Shown here one piece after another: positions 1 to 64,000 of a DNA stretch of 64,000 nucleotides; the first letter of the stretch is position 1, and every line of letters starts with the position of its first letter. The notes below the pieces were generated by a model. That model was given only the letters and a program-made list of their open reading frames with translations. It searched no databases and was not told where the DNA came from. The position numbers and the translations under genes were made by a program. The stretch comes from Clostridiaceae bacterium. Lineage in GTDB: Bacteria; Bacillota; Clostridia; DUPQ01. The stretch lies in the NCBI GenBank assembly GCA_012838235.1, contig DUPQ01000009.1, forward strand, positions 29,681 through 93,680, written 5' to 3'.

Positions 1-386
1 TTTTCTCTCTTTGTGTCCTTCTTCAGATTGGCTTTTATGAACTTGTCCATAAAAGCAACATCATCTATCTTTCCTTCCTCAATCAGACGGTGAATACAAC
101 TGTCTACCGCTTTAGGCCCGAATCCTTTGTTCTCAAGGTATAACCTCATACGATTTTCCGTTTTTTTTCCGTTTAAAAGATAAGCAACCGCCTTTTTATA
201 GCATTGCATCGCTTCGGTTTTATCTTTAATATCCTCAATAAAAGCATTTGATAATGTTTCTTTGTCGTAGATACAATATTTGAAATATGTTTCTTCATCA
301 ATAAAAAGTTGTGTATTATCGGATAAAGTAAGGATATAGTCTTTTTTTAATACTTCTCTTTTTACGATGCTCAATTCATCATTCAT
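1..386 (-). CDS. recX: RecX-family regulatory protein (partial, runs off window start)
   Basis: Reverse strand reads [112 protein letters not shown]..., RecX-like; ATG (386 or 379) overlaps the recA stop. Confidence 0.8.
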
Positions 387-1398
387 CTGCAGCTTCTGTC
401 GGTTGTTCGGGCGTTTTATGCGCTTCAAATGCTGCCCTTATCAGCTTCTCAATCTCTTCGGCTATCTTGGGGTTCTGCACAAGGTAGTCTTTGGCATTCT
501 CCCGTCCCTGACCTATCCGCTGATCTTTATATGAATACCATGATCCGGCTTTATCCACTACTCCGCAGTCCACTCCGACATCAATTAAGCATCCTTCTTT
601 GGATATTCCGTGTCCGTAAATAATATCAAACTCCGCTGTCTTGAAAGGAGGAGCAATTTTGTTTTTAGCAATTTTGGCCCTTGTTTTACTTCCGATGATG
701 TTATCACCCAATTTTATGTTGTCAGCTTTTCTGACCTCTATTCTGACGCTGGAATAAAACTTCAATGCTCTTCCGCCCGGAGTAACTTCGGGATTACCGA
801 ACATTATGCCTACTTTTTCTCGCAATTGGTTGATAAATATGGTTGTGGTTTTGGATTTTGCAACGACAGCTGTGAGTTTTCTTAACGCCTGACTCATCAA
901 TCTGGCCTGCAGTCCTACATGAGCGTCTCCCATTTCGCCGTCTATCTCGGCTTTAGGAACCAGAGCAGCTACCGAGTCTATTACAATTACATCCAATGCT
1001 CCGCTTCTTACCAGAGCTTCACATATCTCCAAAGCCTGCTCGCCTGTATCCGGTTGGCTGACTATAAGTTCGTCTATGTTAACTCCCAGTTTTTTTGCAT
1101 ATATGGGATCCAAAGCATGTTCCGCATCAATAAATGCAGCTTCGCCGCCTCCCTTTTGTGCCTCTGCAATAATATGCAGAGCAACGGTGGTTTTACCGGA
1201 AGATTCCGGTCCGTATATTTCAATTATTCTGCCTCTTGGCACACCGCCGATACCCAATGCTATATCCAAGGATATTGCACCTGTCGGTATAGATTCCACT
1301 GTCATCGCCGTATTTTGACCCAGTCTCATAACAGCTCCCTTACCGTATGCTTTTTCAATCCCGGCCAGTGACGCTTCCAATGCTTTCTTTTTATCCAT
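379..1398 (-). CDS. recA: Recombinase RecA
   Basis: Walker [45 protein letters not shown] at 1398 behind AAGGAG (the ORF track's 1416 start is an upstream TTG). Confidence 0.98.
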
Positions 1399-1485
1399 AA
1401 TATGCTCCTTTTTCAATCTTTTTTGAATATACCAATATTATATATCATCTTAAAAATACATACAAGGAATATTTTTTCGTAATTG

Positions 1486-3096
1486 CTAATTATTACCAAT
1501 TATGCTCTTAAATTTTGCTCTTACCATATCTATCAGTTCGCGTGCCTGATCGGCTTTCATCAGATATGTAAGGAGCATATATATTCCGGCACCTATACCA
1601 ATCTCAATAAGTATCCATAGAAATTGCTTTATCTTACCCAATTGAATAATTGCCGTTCCGAATATTGCCGGCATAAGAGATATATCCAATAAATATATTG
1701 CTGCGCCCATCATTACCGCACTCATTAATGACTTTAAAATAGTGGGTATATTATCGCGAAAAGTGTATCCTTTAATCCTTGTTTTGAAAAGTAGTCCCAG
1801 AAATACAAGATTGAGTACGGAGGATAGAGAATATGCTACGGGCACACTGAAAATTCCGGCATCGGTCAGTTTCAACAGTAAATAAGCAATGAGGTAATTG
1901 AACACAACACCGATTAAACTTCCCCAGAAAGGAATAATGGAATTTTTGGTGGAAAAATATACTCTGTTAACTATTGTTATAATACACTGCATAACCAATG
2001 CCAGAGAGTAGCCTATCAATAAATTGGCTGCTAATGTAATACCTTCCTGTTCTATCGTTCCGTAATTGAAAAGTACCTGTATTAACGGTTTACTGAGCAC
2101 CGACAATCCTACCGCTGAAGGTATGGCCAGGAATATAACCAACCTTAAGGAGGTATTAATCTTATAGACCACCTCACTTTTCTTATCGGCATCGTAAACC
2201 GCAGCTAATGAAGGCAGCATGGCAATACCTATCGCCTGCGCAATAATACCCAGCGGCATCTGCCATGTCTTGTTGACCAATTCCAGAGCGGTAACCGAGC
2301 CTACATCAAAGAATGCGGTAAAATATCTGGATATTATGAGACTTATCTGCCCCAGCATGGATGTCAGCAATGAAGGTATCGCAAGCGCTATCAACAGTTT
2401 GAAATCCGGCTCTTTATATGCGATTACGGTTGTGTAATTATTCTTGAAATGCTTGAAGGTAAATGCGAACTGGAAAAGAAAATAGAGCCCGGCACATATT
2501 ACAATACCCAGTACTACTTTTTTTACTCCGTAATTATCCGCAACATTATCATTGCTGAATAATGCTATGCTTATAATGCAGGCTAAATTATATAGGCAAG
2601 GTCCGAATGCCGGTATTATAAACTCATTGTATGAGTTCATTATTCCGTTACAAAGCCCGGCAAGCATCATAAAAAAGGCTATAGGCATCAGAATCTTGGT
2701 CAACTGTACCGTTAATTCCAGTGTTTCCGCATCATATCCGGGAACCAGCATGTTTACCAGCGGTTTTGCGAATATAACACATAATATTACTACGACAAAC
2801 ATTATAATGGAGACCAGATTCATGAAAGAACTTACGGATCTCCAGCCTTTCTTTTCTTCTCCTTTTGCCACATAACCTGCCAGAACGGGAATAAGAGAGG
2901 AAGCTATGGCTCCGCCTATCAACATGGAATACATCAAATCGGGAACCTGAAAAGCCGCGTTGTATGCATCGGTAACTCTGGAAAGCCCTCCCATTTTCAC
3001 GGGAATAAGGGCTGTTCTCACAAATCCCATTATTCTGCTCAACAGGACCGAAGCCATTATAAGGAAAACAGTACTTTTAAATCTTATCTCTTTCAA
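1486..3096 (-). CDS. murJ: Lipid II flippase MurJ (MviN family)
   Basis: Polytopic membrane protein with MOP/MviN-type N-terminus (SRIMGFVRTALI...) and typical repeats. Confidence 0.92.
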   Translation of the reverse strand: MKEIRFKSTVFLIMASVLLSRIMGFVRTALIPVKMGGLSRVTDAYNAAFQVPDLMYSMLIGGAIASSLIPVLAGYVAKGEEKKGWRSVSSFMNLVSIIMFVVVILCVIFAKPLVNMLVPGYDAETLELTVQLTKILMPIAFFMMLAGLCNGIMNSYNEFIIPAFGPCLYNLACIISIALFSNDNVADNYGVKKVVLGIVICAGLYFLFQFAFTFKHFKNNYTTVIAYKEPDFKLLIALAIPSLLTSMLGQISLIISRYFTAFFDVGSVTALELVNKTWQMPLGIIAQAIGIAMLPSLAAVYDADKKSEVVYKINTSLRLVIFLAIPSAVGLSVLSKPLIQVLFNYGTIEQEGITLAANLLIGYSLALVMQCIITIVNRVYFSTKNSIIPFWGSLIGVVFNYLIAYLLLKLTDAGIFSVPVAYSLSSVLNLVFLGLLFKTRIKGYTFRDNIPTILKSLMSAVMMGAAIYLLDISLMPAIFGTAIIQLGKIKQFLWILIEIGIGAGIYMLLTYLMKADQARELIDMVRAKFKSIIGNN

Positions 3097-3099
3097 ATC

Positions 3100-4368
3100 T
3101 CATCCTTTCGAAAGTGCATACAAGCGCAATATATTAAGTGCATTAAGGCAGGAAAAATATCTTACCTTATCTCTGTCTCCGCTGAAAGTGTATTCATAAG
3201 ACAATGTTTCCTGCTCGGTACTTATCCCGATATACACACGGCCTACCGGTTTATCCGCAACGGCTCCGGAAGGTCCCGCAATGCCGGTTATGGAAATACC
3301 GACTTCTGTATTATACAGCAGCCGTACACCTTGTGCCATCTCTTTAGCTGTTTGCTCGCTGACCGCTCCGTATTTTTTCAATGTATTACCGCTGACTTTT
3401 AACACGGATTGTTTAATCTCGTTTGAATAGGCCACAACCGAACCTAAAAACACCTTTGATATTCCGGGAACATCGGTCAATAATTCGGATAACATCCCTC
3501 CCGTACATGATTCGGCAAAAGATACGGTAATATTCTTACTCATAAGCAAGTTTGCAGTAACGACCTTGAGTTCAACATCTTTATCGGAATAAATATACTC
3601 CCCTAACCTTTCGTGCAATATATCCAGTATCGGTTTAAGAATTAAATCGGGATCCTGCTTGCCCTTCTCATACCGCGCGGTAACTCTCAGCATTACCTCT
3701 CCTTTTTTCGCATAAGGGGCGATGGTCGGATTGGTCTGAGTTGATACAATATCGGAAATAACCGATTCCATAGCCGATTCCCCTATGCCGAACATACGAA
3801 GATATACCGATTTCAAACCTTCCTGTATCTTACTCTTAAAATAATCAACGACATAATTATCAAACATGGGTTGCAGTTCCCAAGGAGGACCGGGAAGCAA
3901 TATTATTGTTTTATCCGCTCCCTCAACAAAATGAGAAATAATGCATCCCGGAGCCGTTCCGTTATTATTGGGCAATATTAAACAACCCTCGGGATAGTAT
4001 GCCAGTTTCTCATTGCTTGCCGCCATTATATTTATTTTCCTGTTATGCCTTATTGTATTGAAGTATTCTTTTACATTCTCCAGAATTTCCGGATGAAAAA
4101 CCAATTTCAGTCCCAGAACCTCAGCCACAGTCTCTTTTGTTATATCGTCCTGAGTAGGTCCCAAACCGCCCGTAAGCACTACAACATCCGCTCTTTTCAG
4201 CGCAATGTTAATACATTCAGCCAATCTCCCCCGATTGTCACCTACAACGGTATGATAATATACATACACGCCGCATTCGGGAAATCTCTTTGACATGTAA
4301 CTTGCATCGGTATTATCAATCTGCCCCATCAGCAGCTCCGTGCCTACCGCAATTATCTCCGCTTTCAT
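3100..4368 (-). CDS. cinA: CinA family competence/damage-inducible protein
   Basis: MKAEIIAVGTELLMGQIDNTDASYMSKRF...; C-terminal FAESCTGGMLSELLTDVPGISKVFLGSVVAYSNEIK. Confidence 0.95.
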   Translation of the reverse strand: MKAEIIAVGTELLMGQIDNTDASYMSKRFPECGVYVYYHTVVGDNRGRLAECINIALKRADVVVLTGGLGPTQDDITKETVAEVLGLKLVFHPEILENVKEYFNTIRHNRKINIMAASNEKLAYYPEGCLILPNNNGTAPGCIISHFVEGADKTIILLPGPPWELQPMFDNYVVDYFKSKIQEGLKSVYLRMFGIGESAMESVISDIVSTQTNPTIAPYAKKGEVMLRVTARYEKGKQDPDLILKPILDILHERLGEYIYSDKDVELKVVTANLLMSKNITVSFAESCTGGMLSELLTDVPGISKVFLGSVVAYSNEIKQSVLKVSGNTLKKYGAVSEQTAKEMAQGVRLLYNTEVGISITGIAGPSGAVADKPVGRVYIGISTEQETLSYEYTFSGDRDKVRYFSCLNALNILRLYALSKG

Positions 4369-4781
4369 AATTTTGCCGTATTCCTGAATCCGTTCTTTGT
4401 TAGTATCCTGACTGCCGTCTCAATATCATTAACTTTAAATATGACATGTGCGGTATCATCTTCTTTAGCCAAAAAAGCATAAATGTACTCCACCGATATT
4501 CCGTTCTTATGAAGCATTATCAGCGGACGTGCTATGCCTCCCGGCACATTATCGATATCTATCGCCAAAACATCGGTCACACTTACGGAAAAACCGTACT
4601 CCCTCAGTAATTTTTCCGTTTTCTCCGCATCATCGACAATAATTCTTAATATGCCGAAATCCGCTGTATCCGCAATGGTAAGTGCGTTGATATTAATATT
4701 TGCTCGGGCCAATATCGAAGTCACTTCGGCAAGTCTGCCTTCTTTGTTTTCCAGAAATATCGATATCTGTTTTACTAACAT
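4365..4781 (-). CDS. ACT domain-containing protein (tandem ACT)
   Basis: MLVKQISIFLENKEGRLAEVTSILARANININALTIADTADFGILRIIV; ATG 4781 behind AAGGGGTG. Confidence 0.88.
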   Translation of the reverse strand: MLVKQISIFLENKEGRLAEVTSILARANININALTIADTADFGILRIIVDDAEKTEKLLREYGFSVSVTDVLAIDIDNVPGGIARPLIMLHKNGISVEYIYAFLAKEDDTAHVIFKVNDIETAVRILTKNGFRNTAKL

Positions 4782-4791
4782 TTCACACCCC

Positions 4792-6087
4792 TTAAATCTT
4801 TCTTCTGTCAATTATCCGTACAGCTTTTCCTTCACTTCTTTCAATTGATTTGGGTTCCGCTAATTTTACTTTGGCACTGATACCCAATACACTCTCAATT
4901 GCTCCGGTTATATTCCTTTCCAACATTTCAATTTTTCTTACTTCATCCGAGAAAAGATTTTCATTCATCTCCACCCGCACTTCCAGTGTATCCATCATGT
5001 TGATTCTGTCCACTACAATCTGATAATTGGGAGTAACACTGCTAAACTCCAATAATACACTCTCAATCTGCGAAGGAAATACATTTACTCCCCTTATTAT
5101 GAGCATATCGTCGGTTCTGCCCATTACACGTTCCATTTTAACCAATGTTCTTTTGCATCGGCAATCATCACGGAATAATTTAGTTATATCTTTTGTTCTG
5201 TACCTTATTAAAGGCATACCCTTTTTCTTTATGGTTGTAAAAACAATCTCGCCCTGCATACCTAATCCTAAAGGTTGCTGTGTTTCGGTATCCACTATTT
5301 CCGGAAGATAACAGTCTTCATTTATGTGTAAACCGTTCTGCGCACAACATTCCGATGCAACACCGGGACCGGTTATCTCGCTTAAGCCGTATATATCGTA
5401 AGCTTTTATGTTAAAAAGGCGTTCTATTTCCTTTCTCATATTCTCGCTCCACGGTTCCGCTCCGAAAAGTCCCGCCTTTAAAGAAATGTCATCAACGGTA
5501 ACACCCGCTTCGGTCATAACTTCGTATAAATGGAGCATATATGAAGGGGTGCAAGCTATAACCGTGGGTTTTAAATCAATGAGAAATTCCACCTGCCTTC
5601 TGCTGTTCCCGCCTGAAATAGGTATAACTGTGGCACCCAGTCTCTCCGCACCGTAATGTGTTCCCAGTCCCCCGGTAAACAAACCGTATCCGTAAGCCAC
5701 TTGAACAACATCATTTACATCAGTGCCTATTCTTGCAAAACACCTGGCCATCACATCCGCCCATGTATCGATATCTTCTTTTGTATAAGCAACAACTATT
5801 CTTTTTCCCGTTGTTCCCGAAGATGCATGAACCCTGACTATCTTATCCATGTCCACGGCTACCATACCGTAAGGATATGTTTCTATCAGATCGGCCTTTG
5901 TGGTAAAGGGAAGTTTATGTAAATCTTCATACCCTCTTATATCCCCGGGCAGCAGCCCTATAGATTCCATTTTTCTTCTGTAATATGCAACATTATCGTA
6001 AACATGTTTTACGGTTTCTACCAATCTTTTACCCTGTATTGTACGCATCTCATCAAGTGAAATACTCTCAACCCTGTCGCGGATCAT
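4792..6087 (-). CDS. paaK: Phenylacetate--CoA ligase family protein
   Basis: HASSGTTGKRIVVAYT, YGLSEITGPGVASEC, RYRTKDIT motifs of the PaaK adenylate-forming family. Confidence 0.92.
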   Translation of the reverse strand: MIRDRVESISLDEMRTIQGKRLVETVKHVYDNVAYYRRKMESIGLLPGDIRGYEDLHKLPFTTKADLIETYPYGMVAVDMDKIVRVHASSGTTGKRIVVAYTKEDIDTWADVMARCFARIGTDVNDVVQVAYGYGLFTGGLGTHYGAERLGATVIPISGGNSRRQVEFLIDLKPTVIACTPSYMLHLYEVMTEAGVTVDDISLKAGLFGAEPWSENMRKEIERLFNIKAYDIYGLSEITGPGVASECCAQNGLHINEDCYLPEIVDTETQQPLGLGMQGEIVFTTIKKKGMPLIRYRTKDITKLFRDDCRCKRTLVKMERVMGRTDDMLIIRGVNVFPSQIESVLLEFSSVTPNYQIVVDRINMMDTLEVRVEMNENLFSDEVRKIEMLERNITGAIESVLGISAKVKLAEPKSIERSEGKAVRIIDRRKI

Positions 6088-6243
6088 AAAATGACGTCCT
6101 CCGTTTTATAGTATTTTACTCTTATACAGATTAAAAATCAATGAATAACTCCGTATTGCATTCAAGGGCTGCTCATACCTCATGAATAGAACTCTTGGTA
6201 ATTTTAAACATCTGTGATAATATAGTTGAGGGAGATTACAAAA

Positions 6244-7155
6244 ATGAACAAAGACTATTTTTCTATTATAGGTAAGAGCGGCGCCTTTTTTGTGTTTAAG
6301 CCGCATATAACGGATAATCCCGATTTTATACTGGTCGTAGCACCGGGATTGGCGGAGCATGCCGCAAGGTATGCAAGATTATCGGAGTTTATGAAGAATC
6401 ATAATGTACAGTTGTATTGTATAGACCATATCGGTCACGGTGTATATACCGAAAGTCTCGGCATTTGGCCTGTTGACGGATTTTTCGAGTGTGTAAGCAA
6501 TATGAACTCATTGGTGGAATATGTCCGCAAGCAACATCCCGATAAGAAAGTTATTCTTTTCGGACACAGCATGGGTTCTTTTATGACTCTGGCATATGCC
6601 GAGCGATATGCCTCCAACATTGACGGATGTATATTATCGGGAACCAATGACCAACAACCTTCTCTTGTACTGGGTGCCGGAAGGTTTATTGCCGCACTTC
6701 AGGAGTTGTTTATAGGGAGGAATAAACCGTCCGGGATTCTTAATGCATTGTCTTTCGGAGCATACAATTCACAGTTTAAACCCAATCGTACGGAATTCGA
6801 CTGGCTTTCAAGAAATGAATCGGAAGTGGACAAATATGTTGAGGATCCGTTATGCGGATATGTTCCGTCGGTCGGAATGTTTAAAGAACTGTTTAAGGGT
6901 TTGTCCGTTATTTACAAAAAAGAAAGCATAGCAGAAATCCCGAAAGAACTTCCGATACATTCATTCTGCGGCTCCGATGACCCCGTAGGAGGTAATTCCA
7001 AAGGACCGCTTGCTCTTGTTGCAAGGTTGCAGAATGCAGGCATTAAAAATGTAACATCACGTATATTTGAAGATATGCGTCATGAATGCCTTAACGAGCT
7101 TGGAAATGATGCCGTTATGAAGCATGTTTATGAAGTGTGTAAGGATATGATTTAA
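6244..7155 (+). CDS. Alpha/beta hydrolase (monoacylglycerol lipase-like)
   Basis: GHSMGS nucleophile elbow, HGVYTESLG, C-terminal MRHECLNE; ATG 6244 behind AGGGAG. Confidence 0.88.
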   Translation: MNKDYFSIIGKSGAFFVFKPHITDNPDFILVVAPGLAEHAARYARLSEFMKNHNVQLYCIDHIGHGVYTESLGIWPVDGFFECVSNMNSLVEYVRKQHPDKKVILFGHSMGSFMTLAYAERYASNIDGCILSGTNDQQPSLVLGAGRFIAALQELFIGRNKPSGILNALSFGAYNSQFKPNRTEFDWLSRNESEVDKYVEDPLCGYVPSVGMFKELFKGLSVIYKKESIAEIPKELPIHSFCGSDDPVGGNSKGPLALVARLQNAGIKNVTSRIFEDMRHECLNELGNDAVMKHVYEVCKDMI

Positions 7156-7156
7156 G

Positions 7157-9274
7157 TTAGTTTATTACGGTGAGTTCGTGAAGAGCTCTTGTACAGCAGG
7201 TATAGAAGAGGTGTAATTCCTCTTCTTTTTTAAACCTGTCATTTTGTGTATCCAGTACGATTACGGCATCAAACTCCAGCCCTTTTGTAAGATAAGACGG
7301 TATAAGCACCGCACCGTATGTATAGGTTGTACTCTTTTCGGTAACTCTGTTGATTTTCGCATCCTTGAGATAGGGTTGAAGTTTCTTGGCAAATGCCTCA
7401 GTTCTGGTTATAACGGCGAGGGAACGATGACCTGATGCTCTGTACTTCGATACTTTATTAATTACCGTATTTGCTATTACATCCAAGTCGGCAGTATTTA
7501 AGTTTAAAATCTCCGGTTGTTTCCCCTGCCTGTTAAAATATTTAATATCAAGATTGTCTTTCAGCATATCGTTACAGAATTTCGCAATCTGATATGTGGA
7601 ACGATAACTCTTATCCAGTTTTACCGATCTGGCACCTTTGAAAATATCCTTATCGTTGACTTTTTCCTGGTAGTGATTGATTTTCTGATTGATATCACCC
7701 AGTAAGGTCATATGACATTTTCCGAACAGTAATGATATGACAAGCTTTTCGATATAGGAATAATCCTGAAATTCATCGATTATTACATGCCTTATATCAC
7801 TGAAATTGTATTTATTACCCAATAGCAGTCGCAAATAGATTAACGGTGCAGTGTCCTCGGCATATATGTAACCGTCACGAAGTCTTTTCAAAAAATCCGA
7901 ACTTATCTTTGCCGAATAGCTGTGCGCCAGGAATTGAGCATAAATCATTTCAAAATCCGCCGATACCGACATATCGACAGCCTGATAAATCCTTTTGCAA
8001 CTATCTCTTAACTCTTTGAATCCTTTTGACATATCCAATTCATCGGCTTTAACTTTACGCACATATTCCAATCTTAAGTTTCGGATAACCGGGAATATCC
8101 GTTCATTAAGCACTATCCTTATCTTAGCCAGTCTGGTCATTACATCGTTAAAAGAATATTCGTTATAGAACAGGTCTTCAAACTCCCGTTTTGTAAAAAT
8201 CGTAATTCCGTCAACAATAAGGTCTTTAAAAGGAAAGTCACCTTCGGAGATAAGTTCCGTGTAACTCTTAAGTTTGTTTGCAAAATCTACTGAATACTTA
8301 AGTCTTAAAACATCAATATCAATATATTCGTTATCCAACAGCACATCTTCCAATTCCACATATTTGGATATAAGCACTCTTCTGTCGGATAAGATATGAT
8401 ATGCCAGATTTCTGAATGTAGACATCCTTATATTCTCTTCACCCAACTCCGGCAATACTTCCGATATATAGTCGTTAAATGTTTCATTGGGCGAGAATAT
8501 GATTATCTGGTTATTCTGCAATTCATTCTTATATTTATACATAAGCCAGGCGGCTCTGTGCATTGCTATGGAAGTCTTACCGCAACCTGCCGGTCCGTCC
8601 ACTATGATTGTACTGTAAGTGCTCCTTATGGCTTTATTCTGTTCTTTCTGTATGGTTTCCACAATATTACTCATCTTCGAGTCTTTGGACTTACTTAAGA
8701 TATCTTTTAAGATATCATCGTCAATCATTAACGAAGAATCGAACATAGCATGTATATTGTTATATAAAATGTCAAATTGTCGCTTTTTAGACATCTCACC
8801 GTAAATTCTACCGTCGGGAGCGTCATAATACACATTTCCCAATTCGTTTTCATAGAACAGGCTGCATATATTTGCTCTCCAGTCAAAAACCAGATACTGC
8901 CCTTCATCATCGGTCAGACTGAACTTTCCGATGTATATGTTCTCTACATCCTCTTCATTTTGTTCCTGAAAATCTATTCTGCCGAAATACATGCTTCTTT
9001 GAAGCAGATACATCCTTCTTACTTCTTTTTTAATTGTTTCGGTTTTGAAAAAGTCGTATTTGATGCTTTCCAGGTAAGGCATATTTTCTATGGCATCATG
9101 AAAATCCGCGGGATTTCGCTTTCCGCTTTCCCACATCATCTGATTACTTTTTCTTAAAGAATCAATACTTTGTTTTAAAGATACCTCAAGGTCCTCAATC
9201 CTTTTTGACAGCTTGGCATAGACCTCATTCAATCTATCCTGTTCGAATATCTTGTCCTTTTCAGTGATGCTCAT
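7157..9274 (-). CDS. HelD/UvrD-like superfamily 1 helicase (RNA polymerase-associated type)
   Basis: IVDGPAGCGKTSIAMHRAAWLMY Walker A, HVIIDEFQDYSYIE Walker B, N-terminal coiled coil, C-terminal TRAL motif VI. Confidence 0.88.
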   Translation of the reverse strand: MSITEKDKIFEQDRLNEVYAKLSKRIEDLEVSLKQSIDSLRKSNQMMWESGKRNPADFHDAIENMPYLESIKYDFFKTETIKKEVRRMYLLQRSMYFGRIDFQEQNEEDVENIYIGKFSLTDDEGQYLVFDWRANICSLFYENELGNVYYDAPDGRIYGEMSKKRQFDILYNNIHAMFDSSLMIDDDILKDILSKSKDSKMSNIVETIQKEQNKAIRSTYSTIIVDGPAGCGKTSIAMHRAAWLMYKYKNELQNNQIIIFSPNETFNDYISEVLPELGEENIRMSTFRNLAYHILSDRRVLISKYVELEDVLLDNEYIDIDVLRLKYSVDFANKLKSYTELISEGDFPFKDLIVDGITIFTKREFEDLFYNEYSFNDVMTRLAKIRIVLNERIFPVIRNLRLEYVRKVKADELDMSKGFKELRDSCKRIYQAVDMSVSADFEMIYAQFLAHSYSAKISSDFLKRLRDGYIYAEDTAPLIYLRLLLGNKYNFSDIRHVIIDEFQDYSYIEKLVISLLFGKCHMTLLGDINQKINHYQEKVNDKDIFKGARSVKLDKSYRSTYQIAKFCNDMLKDNLDIKYFNRQGKQPEILNLNTADLDVIANTVINKVSKYRASGHRSLAVITRTEAFAKKLQPYLKDAKINRVTEKSTTYTYGAVLIPSYLTKGLEFDAVIVLDTQNDRFKKEEELHLFYTCCTRALHELTVIN

Positions 9275-9364
9275 AAACGCCCCTTGCTAAAGATACAATA
9301 TGCATTAACCATAATTATACCTTAGTTTTGCTCATATAGCAAACGGGAAGTTTAACGGACAGAG

Positions 9365-9940
9365 TCAAACTGTGTAGTTGTATCCGGCTTCAAATGCCTT
9401 TATATTCATATCGATAAAAGCGGGTTTTGCAATCTTTTTCAAAGCTTCCAGCCATATTTCTTTTTCTATGTCGGAATCTCTTGCCATGCGACCTATCAGA
9501 ACCGAGTTTACCGTTCTTATAGAACCCGATTGTTCAGCCAATACCGAAGCATCCATGAAGATACAGTTATCTACCCTTCCGGTAAGCTCAGAAATAATAT
9601 CATCAGGGTATTGCATGGAAGATGTAATTACAGGCATAGGATCTATCTTTTGTGTATTACTTATGAGAATACCGCCTTTTTTAAGATAATGAGCCCACCT
9701 CAGAGCTTCCAGCTGTTCAAAAGCGATAAGTACATCGGCCTCTCCAACAGGTATTATGGGAGATATTACTTCTTCGCCGTAACGCACATATGTTATAACC
9801 GAACCGCCTCTTTGCGCCATACCGTGTACCTCGGAAACTTTTACATCAAAACCTTTCAGCGTGGCTGCTTCTCCTATTATTGTAGAAGCAAATAGTGTAC
9901 CCTGTCCGCCCACCCCTGCTATTACAATTGACTTAACCAT
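9365..9940 (-). CDS. iorB: Indolepyruvate oxidoreductase subunit beta
   Basis: VKSIVIAGVGGQGTLFASTIIGEAATLKGFDVKVSEVHGMAQRGGSVITYVRYG; ATG at 9940 overlaps the iorA stop. Confidence 0.93.
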   Translation of the reverse strand: MVKSIVIAGVGGQGTLFASTIIGEAATLKGFDVKVSEVHGMAQRGGSVITYVRYGEEVISPIIPVGEADVLIAFEQLEALRWAHYLKKGGILISNTQKIDPMPVITSSMQYPDDIISELTGRVDNCIFMDASVLAEQSGSIRTVNSVLIGRMARDSDIEKEIWLEALKKIAKPAFIDMNIKAFEAGYNYTV

Positions 9941-11682
9941 TACTTCTCCTCCTTTTTCAAGGCACCGAATCTGCATACATTGACGCATAAACCGCACCCG
10001 TTACATAAGGATGTATCTATTTCTATCTTATTGTTTTTAAAAGATATTGCGGGACATCCCAGACTCATACACATTTTGCATTTAGTACACTTGTCTCTGT
10101 CTACGGTAACGCATCCTTTATATTTAACCGTTTTAAGCAATGCACACGGTCTTTGTGAGATTATCAGAGAAGGTTCCATTGCATTGACCTCCTCTTTTAT
10201 AACCCTCATCGCTTCTTCCACGTCAAAAGGATCGATTATTCTTACCCTCTCGATTCCGATACTCTTTGCCAACATAACCAGATCAATCTGTTTGGCGGGA
10301 TTATTGTGAATATCCAATCCGTTCAGAGGATTATTCTGATGTCCCGTCATACCGGTTATGGAATTATCCAATACTATAACGGTGCCTACCCCTTTGTTGT
10401 AGACTATGTCTATAAGGCCGGTAATACCCGAATGCACGAATGTGGAATCCCCTATCACACCCACGCACTTCTTCATATATTCATCCCCTCTTGCTTTATT
10501 GAAGCCGTGAAGTGATGTAATACCGCTTCCCATACATAAAGAAGTATCCATAGCGACAAGCGGCTGCAAAGTTGCCAAAGTATAACACCCTATATCTCCC
10601 GTTACCGTCAGTTTAAGTCTCTTTAAAATATGAAATATTCCTCTGTGAGGACATCCGGGGCACATTACGGGAGGTCTGCCGGGCACTTTGCTCATATCAT
10701 AGCCTTCCATGCAGTTATACGGCTTTTGACCGAATAACCTGTTTCTCAAAAGTTCCACCGAATATTCTCCGGTTACAGGCAGCAGTTGCTTCCCCGTCAC
10801 CTCTATACCGCATGCCTTACATGCCGTTTCAATTATCGGTTCCAACTCTTCTATAACATAAATCTTTTTAACCGATGAAGCAAATTTCTTTAATAACTCT
10901 TCAGATATGGGATAAGTAATACCTAATTTCAGATAAGATGCATCGGGCAGGGCTTCACGGGCATATTGGAAAGCTATTCCCGAAGATATGAAGCCTATAT
11001 CCTTATTCTTTATACAAATCTTATTCAATTCCGACAGAAAAGCGTATTCTTTTTGCTTAATGACCCTTTCTTCCACTATCTCATGCCGTACTTTAGCCAT
11101 TGCTGGCATCATGACATTCTTCTTCGGATTCTTTACATAATCTTTCAGCGGCACATCCACTCTATCCTCAAGAGTTGTCAGACTCCGGGAATGACTTACC
11201 CGCGTGGAAAGCCTCAGTAAAATCGGTGTATCAAAGCGTTCCGATAATTCAAATGCCTTCTTGGTAAAATCCTTGGCTTCCTGCGAGTCGGACGGCTCCA
11301 ACATCATAACCTTGGCTGCTTTGGCATAATGTCTTGAATCCTGTTCATTTTGTGATGAATGCATTCCCGGATCATCGGCTACCGCAATTACAAATCCGGC
11401 ATTGACTCCTATATAGGATGTTGTAAACAGCGGGTCGGATGCGACATTCAGTCCCACATGTTTCATAGCGCAAAAGGATCTTGCACCGGCTATTGCCGAA
11501 GATGCGGCTACTTCCAAAGCCACTTTTTCGTTAGGAGCCCATTCGGTATATATTTCATCATATTTTGATGTCGCTTCGGTTATCTCGGTACTGGGAGTAC
11601 CGGGATATGCCGATACCACTTTTACTCCGGCTTCATATAATCCTCTTGCTACCGCTTCATTCGCCAGTAACAACTTTTTCAT
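9940..11682 (-). CDS. iorA: Indolepyruvate ferredoxin oxidoreductase subunit alpha
   Basis: MKKLLLANEAVARGLYEAGVKVVSAYPGTPSTEI, TPP domain GDIGCYTL..., C-terminal two 4Fe-4S clusters CTKCKMCMSLGCP / CNGCGLCVNVC. Confidence 0.96.
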   Translation of the reverse strand: MKKLLLANEAVARGLYEAGVKVVSAYPGTPSTEITEATSKYDEIYTEWAPNEKVALEVAASSAIAGARSFCAMKHVGLNVASDPLFTTSYIGVNAGFVIAVADDPGMHSSQNEQDSRHYAKAAKVMMLEPSDSQEAKDFTKKAFELSERFDTPILLRLSTRVSHSRSLTTLEDRVDVPLKDYVKNPKKNVMMPAMAKVRHEIVEERVIKQKEYAFLSELNKICIKNKDIGFISSGIAFQYAREALPDASYLKLGITYPISEELLKKFASSVKKIYVIEELEPIIETACKACGIEVTGKQLLPVTGEYSVELLRNRLFGQKPYNCMEGYDMSKVPGRPPVMCPGCPHRGIFHILKRLKLTVTGDIGCYTLATLQPLVAMDTSLCMGSGITSLHGFNKARGDEYMKKCVGVIGDSTFVHSGITGLIDIVYNKGVGTVIVLDNSITGMTGHQNNPLNGLDIHNNPAKQIDLVMLAKSIGIERVRIIDPFDVEEAMRVIKEEVNAMEPSLIISQRPCALLKTVKYKGCVTVDRDKCTKCKMCMSLGCPAISFKNNKIEIDTSLCNGCGLCVNVCRFGALKKEEK

Positions 11683-13132
11683 TTAAAATCTCCTCAACTG
11701 TAATGTTTTTCTTCCACGACAACCTTGAAACTATGAATGAAACGGCTACGGATGTTGCCATAGCTATACATCCTGCTACCGTGGAATATGTCATCCCTTT
11801 TATAATAACAAGTGTCATCATTACTGTAAAGCCGGAAAGCATACCGGCAAAAGCGGAAACTTTATCCGCTCTCCTGCTGTATATCCCTACAACATAAGGA
11901 CCTAAGAAGCATCCTGCCAGCGTTCCCCATGAGAGATTCATCAATGTTACTATTGCGTTATTATTCATAAGAGCCATTATTACCGATATCACTACAAAAA
12001 CACCGCAAAGTATTCGAAAAAGAGTAAGCTGACTCTTTTCACTCATATCCTTCTTTATGTATCCTTTGACCAGATCCACCGATATTGATGATGCGGATAC
12101 CAGCACCAGTGATGACAAAGTTGACATAGACGCAGCCAGTATAAGTACCATGAATATACCTAAAAAAGCATCGGGCAGTATCTTAACCAACATATTGGGT
12201 ACAATGGTATCTACAGAACCGTTCGGTATCTCGGAAAAGAAAAGTCGTCCGAACGAGCCGGTCAGGTATGCTCCTATACCTATAACCGCAGCAAAAACCG
12301 TAGCGATTATTGTTCCTTTCTTTATAGAAGATTCATCTTTTATTGCATAAAATTTATGCACCATCTGAGGCAGTCCCCAGACTCCGAAACTTGTTATCAA
12401 CACCAATGAAAGAAGTTTCCAGGGATCGGGACCTGTTATCGTGCCTAAACCTTCTTTAATATTGTTTAAAGAAGCCAATCCGTTGGCAAATCCGTTTACC
12501 TCGGGTGATTTTACAACATATACAACAATGATAACCGTACCTATAATCATTATTGTGCCCTGAATAAGGTTATTAAGTGCCGTTGCGATATATCCTCCGA
12601 GAACAAGATATATCAAAGTAAAAGCGGCCATTATAATAACGGTAATTGTAAATGCCTGCGAAACCGATACCGATGCGGGAAAGAGCTTGGAAAACAGGTA
12701 TCCCAGCCCTTTATAGACCGAAGCTGTATACGGAACCAGAAATATAAATGTCAGTACTGAAGTAAAAATCTTGAGAGCTTCCGAGTCATATCTTTTCTGA
12801 AAGAACTCCGGCATGGTCTTTGCGTCCAATTCTCTCGTTATGGATCGTGTTCTTTTTGCAAGCACTCTCCATGCCAGATAGCTGCCCGCAACCGCATTAC
12901 CTATACCAATCCAGACGGCGGAAGTACCCATTTCCCATCCTATACCACCGGCATAACCTATAAAGATAACCGCACTGAAATAGGAAGTTCCGTAAGCCAA
13001 AGCCGAGAGCCAAGCTCCCATTTTTCTTCCGCCCAACAAAAAATCGTCAATGTTCTTAATCTTTCTGACGCTGTAGATTCCCACAGCCACCTGTATAGCG
13101 ATAAATATAGCAATAATAATGATCTTAATCAT
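11657..13132 (-). CDS. Sodium:solute symporter (SSS family)
   Basis: About 13 hydrophobic segments, KNIDDFLLGGRKMGAWLSALAYGTSYFSAVIFIGYAG typical SSS N-terminus. Confidence 0.93.
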   Translation of the reverse strand: MIKIIIIAIFIAIQVAVGIYSVRKIKNIDDFLLGGRKMGAWLSALAYGTSYFSAVIFIGYAGGIGWEMGTSAVWIGIGNAVAGSYLAWRVLAKRTRSITRELDAKTMPEFFQKRYDSEALKIFTSVLTFIFLVPYTASVYKGLGYLFSKLFPASVSVSQAFTITVIIMAAFTLIYLVLGGYIATALNNLIQGTIMIIGTVIIVVYVVKSPEVNGFANGLASLNNIKEGLGTITGPDPWKLLSLVLITSFGVWGLPQMVHKFYAIKDESSIKKGTIIATVFAAVIGIGAYLTGSFGRLFFSEIPNGSVDTIVPNMLVKILPDAFLGIFMVLILAASMSTLSSLVLVSASSISVDLVKGYIKKDMSEKSQLTLFRILCGVFVVISVIMALMNNNAIVTLMNLSWGTLAGCFLGPYVVGIYSRRADKVSAFAGMLSGFTVMMTLVIIKGMTYSTVAGCIAMATSVAVSFIVSRLSWKKNITVEEILNEKVVTGE

Positions 13133-13227
13133 ACTACCGTCCTCCCGTCCTACTTAAAGCAGATTATACGAATATTTTCTTCACTGTCAACCTTTTTCTT
13201 TGATTATAGCAACAAAATTCGGTAAAT

Positions 13228-13614
13228 TTAACGATACATGGCCAATTCAATGCTGTCCATATACTGTCCCAACGACATGTTGAATTTCTGATAATCCGTA
13301 TTTCTGAATTCCTCATTTTGCGCCGGCAGCGCAACATTAACCGTCTGAAGTTGGTTATAGAAAGTTATCATGAGCGGAACTTTAATTATTGTGGATAACC
13401 CGCGGATTGTCATACTTCCGGCTTCTTCCAGTTTCATGATATCTTCTCCTGAAGTAACACTCACCGGTTTATCATCAACCAGAATCTCCGTTTTCTTAAA
13501 AAACCGGTAAGCCGTACCGACACCTTTTTGAATTTGTTCCCATCCTACCCTGTATGTCAGATTAAACGTTGCAGCCAACCATCCTTTATCTTCCGTTACA
13601 CCTAATAGCAGCAT
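13228..13614 (-). CDS. Conserved-looking hypothetical protein, 128 aa
   Basis: Intact ORF 34 nt after the pncB stop, same strand; no family recognised. Confidence 0.7.
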   Translation of the reverse strand: MLLLGVTEDKGWLAATFNLTYRVGWEQIQKGVGTAYRFFKKTEILVDDKPVSVTSGEDIMKLEEAGSMTIRGLSTIIKVPLMITFYNQLQTVNVALPAQNEEFRNTDYQKFNMSLGQYMDSIELAMYR

Positions 13615-13648
13615 AAGTTTTCTCCTTATAAACTAATTAATAAAAGTT

Positions 13649-15082
13649 TTATTCTCTGTTAAGCATCCTATACTTTATATCCCACAACTTCTGCGATAAA
13701 TCCACGTAGTAGTTATGAGGATTTTCAAAACGTTTAACTTCATCCCACTGTTCGTCAATCTGTTTTGCACAATATGCTCTTATCTCTTCAATGGAAGGAC
13801 GGTCATATACACATTCACCGTTTTTAAATACCGGTACCAATAATTCTTTTATAGTAAAATCTTCAAATGTCTTTCTCTTCCATGTGTAGTCGGGATCAAA
13901 TATGGTTAAAGGTTTGCTTGTATCGATAACTTCATCGTAAACGCATATTAAATCCGCTTCCGCCTTTAACATGTCTTTGCAATATATTCTGTATACCTTT
14001 TTAAAATGCGGTGTGGTAATCTTTGTGGGATTTTCACTAATCTTTATCTTGGGAATAACATTTCCCTTATCATCTTCCACTGCCACAAGTTTGTATACCC
14101 CGCCGAATACCGGATCGCTTTCCGAAGTTATAAGGCGCTCACCTACTCCGAAGGAATCCAATGTTGCTCCCTGATGAATAACATCCCTGATAATATACTC
14201 ATCCAGAGAATTGGATGCCGTTATCTTACATTCGGTCATTCCGGCTTCATCCAGCATCGCTCTGGCTTTCTTGGAAAGATATGTGATGTCTCCCGAGTCC
14301 AGTCTTATTGCACATTTCTTAATACCCAACTCTTTAAACACTTTAATGGCATTGGGTACACCGCTTTTAAGCACATTATATGTGTCTACCAGTAAAACAC
14401 AGTTATCGGGATAGGTTTTGGCATATATATAAAATGCTTCATATTCGGTATCAAACATCTGAACCCATGAATGAGCCATGGTTCCGCCTGCGGGTACGCC
14501 GTACATTTTGTCAGCCAATGTACAGGATGTACCGGCACATCCGCCTATATATGCCGCTCTTGCTCCCAGCACCGATGCAGCCGTTCCCTGAGCTCTTCTT
14601 GCTCCGAATTCCATTATAGGACGCCCTTTTGCCGAACGGACTATACGGTTGGATTTGGTTGCTATCAACGATTGATGATTGACAGTAAGAAGTATAAAGG
14701 TCTCTAAAATCTGTGCCTCAATTGTTTTTGCTCTTACCGTTATCAGCGGTTCGTTGGGGAAAACCACCGTGCCTTCGGGAACGGCATAGATATCACCGGT
14801 AAATTTAAAACCCTTAAGATATTTCAAAAAACCTTCATCAAAACATTTCTTGGAACGTAAAAAAGCTATATCTTCATCTGTAAACTCAAGATTCTGTATA
14901 TACTCTATAACCTGGTCCAATCCGCATGCAATGGCAAAACCGCCGTTATCGGGATTGTTTCTGTAAAACATATCAAAATAGCAATACTTATCCTTATACC
15001 CCGCTATATAATATCCGTTAGCCATTGTAAGCTCGTAATAATCGCAAAGCAATGTGTAGTTATTTACTATATCTTTATTCAT
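13649..15082 (-). CDS. pncB: Nicotinate phosphoribosyltransferase
   Basis: LLCDYYELTMANGYYIAGY, EFGARRAQG, AIRLDSGDITYLSKKAR, FGVGERLITS. Confidence 0.96.
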   Translation of the reverse strand: MNKDIVNNYTLLCDYYELTMANGYYIAGYKDKYCYFDMFYRNNPDNGGFAIACGLDQVIEYIQNLEFTDEDIAFLRSKKCFDEGFLKYLKGFKFTGDIYAVPEGTVVFPNEPLITVRAKTIEAQILETFILLTVNHQSLIATKSNRIVRSAKGRPIMEFGARRAQGTAASVLGARAAYIGGCAGTSCTLADKMYGVPAGGTMAHSWVQMFDTEYEAFYIYAKTYPDNCVLLVDTYNVLKSGVPNAIKVFKELGIKKCAIRLDSGDITYLSKKARAMLDEAGMTECKITASNSLDEYIIRDVIHQGATLDSFGVGERLITSESDPVFGGVYKLVAVEDDKGNVIPKIKISENPTKITTPHFKKVYRIYCKDMLKAEADLICVYDEVIDTSKPLTIFDPDYTWKRKTFEDFTIKELLVPVFKNGECVYDRPSIEEIRAYCAKQIDEQWDEVKRFENPHNYYVDLSQKLWDIKYRMLNRE

Positions 15083-15190
15083 TTCTTACCTCTTTTCCGC
15101 CGAAATACCAACGACTTAATGATATTATAACATTTATAACAAACCTGTTGCGTAAATATTGCCTAATATGTTAATATTACAAAAGTATCA

Positions 15191-15276
15191 GCCGGCGTGG
15201 TGGAATGGCAGACGCACCGGACTCAAAATCCGGTATAGGAGACTATGTGTGGGTTCAAGTCCCACCGCCGGTACCA
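15191..15276 (+). tRNA. tRNA-Leu (anticodon CAA)
   Basis: GCCGGCG...CGCCGGT acceptor stem, anticodon loop CTCAAAA, long variable arm, TTCAAGT T-loop, encoded CCA. Confidence 0.96.
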
Positions 15277-15281
15277 GGCAA

Positions 15282-15317
15282 GAGGGTCTTTAAGTATATT
15301 TAGACCCTCATTTTTTT
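15282..15317 (+). terminator. Rho-independent terminator downstream of tRNA-Leu
   Basis: Perfect 8-bp stem GAGGGTCT...AGACCCTC followed by TTTTTTT. Confidence 0.9.
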
Positions 15318-15491
15318 AAATTTCAAACTTTTCAAAATATGTTTTTTACAATTAAGTTAATTTTATGTTCCCATCATCAACATTTTTGGTTGATAAAAAT
15401 GTGTTATACATAACATTTTTCTAACTTATGGCCTAAAAGTATTGATTTTTCTGTATATTCAGGAGTATAATGATTATCGAGGTTGAATACT

Positions 15492-16787
15492 ATGAAAAGA
15501 ATGATAGAAGATAAATTAAACAAATGGAAAGTTTCCGGTTCAAGAAAGCCTTTGTTACTTATGGGTGCAAGACAGGTAGGAAAAACTTATTCATGTTTAG
15601 AGTTCGGAAAAAATAATTATCAAAATGTCGTATACCTGAATTTTGAAGGTGATATGAGACTGCTTCATGATATTTTCAGAGAAGACCTGGAACCTGCACG
15701 AATTGTGCAAGAACTTAGTTATTATTCCAAACAAGCTATAATACCTGAGAAAACCCTGATAATTTTTGACGAAATACAAGCATGTGAAATGGCACTCAAT
15801 TCTTTAAAATATTTTTGTGAAAATGCTCCACAGTACAATATTATTGCTGCCGCCAGTCTGCTTGGTATTGCGATAAATCGTGGCAAATATTCATTTCCGG
15901 TAGGAAAAGTTGATATGGTTACTATGTATCCGATGTCATTTGATGAGTTTTTATATGCATGCGGGAAAGATCTTTTGCTGGAAAAAATAAAGGAATCATT
16001 TTCGTCATTTAAACCGCTTTCGGCAGTATATCATGAGGAAGCATTAAGCCTTTATCACAGCTATCTCGTGATTGGCGGTTATCCGGCAGTAGTTAAAACA
16101 TATCTTGAGAAAAATGATTTTAATGTAGTTAAAGCTCAACAAGCCAATATTGCCAACGCATATATTGCAGACATGGCAAAATACTCAACCCCGAATATTA
16201 CTATAAAAAGTACGGATATTTTCAATACCTTACCTGCACAACTTGCAAAGGAAAACACAAAATTCCGGTACAATATTATTAAAAGTTCTGCCAGGGCTAA
16301 AGACTATGAGCTTAGCTTACAATGGTTAAAAGCTGCAAATGTGGTGCTGGAAAGTATTAAAGCTACGGAAGCAAAACATCCTTTATCCGTTTATCAGGAA
16401 ATTGATTCGTTTAAAATATATTACTCCGATGTAGGACTGCTCTCCTATAAAGCGGGAATTCAACCTCAAGATGTGATATCAAATATATCTTCGCATAGAG
16501 CACGCGGTATGCTCGCCGAAAATTATGTTGCTCAACAATTGGTTGCTGCCGGATATCCGCTGAATTATTGGCAGTCAAGCGGAACAGCGGAAATAGATTT
16601 CATAATTCGTATAGATGATTCAATTATTCCGATAGAGGTAAAATCAGCAGATAATGTAAGGTCCAGAAGTTTGTCTGTTTTTGCAGATAAGTACAATCCG
16701 GATTATGCTATCAGGTTTTCGACAAAAAACTTCGGATATGAGAACAGTATTAAATCTATCCCGTTATATGCAGTTTTTTGTCTATAA
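15492..16787 (+). CDS. AAA+ ATPase with C-terminal DUF4143
   Basis: RKPLLLMGARQVGKTYSCLEFG Walker A; LIIFDEIQACEMALNSLKYF; YPMSFDEFLYACG; C-terminal nuclease-like EIDFIIRIDDSIIPIEVKSADN. Confidence 0.93.
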   Translation: MKRMIEDKLNKWKVSGSRKPLLLMGARQVGKTYSCLEFGKNNYQNVVYLNFEGDMRLLHDIFREDLEPARIVQELSYYSKQAIIPEKTLIIFDEIQACEMALNSLKYFCENAPQYNIIAAASLLGIAINRGKYSFPVGKVDMVTMYPMSFDEFLYACGKDLLLEKIKESFSSFKPLSAVYHEEALSLYHSYLVIGGYPAVVKTYLEKNDFNVVKAQQANIANAYIADMAKYSTPNITIKSTDIFNTLPAQLAKENTKFRYNIIKSSARAKDYELSLQWLKAANVVLESIKATEAKHPLSVYQEIDSFKIYYSDVGLLSYKAGIQPQDVISNISSHRARGMLAENYVAQQLVAAGYPLNYWQSSGTAEIDFIIRIDDSIIPIEVKSADNVRSRSLSVFADKYNPDYAIRFSTKNFGYENSIKSIPLYAVFCL

Positions 16788-16959
16788 AGCAGACCTTATA
16801 AATTTATATTTCTGATTGCTGGCAAAATATCTCATATGCAGAAAGCAGCTATATCTTTTGACTGCTCCGTTATTCTTTGCCTATTTGATTTAATGTATAA
16901 TAATTATTCCACAAACTGAATATGATATAATATAGCGGTACAGAGTTAGGAGAATTGAT

Positions 16960-18177
16960 ATGTGTGATACTATGTGGAAGTCCTTTGAAAAAGGCGGAAT
17001 TTTTGCAAAAAACAGCGACAGATCTTGTAACGAGATTAATCTGGTACAGTTTATTCCCGGCGGGAAAACGGGTGGTCAACCCGTCAAGTGTACATATATA
17101 ACAGTCCCGCAGGAAGAAAAGAAATATTCTGTCCTTCTGGTTCGCCCTCATTGGATGTGGGGAGCCGAAATGGGCATTAACGAGTGCGGTGTTGCTATCG
17201 GAAACGAAGCGCTTTTTACCAAATCAAAAGGTAAAAGGACAGAGCGATTACTGGGAATGGATATTCTAAGGATTGCATTGGAAAGAGCAAAAAATGCAAA
17301 AGAAGGTATAGAGGAAATAAAAAAAGCATTAACTGCGTTCGGTCAGGGAGGTAACTGTACCTTTGATAAGACGTTTTATTACGACAACAGTTTTCTGGTT
17401 GCGGATAAAAAAGAGGCATACATTTTAGAGTCTTCGGGACTTGAGTACAAGACAAAGAAGCTGGAAGGTTACGGTAATATTTCCAACCGTATCACTATTG
17501 AAGAGGATGATTTTGCAAAAAAACATACTAACAATCTCATTACTCATTTTGCCGGTTCAATGAAGAGACAGAACTGTGCCTGCAATGCCATAAAAGATGC
17601 AAAGGGTATAAGGGATGTATTTGGCGCATTAAGAGCACATGATACAGATGACAGGCACAAACTATACACAAAAGGAAGTGTTTCCTCTGTTTGTATGCAC
17701 CAGAGTTTTCTCGGAGATCATACAACCGGAAGTATGGTAGTAGATTTCAGAGAAGATATCCCGGTCATCTGGGTAACAGGCTCCTCTACCCCCTGCTTAT
17801 CGGTATTCAAACCTGTCTTCTTCGGGCATATTAATCCCCCGGTTTTCTTAGATGAAAAAGATAGCCTGAATTATTGGTTAAAAAGAGAGTACTTAAACAG
17901 AGCAATATTCGCAGGCTTAACGAATGCCGATTCCCATATCAAGCAGGTAAAAGAGATAGAAGAAGATTTTATATCAGGCTATGAGTCCTTGCTGAAGAAA
18001 GGGGCAACAGTAGAACAATTTGCCGATTTTTCAAAGAAGTGCTCGGAGAAAGAAGAGACTTTCATAAACAGCTACTCAAAAATCATAGAGACCGTGAAAA
18101 ACCGTACCGTGCAACTTCCCGGAATGTGGGGAAAAAAGACAAAAAGACTTATTGAGCAAAATCATATGAAATATTAA
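16960..18177 (+). CDS. C69/secernin-like Ntn-hydrolase (dipeptidase family)
   Basis: N-terminal MCDT with Cys2 as candidate nucleophile, FAKNSDRSCNEINLVQFIP, WMWGAEMGINECGVAIGNEALF. Confidence 0.88.
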   Translation: MCDTMWKSFEKGGIFAKNSDRSCNEINLVQFIPGGKTGGQPVKCTYITVPQEEKKYSVLLVRPHWMWGAEMGINECGVAIGNEALFTKSKGKRTERLLGMDILRIALERAKNAKEGIEEIKKALTAFGQGGNCTFDKTFYYDNSFLVADKKEAYILESSGLEYKTKKLEGYGNISNRITIEEDDFAKKHTNNLITHFAGSMKRQNCACNAIKDAKGIRDVFGALRAHDTDDRHKLYTKGSVSSVCMHQSFLGDHTTGSMVVDFREDIPVIWVTGSSTPCLSVFKPVFFGHINPPVFLDEKDSLNYWLKREYLNRAIFAGLTNADSHIKQVKEIEEDFISGYESLLKKGATVEQFADFSKKCSEKEETFINSYSKIIETVKNRTVQLPGMWGKKTKRLIEQNHMKY

Positions 18178-18275
18178 TAAAGCCACTTTCCGAATCGGTC
18201 AGTTTGGCTCTATAAAAACAGCGTAATCTTTATGACCACGCCGCTTCTTTTTGCTTATTCTTTATTCAGTTATTT

Positions 18276-18746
18276 TTACTCGGTACTTAGTTTTTCTACA
18301 TCCTTGACTTTTTCATTGATCTTTTTAATCTTACTCTTCCAAATAAAATACTGTATCAGCCAGGTAACGATAAAAATTCCTAAAAATATCGCAATGTAAG
18401 ATATAACTCCTCCTACGGTGTTGGGCATCCATTTTGCAACATAAGAAATAGGAAACATAACTAAGCATATAACGGCAAAATAGATACCTGTCTGCTTTGC
18501 AAGACTCCAGGTTTCTATTTCCCATATGACGGAAGACATTGCAAATCCTGCTCCCAGTATTCCCGACAAAACTGTCTGTAATATAACGGCATTGAGTTCA
18601 CTGCCCACTTTTTCCACCAATTCCGGTTTTGCAAAATGGAACATTCCGTCTCCTGCATATAGCGAAACAAGTATGGAAACTATATAGCCTATTGCAATAC
18701 CCAGAGGAAAACCGAGCAAACCGCGATTAATAATCTTCTTTTTCAT
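18276..18746 (-). CDS. DUF3021 domain membrane protein
   Basis: Four TM helices, GFPLGIAIGYIVSILVSLYAGDG..., immediately downstream of a LytTR gene. Confidence 0.85.
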   Translation of the reverse strand: MKKKIINRGLLGFPLGIAIGYIVSILVSLYAGDGMFHFAKPELVEKVGSELNAVILQTVLSGILGAGFAMSSVIWEIETWSLAKQTGIYFAVICLVMFPISYVAKWMPNTVGGVISYIAIFLGIFIVTWLIQYFIWKSKIKKINEKVKDVEKLSTE

Positions 18747-18755
18747 TTTATCACC

Positions 18756-19196
18756 TCATATTCCTAATAATTGTTTTATTCTGGCGACAAATCGCCTTGA
18801 TACATATGTAACCGTTCCGTTGGAAAGTATTACACAAATTGTTCCTGCCAGACTTAAGTCAAAACCTTTTACTTTTTTCAGATTGATAATATCCGAGTTG
18901 GATATTCGCACAAAGTTATTATTGTCCAGCCTCTCTTCTATTTCATAAAGTCTGAGACGGAGCGTATACTCCCCGTGAGTTGTTTCGGCAAATACCTTAC
19001 CGCCTGAAGCATATATACGGTAAATATCGGAAAGCTCCAACACCTTAACAATCTCCTCTTTGAATCCGGCAATTATCTGCGGTTGCTGTTCCGAAAGTTT
19101 TTTAATGACTTCATTAATCTCTTCTGTCATCTTATCCGTTACAACGATAATCTTCGGTTCTTTACAGTCTTCGTCTATCTTTATTTCTATCTGCAT
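18756..19196 (-). CDS. LytTR-type DNA-binding transcriptional regulator
   Basis: IYRIYASGGKVFAETTHGEYTLRLRLYEIEERLDNNNFVRISNSDIINLKKVKGFDLSLAGTICVILSNGTVTYVSRRFV. Confidence 0.92.
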   Translation of the reverse strand: MQIEIKIDEDCKEPKIIVVTDKMTEEINEVIKKLSEQQPQIIAGFKEEIVKVLELSDIYRIYASGGKVFAETTHGEYTLRLRLYEIEERLDNNNFVRISNSDIINLKKVKGFDLSLAGTICVILSNGTVTYVSRRFVARIKQLLGI

Positions 19197-19250
19197 TAAT
19201 CACCCCTCCCTTCTCCGCAGTTACAATATACTAAAGCAAAAAAACGATTT

Positions 19251-19285
19251 CCACCGATTCCTGACAGGTGGTCGTTTTACGACCA
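19251..19285. promoter_or_regulatory. Operator-like palindromes upstream of LytTR-DUF3021
   Basis: TGGTCGT-TTT-ACGACCA (19269-19285), perfect 7-bp arms, overlapping CCACC-N11-GGTGG (19251-19271). Confidence 0.65.
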
Positions 19286-19312
19286 TAAGTGGTATTTAGT
19301 ATAAGGAAAATG

Positions 19313-20293
19313 CTAATATTTAACTATTGAATGACCGAAAACATCGGCACTTATCTTAAGGAATTCCTGACACATGACATCAATTGCTTCTCTTCTGTGT
19401 CCTGCTCCTACCGGGTCGGAATACCATTTGGCCATAAATCCGCCCTTTTTACTTCCCAGTGCATGAAACATGGTATGGCAATATCTTCTTATCTCATCCA
19501 AAGAACCTTTAACAAATATATTCTGTATATCCACCGGGCAGAAAAAAGTAATCCTGTCTTTGTATTTCCCCAGATATTCCAGTCCCATATTCTGCTGCTG
19601 ATCCATCTGAATGCAATCCAGACCGGCATCTATCAAATCGTCAAGAATACTCCTTATATCCCCGCAACTGTGAAGAATTGTATACATATTATTATCATGA
19701 GCCGCTTTATATATCCTCTTGTATCTCGGCTTCCATATCTCTCTCCATTTGTCGGGAGAAATCATTAAAGAGTTCTGTAATCCCCAATCATCGGCGAATA
19801 TGAGCGAATCGACGCCGTAACTGGCAAACCGTTCCACAATATGCACATTCATATCGGTTAAGATATCAATAAGCTGACACAAATAATCGGTATTCTCATA
19901 TATATCAATCCAGGTATTTTCCAATCCTCTCAGAAAGTGAACTCGTTCGTAAATGGAAATTCCCACACCCATGGTGAATTTATCTTTGTGGTTTTCAATA
20001 TTCTCCTTTACGCCTTCCCATCTTCTATCCTCCGTTACATCGGGTATATGCATGCTTTCAAAGTCATCCCAGCTTTTAAGAGGAAATTCCTTAACTTCTC
20101 CCAGTTTGGATATACCGATATTATCCCATACGGCATTCCATTCATCTTTGCCTTTTGAGGGTCTGTAATCGGGATTTGCCCTCATATTGATAAACTTGAA
20201 ATCCGTTCCGTATTCCGGCGGAAAATCCACTGCCAGCCTGTCCGGATATTTAAACTGTAAAGTCGCTTTAACTACCTCTTTTGAATTCATCAT
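19313..20293 (-). CDS. Uroporphyrinogen decarboxylase family protein (UroD/corrinoid methyltransferase-like)
   Basis: VDSLIFADDWGLQNSLMISPDKWREIWKPRYKRIYKAAHDNNMYTILHSCGDI...IDAGLDCIQMDQQ. Confidence 0.88.
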   Translation of the reverse strand: MMNSKEVVKATLQFKYPDRLAVDFPPEYGTDFKFINMRANPDYRPSKGKDEWNAVWDNIGISKLGEVKEFPLKSWDDFESMHIPDVTEDRRWEGVKENIENHKDKFTMGVGISIYERVHFLRGLENTWIDIYENTDYLCQLIDILTDMNVHIVERFASYGVDSLIFADDWGLQNSLMISPDKWREIWKPRYKRIYKAAHDNNMYTILHSCGDIRSILDDLIDAGLDCIQMDQQQNMGLEYLGKYKDRITFFCPVDIQNIFVKGSLDEIRRYCHTMFHALGSKKGGFMAKWYSDPVGAGHRREAIDVMCQEFLKISADVFGHSIVKY

Positions 20294-20408
20294 TTCCATC
20301 ACCCTCATTAAAATTATATTCATTTTCATTACGAACCACAATATCCGCTATATATTCTGCCTGATTCAGGTATAATGTATCTGTAATATCAAATCAGCGA
20401 GGACACAC

Positions 20409-21833
20409 ATGATTCCCGTACTGGAAAACAGATGGATTTTAAAAGATAATATATTAAAATACTACGGCTTACGTAAAAAGCCGTATACATTTAAAAATAC
20501 GGTAAACATATCGGCTTCCACTGCGAAAATAATACAGTCTTTTGACGGAATAAGACATTTGTCGGAGTGTAAGATAAATAGTCAGATAAAGCAATTGATT
20601 AAGAAAAAGATAATTGTCGATGTACATTCCAAAAGAACCGTCCCCGATACTATAGATAATGCATTTTTCTGCAAAAACTGCTGTTCAAACGATTATGTGA
20701 TACCCGGTATAGAGTTTGATGACAACGGATTATGCCCCGTTTGTACCAATATGCCTTCGTTTAAGAATATAAAAGATGTCTTACCCGTAGTTAACACCAT
20801 AGAACACAATGAAAAGGCAAAATATGATGTCGCTCTTTTCTATACCGGAGGTAAAGACTCCACTTTTCTTTTATACTATTTTGCAGATGTGTTAAAACTG
20901 AAGGTGCTTGCTCTTACATGGGATATTCCTTTCATGTCGGATAATGCAATTAAAAGTATGAATAATGCAAAAGAAATATTCACAGATACCGACTTTATTT
21001 CCAAAGCATTGAATGATGAAGAACAAGCGGCCATATACAAGAAATCCTATGAACTTATGAAAAATGTATGTATATGTCCCTTTGCAGCCTATCCCCTGTT
21101 TTTGAAAGAATTGAGAGATTCGGGTGTAAAGTATGTGGTTTCGGGAAACGAACCGGCTCAACCCATAAATCTCATATTCAACAACTTATCACCAAAAACT
21201 TTCTATAACCCGTTATTTCAGATGCTATTTCGGGTTATATATAACATGGTGAGAATTTTTAAAGGATTGAAGCCGCTAAAAAAAGGTCGGATGGAAATGC
21301 TTCTGCTTTTGGAAACATTGGCCTTCGGGCAACCTCGGTTTATATCCGCTAAAACAGTAAGAAATCCTATGATAAGAAACATACATCAAGCATTGAAAGA
21401 GGCGGATGTTCTGATTACTTCATTTCGGAAAGAGGTTGAACAAGCCTCACTTGACGGCAACATACCTGCCCTTATTCATATCGATTTTAACGATGTAATT
21501 AAAGGTTGTATGAATAATATTTTATCCGACGGATATGTATGGAAGGATATAAAGGCATTACTCAAAGATAAAGCCGGATGGATTGATTCGGAAAATACAG
21601 ATTCAGGACTTCATACCAGCTGTAAAATAGAGCGGTGTAAGGATTTTTCACAGTATCAGTCTTTCAAAGCCATGGAAAGCGATATCATACCTTTCTCCGC
21701 ACTGGAATTATCCGTTGCCGTTAATTTAGGTTCTTTGACACGAGAAGATGCAATAAAGGAAATCAGGCACAATTCCGGATTTACCGATGTTGCACCTTGT
21801 GAAACCGGGATAATGACTAAATCGTTTATGTAA
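20409..21833 (+). CDS. PP-loop ATPase, PseA/WbpG (sugar amidotransferase)-like, with possible PqqD/RRE-like N-terminus
   Basis: FCKNCCSNDYVIPGIEFDDNGLCPVC zinc-ribbon-like, then YDVALFYTGGKDSTFLLYYF PP-loop; N-terminal NISASTAKIIQSFDGIRHLSECKI. Confidence 0.72.
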   Translation: MIPVLENRWILKDNILKYYGLRKKPYTFKNTVNISASTAKIIQSFDGIRHLSECKINSQIKQLIKKKIIVDVHSKRTVPDTIDNAFFCKNCCSNDYVIPGIEFDDNGLCPVCTNMPSFKNIKDVLPVVNTIEHNEKAKYDVALFYTGGKDSTFLLYYFADVLKLKVLALTWDIPFMSDNAIKSMNNAKEIFTDTDFISKALNDEEQAAIYKKSYELMKNVCICPFAAYPLFLKELRDSGVKYVVSGNEPAQPINLIFNNLSPKTFYNPLFQMLFRVIYNMVRIFKGLKPLKKGRMEMLLLLETLAFGQPRFISAKTVRNPMIRNIHQALKEADVLITSFRKEVEQASLDGNIPALIHIDFNDVIKGCMNNILSDGYVWKDIKALLKDKAGWIDSENTDSGLHTSCKIERCKDFSQYQSFKAMESDIIPFSALELSVAVNLGSLTREDAIKEIRHNSGFTDVAPCETGIMTKSFM

Positions 21834-22608
21834 TATCTATAAGTTTTCCTAAGTTTTTTACTCCCTTGGATACAATGGATTTTGCTATGGGATTATTGAA
21901 AGTGCAGAGTCTTGCACCAAATTCACATACCTTGACACAAGCTGCACATCTTATGCATTGTTTAACCGAAATACTTAAGTCTTTATCAATTGCATCGGTC
22001 GGACATGCCGTTATGCATTTATTGCACCGTACACACTTATTCTTATCTACGCGAGGTATCTTTATTGAAACTTTTCCTAAAAACTTCTGACCGAAAAGTT
22101 CCGCTACCGCAAACTGCCCCTTTATATCAACATGCTTTTTATTCTTCACATTGTAAATAACTTTTTTTAAGAAATTCTCCAATTCAACGGAATAATCGTA
22201 GTATATACCGTAATCTTTAAAGGCACTTGAATAGGAATGTTCGGCAGGTATAGCAGCAGCTCCGTATATCGATATACCTTTTTCCTTTAAAATATGGTTT
22301 GCCTGAGATAAAGCGTTACCTATAGTAACGGAACCGTATGTAGCTACGATAGCACCATTTTCCGCATTGATTTTAAGATGTTTAAGATATTCCGCATACG
22401 CATCGGGAATGGACTGATTATATACCGGAAAAGCTATGACAAACAAATCATATGCGATATCCACCGCCTGTCTTCTCTCTCTTATTGCACGTCTTGTAAC
22501 ATCAAATATATCTACCGCATATCCGTTGTTTCTCAGTGTTTTAGCCATATCTTCACACAAGTTATATGTGTTCCTTGTCGGTGAAAAACAGTTAATCAGG
22601 CATCTCAT
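21826..22608 (-). CDS. EFR1-type flavodoxin/ferredoxin fusion
   Basis: N-terminal flavodoxin-like fold plus CVRCNKCITACPTDAI and CIRCAACVKVCEFGA 4Fe-4S motifs. Confidence 0.88.
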   Translation of the reverse strand: MRCLINCFSPTRNTYNLCEDMAKTLRNNGYAVDIFDVTRRAIRERRQAVDIAYDLFVIAFPVYNQSIPDAYAEYLKHLKINAENGAIVATYGSVTIGNALSQANHILKEKGISIYGAAAIPAEHSYSSAFKDYGIYYDYSVELENFLKKVIYNVKNKKHVDIKGQFAVAELFGQKFLGKVSIKIPRVDKNKCVRCNKCITACPTDAIDKDLSISVKQCIRCAACVKVCEFGARLCTFNNPIAKSIVSKGVKNLGKLIDIT

Positions 22609-23705
22609 ATAGTATCTCCTTCAAAATCCGTTACTGAAAACATTGTCTTCAAACGATTATACTCCTCTTTTGCATTTTCATCCGGTTTACCGGTATATAT
22701 TGCTCTGATAAGAACATTCTTCATTGTATGTTCAACAGGTGCAAACTCCACCATATCCGTACTGTAACCTTTGGATTTCAAAGCCAGAACTCTTAATGTA
22801 TTTGTCAGCATTTCGGTAAACCTGTCTTTCTGTAAACCGTTATGAAAGCATAGGTTTAAGTTGTTCATTATCTATCTGCTTAAATAACTGATGCTGACAG
22901 CACGGAACCGATATGATGAGTTTTGCCTTGTTCCTTACAGCACTGCTCAAAAAGATATCAGTTGCTATATCACATGCATGAAGTCCTACCGCTATATCCA
23001 AGTAATCGTCATATGCCTTAATATCGCCGGATATGAAAGTTAAATCTGTCATACCGTATTTTTCAGCAATATCATTAAGATTACTATAACATCACTCTTT
23101 AAATCTATACCTGTTATATTGGTATTCATATGTTTAATATTATGCAAATAAAAGTGTAATGCAAAAGTCAGATAACCTTTACCGCAACAAAAATCCACAA
23201 CCTTAAGTTGCTTATTATCAAATGACAGTTTTTCAAATGCGTGGTCGAATATCTGCAAAAAACTGTTAATCTGCACAAATTTTCTGCGCCCTTTGTCGGT
23301 AACAACACCGTTTATATCAGATATCCCCAGATAATAAAGAAACGGTGCATCGGTTCCGTCTTTTATGATATGGTTCTTCTGTTTATCATGACTTGTATTT
23401 ACAACTGACTTTGTAGGCTTATGATTTTTTATGATAAGTTCGTTTTTCCTGTTTCTGAATACAACTATGTCGTTCTGTTTGGTAAAGATAGTACATTCTT
23501 TGAAATTAGTCGTAATAAGCTTATATATATGCTCAAATAGATTACTTCCATCAAAATTGATATGAAAAGCTTTATTATCGGAAAAATACTCCAGTTGAAA
23601 GCCGTCATTCACTCTTCTTATTCCGGCTTTACTCATATCCGCAGTTGCTTTTCCGAATGAGACCTGTAGAATATCCTTATGTTTTATATCAGACAAAATA
23701 TCCAT
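22605..23705 (-). pseudogene. SAM-dependent methyltransferase (METTL25/PF13679-like), broken by two frameshifts
   Basis: Three consecutive ORFs carry VVDFCCGKGYLTFALHFYL, ISVPCCQHQLFKQI and HNGLQKDRFTEMLTNTLR, collinear pieces of one family in shifted frames. Confidence 0.82.
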
Positions 23706-23790
23706 ATACGAATTATACCATCTTTTAACTTATGATTATATGATAAAATAGGGGTACTGAATTATATAGATTATTTAAAGGCGGTATGTT

Positions 23791-24168
23791 ATGACAAAGA
23801 AGATTATAAAAGTAGAAGGATGCCCTCAGGCAATTGGGCCCTATTCTCAGGCGGTAAGAGCGGATAATTTGCTTTTTGTATCAGGCAATCTCCCTGTTGA
23901 TCCTGCCACGGGAAAGATTCCGGAAGGAGTGGAAAAGCAGACCCATACGGTGCTTGGAAACATAGCAACCTTATTAAAAGGTGCAGGTCTGGATATGAGC
24001 GATATTATTAAGACAACATTGTTTATTAAAGATATGAATGATTTTTCCGTCATAAATGCAATATATGCCGAATATTTCACATCCGACTACCCTGCCCGTT
24101 CCACTGTGGAAGTGGCAAGGCTTCCCAAGGATGCTTTGATAGAAATAGAGTGTATAGCTAAATATTGA
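23791..24168 (+). CDS. ridA: RidA family protein (reactive enamine/imine deaminase)
   Basis: CPQAIGPYSQAVRADNLLFVSGNLPVDPATG ... YPARSTVEVARLPKDALIEIECIAKY. Confidence 0.96.
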   Translation: MTKKIIKVEGCPQAIGPYSQAVRADNLLFVSGNLPVDPATGKIPEGVEKQTHTVLGNIATLLKGAGLDMSDIIKTTLFIKDMNDFSVINAIYAEYFTSDYPARSTVEVARLPKDALIEIECIAKY

Positions 24169-25656
24169 TTAATGGAAGCAGGAGCCCCCTATAAACTCCC
24201 TTAATATGGAACTGGGAGGTACCGCTGCGGAATCAATCTTTTCAAATGCCGACAGTATATCCAACAGTCTTTTCGCCTCATCATATGCCGGGTCATCTTT
24301 CTTGACTTTCTTCAATATAGGTTCCGCGAATACTCTTAACAATCCGTGTTCGTACATCAATGCACTGTTGAATATCACATCGGCCTGTTCCTGGAACGGG
24401 AAAATATACTTATCCTCACCCGATCTGACCGATTCCCACATATTCAATGTACGGGATGCCGAGGAATTCCTGTATTCGTAATCCCTGGTTAATCTGCGTA
24501 TGAGTCTTGTATCAGTAGTGGCAAATCTGTTGTGACTGTCTATATTAATAGTAGTTAATGCGCTGATATATATTTTGTAAATATATTTCTCCTCGATTCC
24601 TTTTGTCATGACCGGATTAAGTCCGTGTATACCTTCTATGATAAGAACCTCCGAATCGCTCAATGAAAGCGGTATAAGTTCCTCTTTCCTGGACGCCGTA
24701 TTAAAATCAAAAACAGGTATCATTGTGTGTCCTTTTTTTGAAAGTTCTTTCATATTATCCTGAAACATGCATATGTCCAGAGCATCTACCGATTCAAGAT
24801 CCACTTTGCCCGTTTCATCGGGCACCATATCCGCTCTGTTAATATAGTAATTATCCAGTGATATTATCTTTGCTTTAACTCCGTGAACAATCAGATGAAT
24901 CTTAAGCCTGTTGGCAAAGGTGGTCTTTCCGCTGCTGGAAGGACCGGCTATCATGACGAATTTTTTATGCTTTTCGCTTATCTCACGGGAAATCTGTCCT
25001 AATTTGATATCCTGAAGAGCTTCCGTAGCAAGTATTATATCGTTAACCGAACCGCTTCTTACTACCCTGTTTAAGCTGGTTACATCGGGAATGCCCAGTA
25101 CATCTCCCCACCTGTTAAACTCACCGAATACCGCTGCCAGTTTATTCTGTTCCGTATACTGCGGTAACTCATACGGTTTATGACGTGTCGGATAGAAATA
25201 GATAAAACCCGGTTCATATGCCCTTATATCAAACAAATCCACATATGATGTTCTTTCGGCCACTTTGGAATAGAAGATGGATATAAAGCCGTCCAGATTG
25301 TATATGAGTACTTTGGGGTTATTGACATATTCCAATGACTCGGCAATGTCATATATCTTACGTTCCCTAAAAATCTCAATGGCTTTTTGTCTTGTGCAGT
25401 GTAATTCCTTAATCGGTACATCCTTATCGATATATTCCCGAACACCTTTTTTAATGGCTTCCACATGCTCATTATTTATCTTTATATCCTCAACCGTACA
25501 GAAACTTCCTTTATTTATCGAATACTCAATCTTTACTTTTCTGTGAGGAAAAATATCATTAAGAACTTTCAGAAGAATAAGTTGAAGAGTATTACGGTAT
25601 GTACGTATACCCGGAATTGTGGTTATATCAATTTTACGGTCAAACTTCCTGTCCAC
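24169..25656 (-). CDS. Nucleoside (uridine-type) kinase with N-terminal ThrRS-SAD-like region
   Basis: VMIAGPSSSGKTTFANRLKIHL P-loop; ISLDNYYINR; IIEGIHGLNPVMT; C-terminal SSILREFIGGSCFH. Confidence 0.9.
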   Translation of the reverse strand: MDRKFDRKIDITTIPGIRTYRNTLQLILLKVLNDIFPHRKVKIEYSINKGSFCTVEDIKINNEHVEAIKKGVREYIDKDVPIKELHCTRQKAIEIFRERKIYDIAESLEYVNNPKVLIYNLDGFISIFYSKVAERTSYVDLFDIRAYEPGFIYFYPTRHKPYELPQYTEQNKLAAVFGEFNRWGDVLGIPDVTSLNRVVRSGSVNDIILATEALQDIKLGQISREISEKHKKFVMIAGPSSSGKTTFANRLKIHLIVHGVKAKIISLDNYYINRADMVPDETGKVDLESVDALDICMFQDNMKELSKKGHTMIPVFDFNTASRKEELIPLSLSDSEVLIIEGIHGLNPVMTKGIEEKYIYKIYISALTTINIDSHNRFATTDTRLIRRLTRDYEYRNSSASRTLNMWESVRSGEDKYIFPFQEQADVIFNSALMYEHGLLRVFAEPILKKVKKDDPAYDEAKRLLDILSAFEKIDSAAVPPSSILREFIGGSCFH

Positions 25657-26344
25657 TCTTTATCACCTTCCTCATCAGTTTTACTCCACCAATGGTAGCA
25701 AACATTCCTAAAAATAGCAAACCGAAACAGAGACTGACATAATAGGATATTGACACAAAGAAGTCCAAAGACATTATATTTACCAACAAATCGGTATAGG
25801 GATCCAACAGATACAAATCATTTGTAAAGAGAATCTCATGGAACAACATCCAGAAACTGTGGAAATCCACTATCATATAGAAGATAAGCATTATAAACAG
25901 CAGTACGGTTATTACCATGGTTATCATTACGGTTTTTAAGAAAATCGATCTCATTGTATCCATATCCATGAGAAATCCCGCAATAACTATGATTGCAAGT
26001 AAACATATCATTATCACTAAAACCCACTCGGAAACAGTAAAAAGGTTAAGAACATCCACCATATGTGTTTTTTCCCGTTCATTGAATATCTCTCTTTTAA
26101 CTCCTTCCTGTATGTCATATATAACGAGGTCTTTTCTGTCCCCTTTCATGTATTTTATAATCTCATGGGTAATATCATCCAACTCCTCCTGAGTCATAAG
26201 AACAAACGGGGCTATTTCATGTTTAATCTGTAATTTCCTGTAAAGCTTCTCATTAAAAGCCACATACCGTATCGAACTTAACAGGAACACAAAACACAAT
26301 ATTATTGCAAAAACTACAGCCATTATCCTTATAGCAATTCTCAT
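25640..26344 (-). CDS. TIGR01906/DUF1461 family integral membrane protein
   Basis: Short Lys/Arg N-terminus, TM helix, EELDDITHEIIKYMKGDRKDLVIYD, FNEREKTHMVDV, four further TMs. Confidence 0.85.
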   Translation of the reverse strand: MRIAIRIMAVVFAIILCFVFLLSSIRYVAFNEKLYRKLQIKHEIAPFVLMTQEELDDITHEIIKYMKGDRKDLVIYDIQEGVKREIFNEREKTHMVDVLNLFTVSEWVLVIMICLLAIIVIAGFLMDMDTMRSIFLKTVMITMVITVLLFIMLIFYMIVDFHSFWMLFHEILFTNDLYLLDPYTDLLVNIMSLDFFVSISYYVSLCFGLLFLGMFATIGGVKLMRKVIKSGQEV

Positions 26345-29300
26345 AACAATCCCCTCACCACATCATAAAGTATCTTATCCGAAACCGGATTAACTCCTAC
26401 TCTGCCTTTTAAATTCAAAGTTGTAAATATTCCGTCCTCATTATGCATAAGTACCGGTCTTTTTTCTTTACGACCTTCAGCCGATTCACCGAAGGCGGGT
26501 TTTTTATAGTTAAAGACATACATCTTCTCTACCTTATCACACTGTATGAAATATTCCGCAACAAAATTAATCTTATCGGTATCGGAGTCATACAGGAAAG
26601 ATAAATCATCCCATCTATAACCCGGTAAAAGGCTTTGATTGATCGGACAATATGTGGCTTTCCACATCCTTCTGTCGCTCATCTCATAAGTGTGTCGGTT
26701 AAACTTAAAATTCTCCAGACAGGAATTCAGAATAAATAAGATTGGTTTATTTATGCTTTTTTTGATCGCTTCCGCTTCCTTTAAATGTTTTTTATCGGAA
26801 ATAATTATAATATCTGCCGTTTCTTTATCTGCCTGCTTAAAAGCGGGGCTTGTATTTACAACCTGTTTCGCAAGCATTCCTAAAGGATAGGCATTGATAC
26901 TTTCATAATTATTTTCGAAGATATCAAAATTATACACATCGGTATCAATTACCTTGCCCTGATGCTCCATAAATACCGCTAAAGAAAATGCTTCTCTTTC
27001 CTTTACGGCAATATCCGATGTGTCAATGCGTATTTTTCCGACGGGAACTGATTTACAACCTTTTGCGGAAGTATTCAATTTGTAAGTTTTCAAGGGGTTT
27101 TTGTGTCGGTCATATAACACAGCTGTTATTGTCATATCGCTGTAATCAACGGCGGTATCGTTTAAAATCCAGCATTCCGCATTCAATACATCGTTTGTAT
27201 AACATGTTCTTCTGTCACATCGCAAATTGACTTTAAGAGGGATCAGGGCCTCTTTAAAAGCGAAATATGCAGGTTTCGGCACTCTGTCCACACCCACAAC
27301 GGTCTTCATCCACCCCGAAGGATAAGCGTCAATCAGAAGGTGCAATGCGGTCTGAACCACATAATCGCTTCTTCTCCTTAATGCCAGAGTCATAATACTT
27401 GCAGCTTTTGCCTGATGGAGTTGACTGAAATATATCCAGTCTTTTATATTATCCTGCTCATAGAACCAGTCACCATGCATGGAATTGGTCTGTGCTCTTA
27501 CTATCCTGTCCGGTATCCAGCAGTCTTCTTCATTCTTCGGAAGCCATTCTTTCGGGTATCTTTCTTTCATAAGGTCAAGATTATCCAAACCCTCGGATCC
27601 GTACTCTCCGCATGCCGTTTTCCAATCTTTTCTTATAGCGGGCAGATAACCTCTGTATAAATCTCCTATCGGTAGAGCATGATTTGTATACCACATGTTA
27701 TAGCAGTGGAAATCGGATAAGCCTTCAAAGGTAGGAGGATCGTAATCCCCTTCCACCCTTTTAATTACTCTGTAAGGATTTTCCTGCTTTATTACTCTGT
27801 CACATATCTCAAACCAATTCTCCAGTTCCGCTCTGTTAAGATTTATTTGCTGATTGTCCGATTTGAACTGATCGGTAGGCTCATTTATGTAGGAAACCAT
27901 TATTACGCTCGGATGTCTCCTAACATGCCTTTCCATCTCGCCTACCTGTCTTACCGCTTCATAAAACTGGCTTCTTGCAAGCTGACCGAATAACGGAAAA
28001 TCCGCCTGTACCATCATTCCCAGCATATCACAGTATTCATATATTTCCGATTGCACCGGTCGCTGCGTAATCCTGTAATAATTCATATTGCAGTATTTGG
28101 CTATAAGGATGTCCTCTATGAGCTGCTCATAATCATCATTCATTACGCATAACTGCAAATGGCCCATCTCATTTGCACCTCTTAACAGAATCTCGGCATT
28201 GTTAAGATAAAGCGTTCCGTACGGTTTATTCACGGTATCCATATGGAATTTACGCATTCCGAAATTCTGCTCATATTGATCGGAATTGTCCGATTCTATT
28301 ATCACGGTATATAGATACGGAGTAAAACTGTGCCATAATCTGGGGTTTTCTATTTTGATGTCAAAATGGTAGTGGTTTTCCCCTTCATGTATTTTTCTTT
28401 GAAACTCACCTTTATATCTGAAGCAATCGTCAAAATTAAACGGTTCAACAGAAATATTTATCTTAACATCTTTCTTATACCTATCAACATTTTTAACTAC
28501 CACTTTTATCTTTGCCGTTTGATTGTCTATATCCGGATAAACACAGGCATCAAAAATAAATGTACTTTCTCTTTTTTCAATATATACCTTATCAAAAATA
28601 CCGCCTCCGGGGGGACAATGATGCCATCCGTCCTTCGGGTCATCCCAACCGATACCGGTTGCGGCATATATCTTTTTACCCAATCTGCCGTTTTCCCCTA
28701 ACATGGTGATATCGTTTTCCACTCTTACTACAAGAACATTTCCCTTCTCTTTAAGATATTCCGTAATGTCTTCTTCAAACGCATAGAAGAAACCTTCATG
28801 CGACAGTACATGTCGGCTGTTGACATATACCCCGGTAATATAGTCGGAACCTTTGAATACGATATAGTCTCTTAAGTTGTCTTTTTTGTAATCAAATTCC
28901 GTCCGGTAATATGTTACCCATTTACCCGTAGGACCGTGGTAATGAGGTATTGTTATGCTTTCCCATATACCCCTTCCTTCCAAAACGGCTGAGAAATCGT
29001 CAATATCCTCCCGTGTCTCAAAACGGAAATCGAAATTCTTAAACTCCAGTCTCGCTCTTTTTATTGCATGTTTACTTCTTCTTTTCAAAAAAGGTGCGTA
29101 TTGCGCTTTTAATTGCTCAAGACCTTCATAGTAATTCTTTAATTGCTGCTCGTACGATTGCTCCTCGGGAAAAGAATATTTATCTTTTATTTTATCAATC
29201 ACTTTGCCTTCATTGTTATCTTTACAAATATCATTGTCTTTAACAATATTGACACACTCAAACAAAACATCCGGTACCGGTACCGGTTGCTTTGCTTCCA

Positions 29301-29364
29301 TATATTCTTTTCTTTGTTCTATCTTTGTATCGGCGATTGCCGCAAACAAATCAATACTGTTCAA
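26341..29364 (-). CDS. Glycoside hydrolase family 2 protein (1007 aa)
   Basis: YYRTEF sugar-binding domain, catalytic INEP (acid/base) and ACGEYGSEGLDN (candidate nucleophile), beta-sandwich segments. Confidence 0.85.
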   Translation of the reverse strand: MNSIDLFAAIADTKIEQRKEYMEAKQPVPVPDVLFECVNIVKDNDICKDNNEGKVIDKIKDKYSFPEEQSYEQQLKNYYEGLEQLKAQYAPFLKRRSKHAIKRARLEFKNFDFRFETREDIDDFSAVLEGRGIWESITIPHYHGPTGKWVTYYRTEFDYKKDNLRDYIVFKGSDYITGVYVNSRHVLSHEGFFYAFEEDITEYLKEKGNVLVVRVENDITMLGENGRLGKKIYAATGIGWDDPKDGWHHCPPGGGIFDKVYIEKRESTFIFDACVYPDIDNQTAKIKVVVKNVDRYKKDVKINISVEPFNFDDCFRYKGEFQRKIHEGENHYHFDIKIENPRLWHSFTPYLYTVIIESDNSDQYEQNFGMRKFHMDTVNKPYGTLYLNNAEILLRGANEMGHLQLCVMNDDYEQLIEDILIAKYCNMNYYRITQRPVQSEIYEYCDMLGMMVQADFPLFGQLARSQFYEAVRQVGEMERHVRRHPSVIMVSYINEPTDQFKSDNQQINLNRAELENWFEICDRVIKQENPYRVIKRVEGDYDPPTFEGLSDFHCYNMWYTNHALPIGDLYRGYLPAIRKDWKTACGEYGSEGLDNLDLMKERYPKEWLPKNEEDCWIPDRIVRAQTNSMHGDWFYEQDNIKDWIYFSQLHQAKAASIMTLALRRRSDYVVQTALHLLIDAYPSGWMKTVVGVDRVPKPAYFAFKEALIPLKVNLRCDRRTCYTNDVLNAECWILNDTAVDYSDMTITAVLYDRHKNPLKTYKLNTSAKGCKSVPVGKIRIDTSDIAVKEREAFSLAVFMEHQGKVIDTDVYNFDIFENNYESINAYPLGMLAKQVVNTSPAFKQADKETADIIIISDKKHLKEAEAIKKSINKPILFILNSCLENFKFNRHTYEMSDRRMWKATYCPINQSLLPGYRWDDLSFLYDSDTDKINFVAEYFIQCDKVEKMYVFNYKKPAFGESAEGRKEKRPVLMHNEDGIFTTLNLKGRVGVNPVSDKILYDVVRGLL

Positions 29365-29376
29365 AGCATACCTCTG

Positions 29377-30693
29377 CTATCTTCCTAATTTCTTTCGGAC
29401 AGCGGCAAGTCCGTCTTTTGCATAAATTGCAAGATTGGAAGCGGGATATTCGTCTATTACCTTCTTAAAAAGTTCTTCGGCTTTTACATAGTCTTCTATT
29501 CCCGCATATGCCTTTGCACTGTGATATATCAAACCTTCTCTGTTTGCCTTGGCAAATTCCGAAAGGCTGTCCTCAACAAATGTATATCCTTTTATAGCAA
29601 TGTTATATTCACCTATCTCGAAGGCGCATTTGGACATTTTATAAACGGCATCGTAGACCATATTGGAATAGAGATTGTCCTTCTCCCATACTTTAACCGA
29701 GTCATAGTCGGGATAACTCTGCCATATATCATAAAAATTACTGTATGCTTCCTTGTATTTCAAATCCTGATACAGTTTGTTGCCGGAATTATATAGAGAA
29801 ATTGCTATATTAGCTTTACATTGGGCAACGGTTTCATTGTACATAGCATAGTCCGCATCGGAGAACTCCGCTTTTGCCGTATCAATCTCATTAAGAACGA
29901 CTAAGGCTTCATCATATTTTTGTGAAACCGAAAGATATTTCCCCTGATACAATCTTTTCTGTTGCAGAAGAATTTCCGATTGATGTTTGTATTTATTGGT
30001 ATCGGAATCGGAATTGTTCAGAGTATCTTCCAGTCTTTTTATCCTGTCTTCATATTGCAGAACGGTTGCCTGATACAATGCCGACTGTTCATGCTTTTCC
30101 TGTGTGAGCTGGGTTATTTTACTGCCGAGATCCGGTTGCGCCGCAATATAATCATCGTGTTTCTTCTTCATGATAAGAATTGCCGCTACCAGTATTAAAA
30201 TAACTACAATAAGTCCTATGATAATGTACATCTGCATTTTAATGAACTTAAGAGGAGTCATTTTACCTTTACTTTTTGCTGCATATGCGGATTTCTTTTT
30301 AACTGAAGGTCTTCTTGTGAACAGCGATTGAAAGAAAGTTTTTATTGATACTTTACCGCCGCTTTTTTCTTTGGTTGCTTTTTTACCTTTGGACTTATCT
30401 TTATCCTCTGTTTTATCCAAGGCTTCCTTCATTTTGTCGCCTAAGGATTTGTCGCTTCCTAAGGAATTTATCTTATCCAGAAGAATCTTTGCTTTCTCAA
30501 ATGTCGGGTCCAGTTTAACCACTCTGGAAAGCTTTATCCTGGCCACATCTATGTTGTACTGACTTATATTATCAATAGCACTGTTATATAACTCACCCAC
30601 ATAAGCATCATCCTCGCTTAACTTCACATTGTCTTTACTCAATGCGTTGAAATCAATCTTTTCCAGATACTTTTGCAGTTCATTAATATCCAT
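29377..30693 (-). CDS. TPR-repeat protein with one central TM and coiled coil
   Basis: C-terminal TPR units (KAYAGIEDYVKAEELFKKVIDEYPAS), TM MYIIIGLIVVILILVAAILI. Confidence 0.82.
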   Translation of the reverse strand: MDINELQKYLEKIDFNALSKDNVKLSEDDAYVGELYNSAIDNISQYNIDVARIKLSRVVKLDPTFEKAKILLDKINSLGSDKSLGDKMKEALDKTEDKDKSKGKKATKEKSGGKVSIKTFFQSLFTRRPSVKKKSAYAAKSKGKMTPLKFIKMQMYIIIGLIVVILILVAAILIMKKKHDDYIAAQPDLGSKITQLTQEKHEQSALYQATVLQYEDRIKRLEDTLNNSDSDTNKYKHQSEILLQQKRLYQGKYLSVSQKYDEALVVLNEIDTAKAEFSDADYAMYNETVAQCKANIAISLYNSGNKLYQDLKYKEAYSNFYDIWQSYPDYDSVKVWEKDNLYSNMVYDAVYKMSKCAFEIGEYNIAIKGYTFVEDSLSEFAKANREGLIYHSAKAYAGIEDYVKAEELFKKVIDEYPASNLAIYAKDGLAAVRKKLGR

Positions 30694-31974
30694 CTACAGC
30701 CCCGTTCTCCTGACGTAATTCTTTACATCCGCTATATAATACAAAGATCCGAATGTGCAAATAACGGTATTATTGTCGGCATTGGCTACCGCATAATCCA
30801 GTCCGTCTTCTATCTTATCAAAAGAATAAGTATTTTTACAGTATTTTTGCATGGTTTGTTGCAATATATCCAATTCTAAAGCCCTGTTACATTGCGTTCT
30901 TATAGCAATGCCCATATCCGCCAAGGGAAATATATCTTCAATCATTTTTTCATATTCTTTGTTCTTCATCACGCCCATTATCAATATCTTTTTCTTATCG
31001 GGAAAGTATTTGATAAGAGTATTTTTCAAACTCCTTACGGCTTCGGGATTATGTGAACCGTCACAGATAATCAAGGGGTTTTTCGATAATACTTCCAGTC
31101 TACCGGGCCATTTTGCATTAAAAAGTCCTTTTCTTATTGCCTCCTCCGAGACCTTCAACTTCGAAGCCTCAACGGCTTTAATAGCGGTGCAGGCATTTTT
31201 CACCTGGTAATCACCGAACATATTTATTCGCAAATCGGTATAACCCTCAAAATCGAATGTATAGCCGAAATCGGAATATCTGATATTTGATATATTTTCA
31301 AAATTCACAACAAAATAAGGTGCTCCCTTTCTTTCCGCCTGTGCCTCTATCACATCATATGTGCACGGCTCATTGTCTCCGTATACCACAACCGGGGATG
31401 CGGGTTTGATTATGCCTGCTTTTTCAAATGCTATTTTCTGCAATGTATCGCCCAACACACCCATATGGTCTTTCTCAATGGTGCATATGACGGTAACTAA
31501 CGGTGATTTGATGACATTGGTGGCATCCAGCCGACCTCCCAACCCTACTTCCAAAACTACCGTATTACAGCGTTTCTGTTTAAAATAAAGCATTGCAACC
31601 GCGGTATTTATCTCAAACTCAGTAGGATGATTGTACCCCTGCTCCAGCATCATATCAATACAGTCCTTAACCTTCTGTACATGAGCTACCAGGCTTCTGT
31701 TATCGATATTTTTAAAATCCACCTGCATTCTTTCGCCGAACTTCTCGATATACGGGGAGATGAACAAACCTGTTCTGTATCCGGCCGCATGTAACATATG
31801 AGCAATATAGTTGCATGTGGAGCCTTTTCCGTTGGTTCCGCCCACATGAATGAATTTCAAATCATTTTGAGGGTTGTCCAGTAAATCCAGCAGTTTTGTT
31901 ATATTGATAAGCCCCAGTTTGGAACCGAATTTGCCTACCGAGTGTATGTATTTTATTGCTTCCTCATAGTTCAT
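30694..31974 (-). CDS. folC: Bifunctional folylpolyglutamate synthase/dihydrofolate synthase
   Basis: IHVGGTNGKGSTCNYIAHML, VVLEVGLGGRLDATNV, GDYQVKNA, ICDGSHNPEA. Confidence 0.95.
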   Translation of the reverse strand: MNYEEAIKYIHSVGKFGSKLGLINITKLLDLLDNPQNDLKFIHVGGTNGKGSTCNYIAHMLHAAGYRTGLFISPYIEKFGERMQVDFKNIDNRSLVAHVQKVKDCIDMMLEQGYNHPTEFEINTAVAMLYFKQKRCNTVVLEVGLGGRLDATNVIKSPLVTVICTIEKDHMGVLGDTLQKIAFEKAGIIKPASPVVVYGDNEPCTYDVIEAQAERKGAPYFVVNFENISNIRYSDFGYTFDFEGYTDLRINMFGDYQVKNACTAIKAVEASKLKVSEEAIRKGLFNAKWPGRLEVLSKNPLIICDGSHNPEAVRSLKNTLIKYFPDKKKILIMGVMKNKEYEKMIEDIFPLADMGIAIRTQCNRALELDILQQTMQKYCKNTYSFDKIEDGLDYAVANADNNTVICTFGSLYYIADVKNYVRRTGL

Positions 31975-31977
31975 ATA

Positions 31978-34749
31978 TTACGCTCCGCAACACTTCTTAT
32001 ATTTCTTTCCGCTTCCGCAGGGACAGGGGTCGTTACGACCGACTTTTGTATTGGAGGAAACGGCAGGTTTCCGTACATCATCCGGAGCCGTCTGCGCATT
32101 TATTCTTATCTTGCTCTCTTCATTCTTTACTTCGGTCTGTTTATGAACGGAAAATATTTTTTTCAGTGCTTCCTCCTGTATGCTGTTGGTCATTTCCTCG
32201 AACATCATATATCCTTCAAACTTATACTCCATAACCGGGTCTTTCTGCCCGAAAGCTCTCAATCCTATCCCCGAACGCAACTGATCCATTGCGTCGATAT
32301 GATCCATCCAGTGTATATCCACCGTCCGAAGCAGTATAATTCTTTCCAGCTCCCTCATAAGGGAGGGACTCAGTTCCGCCTCTTTGTCGTCATAATCCTT
32401 ACTGTATGAGTCTATAAGCATCTGACGGAAGGATTTTTCATTGTAGTCGGCATCGGCGGTATTGCCTTTCAACAACGGGTTATATTGTTTGGGCAGCATT
32501 TCGTTTAATCTGTCGGAAATTGCCTGCATATTCCAATCGTTTGACCTGTTGCTCTGACAGTAATCATCTGTCAGTCTGGTAAGTACCGACTCTAACATCT
32601 TCAGATAACTGCCTTTCATATCGGTACCGTCAAGTACCTGCCTTCTCTGACTGTAAATAAGGTTCCTCTGAGTATTCATTACGTCGTCATACTGAATAAC
32701 CGTCTTACGTCTCTGGAAGTTGACACCTTCTATTCTCTTCTGTGCCGTTTCAATGGTATTGGTTATTATCTTGGCTTCAATGGGTATGTCATCGGGAACA
32801 TTCAGTACATTCATCATATTGGCCAATCTGTCCTGTGCAAAAAGACGCATCAGATCATCTTCCAGCGACAGATAGAATCTGCTCATACCGGGATCGCCCT
32901 GACGCCCCGCTCTACCTCTTAACTGGTTGTCAATTCTTCTGGATTCATGCCGCTCGGTAGCAAGTATATACAGGCCGCCTTTTTCCAGCACTCTCTTTCT
33001 GTCTTCTTCAATAAGTTTCTTGAAGTCGGCCTCATACTGACGGTAAAGGTTCCTTGCCTCTATAACCGCCTCATCGTCGGTCTCATTAAAACTGTCTGCT
33101 TGCAGTAAAATATTTTCATCAAATATCTCTTTTTTAAGTTTCTGCATAGCCATATATCCCGCATTACCTCCGAGAACAATGTCCGTTCCTCTGCCCGCCA
33201 TGTTGGTAGCTATGGTTACCGCTCCGGGTTTTCCGGCTTGAGCCACAATTTCCGCTTCTCTTTCATGATGCTTGGCATTGAGTACTTCATGCTTTATTCC
33301 CCTTCTTCTCAGCATAAGACTGAGTTCTTCCGACTTTTCAATGGATATGGTTCCTATCAAAACCGGCTGCTGTCTTTGAGAACACTCTATTATATCGGCC
33401 ACAATGGCATCTAATTTGGCTTTTCTGGTGGTATAGACCACATCGGGATAATCTTCCCTTATTACCGGTTTATTGGTCGGAATAGCGATTACATCAAGTT
33501 TGTATATCTCCCGGAATTCCTCCTCTTCGGTCAATGCCGTTCCGGTCATACCGGAAAGCTTACCGTACATACGGAAAAAGTTCTGGAAGGTTATTGTGGC
33601 AAGAGTCTTGTTTTCCCTTTCCACCTTGACATTTTCCTTTGCTTCTATTGCCTGATGAAGTCCCTCGGAATATCTTCTTCCGAACATCATTCTGCCGGTA
33701 AACTCGTCTATTATTATAATCTGGTTATCCTTTACCACATAATCCACATCGCGGGTCATTATGCTCTGTGCTTTTATTGCATTATTTATATGATGCAAAA
33801 GACCGGTATTCTCATACGATGTCAGATTTTCCACATTGAAATATCGTTCGGCTTTCTCCACTCCCTTGGGTGTAAGCGATGCCGTCCGGTTTTTTTCATC
33901 CACAATATAGTCGGGTTTGTCGGGAGCATACTCATCCTCTTCTTCCTGACCGGTCAACTCCATTATTCTTTGCAGTTTGCCGCCGCTGTCTTCTTCAATA
34001 ACCACTTTCTTTTTAAGTGTCTTGGCAAAATTATCCGCACGTTTGTACAAATTGGAAGACTGTTCTCCCGCTCCGGATATGATAAGAGGTGTTCTTGCTT
34101 CGTCAATTAAAATACTGTCCACTTCGTCGACAATGGCAAAGTGAAGATCCCTTTGCACCAGCTCTTCTTTTCTTGTGACCATGTTGTCTCTTAAGTAGTC
34201 GAATCCCAACTCGTTGTTCGTGCAGTATGTTATATCGGAATTATATGCGTTTTCTCTTTGTTCCTTGGTAAGGCCGTAGACAATCAAGCCGACTGACAGT
34301 CCCAAGAAGTTATACAGTTTTCCCATCCATTCGCTGTCTCTTTTAGCCAGGTAGTCGTTCACCGTAACTACATGAACACCTTTGCCCGAAAGAGCATTCA
34401 GATAAACCGGCAGCGTAGCGACAAGTGTCTTTCCTTCTCCGGTTTTCATTTCCGCAATTCTGCCCTGATGCAGTACTATTCCTCCTATCAACTGTACTTT
34501 ATACGGGGTCATATGCAGTACTCTGGTCGAAGCTTCTCTGCATACCGCAAATGCTTCCACAAGAATATCGTCCAATGTCTCTCCGTCTTCCAGACGTTGC
34601 TTAAAAAGATTAGTATATGCCCGAAGTTGTGCATCGGTCTTACCCTTCATTTCATCGGCCAGAGCCTCTATATCTTCCACAAGCGGCAGTATTTTCTTAA
34701 TCTCTCTGTCGCTGTATGTACCGAAAATCTTATCCAGTATTCTACCCAT
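31978..34749 (-). CDS. secA: Preprotein translocase subunit SecA
   Basis: [54 protein letters not shown]-terminal zinc motif [14 protein letters not shown]. Confidence 0.98.
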
Positions 34750-35038
34750 TAATTTCTCCTAATCTTTTCAAAACGGTTGTATACCCTTCCGCTCCGTAGT
34801 TCAAGCATTTGGCAACTCTGCTTATTGTAGCAGCCGAGGCCCCGGTCTTTACTGAAATATCGGCATATGTATGCTTGTTATCCAACATCTTTGCAACACA
34901 AAGCCGCTGAGCCATTGCTTTAATCTCCGCAACGGTGCATAAATCCTCGAAAAAGATGTAGCATTCGTCTTTGTTTTTCAAAGAAAGTATTGCATCAAAT
35001 AAATAGTCGGTCTCTTTTGATTTAAGTTTCTTATTCAT
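34742..35038 (-). CDS. YerC/YecD (TrpR-related) family protein
   Basis: 98 aa; [54 protein letters not shown]. Confidence 0.93.
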
Positions 35039-35047
35039 TTTTAGTTT

Positions 35048-36049
35048 TCACCTCATTTTCTTTCGAAACTCCCAAGCCGTGGCTATAATATCCTCTATGT
35101 CCGTAAACTCGGGTACCCATCCCAATTCCTTCTTTATCTTTTCGCTGGACGCAATAAGTACAGCAGGGTCTCCTTGTCGTCTTTTTGTTATTTCCGTCTT
35201 TATATCCGCACCGGTAACATGCTTTACCGCATCAATTATCTGATTTACCGAAAAACCCTTTTCGCTTCCCAGGTTATATATCATGCTAATACCGGAATTC
35301 TCGCTCTTCCTTTCCAAGTTAATAGAATCATTTATCATCTTTTCTAATGCCAGAAGATGTGCCGTCGCCAGATCGCTGACATGGATATAGTCTCTTATGC
35401 AGGTTCCGTCAAAGGTATCGTAATCATCTCCGAATACCAGAAGTTTATCTATTTTTCCCAACGCTACATCTAAAGCAATGGGTATAAGGTGTGTTTCCAC
35501 AGCCCTTTTCTCCCCTATCCTGCCGCTTACGTGGCTTCCCGCTGCATTAAAGTATCTCAATGCCGCATAATTTATACCGTAAGCCTTTGAAGCCCATTTG
35601 AGCATTCTTTCCACCGCCAGTTTGGTTTCACCGTATGCGTTTGTGGGAAAGGTGTCGGCAGTTTCTTTTATGGGAGAAGGGCTTTCCCCGTATACCGCGG
35701 CACTGGAGGAAAACACTATATTATTTATACCGTACATATCCATATACTTTAGTATCTGCAATGTCCCGGCCACATTGTTCTCATAATATTTCAGAGGATG
35801 TGCCATGCTTTCGCCTACCAGTGAATATGCTGCAAAATGTATTATTCCTTCTATCTCATTCTCTTTAAACAGCTTTGCCATGGCTTTTTCGTCTTTAATA
35901 TCCGTCTGATAAAACTTATTTGCAAGCACCGCTTCTTTATTACCGGTAGATAAATCATCAACAACTACCACCTCATAGCCTTTTTCCAACAAATGCAGTA
36001 CCATATGCGAGCCTATATAACCTGCTCCTCCGGTTACTAAAATACTCAT
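35048..36049 (-). CDS. galE: UDP-glucose 4-epimerase
   Basis: MSILVTGGAGYIGSHMVLHLLEKGYEVVVVDDLSTG, SSSAAVYG, RYFNAAGSH. Confidence 0.97.
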   Translation of the reverse strand: MSILVTGGAGYIGSHMVLHLLEKGYEVVVVDDLSTGNKEAVLANKFYQTDIKDEKAMAKLFKENEIEGIIHFAAYSLVGESMAHPLKYYENNVAGTLQILKYMDMYGINNIVFSSSAAVYGESPSPIKETADTFPTNAYGETKLAVERMLKWASKAYGINYAALRYFNAAGSHVSGRIGEKRAVETHLIPIALDVALGKIDKLLVFGDDYDTFDGTCIRDYIHVSDLATAHLLALEKMINDSINLERKSENSGISMIYNLGSEKGFSVNQIIDAVKHVTGADIKTEITKRRQGDPAVLIASSEKIKKELGWVPEFTDIEDIIATAWEFRKKMR

Positions 36050-37213
36050 CTATATCTCCTTAACCCCGTCGGAAATTTCGCAGATATAGAAAGATGCGTT
36101 GTATCCGATAACTTCCTGATAAACTCTGCCTATATCTTCAATAAAATCCTTTACCGATTGCTTCTTCACAATGGAAACCGTACAGCCGCCGAAACCCGCT
36201 CCCGTCATTCTGGAACCTAATACATCTTTCTGCATCCATGCACTTTCCACAAGCACATCCAGTTCCTTACACGATACCTCATAAAGATCACGTAAAGAAA
36301 TATGTGACAGATTGAGGTATTTACAGAAAGAATATATGTCGCCTTTCTTTAATGCTTTGACACTGTCCAAAACCCGTAAATTTTCACATACCGCATGCTC
36401 CGCTCTCTTTCTGCAATCGGCATCGGTAATATCGTCTGCACAGGATAAAAACTCCTTATAGGTAAAATCACATAAATTCAACTTGTCGGGAAACTTCTTC
36501 TGCATATCGGCCAACGCCTGTTCACACTCCGCTCTTCTTTTGTTGTACATTGACGAACCCAACGACCGCTTTTTATTGGTGTTGGATATAACTATCGAAT
36601 AGTCGTCAAGTTTTATAGGTATATACTCATATTCCAATGAATTACAATCCAGCAGCATGGCATGGTCTTTTAACCCCATTGCCGAAGCAAACTGGTCCAT
36701 TATACCGCATTTCACGCCGACATACTCATGTTCCGCCTTCTGACACAACAGGGCTATGTCCATCTTGTCCGTTTTATGGCCGTAAAGTTGCAACATTGCA
36801 TATGCAGTCACAACCTCAATCGCGGCAGATGAGGATAAACCGCTTCCTAAAGGCACCTTGTCGTCAAATATGAACTCCGCACCTTTTACTTTAATGCCTT
36901 TCTTTAAAATCTGATCAATGACTCCGAGCTGATAATTGCCCCATTTCAAGTCTTTATACTGTTCAAGACTATTCATGTCCGCTTCCACTACATAACCCAA
37001 ATCGGTAGCATACAGTTTTATTATGTCATCTTTCCTTTTTCTTACAGCAACAGTGGATACTTTATCTATTGCCGCGGGAAAAACATATCCTCCGTTGTAA
37101 TCGATATGTTCCCCTATTAAATTGACTCTTCCGGGCGCCTGAAAGTATCTGATACTCTCCTCGGAACTGCCGTATACATTATTCAAAATATTTGCCAACT
37201 CTTCTTTTATCAT
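36050..37213 (-). CDS. galK: Galactokinase
   Basis: APGRVNLIGEHIDYNGGYVFPAAID, PLGSGLSSSAAIEV, RMTGAGFGGCTVSIV. Confidence 0.97.
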   Translation of the reverse strand: MIKEELANILNNVYGSSEESIRYFQAPGRVNLIGEHIDYNGGYVFPAAIDKVSTVAVRKRKDDIIKLYATDLGYVVEADMNSLEQYKDLKWGNYQLGVIDQILKKGIKVKGAEFIFDDKVPLGSGLSSSAAIEVVTAYAMLQLYGHKTDKMDIALLCQKAEHEYVGVKCGIMDQFASAMGLKDHAMLLDCNSLEYEYIPIKLDDYSIVISNTNKKRSLGSSMYNKRRAECEQALADMQKKFPDKLNLCDFTYKEFLSCADDITDADCRKRAEHAVCENLRVLDSVKALKKGDIYSFCKYLNLSHISLRDLYEVSCKELDVLVESAWMQKDVLGSRMTGAGFGGCTVSIVKKQSVKDFIEDIGRVYQEVIGYNASFYICEISDGVKEI

Positions 37214-37216
37214 AAA

Positions 37217-38206
37217 CTATTCACCTTTTGTATTTCCTTTTCCCGTTACAAATCTTCTATATGCCGCTCTCAACTCTTCCGCTTTCTCCTCCACAGAAGT
37301 GGGATTGCAGTGTGCCCATGCTCCGGTCTCGCTGGATGCATTGTACTTTATTTTATCTCTCGCTCTCATCGGAGGGAAAAACTCCACATGAAAATGATAA
37401 TAGTCATAGTGCTCACCCGTATTTACCGGTGCCTGATGCATACACATCATATACGGGAATGTAAATCCGAAAAGACTGTCCAACGTACCTGCAGCAATCT
37501 TTAAAGTCTTAGCAAAGTCCGATGATTCCTTTTCGGTAAATTGAGTAATATATTGTATATGTCTTTTGGAAGAAATATATATACCGTACGGATATTCGGT
37601 AAAAAACGGAAGATAAACTATGAAACTGTCGTTCTGGAATATAACCCGTTGAGCAAAACTTATTTCTTCTCCGTTCATGTCGCATATGAGACATCTGCCG
37701 GTATTATCGGCATGTTCTTTGCAAGATTGCAATTCCAGCTCCAACTTCTTGGGTATAAAAGGATAACCGTAAATCTGCCCGTGAGGATGCGGCATGGTAA
37801 CTCCTACAGCCTCTCCCCTGTTTTCGAATATGAAAACATACTTTATCAACTTATCGGAAGATATCTCGATAAACCGCTGCTTCCAAAGTTTTACCAGTTC
37901 ATTCAGATGCAAATCGTCCAATTCGGGTAATGTCGCATGGTGATCGGAAGAATACAGTATAACTTCACATTTACCGTACAACGGTGCGGTTTTATACAAA
38001 TCCGTTGCCACATTATCGGGAATCGGAGGATTTTGAGACAGTGCGGGAAAATCATTGTCATATTTCATGACAATATAGTCTTTCGGTACCTTTTCACTGC
38101 CTTTACAGAAAGGACACCAGTTTTTGGGCATCTGCGGTCTGTTTTGTCTGTGCGATGCCACCATTACCCAGTCTTTTATCAAAGGATGCCATCTTAATTC
38201 AGCCAT
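37217..38206 (-). CDS. galT: Galactose-1-phosphate uridylyltransferase
   Basis: WCPFCKGSE, ENRGEAVGVTMPHPHGQIYGYPFIP, HFHVEFFPP. Confidence 0.96.
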   Translation of the reverse strand: MAELRWHPLIKDWVMVASHRQNRPQMPKNWCPFCKGSEKVPKDYIVMKYDNDFPALSQNPPIPDNVATDLYKTAPLYGKCEVILYSSDHHATLPELDDLHLNELVKLWKQRFIEISSDKLIKYVFIFENRGEAVGVTMPHPHGQIYGYPFIPKKLELELQSCKEHADNTGRCLICDMNGEEISFAQRVIFQNDSFIVYLPFFTEYPYGIYISSKRHIQYITQFTEKESSDFAKTLKIAAGTLDSLFGFTFPYMMCMHQAPVNTGEHYDYYHFHVEFFPPMRARDKIKYNASSETGAWAHCNPTSVEEKAEELRAAYRRFVTGKGNTKGE

Positions 38207-38209
38207 AAT

Positions 38210-39112
38210 CTATTTGTCACTCCCTAAGTTATAGTAAATTTTGGAATACGGCGGAACCGACTCCATAAGCCATACCGACGCACCAATTACCGAATCATGC
38301 CCTATTACCGTATCCCCGCCCAATATTGTTGCATGTGAGTATATAACCACATTGTCTTCTATTTTAGGGTGTCGCTTTATACCTTTAACGGGATTGCCGT
38401 TTGCGTCCAACTTAAAGCTTTTTGCACCTAAAGTAACACCCTGATATATCTTTACATTATCCCCTATTTCCGTAGTCTCTCCTATTACTATACCGGTACC
38501 GTGGTCCATGAAGAAATGCTCTCCTATACTGGCTCCCGGGTGAATATCTATGCCGGTAACTCTGTGACCGTACTCGTTCATCATTCTGGGAATTAAAGGC
38601 ACTTTGAGTTTATATAACTCGTGAGCTATTCTGTGAATGCTCATCATCTCCAGTGACGGATAGCTTAATAATATCTCCTCAAAACTCTGAGCTGCGGGGT
38701 CACCCACATATGCGGCATGAATATCGGTCTGTAACTTTCTTCGTATTTTTGGCATTTTATCCAGGAAGGTAATAATAATTTCATCAAGATTAATCGGGCA
38801 ATTGTCGCAGTCCTTGTCACACTTGTAACTGAATACACTCTCTAAAATCTCTCTTAACTCAATTGCGGCTTCCCTTAAGTTGTTGCCTATAAGCATATCC
38901 ACATTGGCTTTGCTTATGGAGCATTTTTCATACACCCCGGGAAACAGAGCCGAGCGTAAAAGAAACAGTATATTCTTTACCCGCTCTTTCCCCGCCAGAG
39001 ATATTGTGTTTTCACGTAAATAATAGTCGTCATTGAGTGCTTCCAGTTGTGATGCTATTTCCGGAAGCTCATTATTAATCCATTCACCAAGTTTGTTGCC
39101 TTTTTTGTCCAT
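38210..39112 (-). CDS. cysE: Serine O-acetyltransferase (EpsC-type)
   Basis: DIHPGASIGEHFFMDHGTGIVIGETTEIGDNVKIYQGVTLGAKSF hexapeptide repeats; ATG 39112 behind GGAGGA. Confidence 0.93.
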   Translation of the reverse strand: MDKKGNKLGEWINNELPEIASQLEALNDDYYLRENTISLAGKERVKNILFLLRSALFPGVYEKCSISKANVDMLIGNNLREAAIELREILESVFSYKCDKDCDNCPINLDEIIITFLDKMPKIRRKLQTDIHAAYVGDPAAQSFEEILLSYPSLEMMSIHRIAHELYKLKVPLIPRMMNEYGHRVTGIDIHPGASIGEHFFMDHGTGIVIGETTEIGDNVKIYQGVTLGAKSFKLDANGNPVKGIKRHPKIEDNVVIYSHATILGGDTVIGHDSVIGASVWLMESVPPYSKIYYNLGSDK

Positions 39113-39251
39113 TTCTCCTCCGCTAATCAGCAACATACATTATACAACAATTAGAAGATAAATAATTAACAAAAGAAGAAATAATGCACCGATTCATCAC
39201 TTCAGTTGACTGAATTAACTCAAGGCACTTTAAAAAAGGCTTAATATAGGG

Positions 39252-39286
39252 TATAATAGTAAATGAATTTACTAATCCGTTCGGAT
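39252..39286 (+). promoter_or_regulatory. -10 box and adjacent ATCCG-TT-CGGAT palindrome upstream of lipoprotein 1
   Basis: TATAAT 39252-39257; perfect palindrome 39275-39286 at about +11 to +22, conserved upstream of the paralog. Confidence 0.65.
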
Positions 39287-39320
39287 AGTACGAAAGTTAT
39301 CAAATACGGGAGAAACTGTT

Positions 39321-40556
39321 ATGAACAAAAAACTATACTTAGCGGTAGCTGTTTTGCTGATACTGTCCTTTATATTATGCTCCTGCCGTAAAGAAGCCCA
39401 AATAGTTCCGGCACCGACGGAAACCGAAGATACCGGCTTGGTTATACTGCAACCGGACTTGTCTCTTCCGGATGAGTATTACACATCCATGAATCAGGGA
39501 GCTAAAATATGGCATTGCTATCTCAATACTCCCTACGGCAAATATCATAATGTAGAAGGTTTCATTCACTATTCCCAATACGGAAATACGAAATTTATGA
39601 CATTATGTCAAAAAGAAAATTGTCCGCATAAGTACGATGATTGTGATGCATATGTCGGAAAAAACACTCAGATAGGTTATTATCATGGAAATATATATTT
39701 TGTGCAAAGAGCGGGCAATATGTTAATGACACTTTACAAAATGAATATGGACGGAACCGAACGTCAGACCGTAAAAGCAATTATTACCGATATACAACTT
39801 TCCATCAAGGAAATGCACGGTTTCTTTCACTCGGGTTATTACTATTTTGTATTGACCGACGATCAATACATGGGGTCCCGGTTCAACACCGATAAAAACC
39901 TCTATCGCATCAGATTGGACGACGATTCTCCGTATGAATCGGTTTTCTGCCATGATATAATTCCGATGGCTTACCGATTTACTTTAGTCGACAATAATGT
40001 ATTCTTCTATGTCCGGACGGGAACCTACACTGAAGGTACCAAAAACCCGGAAAACTTTGCTGTAGATTTTGAACTGTATAAGCTATCTCTTACAGACAAT
40101 GAATTATGTTTATTGACGGACAACTGGTCGGATTTTACCAACTGCTATTTCGATTCGGAGAACGGATACTGCTATAAACATAATGACGGTTTCTATGTAT
40201 TGAACCTTGCCACAAAGGAGAAGACCAAAGTTGCCGATTCCGCAATTAAAGGCGGTTGGGGAACGGTTGCTCACTTCTATCCCGACAACATTTATGTTAT
40301 TGCTTTTAAAAAGACCAAGAATAACAGAGGTCATGACAGATATTATGACGACCAGACTTTGTATATACTTGATTGGGAGTATAACATTGTGAATATTTAC
40401 AATAATCCGACTTCAAGTACGGAAGCGGGATTCTTAATTGATGATACCGGTAACTGTATTGTACTGTCTACCGATTCACATAAACCGCCCGATTATTTCA
40501 TATATAAATCGGATTTCGGAATGAAAAGTCTTAAATTGTATGAGATTACACATTGA
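39321..40556 (+). CDS. Secreted lipoprotein, TolB/DUF5050-like propeller (paralog 1)
   Basis: Lipobox ILCSC; MTLCQKENCPHKYDDCDAYVG Cys/His motif; repeated YKMNMDGTERQ beta-propeller-like units. Confidence 0.8.
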   Translation: MNKKLYLAVAVLLILSFILCSCRKEAQIVPAPTETEDTGLVILQPDLSLPDEYYTSMNQGAKIWHCYLNTPYGKYHNVEGFIHYSQYGNTKFMTLCQKENCPHKYDDCDAYVGKNTQIGYYHGNIYFVQRAGNMLMTLYKMNMDGTERQTVKAIITDIQLSIKEMHGFFHSGYYYFVLTDDQYMGSRFNTDKNLYRIRLDDDSPYESVFCHDIIPMAYRFTLVDNNVFFYVRTGTYTEGTKNPENFAVDFELYKLSLTDNELCLLTDNWSDFTNCYFDSENGYCYKHNDGFYVLNLATKEKTKVADSAIKGGWGTVAHFYPDNIYVIAFKKTKNNRGHDRYYDDQTLYILDWEYNIVNIYNNPTSSTEAGFLIDDTGNCIVLSTDSHKPPDYFIYKSDFGMKSLKLYEITH

Positions 40557-40589
40557 TTGCTGATTATATGCCTTCCTTTATATCGAAAT

Positions 40590-40611
40590 ATGAACTTTTA
40601 ATGAACTTTTA
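40590..40611 (+). promoter_or_regulatory. Perfect tandem 11-mer (ATGAACTTTTA)x2 upstream of lipoprotein 2 promoter
   Basis: Read directly; 11-bp period, ends about 33 bp before TATAAT at 40644-40649. Confidence 0.75.
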
Positions 40612-40643
40612 CCCAAAGCACTTCAAACGAGCTTTATAATAAG

Positions 40644-40678
40644 TATAATAATAAGTGAATTGGTTAATCCGCTCGGAT
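40644..40678 (+). promoter_or_regulatory. -10 box and ATCCG-CT-CGGAT palindrome upstream of lipoprotein 2
   Basis: TATAAT 40644-40649; palindrome 40667-40678 at the same spacing as the paralog. Confidence 0.65.
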
Positions 40679-40709
40679 TGTACATATTTCAATACAAGGA
40701 GATTTTATC

Positions 40710-41984
40710 ATGAATAAAAAACTATACTTAACGGTAGCTGTTTTGCTGATATTATGTTTTGTGCTGTCATCCTGCCGAAACGAAACACAAATCAGTTTTA
40801 CACCGACAAATACAGTTGAATCGGATTTAGTTATACTGCAACCGGATTTATCCTTACCGGATGAGTATTATACATCCATGAACCAGGGAGCACGGGTATG
40901 GCATTCCTATCTGAATACCCCCTACGGTAAATATCATTATGTTGACGGTTTTATTCTCTATTCGCAATACGGAAATTCAAAGTTTGTTAAATTATGTACA
41001 AAAGCCGAATGTACCCATACGGATGATGATTGTGATGCATACCTCGGGAAAATTGATCAAATAGTTCCCACAAACGAAAAAACTATTCAGTTAGGTTATT
41101 ATGAAAATAACATATATTATGTTGAGAGATCAAAAAAGAACGGTTTAGATTGGAATCTTATCAAAATGAATATGGACGGTACGGAACGTCAACTTGTAAA
41201 AACTTTTGCGACCGTGTCGCTGACACAAGGAAAAAGATGCTTAGGGTTTTTTCATTCCGGTTATTACTATTTTGTAATGATTAACGCAGGACAGGAAATG
41301 GGCTCGAAGTACAACACCGACAACAATTTCTATCGTGTTAAATTGGATGATTATTCGGAATATGAGTCGGTTATCAGTCATGATGTAATACCCGAAGCTT
41401 GCATGTTTACGCTTGTCGGTGACAATGTATTCTTTTATGTCAGAACAGGTCCCTACAATGAAAACTATAAACTGTACGATGAGAACCCCGCCGAGTATGA
41501 ACTGTATATGCTCTCTCTTACGGATAAGAATATGCGTTTATTGACGGATAAGTGGGCGGACTACAGAAACTCTCATTTCGATTGGGAAAACGCATACTGC
41601 TACAAACATAATGACGGTTTCTATGAATTGAATCTTACGTCTGAACAGATGAACAAAGTTGCCGATTTTAAGATTGAAGATGCTTGGGGTTCTCTTGCAT
41701 ATTTCTATCCCGACTATAATTACATCATTGCTTTTGCAAAGACCTCTGACAGCAGAGGCTATCCCAGATACTTTGACAGTCAGACTTTGTATATACTTGA
41801 CAAGCAATATCACATATTGAACTCTTGCATTATTGATGCTTTGAAACTGGATACAGGATGCTTTATTGATGATACCGGAATCTCCGTTTTACTGGCATCC
41901 TCCGCTCACAAGCCCATAGATTTCTTTATATACAAGTCGGATATCGGGACGGACAATGTTAAATTGAATGAAATAACGGATTGA
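40710..41984 (+). CDS. Secreted lipoprotein, TolB/DUF5050-like propeller (paralog 2)
   Basis: Lipobox VLSSC; KLCTKAECTHTDDDCDAYLG; extensive identity to 39321-40556. Confidence 0.8.
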   Translation: MNKKLYLTVAVLLILCFVLSSCRNETQISFTPTNTVESDLVILQPDLSLPDEYYTSMNQGARVWHSYLNTPYGKYHYVDGFILYSQYGNSKFVKLCTKAECTHTDDDCDAYLGKIDQIVPTNEKTIQLGYYENNIYYVERSKKNGLDWNLIKMNMDGTERQLVKTFATVSLTQGKRCLGFFHSGYYYFVMINAGQEMGSKYNTDNNFYRVKLDDYSEYESVISHDVIPEACMFTLVGDNVFFYVRTGPYNENYKLYDENPAEYELYMLSLTDKNMRLLTDKWADYRNSHFDWENAYCYKHNDGFYELNLTSEQMNKVADFKIEDAWGSLAYFYPDYNYIIAFAKTSDSRGYPRYFDSQTLYILDKQYHILNSCIIDALKLDTGCFIDDTGISVLLASSAHKPIDFFIYKSDIGTDNVKLNEITD

Positions 41985-42036
41985 TTGTTCGGAAAGATAA
42001 ATTAAACTTTATACCGTCAGTTCAGCGGTAATATTA

Positions 42037-44874
42037 TCAGTCCTCACCCAGTTTAAGTGCCTGATCCGCTTTAAGTTTGGATGTAAATCTCAAAATTACC
42101 GATAAACCGATTGTCAGTGCCGCACCTGTGATAATGTAAACCCTGTTATAATCCACAACCTCCCGGTAGGCATAAAAAGGAAGAAAATTACTGCTGAAAG
42201 TGGACATTCTTTCAAACAAGGGAACAAATAACTTACTTGCTATGCCGCCTATTAATATGCCCGCTAAAACCGATACAAAGGAAATCATGAGCTGCTCGTA
42301 GAATATCATCCTGTACAGTTCATGTTTCTTCATACCCATTGCACGGAGAATACCGAACTGTAATACCCTCTGTCGCACCGATATAATCCAGAATATAATA
42401 AAACCTATACAGCATATAAGCATGGATATAAGAAAATCCAATGTAAGTATTCCGTTTATTCCGTTCAGAACCGATCCTCTCTTTGCCTGTGTTGCTTCAT
42501 AATCGGTAAAAGAATTTGTGCCTATTGATTCGTCAAAGGACATCCTTGTTTTCATATCTTCCAGAACCTCATTATCGCTGACGCCTTCTTTTTTATCCAC
42601 CAGCACCTTCCCGTTCTGCCTAAAATGCCTCATCGAAGAGTATTTGTTCTGCGTCATAATAATAAAATTATCTACCGTCATTGTAGGCCAATAATCCACA
42701 ACCGCAACAACAAGCACGTCTTTCACGGGAATCTCCTGCACTTCCCGAAACGCTCTGTTTGTGTAGGTAAAATCGAAATATTGTCCTGCTTTAACGTTAT
42801 AAAGCTGTGAAATACTACGCGATATGATTATCCCCTTAGGATATGTTGACAAAATATTCAATATGTGATTTAAGGGTACGCCTTCATTCAAATCTTTTCT
42901 TATCTTTACAACCCTGCCGAAATCACCCGGTTCAATACCCATAAAAGTTACCGATTGATTCGAAGGTCTTAAAGTGGTATTGTGATAGTAATAGACGGTA
43001 TAGTTCTCAATCAAATCGGAATTACAGTATTTATGGGCCTGTTTACTTAGACCCGGTCCTCTGTTGTCCGCAAAATAATACCCGTTCAAAATGAAATCAT
43101 ATTCAAGAACCGAGGGCACGAAAGATATATCGGCACCTATGGAATGCTTCAGATTGTCTTTAAGATTCTCATTAAGCGTTCTTCCCGCATTTGCATTGAA
43201 TATACCGATACCTATTGCCAGTATGAGGAAAATCATAATAAACTGCTTGTAATTCCCTCCCCTTGCCACATGAGTAAATGCGGCATAGGAAGCGGGTTTC
43301 CATCGCTCCTTTCCTATCCTGAAAATCAATTCCACCAAATACGGAAACAGCCTTATAAACAACAAACCCGTACCCAGCACAAAAAATGTCACCGCTACGA
43401 ATAAAGTAAAATCCACCGAGGTAATCTGTGCAAACTGTATATACTCCTTCACCGATTCATAATCGAAAAGGAAATATATGGCGATACCGATAAGAATGAC
43501 ATCTAAAAATATAATCTGCCAGAAGGACTTTTTTGATTGTTCGGCAATATTCTGCTTATGTTGCACAATGGTGAATTTTGACGCTCTGTATGCCGGTACC
43601 AGTATCAGTATAAGATATGTTGTAGCACATATTGCGGCATACAATAACGCGGCAGAAGTTAAGGTAGCATCAATTGCCGTCCTGTTTACAAATTCCATAA
43701 ATCCGTTTGCCGCCCCCAACAGACGACATAAAAATCGCGCAATTAAAATTCCCAGAACATATGAAATAACGGAGATGACTATACCTTGTGCCAAGTATAT
43801 CAAGAAAATCTGACTTCTGCTTGCACCTCTGCTGGCTAAAACGGAAATTTCCGCCTTCTCCCTTTCCATCATTAACCTGGATATCATCACAACATATATA
43901 CCGACCATCAATATTACAGGCAACAGCAGTAAGATGTACAGTCTTTGCATTGCTTTAACATCTTCACTGTATTTTTCCAAAAGCGTCATATAACTGTTTG
44001 AAGAGGACAGCATAACCTTTGAGTCGGCATCATATGAATCCAGAACCTTGGTAGCGGCTATTATCCTGTCACTGTGCCGAAGTTTAACGGTTGTATAATC
44101 AAATGCGCAAAACCAATTGGCCGATTGCAAGGTTATCTCCTCATTACCTATCATTTCCAGCATCTTATCGTAATCTATCAGGAATGTTTTGTCGGACAAT
44201 GTGTAAAATGCAGCCGATTCATCGGTATTTTCCACTACTCCGACAATTACTATTTTTACAAGCAAATCAATGTCCGTCATTTTATTGTAGACATATAGAG
44301 TATCACCTACCGAAATGCGATTCATTATAGTGGAGTTTTTTGTAATAACCGCCTCCACTACTCCTTCTTCCGTATCCGTACTGTACATGCGCCCTCCGAC
44401 AAGTTTAATCATATCCGGTACTTTTGCAAAAGAAGTTATTGTAAAACTCGATTTTATTGTAAGATTCCTTGTATAAAGTTTTTCTCCTCTGGCAATCATA
44501 TCCTGTTTGATTTCATAATTTCGTTTATCAAAAACGGGATAGGAAACCGTGGATATACTTTTATAATCGAATATATTTTTTGCAGGTATGTTTGCAACAT
44601 ATCGGTCATAAAATTTGCTGTCAAGATCGTTAAATGTTTTTATCGAATCACTTTTTTTCATACCCAGAAAACTTGCATTTAAATATGCCTTAAACGGAAA
44701 AGAATCAAACTCTTCCTGCAGTTTTTTAAATTCCTCGGACAACTGCAAATTATATAAACCGGTAGTATACATGGGAATTGCGGCAACGACCGCAACAGCG
44801 AATGCACAGCCTATTATGAGGCAGATGACCAACCATTTATTATTCCATATTTTTCTGAATATAAGTCTCAGCAT
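42037..44874 (-). CDS. ABC transporter permease, FtsX/MacB type (945 aa)
   Basis: Two FtsX blocks: SRLMMEREKAEISVLASRGASRSQIFLIYLAQG and ISVRQRVLQFGILRAMGMKKHELYRMIFYEQLMIS. Confidence 0.93.
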   Translation of the reverse strand: MLRLIFRKIWNNKWLVICLIIGCAFAVAVVAAIPMYTTGLYNLQLSEEFKKLQEEFDSFPFKAYLNASFLGMKKSDSIKTFNDLDSKFYDRYVANIPAKNIFDYKSISTVSYPVFDKRNYEIKQDMIARGEKLYTRNLTIKSSFTITSFAKVPDMIKLVGGRMYSTDTEEGVVEAVITKNSTIMNRISVGDTLYVYNKMTDIDLLVKIVIVGVVENTDESAAFYTLSDKTFLIDYDKMLEMIGNEEITLQSANWFCAFDYTTVKLRHSDRIIAATKVLDSYDADSKVMLSSSNSYMTLLEKYSEDVKAMQRLYILLLLPVILMVGIYVVMISRLMMEREKAEISVLASRGASRSQIFLIYLAQGIVISVISYVLGILIARFLCRLLGAANGFMEFVNRTAIDATLTSAALLYAAICATTYLILILVPAYRASKFTIVQHKQNIAEQSKKSFWQIIFLDVILIGIAIYFLFDYESVKEYIQFAQITSVDFTLFVAVTFFVLGTGLLFIRLFPYLVELIFRIGKERWKPASYAAFTHVARGGNYKQFIMIFLILAIGIGIFNANAGRTLNENLKDNLKHSIGADISFVPSVLEYDFILNGYYFADNRGPGLSKQAHKYCNSDLIENYTVYYYHNTTLRPSNQSVTFMGIEPGDFGRVVKIRKDLNEGVPLNHILNILSTYPKGIIISRSISQLYNVKAGQYFDFTYTNRAFREVQEIPVKDVLVVAVVDYWPTMTVDNFIIMTQNKYSSMRHFRQNGKVLVDKKEGVSDNEVLEDMKTRMSFDESIGTNSFTDYEATQAKRGSVLNGINGILTLDFLISMLICCIGFIIFWIISVRQRVLQFGILRAMGMKKHELYRMIFYEQLMISFVSVLAGILIGGIASKLFVPLFERMSTFSSNFLPFYAYREVVDYNRVYIITGAALTIGLSVILRFTSKLKADQALKLGED

Positions 44875-44942
44875 TTATTTCTACCCGATATAATTATTTA
44901 CTGTAATCTATTGAGTATAATAATATGTAAAAACTTCCAAAA

Positions 44943-46031
44943 TCACTCAAATGACGAACCGGTTATTATAAGATCGTCTTCATACAATCCGTCCAATACA
45001 AGGTATGCGGTGCCGTTTAATACTTTATTGCCGACTATAAGAGTGCGGGGTACCTTTCTGCCGTTTTCCAGAACATAGGTAAAGTCTTTACCCTCGGATG
45101 TCTTCCTGACATATGATACCGGTACTACAATGACATCATCATATTTCGCCAGTGTCATATCATAGAACAGAGCATATTTTATCAGTTCGCCGTAATCAAC
45201 ACCTTCTTCTTTTATAAACTCAAGGTATACAAAAGCAGTTTTTATTTTTGAACCGGCAAGTTCGGTTGTTCTGGTGAATATTGATTTAATTATCATATTA
45301 TGGATTTTCCCGTCTTTATCATATATCTGAAGAGTATCACCTGATTTATATCCGAGTTCTTCAAAATAAGGATATCCGGCAGCTGTTATCTGTAAACTGA
45401 CACTGTAATTATCGGGAGTAATATAATATGTTACCGAATACACCTTGTATTGATTATTGAATTCATCTTTCTCATTTTTGTATGTCGTTACAACTTTGTT
45501 AACCGTTCCGCTGTAAGGTGCCTTAAACTGAAGCGTCTCCAGTTTTTCCAATGCTTTGTCATAATTAAACTGTGCAAGCTCCATATCCGATAAAGCCAAC
45601 TGCATATCATAGTATCCCTCACCGGTATTGAGATACTTTCTGTAAAGTTCTTCATATAACAATTGTTTCAGTTCCAAATCTTCCAGTTTAAGACGCAAAT
45701 CATACTCTAAAGTTTTATCGCTTTTGACAGCAAGAACATCCCCTTCTTTCACAACAGTATTCTGTTCGGATACCAGAAGTGTTGCCGACTCGAAATCGGA
45801 ATAGGAAAATACTATGCCTCTGCTTCCTCCTAAACTCTGAGCATCCAAATTGATTCTTTCGTAATCATGTATATCCTGTTTTTCCACCTTTAAAGTGGTA
45901 AATACCTCTTTCGGTATATCAAAAACAGGTATTTCATAAGTAACCGCTTGGGTAGCACACGATGTAAGAATAGCTGTGAAAACTATTATTATAATAATTG
46001 AAATTAAAAGGTTTGTTCTCTTTTCTATCAT
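44943..46031 (-). CDS. HlyD/RND-adaptor-like lipoprotein (adaptor 3)
   Basis: Lipobox ILTSC; VVKEGDVLAVKS lipoyl-like segment, coiled coil, FKAPYSGTVNKV, C-terminal GLYEDDLIITG. Confidence 0.85.
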   Translation of the reverse strand: MIEKRTNLLISIIIIIVFTAILTSCATQAVTYEIPVFDIPKEVFTTLKVEKQDIHDYERINLDAQSLGGSRGIVFSYSDFESATLLVSEQNTVVKEGDVLAVKSDKTLEYDLRLKLEDLELKQLLYEELYRKYLNTGEGYYDMQLALSDMELAQFNYDKALEKLETLQFKAPYSGTVNKVVTTYKNEKDEFNNQYKVYSVTYYITPDNYSVSLQITAAGYPYFEELGYKSGDTLQIYDKDGKIHNMIIKSIFTRTTELAGSKIKTAFVYLEFIKEEGVDYGELIKYALFYDMTLAKYDDVIVVPVSYVRKTSEGKDFTYVLENGRKVPRTLIVGNKVLNGTAYLVLDGLYEDDLIITGSSFE

Positions 46032-47152
46032 CTTAATACTACCTTATCCCCTTCTTCCAACCCTTCTAATACTTCGTAATAAGCATCAAAAATATCGCCG
46101 ATCTTAATTCGGACACGCTCTATAGTCTCATCCGGTAATATCTTATAGACCTGATATACAAACGGTTCCTCCGGGTCGTCCGTTTTTTCCATATCTACTG
46201 CACTTCTGGAAACAATCAATACATCGTACGCTTCTCTTCTTATCAATTTACCGGTAAACTCCTGATAGAACACCACATCTTCGGGAAGTTTGTTATCGTT
46301 AAGCTCCAATGCCAGATATAAGTAGGCTCCGCCGCTGAAATAACTCAAATCATTTACATACTCTTTTTTAAACGTCATATTGCTCATGCTGACACGGCCG
46401 GAATATGTCCTATCCGATTGCTCGTCATATAATTCCATTCCGGTGCCTTCGAAACACAGCGTAAAGGGGTATGCGGCATATTCATTCTGTTCTCGTGCAT
46501 ATGTCAACAGGATACCGTCTTCAATTTTGCATATATGAAAAACCAGTGTCTGCACTTCATCCGTGGAAACCGTATCTCCCTCTATTTTGGCTATGTAACC
46601 GTCAACCGGTGCTCTCAATGTATATTTGTCCGGTATGGCATTAAAGGAGTCCAGAGCGTTTTTTGCAACCGCATAGGCTTTTTGAAGGTTTTGCAGAGTC
46701 TGCTCGTTAATCTTTCCCTGCTGATACTGGATATATGCATTCTCATATCGTATTTCCGCTCTTCTTTTATTCCAATTGACTTGAAACTCCGCATCTTTGT
46801 TTACTTCATATACATACTCTACTAAAATATCGCCTTCCATGACATAGTCGTTGGGTTCAACATACAGCTTTTGTATCTTAGCCCGGGCTATTTCGCTTTG
46901 CACTATTGTAGTTTTTTTCGGATTGTTCACATATACTAATCGTCTTCCGAATTCTTCACCTAAGTCAAATCCCTCAAATACATCGGTTTTTCTTACTTCA
47001 AAACTATCCAATTCCACCTTTTTTTGCTCAATCAGCTCCGGCTGTACGGCATGATATCTGCCTTCCAACGGATAGAAATATGTGCAACCTGTAAGAAATG
47101 AAAGCATTACGGCGGCAATAATAAACAGGATAATAAATGATTTATTCTTCAT
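46028..47152 (-). CDS. HlyD/RND-adaptor-like lipoprotein (adaptor 2)
   Basis: Lipobox FLTGC; VEPNDYVMEGDILVEY, YTLRAPVDGYIAKIEG, EGLEEGDKVVLR; start ATG 47152 overlaps the upstream ATPase stop. Confidence 0.86.
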   Translation of the reverse strand: MKNKSFIILFIIAAVMLSFLTGCTYFYPLEGRYHAVQPELIEQKKVELDSFEVRKTDVFEGFDLGEEFGRRLVYVNNPKKTTIVQSEIARAKIQKLYVEPNDYVMEGDILVEYVYEVNKDAEFQVNWNKRRAEIRYENAYIQYQQGKINEQTLQNLQKAYAVAKNALDSFNAIPDKYTLRAPVDGYIAKIEGDTVSTDEVQTLVFHICKIEDGILLTYAREQNEYAAYPFTLCFEGTGMELYDEQSDRTYSGRVSMSNMTFKKEYVNDLSYFSGGAYLYLALELNDNKLPEDVVFYQEFTGKLIRREAYDVLIVSRSAVDMEKTDDPEEPFVYQVYKILPDETIERVRIKIGDIFDAYYEVLEGLEEGDKVVLR

Positions 47153-48164
47153 CTTTCTCCTCCGTATATATAACAATCTTTTCTTCTTCCATCTTAATTC
47201 GCACTTTACTGTTGTTGGGAATCTTGGCAAGTTCAAGATATTCTTCGGGTATTTTTAAGCGTCCCTGCCTGTCTACTACAATCATTTCCTCATGAGTTTC
47301 CGACTCTTCCACTCCGGTCATTCTGTCTAATTCCATTATCTGTTCTTTATAGGATTTTTTCTTGATATACTCGCTTCCCGTTCTTCCGTCTTCAATTGTA
47401 ACTACCCTGTCCACATTCTTTGATATTGCTCTGTCATGTGTGACTATAATGATGGTAACTCCGTATTCCGTATTCAGTTTTCGGAAAATATTGTATATCA
47501 ATGCCGCAGTAGCGGTATCCACCGCTCCGGTAGGTTCATCAGCAAGTAATATTTTAGGGTCGTTTGCCATTGCTATGGCTATGGCTACTCTTTGCTGTTC
47601 TCCTCCGGAAAGCTGTGACAAACGGTTTTTCATTCTGTCTTTAAGTCCCATTAAATCTAAAAGTTCAGCGGCACGCTTTTTGGCATCCTTCCTGCCTGCA
47701 AGTATCATGGGTATCTCCACATTATGAATGGCCGGCAAATAAGGTATAAGGTTTCTTGCGTTGTTCTGCCACACGAAACCTACCTTCTCCTTCTTATATC
47801 TCAGCAGTTCCGACTTTTTCATTCTTAACAGATTTTCACCGTCCACTATCAGCGTTCCCGCGGAAGGCACGTCCAGACCTCCTATTAAGTTCATCAGAGT
47901 GGATTTACCGCTTCCGCTGTTACCTATTATTGCCATCATCTCGCCTTTTTTTATCTCCAGTTCCAGCCCCTGCAGAGCAACCACTTCGGTATCCTTGGAT
48001 TTATAAATCTTTACCAACCCGTCGCAAAAAATGATATGATCGGGTGTGTAACCCGGTATTTCCGACTCATCCTGACCGTAGAAATTCTTGGTCTCCATCT
48101 CGTCAGAATCGGTTTTGTGTTTTTTAAAGACGGTATTAAAGAATGATTTTATCTTTTTAATCAT
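47142..48164 (-). CDS. ABC transporter ATP-binding protein with C-terminal AbrB/SpoVT-like extension
   Basis: IGNSGSGKSTLMNLIGG, LSGGEQQRVAIAIAMANDPKILLADEPTG; C-terminal IVVDRQGRLKIPEEYLELAKIPNNSKVRIKMEEEKIVIY. Confidence 0.92.
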   Translation of the reverse strand: MIKKIKSFFNTVFKKHKTDSDEMETKNFYGQDESEIPGYTPDHIIFCDGLVKIYKSKDTEVVALQGLELEIKKGEMMAIIGNSGSGKSTLMNLIGGLDVPSAGTLIVDGENLLRMKKSELLRYKKEKVGFVWQNNARNLIPYLPAIHNVEIPMILAGRKDAKKRAAELLDLMGLKDRMKNRLSQLSGGEQQRVAIAIAMANDPKILLADEPTGAVDTATAALIYNIFRKLNTEYGVTIIIVTHDRAISKNVDRVVTIEDGRTGSEYIKKKSYKEQIMELDRMTGVEESETHEEMIVVDRQGRLKIPEEYLELAKIPNNSKVRIKMEEEKIVIYTEEKDEE

Positions 48165-48835
48165 TTCACTACCCTCCCGTCTTCCAGCCTTATAACATTA
48201 TCGGCAAGCTCAATCATACTCGGATCATGCGTTGTCATTATTATTGTCAGTTTTTCTTCATCCACAAGATGCCGAAACAGTCGAACTATTCTCAAACCTG
48301 TCTTTGTATCCAACTCCGCGGTCGGTTCATCGGCAAATATTAATTCCGGCCTTGCAACTATTGAGCGTGCAATGGCAACTCTTTGCTGCTCTCCTCCCGA
48401 AAGCTGGTGCGGTTTATGTTTCATTCTTCTTTCCAGACCGACAAATGTCAATGCTTCCTTAACCAGCCTGTCCCGTTTCTTGGGATGCACCCCCGCCATA
48501 CGAAGACCGAACTCGACATTCTCATATGCATTGAGTACGGATATTAAAGCTACCGACTGGAAAACGAATCCCATGCTCTTTCTTCTTATTTCATCCCGCT
48601 TATTCTCGCTTAAATCGGAAATCTCCCTGTCATGAAAGAATATCTGTCCCGAAGTAGGCCTGTCCAATGCACCGGCTATATTCATAAGCGTTGTTTTACC
48701 CGACCCCGACCTGCCTGCAAGCATTGTAAGCGTACCGGGTTGTATGGATACATTTACATCCACAAGAGCATGTACTGTCTGGCTTCCCTGCTTAAAATCT
48801 CTGCATATATCCACGGTTCTCAATAATACAGCCAT
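48161..48835 (-). CDS. ABC transporter ATP-binding protein (LolD/MacB-like)
   Basis: LAGRSGSGKTTLMNIAGALD, LSGGEQQRVAIARSIVARPELIFADEPTAELD. Confidence 0.95.
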   Translation of the reverse strand: MAVLLRTVDICRDFKQGSQTVHALVDVNVSIQPGTLTMLAGRSGSGKTTLMNIAGALDRPTSGQIFFHDREISDLSENKRDEIRRKSMGFVFQSVALISVLNAYENVEFGLRMAGVHPKKRDRLVKEALTFVGLERRMKHKPHQLSGGEQQRVAIARSIVARPELIFADEPTAELDTKTGLRIVRLFRHLVDEEKLTIIMTTHDPSMIELADNVIRLEDGRVVK

Positions 48836-51669
48836 CAGTCTTCTCCTAACTTCAGTGCCTGATCTATCTTTAATTTGGATATGAACCTTATAAGCACCGA
48901 TAATCCGATAATTAACGATACACCCGTTATAACATAAATCCTTATGTAATCAATTCCGTCTCTGTAAGTGGCAAAAGGAAGGTATTGATTGCTTAATGTC
49001 GACATTCTCTCAAATAAAGGAACAAACAGCTGACTGGCAACACCGCCTATCACAATACCCGCAATAACCGATACGAAAGAAATCATCAGCTGTTCATAGA
49101 ATATCATTCTGTATAATTCCCCTTTGTTCATTCCCATTGCACGGAAAATACCGAATTGCAATACTCTCTGTCTGACCGATATAATCCAGAAAATTATAAA
49201 ACCGATACAGCACACTATCATGGATATTAAGAAATCCAGTGTCAATATTCCGTTCATTCCGTTCAGAATGGAATTCTTCTTAGCCAACGTTACATTATAG
49301 TCGGTGAAATTTATACTGTCTATGGTTTCTTCCGGTCCCATTTTTCCTTTTATATCCGCCAGAACCTGACTGTCCAAAACACCGTCTTTTTTATCTATCA
49401 ATATCCTGCCTCTTGTATCAAAATCCTTCATTACGAAATAGTTGTCACGTGTCATGACAATAAAGCGTTCGTCTGTCATTGCCGGCCAGTAATCCACTAC
49501 CGCCACCACAAGGGCATTCTCTACTAAATTTTCGACAGTCACACCTTCTATAACAGACGTATACACATAATTCATAAACTGTCCCTCTTTCACCCCGTAT
49601 TCGTTTGCGAGCGATCTGGATATTATCATGCCCTGAGGGTAAGAGGACAGAGTATTCAATATGTGATTAATGGGAATACCTTCATTCAAATCTTTCCGTA
49701 ATTTTACAACATTGCCGAATTCGTACGGCTCAATCCCCATAAATACTATAGGTTCTCTTGAAGGCCTGGTTTCGGTCTTGTAATAATAATATGTAGTGTA
49801 ATTTTCAACGAAATCGGAATTACAGTATAACCGCGCAAAAGACATAAGAGCTGCACCTTTAATGGGTTTGTAATCGAAAGTTCCCTTATCATTGAGTACA
49901 ATCAGGGTAGGTACAAAAGATGCGTCCGCACCTATTTCATAACGGATATTATCTTCCAGATTCTCATTAAGAGTCCTACCGGAATTGGCATTGAAAATAC
50001 CCACGCCTATCGTAAGAATGAGGAAAATCATTATAAAATGCTTGTAGTTACCGCCGCGGGAAACATGCATTAATGCATTGTATGATGCCGGTTTCCAATG
50101 CCTCTTTCCTATGATAAACACAAGTTCCGTCAGATAAGGGAACAACCTGATAAACAATAACCCCAATCCCAATATAAACATGGTTACCGCCAGGAACAAT
50201 GTAAAATCCACCTGTGCCGATTGCACATCCTGGATATATTTGCTCATTTGTTCATAATCATAAAGGAAATATAGCGAGACACCAATCAGAATGACATCCA
50301 AGAACATAATCTGCCAGAAAGATCTCCTGGATTGGTCTGCTATGCTCTGCTTGAGCTGAACAATTGTATACTTTGATGCTTTGTATGCAGGTACCAGAAT
50401 CATTATGAGATATATCAGAGCACATACTACGGCATACAACAGAGAAGTGCTTTCAAACCTGACTTCAATTGCCGTTCTGTTGACAAATTCCATGAATCCG
50501 TTTGCCGCTCCGAGAAGATGACACAGCAATCGCGCAAGCAATATACCTAAAACAAAGGAAACTACCGCTATGACAATACCCTGTCCCAGATAGATAAGAA
50601 AAATCTGATTTCTGCTTGCACCTCTGCTCGCCAAAGTGGCTATTTCCGATTTTTCCCTGTCCATCATCAACCGAGAAATCATGACAACATACATCCCTAT
50701 CATCAAAATGACCGGTATTATCAGAAGCAGAAACATCTTCTGCATAGTCTGCATGTCACGATTATAGTTGCTTATAATGGAAATATAGTTGTTCGATGTA
50801 TTTATAATTACGCCCGTAACACTGCTGGATGTGGATAAAGCCTGCGTAGCCTGTGAGATATCATTGGCATATCTTAAGCGGACGGTGGTATAGTCAAAAG
50901 CTGCAAACCAGTTTGCCTGATTTAAAGTAATCCGTGATTCTTTTAACATTTCCTGCATAATGTCAAAATCTATAATAAAAGCTCTTTCCGCAACAGAGAA
51001 AAAGGAAGCCGAAGATTCATTTACCTTTACTATGCCTACAATTTTAATTTTTGCTATAAAATCATCATCGTCGGGCTTGTTGTAGACAAAATAGTAATCG
51101 CCTACCGACATCCGATATAAAGCGGCGGCATATTCGGATATTACCGCCTCAATCACTCCTTCTTCGGTACCCGTCTGCATAATGCGTCCGCCCACAACAT
51201 CAAAAACAGTCTCTGCATCTACAACGGAAGTAAGACAAAAATCCGTCTTTATCGTAAAGTTTCTATATGACGGCTTTTCTTCCTTCAAAAGATTATCCTG
51301 TTTTATCCTGTAATTGTTCTGATCCAGGACGGAATAAGTTTTGGTGGCAACACTGTTGCAGTCCTTCATAACTTCAACCGGCATATTAGCCATGTATTTG
51401 TTATAGAAAGTGTTATCAAGATTTTCGTATACTCGCTTGGAGGTATCGCTTCCCAGTCCGAAAAATGTCACATTGTATGATGCTTTAAACGGAAAAGTAT
51501 CAAATTGCACCTGCTCTTTTTTAAATTCGTTTACCAACATTGTGTTGTACATACCCGAAGCATACATGGGAATTGCCGCAGCTACCCCGATGGCAAATGC
51601 ACACCCTATGATAAGACAGATAACCATCCATTTATTATTCAAAATTTTTCTGAATATGAGTCTCAGCAT
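48835..51669 (-). CDS. ABC transporter permease, FtsX/MacB type (944 aa, paralog of 42037-44874)
   Basis: MLRLIFRKILNNKWMVICLIIGCAFA...; near-identical C-terminal ISVRQRVLQFGIFRAMGMNKGELYRMIFYEQLMISFVSV. Confidence 0.93.
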   Translation of the reverse strand: MLRLIFRKILNNKWMVICLIIGCAFAIGVAAAIPMYASGMYNTMLVNEFKKEQVQFDTFPFKASYNVTFFGLGSDTSKRVYENLDNTFYNKYMANMPVEVMKDCNSVATKTYSVLDQNNYRIKQDNLLKEEKPSYRNFTIKTDFCLTSVVDAETVFDVVGGRIMQTGTEEGVIEAVISEYAAALYRMSVGDYYFVYNKPDDDDFIAKIKIVGIVKVNESSASFFSVAERAFIIDFDIMQEMLKESRITLNQANWFAAFDYTTVRLRYANDISQATQALSTSSSVTGVIINTSNNYISIISNYNRDMQTMQKMFLLLIIPVILMIGMYVVMISRLMMDREKSEIATLASRGASRNQIFLIYLGQGIVIAVVSFVLGILLARLLCHLLGAANGFMEFVNRTAIEVRFESTSLLYAVVCALIYLIMILVPAYKASKYTIVQLKQSIADQSRRSFWQIMFLDVILIGVSLYFLYDYEQMSKYIQDVQSAQVDFTLFLAVTMFILGLGLLFIRLFPYLTELVFIIGKRHWKPASYNALMHVSRGGNYKHFIMIFLILTIGVGIFNANSGRTLNENLEDNIRYEIGADASFVPTLIVLNDKGTFDYKPIKGAALMSFARLYCNSDFVENYTTYYYYKTETRPSREPIVFMGIEPYEFGNVVKLRKDLNEGIPINHILNTLSSYPQGMIISRSLANEYGVKEGQFMNYVYTSVIEGVTVENLVENALVVAVVDYWPAMTDERFIVMTRDNYFVMKDFDTRGRILIDKKDGVLDSQVLADIKGKMGPEETIDSINFTDYNVTLAKKNSILNGMNGILTLDFLISMIVCCIGFIIFWIISVRQRVLQFGIFRAMGMNKGELYRMIFYEQLMISFVSVIAGIVIGGVASQLFVPLFERMSTLSNQYLPFATYRDGIDYIRIYVITGVSLIIGLSVLIRFISKLKIDQALKLGED

Positions 51670-51670
51670 A

Positions 51671-52672
51671 TTAATTGGTCCCCGTTATAATCATAGTATC
51701 CTCATCAATACCTTGCCCGGGAAGTATTTCCACTTCCGAAGATGAAGCCAATCCTATGTTTATTTCCATATTCGTGGGGGTATTATCTTTTAATACCCTT
51801 ACCGCAGCTGTTTTCTGATCTCTAATAGTAACAGCATATTTCGGGAGTTTGAGTACATCATAAACTTCATCAATTATTACTTTGATTTGCACTACTTCTC
51901 CCGCAGTTACCGCATCCATATCATCCAATCCGAACGAAAGATTTGTTCCCTCGGATGTTAACACATATCCGTCATATTCAATTTCTTTACTGACAATTAT
52001 CACACTCGCTCCGGGCTTCAATTTAGAGGCATTGGCAGCGGATGCGGTACCGCTGATGCTCTTATATTGTCCCGTTGCAATAGAACAGAATCTTATAGTC
52101 TTACCGATAGGAGTACCTTTTGCAATATCATTGGTAAAGGAACGAATATTTACTATAAAGCCCGATTGTGATGCCCGAAGCTCCTTATTGGTCATGTAAG
52201 TATAAAGGTCGTCATACTTCTCTTTTGCATGATTATAAGCAATTTCCGCCCTTCTGAACTGATACTCGGTGGCGGCATTCTTCACATACAGGTCCTGTAC
52301 CCTTATAAACTCGTTCAAGGCATTTAAATAAGTGTTCTCCACCTGCTCTCTGTCTTCGCGGTCGGACAGTACGGCTATCAACTGTCCTTTCTCTACATAC
52401 TGTTCGTTTTCCACAAACAATTCTTCCAGATATCCGTCTACCGAAAAAAACTGATCCTGCAGGTTCTCATACCTGTTAGCAACATTACAAAGAATGGTTA
52501 TGGAGTTTACAATATCTCCTTTTGTGGGATTTATAGTCTTATACTCCACGGGAGCCGTTGAGGGAACAGGCAATAACAGCATCTCATCTTCCTTGGGGAA
52601 GATTGACATACAACCTGTCAAACAAATCAATAATATTATCAGTAGTATGGAAATATATGCTTTTTTAATCAT
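51671..52672 (-). CDS. HlyD/RND-adaptor-like lipoprotein (adaptor 1)
   Basis: Lipobox CLTGC; VENEQYVEKGQLIAVLS, LRASQSGFIVNI, C-terminal ILPGQGIDEDTMIITG. Confidence 0.85.
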   Translation of the reverse strand: MIKKAYISILLIILLICLTGCMSIFPKEDEMLLLPVPSTAPVEYKTINPTKGDIVNSITILCNVANRYENLQDQFFSVDGYLEELFVENEQYVEKGQLIAVLSDREDREQVENTYLNALNEFIRVQDLYVKNAATEYQFRRAEIAYNHAKEKYDDLYTYMTNKELRASQSGFIVNIRSFTNDIAKGTPIGKTIRFCSIATGQYKSISGTASAANASKLKPGASVIIVSKEIEYDGYVLTSEGTNLSFGLDDMDAVTAGEVVQIKVIIDEVYDVLKLPKYAVTIRDQKTAAVRVLKDNTPTNMEINIGLASSSEVEILPGQGIDEDTMIITGTN

Positions 52673-52691
52673 TTGAAATCCTTATGTAGGC

Positions 52692-52762
52692 ATTATAGCC
52701 CATTAACATATCAATTAAAAGCATTTTACTGCAAAACATTATGAACTTTTCATGAACTTTTT
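52692..52762 (-). promoter_or_regulatory. ABC locus promoter: -10 TATAAT (minus strand, 52692-52697) with upstream 11-bp tandem repeats at 52741-52762
   Basis: ATGAACTTTTC-ATGAACTTTTT (plus-strand sense) followed by degenerate ATAAATCTTTT. Confidence 0.7.
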
Positions 52763-52804
52763 ATAAATCTTTTCAAAAACCGCAGGAAATATCACAATAA
52801 TCTG

Positions 52805-53539
52805 TTAATATTCCTGAAGTATTTCAGCCGTCACTGTATTTGCAAAATAAGTTGAAGCCTCCATGAGATATTGTCTCAAATCCGAATATGGCGGGAAGTG
52901 TGTCAGTATAAGCCTTTTTACATTCAGTTCGGCTGCCAGCATGCCGCATTCTTTTGCACAAAGATGAGCGGCATTTGTTTTGCTCTTCTGCTTTGCAAGC
53001 AAAGCCGAATCAATCAGTAAAGTATCGACACCGCAAGCAAAATCCTTTAAATCTTCCGGTTGCGCCAAATCGGATGAATAAACAAAATGATTATTAATCT
53101 TTACGGCATATGTTTCCACGGGATGTGTGGTTTGCTTAAAGTTTAGGATAAAAGAGTCTCTCTCTATTACCGATGATTCGTCGATATATATAAGGTTAAA
53201 CTCATCACATTTCAATATAGATGCTACATTTTCCGGCTCTTTCGGCAAATATATATCCATTTTTCTCCCTTTCACCTGAAGAGCATATCTCAAGACCAAC
53301 AAATCCGACATATGATCAAAATGAAGATGGGTTATTACAACAAAAGATATATCTTCAATGTCGAATTTCTTTTGGAAATTTGCAAGACAACCGCTTCCCA
53401 AATCCAAAATTACAAGACCTTTACTGTCTAAAGTCTTATTTCCGCTTCTGCAATCTTTATTATTCTCTACTACATATCCCGAACAGGCTCCGTCTTTTGC
53501 AGGGAAAGGTCCGTTATTTCCCAGAACGGTTAATTTCAT
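52805..53539 (-). CDS. MBL-fold metallohydrolase (YhfI/RNase Z-like)
   Basis: MKLTVLGNNGPFPAKDGACSGY..., ITHLHFDHMSDL, SSDLAQPED, THFPPYSD. Confidence 0.9.
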   Translation of the reverse strand: MKLTVLGNNGPFPAKDGACSGYVVENNKDCRSGNKTLDSKGLVILDLGSGCLANFQKKFDIEDISFVVITHLHFDHMSDLLVLRYALQVKGRKMDIYLPKEPENVASILKCDEFNLIYIDESSVIERDSFILNFKQTTHPVETYAVKINNHFVYSSDLAQPEDLKDFACGVDTLLIDSALLAKQKSKTNAAHLCAKECGMLAAELNVKRLILTHFPPYSDLRQYLMEASTYFANTVTAEILQEY

Positions 53540-54611
53540 TTACAACCTCCGAAAACTCTTCATAAACTCTCTGATTGGCATCACGTATACCCAGCGAATA
53601 GGCGTTTTCCGACAGGGCGATAAGTTTCTCTTTATCACCTAAAAGATTCATAATCTTATCGTAAAGAACCTTGGAATTAAATTCACTGTTATCGTATATA
53701 ATCTCACAGGCATTCGCTTCATATATCTGCTCGGCATTTTTCTCCTGTGCGTTATCCGGCACAAAAGGAGAAGGTATTATTATCGAAGGCATACCCATGG
53801 CAAGCACTTCGCTTATTGTGGTCGCACCTCCTCTGGTTACCATAAGGTCGGCGGAAGCGTATACGGTATTGCGGTCGTATATATAATCGTGAACGGTTAC
53901 ATTCTTAAGTGTTTTGGTTATCTTTCCCGTAACCTCTTCATAGTGCCTTTTACCGGGAGCGAAAATCAACTTAAAATCCGTCTCCTTCATATATTCATTA
54001 ATCATACCTGTAACGGCATTGTTAATGGTCATGGCTCCCTGGCTGCCTCCTATTATCACAACGGTTTTCATACCATCGGCAGGCTGATACTTGTCAAAGT
54101 CGGAAAATGATTCATCTATCAGATTGCCGGTAAGTACGGTCTTTTTTGCTTTACTTAAGGATTTAAGTGCCGACTCGAAACTAACCATGGCAACATCCGC
54201 ACGTCTTGCCAGCATCCTGTTTGTAATACCGGGATATGCATTCTGTTCATGAATAAGTATCTTGGCTTTGTATAAGGAAGAAATGTATATTGCGGGACCG
54301 GACACAAATCCTCCGGTACCTATAGCAATATCCGGCTTAAATCTTTTTATTATCTTACCGGCCTGGAATAATCCTTTAATTAGAACAAAGAGTGTTTTTA
54401 TTGACCTTAATCCGAAAGGACGTTTGAAACCCTCTATTTCTATGAACTCTATATCAAATCCCTCTCTGGGTACCAGATCTTTTTCCAACCCTTTTTCCGA
54501 TCCGATAAACAGTATCTTATACCCGGGATGATTATTTTTTATCTTCTTTGCTATGGACAGTGCGGGATTTATGTGTCCTGCCGATCCGCCGCCGGCTATC
54601 AGTATATTCAT
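53514..54611 (-). CDS. murG: UDP-GlcNAc:undecaprenyl-PP-MurNAc-pentapeptide GlcNAc transferase
   Basis: MNILIAGGGSAGHINPALSIAKKIK, VVIIGGSQGAMTINNAV, TRGGATTISEVLAMGMPSIIIPSPF. Confidence 0.96.
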   Translation of the reverse strand: MNILIAGGGSAGHINPALSIAKKIKNNHPGYKILFIGSEKGLEKDLVPREGFDIEFIEIEGFKRPFGLRSIKTLFVLIKGLFQAGKIIKRFKPDIAIGTGGFVSGPAIYISSLYKAKILIHEQNAYPGITNRMLARRADVAMVSFESALKSLSKAKKTVLTGNLIDESFSDFDKYQPADGMKTVVIIGGSQGAMTINNAVTGMINEYMKETDFKLIFAPGKRHYEEVTGKITKTLKNVTVHDYIYDRNTVYASADLMVTRGGATTISEVLAMGMPSIIIPSPFVPDNAQEKNAEQIYEANACEIIYDNSEFNSKVLYDKIMNLLGDKEKLIALSENAYSLGIRDANQRVYEEFSEVVNEINRSGK

Positions 54612-55726
54612 GCCGTAAGTCGCTCCTTTTTTATGGGTTGTCTGGAGATATTAATTAAAATTCCTATCTCTATCAAAAACGTTACCAGACTGGTACCGCC
54701 TGCGCTGAAAAACGGTAACGGTATTCCCGTATTGGGTACCAGACCGGTCACAACGGCTATATTCAAAGCCGCCTGTACAAATATCAATGCGGTAATTCCG
54801 GTGGCAAGCAGTGTTCCGAATAAATCTTCGCAAAAGATTGCAATTCTGATACCTCTCCAGAGCAGCATACAGAATAAGGCTATTACGAGAAAAACACCTG
54901 CATATCCCAATTCTTCCGCCAGAATGGAAAAAATGAAGTCATTCTGCGGTTCCGGAATATAAAGGAATTTCTGTGTACTCTTTCCCAGCCCCACTCCGAA
55001 CAGACCGCCCGATGCAATGGCATACAGTGACTGGATAACCTGATAACCGCTGTCGGTAGGATATGCGAAAGGATCCAGCCAGGTCATTATTCTGTCTTTC
55101 ATATAGTTGACGGTAAAGGCACCGATAATTGCAAGAGCAACAACCGGAGCAACAGTCAGTATCAGATATTTGAGCTTTGTTCCTCCGGCATAAATCATAA
55201 TGAAACCTATTAAAATGACGATAATAGCGGCACTTAAGTGCGGTTGCAGGAAAATAATGACGGCGGATGCCAAAGTTATTGCCAGTGTTGTAAAATATCC
55301 GGCTAAAGGTTTCTCTTTTTCCTTAAAGTCCACAATAATTTTTGACAGGAATATTATAAAAGCCAGTTTATACAGTTCCGAAGGTTGGAATTCAAACCCC
55401 GCAATGCTTATCCACCTTCTTGCATCGTTGTGTTCCACGCCTATTCCCGGTACAAAAGTCAGCAGCAAAAGCACCAATCCGCCCGCGATAATAACCCAGG
55501 AGAATTTCTTATACAATTTGTAGTTTATAAAAGAAACACCCATCATTGCCACTATACCTATCAATGCGGCAATCATCTGGTCTTTAATGAAAAAGTATAT
55601 GTCACCGAATTGACTCTTTGCATACGGTGCGGAAGCGCTGAAAATCATAAGAAGGCCCAGAGCCGTCAGTGCCAGAGGAAATAGCAATATCAGAAAGTCC
55701 GCTTTTTTCTTTTCACCGTTTTTCAA
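54608..55726 (-). CDS. ftsW: FtsW/SpoVE-type peptidoglycan glycosyltransferase
   Basis: SEDS family; EPQNDFIFSILAEELGYAG, NTGIPLPFFSAGGTSLV; likely TTG start at 55726 behind AGGAG. Confidence 0.95.
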   Translation of the reverse strand: MKNGEKKKADFLILLFPLALTALGLLMIFSASAPYAKSQFGDIYFFIKDQMIAALIGIVAMMGVSFINYKLYKKFSWVIIAGGLVLLLLTFVPGIGVEHNDARRWISIAGFEFQPSELYKLAFIIFLSKIIVDFKEKEKPLAGYFTTLAITLASAVIIFLQPHLSAAIIVILIGFIMIYAGGTKLKYLILTVAPVVALAIIGAFTVNYMKDRIMTWLDPFAYPTDSGYQVIQSLYAIASGGLFGVGLGKSTQKFLYIPEPQNDFIFSILAEELGYAGVFLVIALFCMLLWRGIRIAIFCEDLFGTLLATGITALIFVQAALNIAVVTGLVPNTGIPLPFFSAGGTSLVTFLIEIGILINISRQPIKKERLTA

Positions 55727-55736
55727 ATTACCGCTC

Positions 55737-56690
55737 CTATATTGCCAAAAATGCAATTATACCGCCTGCAAGTGTTACCGCACTGAACACTATTACTATT
55801 TTATTCTCACTCCAATGCTTCAACTCGAAATGGTGATGAATGGGAGCCATAAGAAATATTCTTTTTTTTGTCCGTTTATAATGCATCACCTGAATAACCG
55901 AAGATAAAATTTCTATTACGTATATGCAACCTATAAACAATACTATCCACGGTATTCTCAGATTTACGGAAATTGCCGTTACCGCTGCCCCCAAAGCCAG
56001 AGAGCCGGTATCTCCCATCAACAGTTTCGCAGGATAAATATTGAATATAAGGTAACCGACCATAGCCCCTACTATAATCAGCGACATGTATGTCATATCG
56101 GTATCGTCAAACACAATTTTTGACGCAATCGCAAAGAAAACGAATACAACTGCGGTAACCGATCCGCAAAGTCCGTCCACCCCGTCGGTAAAATTAACCG
56201 CATTTATGACTGCATTGTAGAAAAGTACTATAAAAATCACATAAATCCATCCCGGTAGAACAAAAGTCTTCCCGGCATTTGTAAAGGGAATGATTATCTC
56301 CGAACCTATCTTGGAAAAATATACTATATATATGCCGTAAGCTGCGGATATCAGTATAAAGAGCAGTGTTTTGTATAAAGGTTTCAGACCGTCTTTATTT
56401 TTTCTCTTTATCTTCAGAAAATCATCCAGAAAACCCACCAGAGCGGACAGTAATATCAGACCGCATGTGACTAATACAACCGGATTGTTCCATCCGAGAA
56501 ACAACATACACCCTATTATGGGAAATATAAATATTATTCCGCCCATAGTAGGCGTGCCGGCTTTTTTAAGGTGATCTTTAGGTCCGTCATCTCTGACTAC
56601 CTGCCCTATTTTAAGCCGCTTTAAAACAGGTAGCAGCACTATTCCCAATATAACCGTTAATATGAAAGATGCGCTTATTGCAATTATCAT
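55737..56690 (-). CDS. mraY: Phospho-N-acetylmuramoyl-pentapeptide transferase
   Basis: KKAGTPTMGGIIFI, NFTDGVDGLCG, MAPIHHHFELKHWSENKIV. Confidence 0.97.
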   Translation of the reverse strand: MIIAISASFILTVILGIVLLPVLKRLKIGQVVRDDGPKDHLKKAGTPTMGGIIFIFPIIGCMLFLGWNNPVVLVTCGLILLSALVGFLDDFLKIKRKNKDGLKPLYKTLLFILISAAYGIYIVYFSKIGSEIIIPFTNAGKTFVLPGWIYVIFIVLFYNAVINAVNFTDGVDGLCGSVTAVVFVFFAIASKIVFDDTDMTYMSLIIVGAMVGYLIFNIYPAKLLMGDTGSLALGAAVTAISVNLRIPWIVLFIGCIYVIEILSSVIQVMHYKRTKKRIFLMAPIHHHFELKHWSENKIVIVFSAVTLAGGIIAFLAI

Positions 56691-58042
56691 ACAAAATCTC
56701 CTTCAAAAACTTCCAATATCTTCTCCATCGACGATCCTCTCGAACCTTTAACCAAAATAGTATCGCCCTTACATATTATATCCATAATGTGCTTTTTTGC
56801 CTGCGGAATATCGGGAAATACATGAATACTCTTTTCTTCCATTCCGAAATCCGTTGCACCTTTTTTGTAGCAGTCCGCATTTTTACCTACCGCAATCAGT
56901 ACATCTATTTTGTTGTACGCAAGATATTCTCCTGTTCTTTCATGCATCATTTCTTCAAAATCACCCAGTTCCAGCATATCTCCCAGCACGGCAACCTTTC
57001 TGCCTCTATAGTTCTTCAGTATGTCTATTGCCATCCTCATGGAGTCATAATTGGCATTATACGCATCATTGATAACAGTGTATCCGTCAATCTCGCTTAT
57101 CTGTGTCCGCATTACCTGATTAGTACATGCTCCTATGGCTTGTGCCGCCTTTTTTCTGTCAGCCTTCAGAATATCCGCCACCGCAAAAGCCAATAATGCG
57201 TTAACGATATTGTGAATACCCGGTATGGATAATTTAATTTTTGTATCCGTTACCGAAAATGTATATGTATTATCTGCGTTCTTGACAATATTCCTCGCCC
57301 TGTAATCCAGGTCGTCGGCAAGTATTCCCACCCGTATCACCTTATACTTATGATTGTTTTTAACCCTCCGCAGCATATCATCATCCGCATTTACTATAAG
57401 GTAACCGTTATCCATATACTCCAGTACTTCGGTTTTGGCCTTAAAGATATTCTCCCTGCTTCCCAGATTACCTATATGGCTGGTACCTATATTGGTTATT
57501 ACCGCTATATCCGGCAATACTACGGAGGACAGTTGCCTTATCTCACCCGCATTATTCATTCCCATCTCGATAACGGCAGCCTTTGAATCTTCCCCTACGG
57601 AAAATACCGTTAACGGAACACCGGTCTGATTGTTAAGATTGCCCTTTGTATAATCGGTTTTGAAAGAGGCGGCCAAAGCCGCTCCGGTATAATCCTTGGT
57701 TGTGGTTTTACCGTTACTGCCCGTAACTGCGATAAAGGGTATATCCAAAGACCGCCTGTAGAATCTTGCCAGATCCTGTAATGCCGTAACCGTATCTTCA
57801 ACATAGATTATGTTATCTCCGGCATATTTATCTTTCCTTGAACAGACGGCTGCAGCCGCTTTTTTTTCCAAAGCTTTATTGACAAAATTATGACCGTCAA
57901 AATTCTCGCCCTTTATGGCGAAGAATATTTCTCCGGGCTGTATGGTTCTCGAGTCTATGGAAACACCGGTAACAACGGTCTTTTTGTCGGTTTTCAACCC
58001 GGTTGCAAACAAATCATATATTCTTCCTAACTCTATTCTCAT
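56687..58042 (-). CDS. murF: UDP-N-acetylmuramoyl-tripeptide--D-Ala-D-Ala ligase
   Basis: VTGSNGKTTTKDYTGAAL, GMNNAGEIRQLS, NDAYNANYDSM, VLGDMLELGD. Confidence 0.96.
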   Translation of the reverse strand: MRIELGRIYDLFATGLKTDKKTVVTGVSIDSRTIQPGEIFFAIKGENFDGHNFVNKALEKKAAAAVCSRKDKYAGDNIIYVEDTVTALQDLARFYRRSLDIPFIAVTGSNGKTTTKDYTGAALAASFKTDYTKGNLNNQTGVPLTVFSVGEDSKAAVIEMGMNNAGEIRQLSSVVLPDIAVITNIGTSHIGNLGSRENIFKAKTEVLEYMDNGYLIVNADDDMLRRVKNNHKYKVIRVGILADDLDYRARNIVKNADNTYTFSVTDTKIKLSIPGIHNIVNALLAFAVADILKADRKKAAQAIGACTNQVMRTQISEIDGYTVINDAYNANYDSMRMAIDILKNYRGRKVAVLGDMLELGDFEEMMHERTGEYLAYNKIDVLIAVGKNADCYKKGATDFGMEEKSIHVFPDIPQAKKHIMDIICKGDTILVKGSRGSSMEKILEVFEGDFV

Positions 58043-59532
58043 ATATCCCCTTTCAGTACCTTTTGTATTATTTCTCTTTCGTCATAATGTGTTTTTTTAC
58101 CCATAATATCCATATAAGTCTCATGCCCTTTACCGGCAAGTATTATGAGGTCGTCCTTTTTTGCGTTACGAAGCGCATAAGAAATAGCCTCCGTCCTGTC
58201 GGTTATACATATATATTCGCCGTCGGTCTCTTTAATACCTTCTTCAATCATGGATATTATATCATCCGGCTTCTCGGTTCTGGAATTATCCGATGTTATT
58301 ATGGAAAAGTCGGCATTTTTCCCCGCTATCTTTCCCATCATGGGTCTCATGGACTTATCTCTGTCACCGCCGCAACCGAACAGACATATTATCCGTCCCG
58401 ATGTCCTGGTTTCCCGCACCGCAATGAGCAGTTTCTCCAGACTGTCCGGAGTGTGAGCATAATCTATCATTACGGTAAAATCTTTACCTGTATCGACTTT
58501 TTCGCATCGTCCTTTTACTACAACATCGGAGAGCCCTTGTTTTATATATTTTACATCAATATCGTTGAGAAGACATGCGGTAACGGCAAACAGGCTGTTA
58601 TATATATTAAATCTTCCCGGCATATCCAAGCCTATTTCCAACTCCATACCTAAACCTCGGTAAATAAAACTGCTGCCGTCATTCCGGTACAGTATATTAT
58701 CCGCAGTTATATCCGCAGTTTCCTCGATGCCTATAGTATATATCCTCTGCCTATCCTTGTTATAACCTTCACTGCTTTTGTACTCTTCGGTAGCCTTTCT
58801 GACATGCAAATCGTCGTAATTTACAATCATTACGTCACTTGCCGAAAATATCCGTTTCTTGGAGTTATAGTAGTCGGAAAAATCCGGATGTTCCCTGTCG
58901 GTAATATGTGCCTGAGTAAGATTGGTATACATGCCTATCTTATACCGTAATCCGTATACCCTGTTTTGTTTCAACGCTATGGAGGAAACTTCCATTACAC
59001 AATTGTTAACACTTTCTTCATTTAACTTACTGAAAATATCATTTAATTCATATGCCGAAGGCGTTGTCTGCGATATGGCTGTTTCCTTGTCTTTATAGAC
59101 CGCTCCCACGGTCCCTATAACCGCACATGCCATCCTTGCTTTGTCAAATATGTTCTTAATCATATAGGAAATGGTGGATTTGCCTTTGGTTCCGGTTATT
59201 CCGATAAGATTGAGAGCATTTGCGGGATAATTGAAGTAATATGCAGAAGCTTTTGCTAAAAATATTCTGGCATCATCAGTCGCAATAACCGATACATCGG
59301 GATACTTATCCGCATAATATTCAAAATCTTTGGTTACAACTATGGCAACCGCACCGTTCGAAACGGCATTACCTATATATTTATGCCCGTCATCGTCTAC
59401 ACCGTCTATGGCTATAAACAGATGACCTGGCTTTGTTTTTCTGGAATCAAAGGATATGTCGGTAATATCCGTATTTTTTGAGCCTGAAATCCTTATACAA
59501 CCCGTTACTTTCAATAAATCTTTCAGCAGCAT
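58039..59532 (-). CDS. murE: UDP-N-acetylmuramyl-tripeptide synthetase
   Basis: GITGTKGKSTISYMIKNIF, MIDYAHTPDSLEKLL, LFGCGGDRDKSMRPMMGKIA; ATG 59532 behind GAGGT (59547 alternative). Confidence 0.95.
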   Translation of the reverse strand: MLLKDLLKVTGCIRISGSKNTDITDISFDSRKTKPGHLFIAIDGVDDDGHKYIGNAVSNGAVAIVVTKDFEYYADKYPDVSVIATDDARIFLAKASAYYFNYPANALNLIGITGTKGKSTISYMIKNIFDKARMACAVIGTVGAVYKDKETAISQTTPSAYELNDIFSKLNEESVNNCVMEVSSIALKQNRVYGLRYKIGMYTNLTQAHITDREHPDFSDYYNSKKRIFSASDVMIVNYDDLHVRKATEEYKSSEGYNKDRQRIYTIGIEETADITADNILYRNDGSSFIYRGLGMELEIGLDMPGRFNIYNSLFAVTACLLNDIDVKYIKQGLSDVVVKGRCEKVDTGKDFTVMIDYAHTPDSLEKLLIAVRETRTSGRIICLFGCGGDRDKSMRPMMGKIAGKNADFSIITSDNSRTEKPDDIISMIEEGIKETDGEYICITDRTEAISYALRNAKKDDLIILAGKGHETYMDIMGKKTHYDEREIIQKVLKGDI

Positions 59533-59553
59533 TGTTACCTCAATCATCCTTTC

Positions 59554-61767
59554 TTAATCCGGGTAATCGGTAAACCGGAAAGTTATATTCACAATAGTGC
59601 CCTTTTCCACATATGTTCCGGCAGGATACTGAACGCTTATACACTCTCCGTCTCCGTCGGAATTGATGTTCAATCCCAAATCCTTCAATGCTTTAACAAC
59701 ATACGATTTATCCTTACCTACCAGATACGGCATCTTGACCGTCATCTTGTTATCGGGAACGTAGGTATATAATATTATAACCCCGTCTTTGGCTATAACG
59801 GTACCGCTTTCGGGAAATTGATACATAATAGTGACATCTTCACCTGCCGTACTGCCTTCAATCTCATAATTCAAGCCGTAACTCTTTATTTTCTTAGCGG
59901 CTTTTTCCACATTATACCCGTTTAAATTGGGAACGTATACCGGAGTTTTCTCCTTACCCGCCGTTCCTTGCTTTTCTACGGACAATTCTTCCAATGCCTG
60001 CTCGAAGATAAGTTTTGCATAGGGAGCGGCAACCTGACTGCCGTAGTAGGAATCACCCTGTGGGTTGAATACAATAAGCAGCACCGTTATAACGGGATTA
60101 TCCGCAGGAGCAAATCCGATAAAAGAAGACACATATACGCCCTCTACCGTCGTCTCACTGGTTCCCGTCTTACCGGCTATCCTGTAACCGTCAACATAAG
60201 CATTCTTTCCTCCGCCCTCCGATACCACTCCTTGCAGAATCTTTCTCATTTCATCGGATGTTTCTTCGGATATGACCTGTCGCACTACCTGTGGCTCAAA
60301 GTCGTAAATTATATTCCCCTGCTTGTCCGCTATAGCATCGGTAAGACCGGGTTTAATAAGATAACCGCCGTTTGCAATCGCGTTATATGCCGCTACCATC
60401 TGTATGGGTGTTATCTGAAATCGCTGACCGAAGGAAGCAACCGACATATCCAGTTTTGTGGGCTCGCTGTGAAATATGCTCTGCCCTTCTCCCATAAGCT
60501 CTATTCCCGAAGGATCTCTGAATCCGAATGATTCTATATACTCATAAAACCTCTTTATACCTATAAGGTGAGATACTTTTACAAAAACCGGATTGCAGGA
60601 ATTGTATACGGCTTGTAAGAATGTTTCTTTGCCGTGAGGATATTGCTTTGCCCAACAGTGAATTGTGGCTCCGTAAACCGTAACGGGAAAATCATCCACC
60701 ATCGTATCCTGTTGAACTATATCCTCTTCCAGTGCCATTGCAGTAGTTACGGACTTGAATGTGGAACCGGGCTCATATGTGTCCATGATAGCCTTATTGC
60801 GCCATACGGTGCTGTACAACAGGTCTACATCACTTTTCCTCAAACCGGTCCATCCGTCTATCGTGTAGCCTTCGGGCAGTGCTCTGGGGTTATTCAGATC
60901 CATTCCCGGTTCGGAGACCATAGCCAATATTTCCGATGTTTTACAGTCGGAAACTATACATACCGCACCGCCTTCGGCTTTATTGTCTTCTATAGCCTGT
61001 TTAACCACATTCTCGGCAATTTTCTGAATATCGGTATTTATGGTGGTTATTACATCATAACCGTCTACCGCTTCTATTCTGGATTCAAATGCAAAAGGAA
61101 GCTCGGTTCCGGCAACATCCAGTTCGGTAAGTATTTTACCGTCGGTTCCTCTAAGATAGTTGTCCAAAGATAACTCCAGACCGTATAATCCCTGATTGTC
61201 ATCACCGGTAAACCCGATGACATGAGCGGCAAGAGAACCGAACGGATAATATCTTTTACTGTCCTGATGTATGTATATTCCCGAAACCTTATGCTCTTTT
61301 ATAAAGGCTTTTAACAAATCGGACGTGCTACGCTCCACCTTGGACGCTATAAGCTGATAATGGTTGTCCATATTCAACTTATTCAGCACATTCTCATAAT
61401 CCAGTTCCAGAACCGAACTGAGTTGCTGTGCAACTTCCTCCACCGTTATATTCTTATTCTTACGTACTTCAATAGGGCTTACGGAAATTGTATCTACGCT
61501 TACGGATATTGCCAGCACATTACCCGAACTGTCATAAATAGTGCCTCTTTCGGCTTTTATGGTTCTGTCCCGGTTTTGCTGCTCGTATGCCTTGACCCGC
61601 AACTCATTGGCCCACACGAATTGTATATATCCCGTATAGCCCGCGATAATCATTGCTATTAAAATAAAGACCGCCATAAGTATCAACAGCCTTTTTCTTG
61701 TCAATGTATTGTTTGATGTATTTTCGATATTCTCAGGTTTCTTTTCTTTTTCTTTTTTTTTATCCAT
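59554..61767 (-). CDS. spoVD: Class B penicillin-binding protein, SpoVD-type with two PASTA domains
   Basis: PGSTFKSVT, SSCN-type YNSCNPVF, GKTGTSETT; C-terminal YVPNLNGYNVEKAAKKIK and MPYLVGKDKSYVVKALKDLGL. Confidence 0.93.
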   Translation of the reverse strand: MDKKKEKEKKPENIENTSNNTLTRKRLLILMAVFILIAMIIAGYTGYIQFVWANELRVKAYEQQNRDRTIKAERGTIYDSSGNVLAISVSVDTISVSPIEVRKNKNITVEEVAQQLSSVLELDYENVLNKLNMDNHYQLIASKVERSTSDLLKAFIKEHKVSGIYIHQDSKRYYPFGSLAAHVIGFTGDDNQGLYGLELSLDNYLRGTDGKILTELDVAGTELPFAFESRIEAVDGYDVITTINTDIQKIAENVVKQAIEDNKAEGGAVCIVSDCKTSEILAMVSEPGMDLNNPRALPEGYTIDGWTGLRKSDVDLLYSTVWRNKAIMDTYEPGSTFKSVTTAMALEEDIVQQDTMVDDFPVTVYGATIHCWAKQYPHGKETFLQAVYNSCNPVFVKVSHLIGIKRFYEYIESFGFRDPSGIELMGEGQSIFHSEPTKLDMSVASFGQRFQITPIQMVAAYNAIANGGYLIKPGLTDAIADKQGNIIYDFEPQVVRQVISEETSDEMRKILQGVVSEGGGKNAYVDGYRIAGKTGTSETTVEGVYVSSFIGFAPADNPVITVLLIVFNPQGDSYYGSQVAAPYAKLIFEQALEELSVEKQGTAGKEKTPVYVPNLNGYNVEKAAKKIKSYGLNYEIEGSTAGEDVTIMYQFPESGTVIAKDGVIILYTYVPDNKMTVKMPYLVGKDKSYVVKALKDLGLNINSDGDGECISVQYPAGTYVEKGTIVNITFRFTDYPD

Positions 61768-61779
61768 TCATTTACCGAT

Positions 61780-62208
61780 TCAATCCTTCTTCGAACCTAT
61801 GAAAATATCCGATATGTTTTCTGCAGTATGTTTTATCTTTTCCCAAACCGCACGTCCATAGGAATAGAAGTCTTCCTTTTCCGAAGACTGATATCGGTCC
61901 GACATATCGGGATGAATAAGTATCCGCTGATCGGCTCTCGGCTTATTCATGTCCAGTTTGGTTTCCGCAATATTCTTTATATCATCTATATTGTATTGTC
62001 TGTCGAGATCCGCATAGATAGCGGAATTGACTGCAGTCTTTTCACGTAATTGATTGTTTAATGACGTAATATCATAGTTCAGATTAATCATTTCGCCGTA
62101 TCGGTAAATGATTATAAACAGAGCAATAAATACCAGTACAAGCAGTACTACCGAATTAAATCTGTTAAATATTCTCTTTTCATCATTTCTCTCAATTTCC
62201 ATGTTCAT
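61780..62208 (-). CDS. FtsL-like bitopic cell division protein
   Basis: Small protein, one TM (NSVVLLVLVFIALFIIIY), coiled coil, between rsmH and the PBP gene; exact start uncertain (62208, 62202 or upstream TTG 62244). Confidence 0.75.
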   Translation of the reverse strand: MNMEIERNDEKRIFNRFNSVVLLVLVFIALFIIIYRYGEMINLNYDITSLNNQLREKTAVNSAIYADLDRQYNIDDIKNIAETKLDMNKPRADQRILIHPDMSDRYQSSEKEDFYSYGRAVWEKIKHTAENISDIFIGSKKD

Positions 62209-62220
62209 CCAATAATTTCT

Positions 62221-62267
62221 CGGGTTAAAACCCGCCGGTTGCAAAAGGGGGAATTTTTACAACCGGC
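62221..62267 (-). promoter_or_regulatory. Two adjacent inverted repeats in the rsmH-ftsL leader
   Basis: CGGGTT-AA-AACCCG (62221-62234) and GCCGGTTG-N18-CAACCGGC (62234-62267). Confidence 0.6.
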
Positions 62268-62340
62268 TTCCGTCTTTAGTGTTTTTAAATTTCTTGAGTG
62301 CTTTTACGCTTCTTTAGCGTTTTATCTTTAGTGTGTATCT

Positions 62341-63285
62341 TTAAGTTCTCTCTAAGACTCTTAGCTTGGAACTTCTGGATCTGTAGTTGCTTTCCGTCTC
62401 TTCCGTTTTCGGAACCATCGGTTTCTTTAATACCAGCTTATGTTGTGCTTTCTTATTGCAGACACATACCGGAAAGGACTTGGGGCATGTGCAGGGGTTA
62501 ACCAATTCATTGAAAGTATCTTTTACTATCCTGTCTTCCAACGAATGAAATGTGATAACCGCAAGCCTGCCGTTTTTCTTCAGTGCAAATGCAGCTTTGG
62601 GAAGCACTTCCTTCAGAACATTCAGTTCATCGTTAACTTCAATTCTGATGGCCTGAAATGTTTTTCTTGCAGGATGCTTACCGGCGAATCGCTCTTTCGG
62701 CGGATATGCTTGTTTAATGATATCCGTCAGCATTCCGGTAGTGGTTATCCTGTTTTCTTTTCTTTTGTGTACTATAGCTTCCGCTATTCTTCTTGAGTGC
62801 TTTTCTTCTCCGTATTCATAAAAAATACGGACAAGTTCATCTTTAGTGTAATCATTAACCACATACTCTGCGGTTTTTTCTTTTGTCTGATCCATTCTCA
62901 TATCCAACGGTCCGTCATTATGATAAGAGAATCCTCTTTCCCGGTTGTCCAGTTGATACGATGAAACTCCCAAATCAATCAGTATTCCATCGGCTCCTTC
63001 AGGACAATATTGCTCTATTACTTTGTCAATGTTCACGAAATTCTCCTGCAGTACTATGAATTTCGTTTTTCTTTTGTACTTTGCTAATTTATCTTTTGTA
63101 ACCTTACAGGCTTCGATGTCCTGATCACAAGCTATCAGTAATCCTTCATCGCCTAATCTTTCGTATATCCTTACCGAATGACCGCCACCTCCGGCCGTGC
63201 AATCAATGTAAGTTCCTCTTTTGTCAATATTCATATATTCAATACATTCATCGGCCATTACCGACTCATGTGAATATTCTTTCAT
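62341..63285 (-). CDS. rsmH: 16S rRNA (cytosine(1402)-N(4))-methyltransferase RsmH
   Basis: HESVMADECIEYMNI, DCTAGGGGHSVRIYERL, ILIDLGVSSYQLDNRERGFSYHNDGPLDMRMD. Confidence 0.97.
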   Translation of the reverse strand: MKEYSHESVMADECIEYMNIDKRGTYIDCTAGGGGHSVRIYERLGDEGLLIACDQDIEACKVTKDKLAKYKRKTKFIVLQENFVNIDKVIEQYCPEGADGILIDLGVSSYQLDNRERGFSYHNDGPLDMRMDQTKEKTAEYVVNDYTKDELVRIFYEYGEEKHSRRIAEAIVHKRKENRITTTGMLTDIIKQAYPPKERFAGKHPARKTFQAIRIEVNDELNVLKEVLPKAAFALKKNGRLAVITFHSLEDRIVKDTFNELVNPCTCPKSFPVCVCNKKAQHKLVLKKPMVPKTEETESNYRSRSSKLRVLERT

Positions 63286-63755
63286 TACGCTAACGGTATT
63301 TCTTCCAGGATAGCCGCAACATTATCGGCATTCTCCAGAGCAACTTGTTCGGATATCTCCGAATCATCGGGATGTGCGGCATGGTAGGATTCCTTATTCC
63401 ATATCTCCACCCTGTTGTTATACCCCAACAATACCGCCTCTTTACCTAAATTGGCATAATTTCTAAGCTCAATGGGAATCAACACTCTGTTCTGGCTGTC
63501 CAGTTCAGTATCCTTACCGCTTGCCGACAATAAACGGACATAAACGGCTTTGTGCCTGTCCCTGGCAGCAATCTTTGCTGCAGCCTCGATAATATTTTCC
63601 CAGTCTTTTCTCGTGTATAAATATAGGATTTTCAATGTGCTGTCTACGCTTTTTGCAATAACGAACTTATCTCCGAGAACCTCACGCATGGAAACAGGAA
63701 GAATAACCCTCCCCTTATCATCCACTCTATGCGTAAATTCTCCATACATTGCCAT
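63285..63755 (-). CDS. mraZ: Transcriptional regulator MraZ
   Basis: MAMYGEFTHRVDDKGRVILPVSMRE, LDSQNRVLIPIELRNYANLGKEAVLLGYNNRVEIWN. Confidence 0.97.
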   Translation of the reverse strand: MAMYGEFTHRVDDKGRVILPVSMREVLGDKFVIAKSVDSTLKILYLYTRKDWENIIEAAAKIAARDRHKAVYVRLLSASGKDTELDSQNRVLIPIELRNYANLGKEAVLLGYNNRVEIWNKESYHAAHPDDSEISEQVALENADNVAAILEEIPLA

Positions 63756-63762
63756 AGTTTTT

Positions 63763-63837
63763 CAACACTTTCCGCCATTTCGGCACCACTTCCACACCAC
63801 TTGCCCCCATTATATACATCAAAAACAGATGTGTCAA
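63763..63837 (-). promoter_or_regulatory. mraZ promoter and MraZ-box-like repeats
   Basis: -35 TTGACA (63832-63837), 17-nt spacer, -10 TATAAT (63809-63814); leader repeats GTGGTG/GTGGTG/ATGGCG/GTGTTG at 63795, 63784, 63773, 63763 (11, 11, 10-bp periods). Confidence 0.85.
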
Positions 63838-63875
63838 CACCTTTTTTAAACATTTTGTAAAAAAAAAGAAAAACC

Positions 63876-64000
63876 TTGAGTGCAAAGTTAAATTCCAGTA
63901 TAAAGGAGCGGCACTGGATTTTAATCTTACGGGAAGATTTATGGACTTTTCTGTTATACAATTATCAAACCGGCAGTCACAAGAGAGGAGGTCAAACATG
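63876..64000 (+). promoter_or_regulatory. Divergent promoter, RBS and start codon of a plus-strand gene leaving the window
   Basis: TTGAGT (63876-63881), 17-nt spacer, TATAAA (63899-63904); GAGAGGAGGTCAAAC-ATG with ATG at 63998. Confidence 0.65.

Follow-up and report, generated by a model that had tools for sequence, protein, structure and literature searches.

The window analyzed here is a stretch of 64,000 nucleotides from a Clostridiaceae contig. It contains a 474-amino-acid open reading frame (ORF) at positions 20409 to 21833 on the plus strand, which begins with ATG and is conserved across orthologs. The gene encodes a PP-loop (AANH) enzyme for which we propose Fe-S-dependent sulfur insertion, drawing on 16 full-length orthologs, a WbuX-like core that scores below the family cut-off, and a CtaC-type cysteine triad. 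Residues 1 to 84 (20409 to 20660) form an N-terminal domain with the invariant pattern RW...YYGxR...N. Downstream are a CxxC...CxxC tetracysteine (C88, C91, C109, and C112; 20670 to 20744), equivalent to the zinc tetracysteine of sugar amidotransferases (NASATs; PMC10607449), and the PP-loop motif TGGKDST (residues 146 to 152; 20844 to 20864), assigned from sequence and alignment. Two more cysteine motifs follow: C221-x-C223 (CIC; 21069 to 21077) and HTSCKIERC (21612 to 21638), which includes C405 and C410. A second gene (21826 to 22608, minus strand) encodes a 260-amino-acid EFR1 family flavodoxin-ferredoxin with two 4Fe-4S motifs; it is convergent with the PP-loop gene and overlaps it by 8 bp.

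A sequence-only reading of this DNA had noted the PP-loop core, the tetracysteine, an additional N-terminal segment, and a C-terminal cysteine motif. All of these are present in the protein, as FCKNC...GLCPVC, YTGGKDST, and TSCKIERC, with approximately 85 residues ahead of the first cysteine; that reading had mentioned neither the second invariant cysteine motif, C221-x-C223, nor the partner gene. We assessed conservation in 16 full-length orthologs, whose identity to the window protein is 37 to 69%. Eight cysteines (C88, C91, C109, C112, C221, C223, C405, and C410) are invariant in all 16, and neither the PP-loop YTGGKDS nor a GNEP.Q motif varies among them. Because R8, W9, Y18, Y19, G20, R22, and N30 are also invariant in this set, the N-terminal extension genuinely belongs to the protein and is conserved.

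The EFR1 gene is the constant companion of the PP-loop gene. In the window it scores 90 bits against the NF038196 EFR1 model (cut-off, 75 bits), and all 16 partner proteins match this model, with a flavodoxin-like domain, two 4Fe-4S motifs, and eight invariant cluster cysteines. The two genes adjoin in 18 of 18 loci. They are co-directional in 13, as an operon with the PP-loop gene first and the ORFs overlapping, and convergent in the other 5, 4 of which share an identical 8-bp overlap. These genomes hold between 1 and 11 matches to the EFR1 model, many spanning the ferredoxin part only; adjacency in every locus is therefore not attributable to chance. No EFR1 gene was found in the flanks of the other AANH/PP-loop superfamily genes examined. 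One copy (L041:9217-10336) is a degenerate pair, in which PP-loop similarity is lost after residue ~173 and the EFR1 gene is truncated, reflecting either decay or assembly collapse.

Outside the pair, neighboring genes differ between genome families and are mostly housekeeping genes, as judged from ORF lists of the 18 loci. Among these loci, we saw no carrier, nonribosomal peptide synthetase (NRPS), precursor peptide, or sugar/glycan gene linked to the pair, and no linked sulfur-donor or substrate gene. In the window itself, a URO-D/MtaA-like methyltransferase gene (19313 to 20341, minus strand) points away from the PP-loop gene. It has this divergent arrangement in each of the three genomes of the genus, is absent from loci in other families, and is probably only local synteny. 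Also close by, a LytTR DNA-binding protein and a DUF3021 membrane protein (18276 to 19196, minus strand) are encoded by a regulatory gene pair. On the other side, a Methyltransf_32 protein (22605 to 23705, minus strand) is broken into three ORFs, as a frameshifted pseudogene or an assembly error; it is a single 366-amino-acid ORF in both same-genus loci (L042 and L043).

Full-length orthologs are scattered among Clostridia genomes. They occur in 3 of 4 sampled genomes of the same genus, 3 of 11 genomes of the order, 1 of 13 genomes of a second family, and 14 of 201 genomes of a third family (2 of these 14 being partial), while a phylum-wide sample of 399 genomes returned only partial paralogs beyond the window's own protein. 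Protein scans of viral contigs, phages, and plasmids yielded no viral or phage homolog and no full-length plasmid homolog, and a scan of genome contigs with the PP-loop protein alone returned a single locus. This patchy distribution makes an accessory function more likely than a housekeeping one. A role in anti-phage defense was considered and set aside, as the PP-loop protein has no PADLOC match.

From the class and phylum, we gathered further PP-loop proteins that have a tetracysteine. This set splits into proteins with and without a C-x(1,2)-C motif approximately 70 to 80 residues past the PP-loop Asp plus a later third cysteine. CtaC, which acts in closthioamide biosynthesis as an Fe-S-dependent thioamide synthetase, thioamidates a carrier-bound peptide and requires ATP, sulfide, and its own Fe-S cluster (PMC6772006). 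We identified CtaC in our set (L128): numbered from its ATG, D77, S78, C154, C157, and C284 coincide with the positions mutated in PMC6772006, and the chorismate-lyase-like, ATP-grasp, and AMP-ligase genes in its locus (L148) agree with the published description of the cta cluster. In a MAFFT alignment, C221, C223, and C405 of the window protein align with CtaC C154, C157, and C284, and D150 and S151 are the PP-loop equivalents of D77 and S78. The triad is present in 16 of 16 window-family proteins and absent from all 6 NASATs, and C410 is restricted to the window family among the groups compared. In hhalign, the window family matches CtaC with 98% probability (E = 3e-13, 304 aligned columns); this comparison supports C405 and leaves the CxC region gapped, so that C221 and C223 are equated with their CtaC counterparts from the MAFFT alignment and the spacing. 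The two proteins share the tetracysteine, the PP-loop, a three-cysteine cluster site aligned position by position, and anaerobic hosts. Unlike the window protein, CtaC lacks the N-terminal domain, a neighboring EFR1 gene, and an equivalent of C410, and its spacing is CxxC. Its gene also sits in a carrier-protein biosynthetic cluster, and approximately 75% of CtaC homologues have a thiotemplated gene context (PMC6772006), whereas no NRPS-sized or carrier gene was recognized among the neighbors in our 18 loci.

In a phylogenetic tree, the 16 family proteins form one clade (support, 100/100) that does not group with NASATs. Its sister (97/93) comprises two NRPS-adjacent PP-loop proteins (L006/L131 and L105/L132), both of which have the cysteine triad. 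One lies immediately after a 2,047-amino-acid NRPS whose domains include TubC docking, condensation, ThiF, AMP-binding, and carrier; the other comes after a carrier-domain gene. The sisters share the CxC spacing and the HTSC motif with the window family; they differ from it in having Leu at C410, no N-terminal domain, and no adjoining EFR1 gene. As the sisters lack the N-terminal domain and the EFR1 neighbor, both seem to have originated with the window clade, in a tree in which several deeper branches are long and weak. In three loci, PP-loop proteins with the CtaC-like triad (HYDC/HFDC/HTSC) adjoin ThiF/E1-like genes or a ThiF-embedding NRPS (L106:1456-3415, L134:8117-10044, and L131:3349-10743), a hint that the two may cooperate in sulfur relay within biosynthetic clusters. 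A further ORF of approximately 2,140 amino acids (L133:1830-8258, plus strand), part of a cluster of the PKS/NRPS-like type, includes a WbuX-like PP-loop segment and is an apparent PP-loop/NRPS fusion.

The N-terminal domain had been read as a possible RiPP recognition element (RRE) of the PqqD type. This assignment did not hold up. An hmmscan found no PF05402 match in the window protein or anywhere in the genome. Comparison of the 16 N termini with 23 PqqD proteins of the same class by hhalign gave a score of 12.05, within the range of 60 column-shuffled controls (mean, 10.2; maximum, 17.3; ten scoring at least 12.68). The proposed "DG" motif occurs in 3 of 16 orthologs, in a poorly conserved stretch of the N terminus. 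What resembles PqqD is only an approximate hydrophobic pattern, in a single register; the invariant residues are different, and RiPP genes are not found nearby. Since the best register in this comparison is the one originally proposed, the negative sequence test leaves room for an RRE-like fold. AlphaFold models had pLDDT values of 32 (full length) and 41 (N-terminal domain), each from two-sequence input, which is too low for either model to be informative. In an N-terminal-only search of 196 genomes, the domain was found in no protein outside the window-protein family. Two weak matches were treated as chance: the best non-ortholog match (E = 6e-4) crosses stop codons and runs into a Rex-like frame, and the top matches of the N-terminal profile in the PDB were to ribosomal protein S4 (E = 0.2). 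We consider that this domain probably recognizes a substrate or a partner.

Several other functions could be proposed for the protein. The best named family match is NCBIfam WbuX (TIGR03573; residues 87 to 250, E = 2.6e-18), common to all 16 orthologs, which speaks for a divergent NASAT of the WbuX/WbpG/PseA type that would equip a surface sugar with an acetamidino group. NASATs have in common with the window protein a PP-loop core and a tetracysteine, the latter being a metal site, with the metal assigned as zinc, in the LpNASAT crystal structure (8WEX; PMC10607449). However, the WbuX match reaches 66.6 bits against a curated cut-off of 203.2 bits, NASATs lack the cysteine triad and an EFR1 partner, and the two groups separate in the tree. 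NASATs also belong to sugar loci, while none of the 18 loci, judged from ORF lists, is a surface-polysaccharide locus, and amidation offers a redox partner no obvious role. A WbuX-type function is thus probably wrong for this protein, and we regard a divergent NASAT as improbable. The sequence-only reading had likewise favored thiolation over lipopolysaccharide sugar chemistry. That preference stands, on the basis of the CtaC/TtuA-type three-cysteine site and the lack of surface-sugar loci; the RRE-based reason for it does not. The enzyme it had in mind, an RRE-fused protein thioamidating or amidating a precursor peptide, would accord with the existence of thioamide-bearing RiPPs and with the hhalign register described above. 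Against it stand the score within the shuffles, the missing PqqD profile match, and the unconserved motif. The precursor peptide or radical-SAM partner expected beside the gene in other genomes was also not found; in the neighborhoods checked, there was no radical-SAM gene and no conserved small ORF beyond antisense artifacts of neighboring genes. We consider such an enzyme very unlikely.

Thiolation of tRNA in the manner of TtcA, TtuA, and NcsA, with the K/R-rich N terminus binding RNA, has more in its favor and is nonetheless unlikely. These enzymes (compared here by description) follow the same principle of a zinc tetracysteine, a PP-loop, and a [4Fe-4S] cluster held by three cysteines (PMC7138817), and CtaC itself was recognized through a TtcA/TtuA motif (PMC6772006). 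The N terminus is K-rich, and the neighbors include an RNA (uracil-5) methyltransferase-like gene at one locus and a class II tRNA synthetase gene at another. However, these neighbors are not repeated in other loci, the nearest relatives are NRPS linked, and no EFR1 partner appears in PMC7138817; a spread as patchy as 14 of 201 genomes in one family and 3 of 11 in the order is unusual for tRNA thiolation. It is also conceivable that the cysteines hold zinc or a purely structural cluster and that the pair carries out an ATP-dependent reduction, with EFR1 reducing an adenylated substrate. This scheme would fit the dedicated electron-carrier gene present at all 18 loci and the count of four rather than three extra invariant cysteines; we found no PP-loop precedent for it, however, and the CtaC-type triad favors sulfur chemistry, leaving it the least probable of the functions considered. 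A Methanothermococcus PAPS reductase, considered as a precedent because of an EFR1 match, was rejected because it has a different, APS-reductase-like architecture.

From these comparisons, the most likely product of the window gene is an enzyme that is sensitive to oxygen, uses ATP, and places sulfur into a molecule. Judging by sequence, we think it reasonably probable that the protein represents a new clade of PP-loop enzymes that insert sulfur in an Fe-S-dependent manner and have a redox partner of their own. By analogy with CtaC and TtuA, the PP-loop protein would bind ATP and adenylate its substrate at a carbonyl oxygen (of an amide or a similar group); an Fe-S cluster on C221, C223, and C405 would then pass sulfide to the activated carbon, and departure of AMP would leave a C=S (thioamide-type) product, oxygen being replaced by sulfur. 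The tetracysteine would carry a structural zinc. EFR1, with a predicted flavin and two [4Fe-4S] clusters, would provide low-potential electrons, either keeping the cluster active or reducing a sulfur donor (e.g., a persulfide) to sulfide.

Several observations argue against the proposed sulfur insertion. The first two triad cysteines are spaced CxC rather than CxxC as in CtaC, a spacing also seen in the NRPS-linked sisters. In TtuA, the cluster has only three cysteine ligands and its free iron handles sulfur (PMC7138817); the fourth invariant cysteine of the window family, C410, may tune or close the cluster, and could mean that the site holds zinc, or a cluster with every iron ligated and none free. 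In addition, hhalign did not set the CxC against the CxxC of CtaC, neither a sulfur-donor nor a substrate gene is linked to the pair, and PMC6772006 and PMC7138817 describe no dedicated redox partner for CtaC or TtuA.

More speculatively, the pair may exemplify an undescribed two-protein PP-loop class of anaerobic bacteria, a possibility that we put forward tentatively and consider doubtful as it stands. Here, an adenylating Fe-S enzyme with a new N-terminal recognition domain would act on a free metabolite or a macromolecule, while an obligate flavodoxin-ferredoxin partner would feed electrons into the reaction, whether a reductive sulfur insertion or a reduction of the adenylated carbonyl.

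The cysteine alignment provides a simple test for telling Fe-S sulfur inserters and sugar amidotransferases apart within one superfamily. If the pairing with EFR1 means what it suggests, it would supply a redox partner for CtaC-type sulfur insertion, for which the native sulfur source was left open in PMC6772006, and would point to new sulfur-containing molecules in anaerobic Clostridia.
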